Source: Candidatus Auribacterota bacterium
GTDB lineage: Bacteria > Auribacterota > JAFGBW01
Reading direction: 5' to 3'
Assembly: GCA_016932965.1 (NCBI GenBank)
Contig: JAFGBW010000142.1
Location: 1 to 16,586, forward strand
Length of the DNA stretch: 16,586 nt
Shown here: positions 1-16,586 of the stretch, one piece after another
Layout of the letters: each line of letters opens with the position of its first letter
Numbering within the stretch: position 1 is the stretch's first letter
The notes under the pieces: generated by a model
What the model saw: only the letters and a program-made list of their open reading frames with translations
Told to the model about the DNA's origin: nothing
Database searches by the model: none
Translations under genes and position numbers: made by a program

Positions 1-111
1 GGATTGGGACTCAGCATCAGCTTTGAGATAATAAAAAACCATAACGGCCGGTTACTCATAGACAGTGAACCGGGAAAAGGCACAAAAGTGAGCATCATTT
101 TTCCGGTCTGA
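1..111 (+). CDS. Sensor histidine kinase, C-terminal fragment (5' end outside window)
   Basis: Frame 1 is open from the first base and ends at TGA 109-111. It gives 36 residues beginning GLGLSISFEIIKNHNG and containing DSEPGKGTKVSI. This is the G2 box (GLGLS) plus the final strand of a HATPase_c ATP-binding domain, as at the C-terminus of two-component kinases. Everything upstream (sensor, dimerisation helix, phospho-His) is outside the window. The gene is followed after 17 bases by an NtrC-type response regulator on the same strand, so the two are very probably a cognate pair. Family assignment is secure; the signal sensed cannot be told. Confidence 0.85.
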   Translation, partial: GLGLSISFEIIKNHNGRLLIDSEPGKGTKVSIIFPV

Positions 112-128
112 TCCGGATAACAAGGGGA

Positions 129-1493
129 ATGCCCGTGAAAACCATTCTGATATTGGATGATGACAAAAATTTCAACCGGATCACATCCTCGAATCTTCGT
201 AAAAGCGGCTGGGATGTTGTGACGACGGAAAATTCCCAGGATTTTCTCTCCAGACTGAAGGAAAAGGAAGACGAGTACACCGCTTTTCTGCTTGATTTGC
301 ATATCAACGATGAATACGGCCTGGATGTTCTGAAAAAAGCGCTGAAAATACATCCGGATGCCCCCATCATGATCTGCACCGCTTTTGCTTCCATTGAGAC
401 TGCAGTGGAGGCCATGAAACTGGGCGCGCTTGATTATATCACCAAACCGGTTAATTATGAGGAAATGATTCTCAAGCTGGAAAAAATCTACAGACAGCGC
501 ATTCAGACAGAGGAAAAAATTTCGCTTGAGAAAAACTACCGTTTAAGGATGGGATTCAATGATCTGATCGGCAGCGGATTAGAAATGCGGAAAGTGATCG
601 AGTTGTGCAAAACTGGGATGAATTCAGATTCAACCATACTCATTTACGGCGAGACGGGAACCGGAAAGGAATTGATTTCAAGAGCCATCCACTACGAAAG
701 CAACAGGGCCAGTCATCCTTTTGTCCTTGTCAACTGCGCCGGGTTGCAGGAAAACCTCATGGAAAGCGAGCTTTTCGGCCATGTCAAAGGTTCGTTTACC
801 GGGGCCATTGCCAACAAAACGGGTAAATTTGAGCTTGCCGGAAACGGATCCATTTTTCTGGATGAAATCGGAGAGCTTTCATTTGATATGCAGAAAAAAT
901 TTTTACGCGTCCTGCAGGAAAATGAATTCGAGCCGGTTGGATCAAGTAAAGTGATAAAAAACAACTGCCGGGTTATCGCCGCCACAAATCGGGACTTGAA
1001 GCAAATGGTTGAGAAAGGCAAATTCCGGGAGGATTTATATTACCGGCTGAACGTGTTTCCTGTCCATATCCCTTCTTTAAGGGAACGGAAGGGGGATATC
1101 CCTCTTCTGGTTCAATATTTTGCAGGGAAATCCTGTGAAAAATATTCTAAAACCGGATTAAAAATTTCCAAATCTTTTTATAACAAGATCAGCACTCTGG
1201 AATTCAAGGGGAATGTGCGGGAGCTGGAGCATCTTGTTGAAAGGTGCGTCATACTGAGCAACGGACAGGAGCTGGAATTCTACCCTTCCAACATGTATCT
1301 TGATCCCAATGATTCCGTGAACGCGGAGGATTATAACCTGAAATATTATGATTATATCGGGAAATGCGAAAAAAACTATATCATCCGGCTTTTAGAGAAA
1401 TTCAACGGCAATAAAATCCGGGCCGCTGAATTTGCCGGTATAACACGTAAAACCATCTATCAGAAACTGCACGATTTCCATATCCAGTTTTAA
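129..1493 (+). CDS. NtrC-family sigma54-dependent response regulator
   Basis: This is a cytoplasmic transcription activator of 454 residues, the usual length for the family. The receiver domain (about 1-120) has the acidic cluster D10-D12, phospho-acceptor D56, T84 and K106. The AAA+ sigma54-interaction domain (about 145-370) has Walker A GETGTGKE (174-181), Walker B SIFLDEIGE (241-249) and sensor/arginine residues around 300-306. The sigma54-contacting loop reads GSFTGA (221-226) rather than the commoner GAFTGA. A Fis-type helix-turn-helix occupies about 425-449. The gene follows the kinase tail at 1-111 and precedes a secreted GH26-like protein by 13 bases. The ATG at 129 sits 1 base after AAGGGG; the in-frame GTG at 135 has better ribosome-site spacing (GGGG then 7 bases) and may be the true start. 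Targets are unknown; I saw no convincing -24/-12 promoter in the window. Confidence 0.95.
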   Translation: MPVKTILILDDDKNFNRITSSNLRKSGWDVVTTENSQDFLSRLKEKEDEYTAFLLDLHINDEYGLDVLKKALKIHPDAPIMICTAFASIETAVEAMKLGALDYITKPVNYEEMILKLEKIYRQRIQTEEKISLEKNYRLRMGFNDLIGSGLEMRKVIELCKTGMNSDSTILIYGETGTGKELISRAIHYESNRASHPFVLVNCAGLQENLMESELFGHVKGSFTGAIANKTGKFELAGNGSIFLDEIGELSFDMQKKFLRVLQENEFEPVGSSKVIKNNCRVIAATNRDLKQMVEKGKFREDLYYRLNVFPVHIPSLRERKGDIPLLVQYFAGKSCEKYSKTGLKISKSFYNKISTLEFKGNVRELEHLVERCVILSNGQELEFYPSNMYLDPNDSVNAEDYNLKYYDYIGKCEKNYIIRLLEKFNGNKIRAAEFAGITRKTIYQKLHDFHIQF

Positions 1494-1506
1494 TGATTTC
1501 AGCCTT

Positions 1507-2487
1507 ATGAATTTTTCAGCTATTCCTATCACAATCGTCTTCATCTGGCTGTGTTACGTCCCCTTGTCCTGGTGCGCCGACGAGCATGTCTACGGGGCCA
1601 AATGGGAACCCCTCGATGGAAAAATATTGCATGGCGCAGGTCAGGACCCTGCAAGCTTTTTTGAGTATGGAAAGGCCCTCTCCCCCAATCGTCCTCTTCT
1701 TTATATGGAATATCTGAATCTGGCGGCCGATGATGAAAACACGCTCTCTGAAAAATTAAAATCCTATTCATCAGGAGATCCGTTTCTCATCCCCCAGATC
1801 GGCATTTCCTTCTCATCCATTGAGACTCAAGTCATCGAGGGGTTGAAGGATCCTTTGATCAGGAAAATCGCTCTCTGTCTCAAAGGAACCCAATCTCCGG
1901 TTTTCATCAGACCGGGGTATGAATTCAACGGCTCATGGAACAACTACGAGCCCAGGGCTTTCATCAGGGCTTATCAGAAAATCGTGGATATCTTCAGACA
2001 GGAAAAAGCGGACAACGCGGCTTTTGTCTGGTGTTTCGCCGCAGACGGAGAAGAGGATTTCATGTCGTATTATCCCGGCGATGCTTATGCCGACTGGTGG
2101 GGCATCGATCTTTTTTCCGCGGATCATTTATTTGAAGACAAAACCGTCTCTTTTCTTGATGCAGCCCATCAGCATAGAAAACCTGTCATGATCGGCGAAT
2201 CCACCCCAAGGGAGACAGGGACATTAAACGGAAGCGGTTCCTGGGACCAATGGTTCAAACCCTATTTTCAGTTCATCCGCAGTCATCCTCAAATCAAGGC
2301 CTTCTGTTACATCAACTGGAACTGGCCCTACTGGGCGGATCTCTATCAGACTGACTGGCATCATTGGGGGGATGCCAGGATCCAAATGAACCAGGATGTT
2401 CTTTCCGCATACAGGGAGGAAATGAACCGCCCGTGTTATCTCCATGCTTCCAAGAGAGAGGTTATTTTAGACCAACTGAACAGATGA
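1507..2487 (+). CDS. Secreted GH26-like glycoside hydrolase
   Basis: A 326-residue protein with an N-terminal signal peptide (hydrophobic about 5-20, likely cleavage after SWCA near residue 24), so it is exported. The rest resembles the (beta/alpha)8 fold of GH26 (beta-mannanase / beta-1,3-glucan-type enzymes). The motif IRPGYEFNGSW places a candidate acid/base at E139, and VMIGESTP places a candidate nucleophile at E231. Aromatic segments DWWGIDLFS (196-204) and CYINWNWPYW (267-276) fit a sugar-binding cleft. The substrate cannot be predicted. It starts 13 bases after the response-regulator stop with no evident ribosome-binding site (TTTCAGCCTT upstream), which suggests read-through expression from the regulator operon. 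No carbohydrate-binding module or anchor is seen. Clan GH-A is likely; the exact family is less sure. Confidence 0.75.
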   Translation: MNFSAIPITIVFIWLCYVPLSWCADEHVYGAKWEPLDGKILHGAGQDPASFFEYGKALSPNRPLLYMEYLNLAADDENTLSEKLKSYSSGDPFLIPQIGISFSSIETQVIEGLKDPLIRKIALCLKGTQSPVFIRPGYEFNGSWNNYEPRAFIRAYQKIVDIFRQEKADNAAFVWCFAADGEEDFMSYYPGDAYADWWGIDLFSADHLFEDKTVSFLDAAHQHRKPVMIGESTPRETGTLNGSGSWDQWFKPYFQFIRSHPQIKAFCYINWNWPYWADLYQTDWHHWGDARIQMNQDVLSAYREEMNRPCYLHASKREVILDQLNR

Positions 2488-2517
2488 TCCGGAATCAGTT
2501 GCGAAGGAAGAAGGGGA

Positions 2518-2546
2518 GTCATTAGACAGGATTAACAGGATCGGAT
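2518..2546 (+). repeat. Degenerate 'gacaggat' word repeat, single arm
   Basis: The stretch contains ttagacaggattaacaggat, i.e. two near copies of (g/t)(a)acaggat in tandem. The same word series recurs at 11871-11900 (ttagacagaattgacaggat, then caacaggat). No inverted partner is visible near this copy, so it looks like half of the element seen at 11871-11939. It lies in the gap after the GH26-like gene. Confidence 0.55.
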
Positions 2547-2627
2547 TTTGATTTTGTGCTTTACAATTTCTCTAAAATGGTGGTAAAAATATCCACTTGT
2601 ATCTTTACATATCCATATGTCGTTTTT

Positions 2628-2656
2628 TTGACATTTTTTTATTGATAGGTTAGAAG
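2628..2656 (+). promoter_or_regulatory. Candidate sigma70-type promoter for the DUF4912-GH57 operon
   Basis: A perfect TTGACA -35 box at 2628-2633 is followed after 17 bases by TAGAAG (2651-2656, four of six -10 matches). This would start transcription about 25 bases before the ATG at 2687. The surrounding 2550-2680 is strongly AT-rich with T tracts. A second, weaker pair (TTTACA 2560-2565 and TAAAAA 2584-2589) lies upstream. No operator could be recognised. Confidence 0.4.
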
Positions 2657-2686
2657 GAAAAATCGTTTTTTAAAGAGAAAATCACT

Positions 2687-4375
2687 ATGAAGGCAAGGAA
2701 AGATAAAAAGACTAAGGGGACAACTGTTACGCGCTCCATAAAGGGGAAGAGCGCTCAAAAAAAACAAAATACAGCCGTAAAAAAAGCAGGCAAGGTGTCT
2801 GAAAATACCCGGAAGAAGCGCCTTTCTGTATCCGGCGAGAGAGTTAAGATCCAATCTGTGAAGAAGAAGCCGTCTTCTGTTTTGTCAGGTAATAAAAAGA
2901 TGGAGCCGGTCTCGTTCGAACAAATAGAAGCCATGGGAATATCCGGGGCCTCTTCCGGAAAACAAAACGATATTATTTTGCAGAATCTGAGTGACCGTTT
3001 TGATTATCCTCTTCATTACGGTCAGAATTATATCACGTTGATGATCCGGGATCCCAACTGGATTTTTGCCTATTGGGGCATCACGGATCAGACGGTGGAG
3101 AATCTGAAGCTTTCTCACGCTGTCACGGATTACAGTAAAATCAAGCTGATCCTCAAAGTATTTGACGTCACGAAAGGCGATTACCAGCATCCCAATTCCG
3201 TTCAGGATTTTTTTCCCGCTTACGGCAGCACCTCCTATTATATCAATGCAAAAAATGAGACGGCCTATCTCTGTGAAATCGGCTTTTTGACTGATAAAGG
3301 CGAATATATACTGGTGGCCAGATCCAATACCGTTGAGACACCGTCCAACCAGTTTTCCTCGAATATCGACGATACCTGGATCACGCTGGAAAATTTTCAT
3401 AAAATATTTGCGGTTCCCAGGCCGACGCTGACCGTTCATCCGCCTTCGCCACGCCCGGGGAGTCCCGTAACAGGGCCTCATCCCATGATGCCTTCTTCCG
3501 GAGCCGTTTCGTCCGGTGTTTTCTCAGGAGAGGTTTCCTCTTTTGGTATGTCCTCAGGACTGGTTTCCTCAGCCGTGCTGTCTTCCGAAACCCTTTCATC
3601 GTGGTCCATGTCCTCTGCGGCGCTTTCATCCGGCGCTTTGTCTTCCTGGACCCTGGAGACCATTTTATCCTCATTCGGCCTTTCCTCGGCGGTGATTTCC
3701 TCTTATGCGGTTTCCTCCGAAGTGTTGTCCCTTTTCGGCTTTTTCTCCGGAGCGATTTCCTCCGGGATGCTTTCCTCTTTCGGACTGTCTTCAGCCGCCC
3801 TTTCTTCAGGGATTCTTTCATCATGGGGGCTTTCCTCCTTTGCATGGACTTTGTCAATACCTTTATCGTCCTGGAGCGGACTTCTGAGCTCCGGCGCCCT
3901 TTCCTCAGCCGCTCTTTCGTCGTATTTTCTTTCTTCAGGAGCGCTCGCTCTTTCCTCGATGAGTCTGTCTTCATGGACACTCTCATCCTTTCTGTCTTCT
4001 TTCGGTCTCTCATCCGCCATGCTCTCTTCCTATGCTCTCTCATCCGCCGGATTCTCGTCGCAAATGAACGCTCTTTTTTCAGGCGTTTTGTCCTCCTTTA
4101 ATCTCCCGTCTTCAGGGATATTTTCTTCTTCTGAATTGCAAAAAAGACAGGATCCGCCGTTATTTTTGGATCTCAATACCGAGGTAGTGGTATACGGAAA
4201 GACTGTTTCTGATGCGCAGCTCACCATTCATGGCATGTCTAAAAAGGTCAATCATGACGGCACTTTCACGGCCAGGTTTGTTCTTCCTGAAGGTTCGCAT
4301 CCGATTCAGGTGGAAACAGCCACTTCTCACGGAAAAATCAGTAAAAAATCCACTCTCAATAAAGCTTCAGATTAA
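2687..4375 (+). CDS. DUF4912 protein with Ser-rich SSxxL pentapeptide-repeat insert
   Basis: A 562-residue protein in four parts. Residues 1-70 are Lys/Arg-rich and probably disordered. Residues about 100-235 match the DUF4912 pattern, with YGQNYITLMIRDPNWIFAYW (111-130) as the signature; this domain is often found beside GH57 glucan enzymes, and its biochemical role is not established. Residues about 270-482 are a near-perfect five-residue repeat (Ser-Ser-small/aromatic-x-Leu), some 40 units. Residues 489-558 resemble a small Ig-like/regulatory beta domain with VVYGKTVSDAQLTIHG and DGTFTARFVLPEG. There is no signal peptide, so it is probably cytoplasmic. It overlaps nothing but abuts the GH57 gene stop-to-start. 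The 15-base DNA period leaves other frames artificially open; the plus-strand frame is chosen because it alone links two recognisable domains. A scaffold or glucan-binding role is only inference. Confidence 0.85.
   Translation: MKARKDKKTKGTTVTRSIKGKSAQKKQNTAVKKAGKVSENTRKKRLSVSGERVKIQSVKKKPSSVLSGNKKMEPVSFEQIEAMGISGASSGKQNDIILQNLSDRFDYPLHYGQNYITLMIRDPNWIFAYWGITDQTVENLKLSHAVTDYSKIKLILKVFDVTKGDYQHPNSVQDFFPAYGSTSYYINAKNETAYLCEIGFLTDKGEYILVARSNTVETPSNQFSSNIDDTWITLENFHKIFAVPRPTLTVHPPSPRPGSPVTGPHPMMPSSGAVSSGVFSGEVSSFGMSSGLVSSAVLSSETLSSWSMSSAALSSGALSSWTLETILSSFGLSSAVISSYAVSSEVLSLFGFFSGAISSGMLSSFGLSSAALSSGILSSWGLSSFAWTLSIPLSSWSGLLSSGALSSAALSSYFLSSGALALSSMSLSSWTLSSFLSSFGLSSAMLSSYALSSAGFSSQMNALFSGVLSSFNLPSSGIFSSSELQKRQDPPLFLDLNTEVVVYGKTVSDAQLTIHGMSKKVNHDGTFTARFVLPEGSHPIQVETATSHGKISKKSTLNKASD
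3494..4132 (+). repeat. 15-bp periodic coding repeat (SSxxL pentapeptides)
   Basis: Degenerate tandem repeat inside the DUF4912 gene. Each 15-base unit reads roughly tcctcN-N-N-ctt and encodes Ser-Ser-(G/A/F/W/Y)-x-(L/M/V/I). Phase is kept almost throughout, with a few seven- and eleven-residue spacers (for example around residues 385-400) and four-residue units. Unit sequences vary at third positions, so it is an old or purified array rather than a recent slippage product. Confidence 0.85.
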
Positions 4376-5953
4376 TTGGAAATCGGATATTTCAGCCTTG
4401 TTTTACACACCCATTTGCCTTACGTCCGGCATCCTGAACATGCTTTTCATTTAGAGGAAGACTGGCTTTTCGAGGCGATCACGGAAACATACCTCCCTCT
4501 ATTAAAAGTTTTTCATGCCCTGGAAAAAGACCAGATTCCTTTCAGGATAACGATGTCGCTTACTCCTCCTCTCCTTGCGATGCTGAAAGATCCGCTTCTT
4601 CAGGAAAGATACATAGCCCATCTCAAAAGACTGATCGCCCTTGCTGAAAAAGAATTGGAACGGACCCTTTTAGATTCTTTGCTGAACAAAGTCGCGCAAT
4701 TCTACCACACCCGGCTGCTGGAATGTGAACACTTGTATATCGAAGAATATCAATGCGATCTCGTTTCAGCGTTCAGACATTTTCAGGATATCGGCTGTCT
4801 GGAAATCATTTCCAGCGCGGCCACTCACGGTTTTCTGCCGTTATTGAACGTTTCTCCCGAGGCTGTCAGGGCACAGGTGCAGACCGCCGTGGAGGATTAT
4901 GAACGTTACTTTAACAGAAGTCCGGGGGGTTTCTGGCTTCCTGAATGCGGGTATTATCCCGGCCTCGATGAAGTATTAAAAAACAGCGGTATCCGGTTCT
5001 TTTTTCTGGATGCCCACGCGCTTTTATACGGCAATCCCAGGCCAAGATTCGGCATGTTTTCAGCTGTCCGATGTCCTTCAGGCATCTTCGCCTTTGGCAG
5101 GGACATTGAAACGTCTAAGATCGTGTGGAGCAAGGAAGACGGTTATCCCGGAGACGGTTATTACCGTGAATTTTACCGGGACATTGGTTATGACCTGGAC
5201 TGGGAATATATCAGCCCTTTTTTTCCGGACGGGAACAGGAAAAACACGGGATTAAAATATTACCGCATCACGGACCGGGGCAGTCACAACAAAATGATTT
5301 ATGAGCCGTCAGTGGCCTTAGAGCGTGCCGAATCCCACGCCCTGCATTTTTTATCCAGCCGTGTTGCCCAGGTGAGGGAACTGTTCAAGGAATTGAAGAA
5401 AAGACCGATCATCGTATCCATGTATGACACGGAGCTTTTTGGCCACTGGTGGTTTGAAGGCATTGCCTGGCTGGATTTATTGATCCGGAAAATGGCCGCA
5501 CAGGATGAGATAAAGATGATCCTCCCCCATGAATATTTGGAGGAAAATCCGGTCCATCAGACCATCACTCCTTCTCAGTCAAGCTGGGGAGACAGGGGCT
5601 ACCATGAATTCTGGCTGAACGAAAAAAACGACTGGATGTACCGGCATCTCCATCAGGCTTCATTCAGGATGGTTGAGCTGGCACGGGCATTTGCAGAGCC
5701 CTCGCCTTTGGAAAAAAGAGCGTTGAATCAGGCAGCCAGGGAATTATTGCTGGCCCAGGCATCAGACTGGGCATTCATCATGAGAACAGGTACCATGGTC
5801 TCCTACGCGGACAAAAGGGTCCATGATCACCTGGCCAGATTTCACCGTCTTTATCGTGATCTGATGAATAAAACGCTGGATGTTTCCTGGATAGAACAGG
5901 TGGAATTACGTGACGATATTTTTCCTGGAGTAAACTATCGGGTGTATGCGTGA
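4376..5953 (+). CDS. GH57 family 1,4-alpha-glucan branching-type enzyme (DUF1957)
   Basis: A 525-residue protein with the full GH57 / DUF1957 plan. It has the N-terminal HTHLPYVR motif (11-18), GFWLPECGYYPG with the candidate nucleophile E190, MYDTELFGHWWFEG with candidate acid/base D351, and the C-terminal helical part with SSWGDRGYHEFWL (402-414) and DWAFIMRTGTMVSYA (464-478). Enzymes of this type cut an alpha-1,4-glucan and rejoin the piece by alpha-1,6 linkage, giving branched glycogen in the cytoplasm. The start is TTG at 4376, immediately after the TAA (4373-4375) of the DUF4912 gene. This start is favoured because family members begin a few residues before HxHLPYVR and no ATG/GTG fits. 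Zero spacing implies translational coupling. Downstream, CCCGGT (5963-5968) can pair with ACCGGG (6003-6008) before a six-T run (6019-6024), a weak possible terminator. Branching versus 4-alpha-glucanotransferase activity cannot be settled by eye. Confidence 0.93.
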   Translation: MEIGYFSLVLHTHLPYVRHPEHAFHLEEDWLFEAITETYLPLLKVFHALEKDQIPFRITMSLTPPLLAMLKDPLLQERYIAHLKRLIALAEKELERTLLDSLLNKVAQFYHTRLLECEHLYIEEYQCDLVSAFRHFQDIGCLEIISSAATHGFLPLLNVSPEAVRAQVQTAVEDYERYFNRSPGGFWLPECGYYPGLDEVLKNSGIRFFFLDAHALLYGNPRPRFGMFSAVRCPSGIFAFGRDIETSKIVWSKEDGYPGDGYYREFYRDIGYDLDWEYISPFFPDGNRKNTGLKYYRITDRGSHNKMIYEPSVALERAESHALHFLSSRVAQVRELFKELKKRPIIVSMYDTELFGHWWFEGIAWLDLLIRKMAAQDEIKMILPHEYLEENPVHQTITPSQSSWGDRGYHEFWLNEKNDWMYRHLHQASFRMVELARAFAEPSPLEKRALNQAARELLLAQASDWAFIMRTGTMVSYADKRVHDHLARFHRLYRDLMNKTLDVSWIEQVELRDDIFPGVNYRVYA

Positions 5954-6066
5954 ATCCGGCTTCCCGGTCCGGGTCAGTTTAATTTTTAAAAAGTGAAACC
6001 GCACCGGGCCGTTAGAAATTTTTTCCCAATAGGTCATTCTCCCACGCTTTCTTTTTGCGGGGGTTT

Positions 6067-6374
6067 TTACCCGATAAACATGGAGACATCCGACTGATTT
6101 GCTTCATTGATAAAATGAGCCGCGCCGCCGAACTCCACCCCGTCCGGGAGTTCTTCTTTCCGCAGTCTCATGACCTCCATGGTCATGGTACAGGCGACAA
6201 GATGAACCTCAAATGATTGAGCCGTTTCAACGAGTTCCGCGGGGGAATGGATGTTTTTACCTGCCATGACTCTCCTTTTTCAAAAACAACGATCCGGGCC
6301 TGTTCTCTGAGTCTTCTCAGCCTTGTCGCCGCTGATGCTCCTGCTGCTACTCCTCCTACAATGCATATTTTCAT
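6067..6374 (-). pseudogene. Remnant of CoA-disulfide reductase-like / DsrE fusion protein (internal deletion plus frameshift)
   Basis: Read on the minus strand, a good ribosome site (GGAG, 6 bases before ATG 6374) leads into MKICIVGGVAAGASAATRLR and on to VVFEKGE. This is the FAD-binding N-terminus of the CoA-disulfide reductase / NADH oxidase family. At about 6270-6265 the reading jumps by one base into a second frame that gives LVACTMTMEVMRLRKEEL and GVEFGGAAHFI, ending at TAA 6067-6069. That is the end of a DsrE/DsrF-like domain, which in known fusions closes a protein of roughly 800 residues (reductase, rhodanese, TusA-like, DsrE). Only about 35 N-terminal and 66 C-terminal residues remain, out of frame. 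Ancestral role: thiol/persulfide redox chemistry in the cytoplasm. An open 66-residue DsrE-end peptide (ATG 6267) persists but is too short to be a fold. Confidence 0.75.
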
Positions 6375-6395
6375 GGGTGTCTCCAATGATGATTG

Positions 6396-6430
6396 GACGA
6401 ATAAGAAATGGAATTTATTCGTCTTTTTTT
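6396..6430 (+). terminator. Rho-independent-type terminator
   Basis: GACGAATAA (6396-6404) pairs perfectly with TTATTCGTC (6415-6423) around a ten-base loop and is followed at once by seven T (6424-6430). It is oriented for plus-strand transcription, so it could end the DUF4912-GH57 transcript after it runs through the pseudogene. It could equally block antisense transcription into the minus-strand genes. The stem is AT-rich and only moderately stable. Confidence 0.55.
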
Positions 6431-6571
6431 ATCCGCAAGAAGACTCTTAATATAATTCGGTATTCCACCACTTCTGCCGGAAGTATATTCACTGAGAAGT
6501 CGTCCGGACAAGAGTGTGCGTCACCCGGTTGGTATTGCATCGGCAGAGCCGGGGATTTCCAGATGCCTGCT

Positions 6572-7351
6572 TCAGGGAGATTTCATTTCGATCCGGTAAC
6601 GTCCTTTTGATTTTTTCAGGGAAATCTTCTGGCCAAAAGCTTTGCTTAAATTCGCGGAGGTCAGAATTTGTTCTTTTTTTCCGGAAGCCAGTATGGTTCC
6701 CTTTTTCATGAATAGGACGTGTGAGAAGCAGGGCATGATCTCCTCTACATGATGGGTGACTAAAACCAATGCCGGACCTTTTTTCAAGGCCATTCGATTG
6801 ACAGAATGTAAGAATTTGTCCCTGGCCACAGGGTCCAGACCCGCGCAGGGCTCATCCAAAAACAATATGGCGGAATCCGCCATGATCGCCCGGCCAATCC
6901 AGACCCTTTGCTGCTCTCCCTGGGACAGGGAAAACCAGGGTCTGTTTTGTAGAGACCTGCACTCGACCAGGTCGAGAATACCGAGGGCCTTTGCTTTCTC
7001 CTTTTCGGATGGGGCGTCCCAGTTCATGAGCTTGGCGTGCTGACCGCTCATGACCACTTCCAGAGCCGTCATCGAGGTCTGCATTTTTGAGATGAGACTT
7101 GAGCTGGCAAAGCCGATCTTTTTTCTCAAGACCGTCCAGTCAGATGAACCGTATTCGTGACCGAGGAAGCGGATGATCCCGCTGCTCAACGACCTGTATG
7201 CGGAAATGGCCGACAAGAGGCTTGTCTTGCCTGATCCGTTGGCGCCCAGGATCACCCAGTGCTCTCCTTCATGCACAGACCAGCTGATATCCTGAAGAAT
7301 CGTTTTTTCCCGTTTAAGGGATAAATGAATGATTTCGATCAAGGGGATCAT
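6572..7351 (-). CDS. ABC transporter ATP-binding protein (stand-alone)
   Basis: A 259-residue ATPase subunit with Walker A GANGSGKTS (36-44), signature LSQGEQQR (142-149), Walker B AILFLDEP (161-168) and H-loop H200. It binds and hydrolyses ATP at the inner membrane or in a soluble complex. The overall pattern (WVILGANGSGKTSLL, RPWFSLSQGEQQRVWIGRA) resembles the ModF/YlmA-like branch of single-domain ATPases, but a substrate cannot be assigned. No permease or binding-protein gene is present in the window, so the partner is missing or encoded elsewhere. The start ATG at 7351 has GAAGGA three to four bases upstream. It lies 184 bases after the methyltransferase in the same direction, with an inverted-repeat element in between, so co-transcription is uncertain. 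Confidence 0.9.
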   Translation of the reverse strand: MIPLIEIIHLSLKREKTILQDISWSVHEGEHWVILGANGSGKTSLLSAISAYRSLSSGIIRFLGHEYGSSDWTVLRKKIGFASSSLISKMQTSMTALEVVMSGQHAKLMNWDAPSEKEKAKALGILDLVECRSLQNRPWFSLSQGEQQRVWIGRAIMADSAILFLDEPCAGLDPVARDKFLHSVNRMALKKGPALVLVTHHVEEIMPCFSHVLFMKKGTILASGKKEQILTSANLSKAFGQKISLKKSKGRYRIEMKSP

Positions 7352-7452
7352 GTTTCCTTCAACACGGTTGATTCATCCGGTAACCCGCTACCACAGGATT
7401 TGGACTAGTCAACTTTGACAATTCTGAAAATATATTAAAAAAGAAATAATTT

Positions 7453-7568
7453 CACCACGGAGGAAATTGGGAAAGGTTTTGAGTTGGGAGTGTTGAGTTA
7501 TGAGTTAACAAATGAAATTTCATTTAACCTAAAACTCAACTTTCATAACTCTTTTTTCCTCCGTGGTC
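7453..7568. repeat. Inverted-repeat element (accacggagga / gagttatga words)
   Basis: Outer arms accacggaggaa (7454-7465) and ttcctccgtggt (7556-7567) are a perfect 12-bp inverted repeat. Inside are a second 8-bp perfect pair, gagttatg (7495-7502) with cataactc (7544-7551), tandem gagtt words, and a central 16-bp palindrome aaatgaaatttcattt (7510-7525). The whole can fold as one long imperfect hairpin. It overlaps the last ~10 codons and the stop of the methyltransferase gene. There is no ORF or transposase, so it is a non-autonomous repeat or regulatory hairpin. Confidence 0.75.
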
Positions 7569-8318
7569 CCGGTTTTTACAGATCAATATCACCTGGGGAT
7601 ATTTGCCATCACGCAGCATGAAGCGTTCATAATTGCTTCCGGCTTTGATTTTTTTTACGTTAAACCCTTTTTCCTTTAGAAGAATATCCCATGTTTTGGA
7701 ATCAAAAAGTCCGATCGTATGAATATCCGTGTATATTTTGAGTTTTTTTTTGTGCCGTATCAGATAGACGACGGCCGCTTCGTATTGGGTCCGATTGACG
7801 ATGAAATTATTTTCAAAGACAACTATTTTAAATTCCCTGTTACCGCCTGTATAAACGAAATTGTTCTCCTTAAAATTGTCGCGCATATGAGCGACAATCA
7901 ATAGAATTCCCCCTGGATTCAGGTGAAGCCGCGCTGTATGGACGGCTTTGCGTAAATCTTTGAGAGTGGTCATGTAACCGATTGAATCCGGAATCGCCAC
8001 GAAATCAAACTTCCGGTTCAATCTGATCAGACGCATGTCTCCGTGAATGTATGTGACTTGAGGATTCAGCCTGGCTGCAACGTTCAGCATGGGTTTGCTC
8101 AAGTCTACACCGGTTACCTCAAAATGTTTTTTGAAGCAGTGATCATAAACGCCTGCTCCGCATCCAAGATGAAGCAATGTTTTCGGTTTAAGCCCGCCAT
8201 GTTTGAAAATCGCCCTGCAGAGAGGCCAGACCTCGTCATGATAGTCTTCCGGACGGCAGAGTATGGCTTCAGTCCATGCCAGATCATTGTAGGAAAGCCA
8301 TGGCGTGTTTTTTTTCAT
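7536..8318 (-). CDS. Class I SAM-dependent methyltransferase
   Basis: A 260-residue soluble protein. Motif I LLHLGCGAG (48-56), the acidic end of strand 2 in VTGVDLSKPMLNVA (68-81), motif II FDFVAIPDSIGYM (104-116) and motif III LNPGGILLIVAH (133-144) define a Rossmann-fold methyltransferase that moves a methyl group from S-adenosylmethionine. The acceptor is not evident; the closest general look is the Methyltransf_25/ubiE-like group acting on small molecules. Start ATG 8318 is preceded by AGGGG with only 3 bases of spacing. The C-terminal DHGGKKSYES and the TGA come from the arm of the inverted-repeat element at 7453-7568, so the native end was probably replaced. It lies 67 bases downstream of the ExbD-like gene and is likely co-transcribed with it. 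Confidence 0.88.
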   Translation of the reverse strand: MKKNTPWLSYNDLAWTEAILCRPEDYHDEVWPLCRAIFKHGGLKPKTLLHLGCGAGVYDHCFKKHFEVTGVDLSKPMLNVAARLNPQVTYIHGDMRLIRLNRKFDFVAIPDSIGYMTTLKDLRKAVHTARLHLNPGGILLIVAHMRDNFKENNFVYTGGNREFKIVVFENNFIVNRTQYEAAVVYLIRHKKKLKIYTDIHTIGLFDSKTWDILLKEKGFNVKKIKAGSNYERFMLRDGKYPQVILICKNRDHGGKKSYES

Positions 8319-8385
8319 GAACCCCTGTTCTGTCTTGGCTGCATGAAGAATTTCATGAATGAACAGAGCCTGATCATGCGGTTTT

Positions 8386-9945
8386 TCACTCCGGCTCGTA
8401 TTTTCCGTTTCCTTCCTTGTCTCTGAGATTTTCCTCGTAGGTCCCGTCGCCGTCTTTGTCCGTCATCTTGATTTCATATTTGCCGTCGCTGTCCTCATCC
8501 TTCAGCAGTACATCGAAATTTTCGTTCGTCAGGCGGGTGTTGAAACCGTGCACGTCCCATTTTCCGTCTCCGTTTGTGTCGAAAAAGACTTCCTTCCAGA
8601 AACCGGTTTGATCATCCTTGCCGCTGTATTTGGCCTCCCAGTCCGAATCGTCTGGTTCCAGATTCATCCATCTGACGTCGAAAACCCCGTCATAATCGGA
8701 ATCTACCTCCATCTCTTCGTACCCTTCGCTTTCCGTGTCCGTGTCCTTCATGGTCAGATCTGGATTTCCGTCATTATTGGTGTCCTTCATGACCAGAGTC
8801 CACCGGTATGTCTTTTTATCGAAACCCGAGTACACTTCCTCCCAGTCATCATCCGTTAAATCCGCATTCACCCATTTTGTGTCGAACATTCCGTCCCCGT
8901 TTGAATCTTCCAGTTTGGCCCTGCTTTTTCCTGTTTTGGGATTGAAATCATCGAGTCTGATCTCATACCTGTTGTTATTGAGTTTCTGGTCCAGAAAGGC
9001 CGCATCCATCATCCCGTCTCCGTTTGTGTCGCAGAGCTTGGTCTTCCATTTTCTGCTTGCCGGATCATAGTGAAAATAAACCTCGTCCGGTTTGCCGTCG
9101 CGGTTGTTATCTTTTTCCATTTTATCGGCTTTTCCGTTCAGGTCCGTGTCATACCAGGTCGTGTCGGATTTTCCGTCTGAATCCGTGTCCGCGGCATAGG
9201 TTCCCTTGTCGGAGAACAGCGCCGGCCCCGGATAATGCAAGTCAGACTCAGAGAGGAGACCTTTGCCTTTAACGGATGCATAGGGGGCTGTTGCGGTTTT
9301 GAATTTTTCAATCACGTCGTCCTGGTCAGCGTCAGCCAGAAAACGGATTTTCTGGTTGTTTTCATCATGATGACGGAGCCACATATCCAGTTTATCCAGG
9401 GGAACAAGCATTCCCTGGATGGAAAAGTCATCCCCTTTTTTGCTGACAATCACGAATTCTTCGTTTTCATTCAGCACCATCGTGGGGATTTTGACTGCTT
9501 CGGAACCGCCGGATTCCCCCCAGTGTGCCATGAGCGTCTGGTCAAGGTCCTTTTCCACTCCTTCGCCTGTATCCAGGGACGAGACCACTCTTTTGAGCTG
9601 ATTGATGGTTTTGTCCTTTTTCTCCAGCTTGATTTTCTGCTTCTGAATGTCTTCTTTGGCCTTTTTCAGTTCTTTTTCAGATACCTGGATGTCTTTTTTG
9701 ATTTCTTCCAGGGCGGCCTGGCTTTTCTCGGATTCCTTTTTGATGGTTTCAACCTCTTTTTTGGATTCCTTGATCTTTTCCAGCTGCTGGTTCAGTTCAA
9801 CCCTGGCGGTGTTTCTTTCTTCAACCAGATCGTTCGTCATGACCGCATAAATCAGAAAAATAAAAACAATCGCGCCAATGGTGTTGAATAACACGTCCAG
9901 AAAGGAAAAATGAACAATATTGATCTCTCTTGACCGACGTCCCAT
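8386..9945 (-). CDS. ExbD/MotB-like motor subunit with coiled coil and Asp-rich Ca2+-loop repeat domain
   Basis: A 519-residue, single-pass inner-membrane protein. Residues 13-36 (FSFLDVLFNTIGAIVFIF...) form one transmembrane helix in which D17 sits where ExbD/TolR/MotB carry the ion-translocating Asp. Residues about 40-120 are a Lys/Glu heptad-rich coiled coil. Residues about 150-245 are a small domain. Residues 253-519 contain eleven or so loops of the type D-x-D/N-x-D-G-x-x-D/E, starting at 253, 266, 279, 306, 347, 388, 415, 456, 483, 496 and 509, as in EF-hand/thrombospondin-3 Ca2+ sites. A 13-14-residue period runs through the gaps as well. No OmpA or other peptidoglycan-binding motif was found. 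Its partner is the channel gene at 10169-11182. By family knowledge the C-terminus would face the periplasm. The function is unknown; ion-driven force transmission is inference. The start has GGGG five to six bases upstream. Confidence 0.85.
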   Translation of the reverse strand: MGRRSREINIVHFSFLDVLFNTIGAIVFIFLIYAVMTNDLVEERNTARVELNQQLEKIKESKKEVETIKKESEKSQAALEEIKKDIQVSEKELKKAKEDIQKQKIKLEKKDKTINQLKRVVSSLDTGEGVEKDLDQTLMAHWGESGGSEAVKIPTMVLNENEEFVIVSKKGDDFSIQGMLVPLDKLDMWLRHHDENNQKIRFLADADQDDVIEKFKTATAPYASVKGKGLLSESDLHYPGPALFSDKGTYAADTDSDGKSDTTWYDTDLNGKADKMEKDNNRDGKPDEVYFHYDPASRKWKTKLCDTNGDGMMDAAFLDQKLNNNRYEIRLDDFNPKTGKSRAKLEDSNGDGMFDTKWVNADLTDDDWEEVYSGFDKKTYRWTLVMKDTNNDGNPDLTMKDTDTESEGYEEMEVDSDYDGVFDVRWMNLEPDDSDWEAKYSGKDDQTGFWKEVFFDTNGDGKWDVHGFNTRLTNENFDVLLKDEDSDGKYEIKMTDKDGDGTYEENLRDKEGNGKYEPE

Positions 9946-10020
9946 GTTTACCCCATCAGGTGTGTAAAAAAAGACAACGAAATGCGGGAAAAACTTTTGT
10001 TCATAAAAGTTTTCACGCGT

Positions 10021-10145
10021 CCGTTGTTAACCGCGAATATAATTTTTCTGGATTGCCCGAACAAGCCGGGCAATAAACTGTAACGCTTTCCGGGAAAAGT
10101 TTATTTTGCGTCCCGGCGCCTCTGCGCGGGAATTGTGTTATCAGT
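10021..10145. repeat. Repeat-bearing gap with two hairpins and a 'ctctgcgc' word
   Basis: The 223-base gap between the channel and ExbD-like genes carries a perfect 8-bp hairpin, attgcccg (10052-10059) with cgggcaat (10067-10074). A second hairpin is tcccg...cggga with cgc/gcg (about 10110-10131). The latter contains gcgcctctgcgcgggaattgtgttat (10116-10141), which is a degenerate copy of 11955-11991. A ccgcgaatat word lies at 10031-10040. Neither hairpin is followed by a T tract on either strand, so they are not ordinary terminators; they might stabilise mRNA ends or set the ratio of the two subunits. Confidence 0.55.
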
Positions 10146-10168
10146 TCCAACAAAAGGCAGAGCCTTAA

Positions 10169-11182
10169 TCAGGGTTCTTTTATTTCTTCCAGCTTGATCT
10201 GCAGGGACCGTTTTTTCTGGAGGTCATGGAGAACCGGGGTCAGTCTTTCCAGCATATTTTTTATTTCGATGAGGGTGCCTTCGAAAGAATCCAGTTTGCC
10301 CAGCTCCGTCAGCTTGTCAGCGGAAGACGAGAAGCGGGAGAAGACATCGAGGGCCTGTTGGTCCAGCGGCATGGCGCCTTTTTCCGCGGGCTCAATGTGT
10401 TCGATCCGGACCAGGATCTCGTCGGTGAAAACTTCTTCCACCCGTTCTAAAAGATCATCACCCTGTTTTTGAACCATGGACAGCAAAACCATCAGCAAGG
10501 AGTCCGCGTAGAGGGCGACCAGGGTGGTTTCAAAAGCATAGGCCAGGGAATTCGTGATTCCTCCCAGAGAGGTTTTCATGGCGGTGAAATCTTTGGATCC
10601 TGTCAGGACGGCGTTAAAACCGCCGATGGCGAGACCGATCCCGAGGACGGTTCCGATGAATCCGATAATGGGGATAAGCCAGATAAAAAATTTCGTCCAG
10701 GTATGGGAGGATTCGATGGCGTCAAGGTCATAGGCGCCCATTCCTTTCATGAGAGAATCGGTTTCCCCCCAGCTGCTTCCGGTCTGGACATGGCGCATGA
10801 GCCTGGAAAACCTGGCGCAGATCATCTCCCCGCTGCAGAATATTTCGTTCTTTTTTATGGCATCGAGGATTTTTCCTGCAGAATCCCTTGTGATTTTTCC
10901 GATCGTGCTCAGAAAGGATTCCAGCTCGACGAGGGAAGAATAATCCCTTTTTTGATCCCGCCAGCGATGATAAATCAAGAGAAGGGTAGCGAACATGCAA
11001 TAGGTCGTGATGACCACATTCAGCCCGTTGGTGTACCATAACTTATAGAATACATTGAACCATGTTCCTTTCGTGATCAGAACAAGGGCATAGAAAAAAA
11101 TGGTTAAAAAAGGGGAAAAAAGCAGAGACCTAAAAAGATAGATTCTCACCCTGCTATGTGGTACAACCGATTTCAGGTTCAT
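10169..11182 (-). CDS. MotA/TolQ/ExbB-family proton channel protein
   Basis: A 337-residue polytopic inner-membrane protein. Predicted helices are TM1 about 18-38, TM2 about 53-72, TM3 about 163-190 (WLIPIIGFIGTVLGIGLAIG) and TM4 about 209-238 (NSLAYAFETTLVALYADSLL). TM3 has the family GxxGTVxG pattern and TM4 the Thr-rich face that lines the ion path. A cytoplasmic domain of about 90 residues lies between TM2 and TM3. The tail of about 95 residues is amphipathic and may be a coiled coil, but is far shorter than that of ZorA. By family knowledge five copies would surround two copies of the ExbD-like partner and use the proton or sodium gradient. The start ATG at 11182 has no visible ribosome-binding site and lies only 42 bases from the divergent ruvC gene. 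Confidence 0.92.
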   Translation of the reverse strand: MNLKSVVPHSRVRIYLFRSLLFSPFLTIFFYALVLITKGTWFNVFYKLWYTNGLNVVITTYCMFATLLLIYHRWRDQKRDYSSLVELESFLSTIGKITRDSAGKILDAIKKNEIFCSGEMICARFSRLMRHVQTGSSWGETDSLMKGMGAYDLDAIESSHTWTKFFIWLIPIIGFIGTVLGIGLAIGGFNAVLTGSKDFTAMKTSLGGITNSLAYAFETTLVALYADSLLMVLLSMVQKQGDDLLERVEEVFTDEILVRIEHIEPAEKGAMPLDQQALDVFSRFSSSADKLTELGKLDSFEGTLIEIKNMLERLTPVLHDLQKKRSLQIKLEEIKEP

Positions 11183-11224
11183 GTTTTGATATAGTCATAT
11201 TTTACAAAAGAAGACAATTAAAAT

Positions 11225-11863
11225 ATGTGTGGATTTCAACGGAAAGTCATCATCGGCCTGGATCCCGGCAGTCTGCATTTCGGATACGCGGTGATCGAAG
11301 GAAGCTGCCTGAAAATTAAAAACCGTCAACCGTCGAGCAGCAACCGGCCGAGCGTCCAGGCACTGGACTATGGAGTGATTCATGCAGGACAGCAGGGAAA
11401 AGCCCTTTCGTTCCGGCTGTGCCGGATATATGAAAAACTGGACGTTCTTTTTGCAAAATGGAAACCGGACATGGTTTCCGTTGAAGAGATTTTTTATCAT
11501 AAAAATGTCAAATCAGCCGTGGTTCTGGCGCATGCCAGGGCATTGGGGCTTTTGCTCTGTGAAAAATATGAAGGGGAATTGAGGGAGTATTCTCCGAGAA
11601 AGATCAAGCTTTCAGTGGCCGGAAAAGGTTCGGCATCAAAAGAACAGGTTCAACAAATGGTGTGTGCGCAACTGGGGATTCGGGGACTCGATCTGGATTT
11701 AAATATTTCGGATGCCCTGGCGGTAGGTCTTTGCGCGTATTATGATTTACAAAACCCGTTCCCGAGCCGGCAGCATGGCGGCATGGCCGGCAGTAAAGCA
11801 TCGGGGGCGAGATGGACCCTCGGAGCTATCCTGGCCAGGGGATTGAGCGTGAGAAAACAGTGA
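11225..11863 (+). CDS. ruvC: Crossover junction endodeoxyribonuclease RuvC
   Basis: A 212-residue RuvC resolvase, which cuts four-way DNA junctions during recombination together with RuvAB. Recognisable parts are IIGLDPGSLHFGYAVIE (D13, first catalytic acid), VSVEEIFYHKNVKSAVVLAH (E87, second acid), KIKLSVAGKGSASKEQVQQM, and NISDALAVGLCAYY with D163 as the last acid. At the position three before D163, where E. coli has D138 (and Thermus a His), this protein has N160. An extra segment of about 14-16 residues (about 31-46, KNRQPSSSNRPSV) separates the first two strands. The C-terminal tail (about 174-212) is longer than usual. No ruvA or ruvB is adjacent. The ATG at 11225 has only a weak AGAAGA ahead of it. 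A gacaggat repeat begins seven bases after the stop. Confidence 0.93.
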   Translation: MCGFQRKVIIGLDPGSLHFGYAVIEGSCLKIKNRQPSSSNRPSVQALDYGVIHAGQQGKALSFRLCRIYEKLDVLFAKWKPDMVSVEEIFYHKNVKSAVVLAHARALGLLLCEKYEGELREYSPRKIKLSVAGKGSASKEQVQQMVCAQLGIRGLDLDLNISDALAVGLCAYYDLQNPFPSRQHGGMAGSKASGARWTLGAILARGLSVRKQ

Positions 11864-11870
11864 AAAATAT

Positions 11871-11939
11871 TTTAGACAGAATTGACAGGATCAACAGGAT
11901 TATTTTTGGTTCTGACGAATTTTTTAAATCCATTCTGTC
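11871..11939. repeat. Inverted-repeat element of 'gacaggat' words
   Basis: ttagacagaattgacaggat followed by caacaggatt (to 11901) is a tandem of degenerate (a)acaggat words. The outer arms gacagaat (11875-11882) and attctgtc (11932-11939) are a perfect 8-bp inverted pair. It starts just after the ruvC stop. The same word is seen at 2518-2546. No coding capacity. Confidence 0.6.
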
Positions 11940-11950
11940 AAAAAAACATT

Positions 11951-12010
11951 CCCTTGCCTCTGCGCCTCAGCGCCACTGCGGGAGTTGTTATTTTTTTGCA
12001 AGCGTCAGCG
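11951..12010 (+). repeat. Degenerate 'cctctgcgcc' word repeat
   Basis: gcctctgcgcctcagcgcca followed by ctgcgggagttgttat (11955-11991) contains tandem ctctgcgcc/ctcagcgcc/actgcggg words. It matches, with small differences, the segment at 10116-10141 on the same strand. CTTGC near its left end and GCAAG at 11998-12002 could close a loose hairpin. The remaining 12011-12068 up to the convergent gene shows nothing recognisable. Confidence 0.5.
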
Positions 12011-12068
12011 AAGCAACCGGTTCCTCGCCGTGAACTCCGGACTTATAAAACGATTTTCTCAGCGAGCC

Positions 12069-12920
12069 CTAACTATTCTGATAAGTCCTGATAAAGGTTT
12101 CCTCGTCATCAGTCAACTTGATGATGAAAACACCCCGGATGGTTTTGACCAGAACCGGATTGGAAAATAATTTATTATTGATGAAGATGGCGGTCCTCTT
12201 TTTCTGCCATTCTTTTGTCGTTTTGTAACAGATGGCGGAACCTTTTTCTGTCATCCGGAACAGCAGGTACTGGCGGTTTTTATTGAATTCCACGGAAGAG
12301 ACATCCTTTTCAGTCAGAAAGGGTTCTTCGATAAGGTATGATTGCAGTTCCTGAATGGTTTTTTTGACGTATCCGGGAGGGATTTCATTGGCTTTATAAA
12401 CCCGCAGCTCGGAGATCAGCCAGGTCTTGTAATTTTTGCCTCGTTTGACCGCTTGGGTGCTTTTTTTGACCGCAGGTGCTTTTTGCTCAGCTTTACGTTT
12501 GATTTCAGTATTGACGTGAAATTTTTCCTCAAAGATTCCTCTCAATTTATCAGACTGAAAAGAAATAACCGGATTGGAGATGCCGTCAATATGGAGTGTG
12601 ATTTTTAAAGATGCGCCTGTTTCAATGATCTTCTCATATCTCACGATGATTTTATTGTCCTTATCGCGCAGGCAAAAAACAGCATTCGGTTGTGCCCCAT
12701 CAGGCTCCGAAGGCACGGCGTTTTCTGAGTAAAGCCGGACTGTATCGTCTTGTCCGCCGCGTAGTTTTGCTAAAGGGGTCCCGTTGATGGTCATCGTCAC
12801 GATATAGGATTCAGCAGAAACAGTAAGAGTCCCCTGCAACGGCTGTTCACCATAAAGGGAATGATGGAAAAGAATCAGTAACAGAAAAAAAACAAAAGAC
12901 AACAACCGTTTACGCATCAT
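12069..12920 (-). CDS. Periplasmic protein with C-terminal SecDF-P1-head-like domain
   Basis: A 283-residue protein with a clear signal peptide (MMRKR then hydrophobic 7-22, likely cut near LYG/EQ at 24-25). Residues 26-135 are predicted beta-rich and unrecognised. Residues 140-165 form a Lys-rich linker. Residues about 197-280 read FLTEKDVSSVEF, then YLLFRMTEKGSAICYKTT, then KRTAIFINNKLFSNPVL, then GVFIIKLTDDEE. These follow, in order, the conserved blocks of the P1 head of SecD (DV..., F.LT..G, AIVLDGKV.S.P, I...FT..EA). SecD itself needs twelve or six transmembrane helices; here there are none beyond the signal. So this is a free periplasmic relative, with no known role. It is divergent from the Cdd1-like gene, with a 202-base shared upstream region. 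The call on the domain rests on pattern recognition only. Confidence 0.6.
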   Translation of the reverse strand: MMRKRLLSFVFFLLLILFHHSLYGEQPLQGTLTVSAESYIVTMTINGTPLAKLRGGQDDTVRLYSENAVPSEPDGAQPNAVFCLRDKDNKIIVRYEKIIETGASLKITLHIDGISNPVISFQSDKLRGIFEEKFHVNTEIKRKAEQKAPAVKKSTQAVKRGKNYKTWLISELRVYKANEIPPGYVKKTIQELQSYLIEEPFLTEKDVSSVEFNKNRQYLLFRMTEKGSAICYKTTKEWQKKRTAIFINNKLFSNPVLVKTIRGVFIIKLTDDEETFIRTYQNS

Positions 12921-13057
12921 ATAACTGTCTGTTCCTGAGTTAGTTAAGCTGCCGGTTTTTCAAGATTTTTTAAGGGTCTTGCCGTTCATCTATAGCATCG
13001 GCATTCATAATATTCAATTGTTATTTTTTCAGTTCCAACTTCCGGTCTGAATTAAGA

Positions 13058-13087
13058 GTGACATTTGTGTTTTATATAAGTTATGCT
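13058..13087 (+). promoter_or_regulatory. Candidate promoter for the Cdd1-like HHH gene
   Basis: GTGACA (13058-13063, five of six -35 matches) and TATGCT (13082-13087, four of six -10 matches) are 18 bases apart, about 35 bases before the start codon at 13123. The region between the two divergent genes (12921-13122) is AT-rich. A minus-strand promoter could not be picked out clearly. Confidence 0.35.
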
Positions 13088-13122
13088 TTCGCAGGAAGAT
13101 TCCCAACAGCCTGCTGGAGGAA

Positions 13123-13428
13123 ATGTTAGATAAGGATTGCCGGATAAAAACCATGAAAAAAAAACCATCCATTCAGCAACTGATGGCCATTCCGGGGGTA
13201 GGAAGATCCATCGCACAGGATTTGATAAATCTGGGCATATCATCCGTCAAAGATTTAAAAGGAAAAAATCCAGAAGAGCTTTTTTTCAGATCAAACCGGC
13301 TTGCAGGCCGTGTTCAGGACAGATGCCTCTTATATGTTTTCAGGTGCGCTGTGTATTATGCCAAGACTCGGAAAGATAAATTAGACCCTGAAAAATTAAA
13401 ATGGTGGCATTGGAAGGACCGGAAATAA
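13123..13428 (+). CDS. Cdd1-like helix-hairpin-helix protein
   Basis: A 101-residue protein matching the small 'pathogenicity locus'/Cdd1-type family despite that name. LMAIPGVGRSIAQDLINLGI (20-39) is a helix-hairpin-helix. SVKDLKGKNPEELFFRSNRL follows, and the end carries DRCLLYVFRCAVYYA and KLKWWHWKDRK, the conserved Cys-Arg-Cys and WWxWKD features. HhH motifs bind DNA backbone non-specifically, so nucleic-acid binding is likely; no enzyme activity is apparent. The start at 13123 has GGAGG only 2 bases upstream. An ATG at 13153 would begin MKKKPSIQQL, closer to typical family starts, but has weaker ribosome-site spacing. It converges with the aminotransferase gene, 27 bases apart, without a visible terminator. 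Confidence 0.85.
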   Translation: MLDKDCRIKTMKKKPSIQQLMAIPGVGRSIAQDLINLGISSVKDLKGKNPEELFFRSNRLAGRVQDRCLLYVFRCAVYYAKTRKDKLDPEKLKWWHWKDRK

Positions 13429-13455
13429 CCGGGTCTTATGGAATGAAGCGCCGGA

Positions 13456-14673
13456 TCAACTCAGGGTCTTGATTCCTTTTTTCACGGCTTCAGATACTCT
13501 GTCCACATCCTTTAAAGATAATTTCAAGTGCAGGGGAAGGCTCACGAGATTCTGATAGACGGAGAATGATCTGGGAAAATCCCTGATATCGAATCCCAGA
13601 TTTTTATAAGCGGTATGCATAGGCAGGGGGATAAAATGGACATTGGCTGATATACCCTGGTCTGCCAGATACCGGATCAGACGATCGCGTTGGCCCTCGG
13701 AAAAATTTTTGATCCTGACGGGAAACAGGTGATAGGAGCTCCGTATTTTTGAAGAATCAAACTCAGGAAGAATGATCCGCTGATCCAGGGACAATCTCTT
13801 CACGTATCTTTCGTGAAGGACTTTTCTCCGGTCCAGGATTTTTGCATAGCGTTTCAGCTGGCTGAGTCCCAATGCCGCCTGGATGTCCGTCATGTTGTAT
13901 TTGTATCCCAAAACAACGATATCGTATTTCCAGCTGCCCTTTAATTTGGTGAGGGCATCCTTGTTTTGTCCCTGAAACGCGTTTAAATAAAACCAGTTTT
14001 TCAATTGGTCCGGATCCATCCCCTGAACAGGGCGGAATATAATGGCGCCGCCTTCAGCCGTGGTCAGGTTTTTCACTGCGTGAAAAGAAAAAGAGGAAAA
14101 ATCCGCTATGTTTCCGCAAGGGACCCCTTTATACGAGGCGCCCAGTGAATGAGCCGCATCCGCGATCAGAATCACCCGGCTGAATTTTTTCTGAAGGGAA
14201 TTTTTCCTCGGATGATAGAGAGGGGCTTTTTCATTGATGACTTCCCTGATTTTTGAATAGGGGGCGGGAATTCCGGCGTAATCAACTGCAATCACGGCCT
14301 TTGTCCGTTCCGTGATTTTTTTCCGGATTTCATCCGGGTCCAGATGAAAACCGTCCCTGATGGTATCAGCCAGAACGATTTGGGCCCCCACGTGCTGTAT
14401 CACGCTGGCTGAAGCGCTGTAGGTAAAAACGCTGGTGATGACTTCGTCACCAGGCCCGATAGAGAGCGAACGCAGAATGGTTTCCAGGGCGGCTGTGGCG
14501 GAATTCGTGCAGATCACGTCCCAGGCTCCCGTATAATCTTTCAGCGCCTTTTCGAATTCTTTTACTATGGGACCGGTGGTGATCCAGCCGGATTTCAATA
14601 CCTTGGTGACAGCACGAATATCTTCCGGCTTGATTTCAGGAGGAGAAAAATCGATTTTTTTCACGGCATTCAC
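13456..14673 (-). CDS. DegT/DnrJ/EryC1/StrS-family sugar aminotransferase
   Basis: A 405-residue PLP enzyme of fold type I. The PLP lysine is K201 in FSFHAVKNLTTAEGGA; ADAAHSLGA gives D172, which contacts the pyridine nitrogen. The N-terminal SGWITTGP (28-35) and the C-terminal VHFIPLPMHTAY (345-356) are family hallmarks. Such enzymes put an amino group on a keto-sugar nucleotide for surface polysaccharide or glycan decoration. The insert before ADAAHS (about 151-165) and the segment FQGQNKDALTKL (233-244) place it in the sub-branch seen in capsule loci. No other nucleotide-sugar gene is near. The start is GTG 14673 with GAGGA overlapping closely upstream; the next GTG, three codons on, would have better spacing. 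There is no signal peptide; cytoplasmic. Confidence 0.93.
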   Translation of the reverse strand: MNAVKKIDFSPPEIKPEDIRAVTKVLKSGWITTGPIVKEFEKALKDYTGAWDVICTNSATAALETILRSLSIGPGDEVITSVFTYSASASVIQHVGAQIVLADTIRDGFHLDPDEIRKKITERTKAVIAVDYAGIPAPYSKIREVINEKAPLYHPRKNSLQKKFSRVILIADAAHSLGASYKGVPCGNIADFSSFSFHAVKNLTTAEGGAIIFRPVQGMDPDQLKNWFYLNAFQGQNKDALTKLKGSWKYDIVVLGYKYNMTDIQAALGLSQLKRYAKILDRRKVLHERYVKRLSLDQRIILPEFDSSKIRSSYHLFPVRIKNFSEGQRDRLIRYLADQGISANVHFIPLPMHTAYKNLGFDIRDFPRSFSVYQNLVSLPLHLKLSLKDVDRVSEAVKKGIKTLS

Positions 14674-14788
14674 TTCCTCATTTTAGGTGTTACTATTTTT
14701 GGCATTAGCTTCACCCGCAGGGGGGGTAACGTTGCATCAAATTTCGCCGCGTGTACTCTGTCGAATGCAAGCATTTGTTATCTTTTTT

Positions 14789-14885
14789 CCACGAAATGCA
14801 CTAAAAGCACGAAAATATTCTACATGATCAATAATTCTTAAATATAATTTATAAATTTTTTTCGTGTCTTTCGTGCTTTTCATGG
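14789..14885. repeat. Imperfect inverted repeat of 'cacgaaa' words
   Basis: The left arm at 14789-14815 (ccacgaaatgcactaaaagc...) and the right arm at 14859-14885, reverse-complemented (ccatgaaaagcacgaaagac...), agree at 22 of 27 positions around a 43-base AT-rich loop. Each arm is itself two or three cacgaaa words. It fills the middle of the 297-base gap between the aminotransferase and the kinase (14674-14970). The rest of that gap shows only a short AT-rich tract and a six-A run (14935-14941), which would be a T tract downstream of the minus-strand kinase. Confidence 0.65.
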
Positions 14886-14970
14886 TTTCTAATATTTATA
14901 TTCTTAGGATAACATCGAAACAGAAATAATACAGGAAAAAAGGACCTCTTCAGTTCTCGGCAACTCATCC

Positions 14971-16586
14971 TCACGTCGGTATCACGATCTCAAAGCAGCT
15001 ACCCTTGCCCGGCGTGCTTCTGACTTTGATGGTTCCGCCGTGATGATGGATGACATTATAACAGACAAAGAGACCCAGCCCGGTTCCTTTTTCCTTCTTG
15101 GTTGTAAAAAAGGCTTCGAATATTTTTTCCTGGTCAAAAGACTGAATGCCCACCCCCGTATCGGTGATGGTGATCCGGATCAAAGGGGACACATAGAAGC
15201 TGGCTACGATGAGATGCCCTCCTTTCGGCATGGCCTCAACGGCATTTAAAAATAAATTCAAAAGCACCTGCTTGAACTGATCTTTGATCCCCATGATGGC
15301 AGGCAACAGCGGATCCAGCTCCATGACCACCTCGATACCGGCGTCTTTCAATTTCCTCTCCAGAAAAGCATGCGTAAAGGAAATGATCTGGTTGAGATTC
15401 AATTCCTCGGTCTTCTCCACAGAAGGTTTGAAATATCCCCCCATCCTTTCCGTCAGCTGAATGACCCTTTGGATTTCTGACTTCATGATTTTTTTTGTTT
15501 CAGATCTGGATTCCTCGCTCTCATTGGGATCATCTATGACTTCAAAACAGTTCAACAGGTTGTGCAGCGGATTTTTCAATTCATGGGCATAATAACTGGA
15601 GAGCTGTCCCATGGCGGATAGGCGCTGCGCCATCGAATATTCACGGATGGAACGCGTCAGTTGTTTTCTCATCTGGTTCAGGTCTTTTTTGTCTTCGCTG
15701 ATCTGCAATGACACAAAATCCAGGTCATTATCAGTAAAATCCGGTTCCGTTTCGTGTGTCAAACTGCTGACCACCAGAGAGGGCTGGTAGTCTTCAAAGG
15801 ATCCCCCTGTCTGCTGGACATTCTGTTTCAGCATGGATTTTAAAATTTGAACCATCTGGACTGAAGAAGACACGTGAGCGGATTCCATGTCCACTCCCGC
15901 AAACCGAAGTTCTACCGGGAGTTCGAAGGAGGAAATTTTTTTCAGCAAAGTCTCCCTCAAACCCAATAAGCGGCGTGACAGATCTTCATCTTTTTTTCTC
16001 TGAAATGCGATGAAACAAATGTTTTCATTGGCGCTGAAACAGGCAAAGATGTTTGAATCCGTTTTCTGGACAACATCCCCCATTTCCTTGAAAAACAGGG
16101 GACTCATTTCATTCACGTCAATTCCGGTTTTGATGCTCCGTAATTCAAAGGCGAATAAATACAGGCCGCGTTTTTTTTTATTCTGACGGATATAGGACCG
16201 GTGAAGAAGAGAATAGAAGTATCGGAAAGTATAAAGGCGGGTTAAAGGTTCGATGGAAGACAATCGGATGAGCATCCGCGAGTGATACAGCAGTTCAAAA
16301 TAGCGAATCAGGGCGGCATAGACGGCCGGCAGAACCGTAATAAAATAGAAAGAGCCGTGCGGAAGAAGGAAACGCTGGGAATGCCCCCATCTGAGAAAGA
16401 AAAACACCATCAGGATGCCGAATCCCGTTCCGATAAAGGAAGAAATGCGTGAAGTATGGACAGAAAAAATCCAGAGACAAAACAGCCAGACCAGCATCAG
16501 AAAGACCAGTCCTTTGGAAGAAGGACGCGCGTACGACCATTCCGGATGCAGCGCGGTTTCGATGGCATTGGCAAGAAGCACAGAGA
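14971..16586 (-). CDS. CHASE2-type sensor histidine kinase with degenerate GGDEF domain (5' end outside window)
   Basis: The frame is open past the right edge. The GTG at 16581 is preceded in frame by a Ser codon and by a CHASE2-like ending (SVLLANAIETAL), so the true start and most of the extracellular CHASE2 domain lie outside. Counting from that GTG, residues about 24-98 hold three transmembrane helices, as in CHASE2 proteins. Residues about 105-250 resemble a GGDEF domain at its start (SIEPLTRLYTFRYFYSLL) but lack the GGDEF motif, so are probably a sensory or dimer module. The dimerisation helix has H333 in YYAHELKNPLHNL. HATPase_c shows N446, DTGVGI (474-479) and GTGLGL (499-504). It is a membrane kinase that would pass phosphate to a response regulator, not found on this side of the window. 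Stop TGA 14971-14973. Confidence 0.9.
   Translation of the reverse strand, partial: SVLLANAIETALHPEWSYARPSSKGLVFLMLVWLFCLWIFSVHTSRISSFIGTGFGILMVFFFLRWGHSQRFLLPHGSFYFITVLPAVYAALIRYFELLYHSRMLIRLSSIEPLTRLYTFRYFYSLLHRSYIRQNKKKRGLYLFAFELRSIKTGIDVNEMSPLFFKEMGDVVQKTDSNIFACFSANENICFIAFQRKKDEDLSRRLLGLRETLLKKISSFELPVELRFAGVDMESAHVSSSVQMVQILKSMLKQNVQQTGGSFEDYQPSLVVSSLTHETEPDFTDNDLDFVSLQISEDKKDLNQMRKQLTRSIREYSMAQRLSAMGQLSSYYAHELKNPLHNLLNCFEVIDDPNESEESRSETKKIMKSEIQRVIQLTERMGGYFKPSVEKTEELNLNQIISFTHAFLERKLKDAGIEVVMELDPLLPAIMGIKDQFKQVLLNLFLNAVEAMPKGGHLIVASFYVSPLIRITITDTGVGIQSFDQEKIFEAFFTTKKEKGTGLGLFVCYNVIHHHGGTIKVRSTPGKGSCFEIVIPT

Follow-up and report, generated by a model that had tools for sequence, protein, structure and literature searches.

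A gene pair in the window, the 16,586-nucleotide stretch of DNA analysed here, encodes an ion-motor channel of the MotA/TolQ/ExbB superfamily and, directly adjacent to it, a one-helix partner whose axle helix with its key aspartate continues into a coiled coil and ends in a long tail of Asp-rich, calcium-type loops. Judged by its motifs, the pair is a member of an unnamed and scattered motor class that occurs on cyanobacterial plasmids and in several other phyla, and the fusion of Asp repeats to a motor axle is seen only in the window partner. What is new here is the calcium-loop arm on a motor axle; the kind of machine and the repeat type are already known. The window is a whole contig (C215) of a 3.14 Mb genome (300 contigs, 92.6% complete), and the features of the motor locus are compiled in Table 1.

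Table 1. Features of the motor locus, with positions in the window and residue numbers of the encoded proteins.
Feature	Position	Strand	Basis
Channel gene, 337 aa	10169..11182	(-)	MotA/TolQ/ExbB superfamily; PF01618 match, TM scan, alignment
Intergenic gap, 223 nt, terminator-like palindrome then T run	9946..10168	(-)	RNA fold z=-2.07
Axle/arm (partner) gene, 519 aa, one TM helix, N-terminus inside by charge	8386..9945	(-)	TM scan
Axle helix, residues 1-48, Asp17, motif SFLDVLFNTIGA	9802..9945	(-)	hhalign 98%, Asp alignment
Coiled coil, residues 40-122	9580..9828	(-)	AlphaFold2 helix; a/d hydrophobic periodicity
Possible ExbD/TolR-like periplasmic domain (beta-beta-alpha-beta-alpha), residues ~153-222	9280..9489	(-)	hhalign; low-pLDDT model; no Pfam match
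Asp-rich tail, residues 251-519, 11 DxDxDG-type loops, predicted beta meander	8389..9195	(-)	Loop scan, spacing, model strands

Channel, axle helix and coiled coil

Both open reading frames of the preliminary description were recovered unchanged. The channel matches PF01618 (MotA_ExbB) over residues 131-249, the TM3-TM4 region, with an E-value of 4.9e-6 and 26.8 bits against a curated Pfam cutoff of 22.9, and a transmembrane scan places four hydrophobic segments at residues 19, 53, 166 and 219. The ion-path positions are T178 in TM3 (GFIGTV) and T219/T220 in TM4 (AFETT), which align with the threonines of ExbB and TolQ; among 14 related channels, aligned with ExbB, TolQ and MotA of Escherichia coli, the GTV columns are invariant and AFxTT is nearly so. 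In a FastTree phylogeny of the TM3-TM4 region (LG, 138 columns), the window channel groups with channels carrying WxIPxxGFxGTV and AFxTT and is split from ExbB, TolQ and MotA with a support of 0.96. The protein ends ~100 residues past its last hydrophobic segment and has a short cytoplasmic C-terminal part. Its identity as a MotA/TolQ/ExbB ion-motor channel, and with it the reality of the motor core, is well supported by these comparisons.

The partner yields no Pfam family above cutoff and contains a single hydrophobic segment at residues 18-36. In profile comparisons, hhalign matches residues 1-37 to axle helices from related motors at a probability of 98% and a score of 56.6, the best of 300 pattern-preserving shuffles reaching about half of that value (28.7), and Asp17 shares its alignment column with the key Asp of ExbD, TolR and MotB from E. 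coli. On this evidence, the axle helix of the partner is homologous to those of related motors. The following region is heptad-patterned, with 16 of 24 hydrophobic residues of the stretch 40-122 at a/d positions, a value equalled in none of 5000 shuffles, and AlphaFold2 predicts one continuous helix (residues 9-122) that joins the membrane segment to the coiled coil, with a pLDDT of mostly 76-86 over residues 21-100. The superfamily channel, the single partner helix with D17 at the ExbD/MotB position and the coiled coil behind it, all claimed in the preliminary description, are thereby borne out. A second axle gene of the same class elsewhere in the genome was considered and rejected, the window copy being the sole one found.

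The distal part of the partner

An ExbD/TolR-like domain at residues ~155-220, between the coiled coil and the tail, is likely on a weak signal that lies above chance. Here, hhalign aligns residues ~159-209 with the ExbD periplasmic profile over 51 ungapped columns, which run as two strands, a helix and a further strand; the score of 19.5 has a low probability and was narrowly unmatched in 500 shuffles (best 18.9), and partner windows that do not overlap this segment give background only. The AlphaFold elements near the stretch (E163-170, E173-182, H183-195 and H208-216) have low pLDDT. At the curated Pfam cutoff, PF02472 is matched neither by the whole partner nor by residues 145-240, and against a profile of the C-terminal domains of the class itself the register is right and the score falls within those of shuffles. 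The preliminary description had noted neither an ExbD/TolR fold nor an OmpA-like end: the second part stands, as Pfam and NCBIfam detect no OmpA-like peptidoglycan-binding domain of the MotB/ZorB kind in the partner, but the first has become doubtful.

The tail contains 10 strict DxDxDGxxD/E loops, compared with a mean of 0.07 and a maximum of 2 in shuffled sequences, and an eleventh, looser loop at its end (positions 253, 266, 279, 306, 347, 388, 415, 456, 483, 496 and 509). The loops show strong D/N/G conservation and are regularly spaced in the sense that only distances of 13, 27 or 41 residues occur, which points to a repeat unit of one strand plus turn of ~13.6 residues, with one to three strands between loops. 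The ~265 residues of Ca2+-loop-like repeats noted earlier are thus present, but their spacing follows multiples of ~13.6 and is not even. The tail is acidic, with a net charge of about -36, and its loops may bind calcium. An origin as a simple DNA tandem repeat was rejected, Tandem Repeats Finder detecting none.

Modelled without an alignment in AlphaFold, the tail forms an antiparallel beta meander that is confident only for the last ~80 residues; the two arm models have mean pLDDT values of 49.0 and 43.8, so this fold is proposed with low confidence. Foldseek searches with both low-confidence models returned no match at E<=0.001. Open beta sheets are listed by VIA-align, including OspA (Z 6.6, rmsd 3.2, 90 aligned residues) and 3msw (Z 7.9, rmsd 6.8, 115 aligned residues), at Z values that lie in the range the tool's own note calls uninformative and that are too low for identification; these matches fit a meander without proving it. 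A phmmer search against PDB sequences gave nothing for the channel, the partner or the tail.

Proteins made up mostly of similar Asp loops occur in other sampled genomes; nine genomes besides that of the window have a match to the tail, in most cases in a protein with a signal-peptide-like start. The matches (E-values of 1e-6 to 1e-3) fall mainly on residues ~250-316, and the shared loop motif may explain part of the score. Six stand-alone proteins (L087, L089, L090, L092, L093 and L094) consist almost wholly of DTNGDGKxDxWxYY-type repeats of ~24 residues behind signal-peptide-like starts; the stand-alone repeat proteins have weak Pfam matches only (DUF6802, MORN_2). The presence of tail-type repeats in proteins with signal-peptide-like starts is consistent with a periplasmic location of the tail. 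The novelty that had been ascribed to the repeats as a domain could not be upheld: since the repeat type already forms apparently exported stand-alone proteins in other genomes, the unusual part is its joining to a motor axle.

Related motors, host locus and known systems

The signature of the class is WxIPxxGFxGTV...AFxTT in the channel and SFLDxxxNxxG in the axle. Members were found in about ten of 384 sampled genomes, all outside the phylum of the window, with more in targeted phylum searches, and on plasmids of Microcystis aeruginosa and Anabaena cylindrica; in the latter, the channel WP_015217712 is accompanied by WP_015217711 and WP_015217710. In about 14 of 17 related loci a one-helix partner gene adjoins the channel gene, a linkage on which the preliminary description had staked its reading and which is upheld in these relatives, and most of these loci encode two partners. 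One of the two carries SFLDxxxNxxG and the other either the same motif or FPFLS/FPFLA, with the Asp replaced by Ser or Ala; this last arrangement suggests that the axle of such two-partner relatives is asymmetric and carries ions on one Asp only. Pairs of Asp and Ser/Ala axles are encoded at L002 7327-8511, L003 7055-8229, L025 7434-8653, L027 3184-6583 and L030 7690-11057. Unlike most class members, the window motor has one partner only. Class channels of 490 aa in one family of genomes (L022 7497-8969 and L023 7294-8772) have no adjacent axle gene.

The distal parts of class partners differ and comprise small ExbD-like domains, von Willebrand-type domains recognised by eye (L026) and a beta-rich domain (L043). 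The Pfam ExbD model matches none of the class partners scanned. The variety of distal parts agrees with a survey according to which non-flagellar motors carry varied extra domains on a common Exb/Tol scaffold (PMC12505986). The loci L043 (1-3322) and L029 (1-1242), with a channel and a single SMLDV/SMMDV partner that bears a beta-rich periplasmic domain, are another uncharacterised variant of the class; genes of FHA type, named by eye, adjoin the pair in L043. Calcium-type loops are absent from the partners of related loci, so that of the channel plus Asp-repeat neighbourhood sought in other genomes, the channel-partner adjacency proved common but the Asp-repeat partner remained that of the window alone. 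Searches of about 820 genomes (384 diverse genomes with the channel or the tail as query, 59 relatives and 392 genomes of another phylum) recovered no orthologue of the full window partner, which leaves the arm with no evolutionary record of conservation. A tblastn search of plasmids with the tail alone gave nothing, and single-protein scans of viral contigs and of genome contigs, the latter with a poor query, gave nothing useful.

In the window, genes for RuvC, an ABC ATPase and a methyltransferase flank the pair, which has no cytoplasmic effector gene beside it and no evident gene for an outer-membrane partner nearby. Between channel and partner genes, a missed gene was rejected, the gap holding short frames only, and no known RNA element was found. 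A palindrome close to GAAAACTTTTATGAACAAAAGTTTTTC (9970-10015, minus strand) recurs, in part and often in both orientations, at ten or more sites of the genome and is probably a repeated terminator or a small REP-like element. Elsewhere in the window, a gene (2687-4375, plus strand) for a protein that contains a long Ser-rich low-complexity stretch with LSSGALSSWxLSS repeats adjoins a 1,4-alpha-glucan branching enzyme (4376-5953). The genome further encodes an ExbB-ExbD-TonB set, a second set of ExbB-TonB type and a MotAB pair that ends in an OmpA-like domain (names assigned by eye from the sequences), and the window pair is thus a fourth, separate motor.

Compared with TolQR/ExbBD (PF01618 + PF02472), the window pair shares the channel superfamily, a one-helix partner with an Asp at the helix start and a possible ExbD/TolR-like segment; however, its partner has 519 aa instead of about 140, with a coiled coil before the small domain and the Asp-rich tail after it, and is undetected by PF02472, and its channel has four hydrophobic segments and stands apart from ExbB/TolQ in the tree. 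The MotAB flagellar stator has the same four-helix channel topology and an Asp in a single partner helix, but the window partner lacks the OmpA-like end, and the true MotAB of this genome lies elsewhere. With GldLM of type IX secretion and gliding, the pair shares the concept of an ion motor that carries a long dimeric shaft in the periplasm (PMC9389320); here, by contrast, the channel has four helices, no similarity to GldM domains was detected (no GldM-type match to the window proteins in Pfam or NCBIfam) and the window contains no type IX genes. Closest in channel motif, axle motif and gene adjacency is the unnamed class itself (e.g. that of Anabaena cylindrica), whose members differ in usually having two partners, of which one has Asp and the second Asp, Ser or Ala at this place, and in no case carry a calcium-loop tail. 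The preliminary description of a motor pair unlike the known ones holds in that the pair falls outside ExbBD and MotAB, and the profile comparison it proposed gave a weak ExbD/TolR-like signal and an alignment of Asp17 with the MotB Asp, but no GldM or OmpA-like match.

Proposed mechanism and alternative readings

Motors of this family have a ring of five channel subunits around two axle helices, and with the passage of ions the axle turns or cycles (PMC9389320, PMC11890865). The window pair would accordingly form a proton-driven inner-membrane motor of the MotA/TolQ/ExbB superfamily and of the 5:2 type, for which we infer from the family that five copies of the 337-aa channel enclose a dimer of the 519-aa partner. 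Asp17 would carry ions past the conserved channel threonines, and the ion flow would, if the motor works like its relatives, turn or cycle the dimeric helix. Movement would pass up the coiled coil of ~85 residues (roughly 12 nm) and through the probable ExbD/TolR-like domain to the acidic beta arm, in which periplasmic calcium may fill the loops and hold the antiparallel strands rigid. By rough arithmetic only, such an arm could in principle come close to the outer membrane and may there move, pull or hold an outer-envelope component, comparable to the transmission of force through the periplasm by GldM or TolR/TolA. That the arm is moved or bears force on a proton-driven 5:2-type motor and acts on an outer-envelope target is the reading towards which the evidence leans, if only somewhat. 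The stronger version, in which a calcium-stapled beta arm on a proton-driven shaft crosses the whole periplasm and itself drives a process at the outer membrane or cell surface, taking the place of TonB/TolA/GldM-type adaptors, is rather unlikely.

An axle with an end domain suits a static role equally: the tail may anchor the axle on peptidoglycan, surface polysaccharide or the outer membrane, so that the axle is held and the channel ring turns, in the manner of MotB with MotA. Wall-binding domains form the ends of MotB and ZorB (PMC11890865) and the acidity of the tail fits an anchor, but Pfam and NCBIfam find no wall-binding family, OmpA-like or other known, in the tail, and the short cytoplasmic C-terminal part of the channel and the lack of an adjacent cytoplasmic effector gene also count against this reading; an anchor is a minority possibility. 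A sensing or defence motor of ZorAB type, in which the arm feels envelope damage, the channel opens and a cytoplasmic effector is signalled, was among the roles suggested in the preliminary description. Zorya shares the channel superfamily and an extended periplasmic part, the channel is weakly similar to ZorA models (best E=1e-5) and on cyanobacterial plasmids two relatives have defence genes in their vicinity. However, ZorA is matched no better than the general channel family, and the pair lacks the OmpA-like ZorB end, the long ZorA tail and the nuclease/helicase partners, with no ZorC/D/E-type neighbours and flanking genes (listed above) that are not effectors; this role was consequently abandoned as improbable.

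It is just as doubtful that the locus is decaying or misjoined, with a tail that represents a lineage-specific fusion of no selected function and genes that are no longer co-expressed. The singleton architecture, the terminator-like palindrome between the two genes and the presence of one partner where most relatives have two agree with decay, but neither frame is broken, Asp17 and the ion-path threonines are kept, and the loops retain their spacing and their D/N/G positions.

Flagella, gliding, type IX secretion, nutrient uptake and outer-membrane upkeep all run on known motors of this superfamily, which also serve in phage defence. A scattered class with channel and axle motifs of its own, outside the ExbD family model, indicates that there are more such machines than named ones. 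Its window member shows that a long calcium-loop arm can replace the axle end and, should this arm extend to the outer membrane, a single protein would perform work that usually needs a motor and an adaptor.
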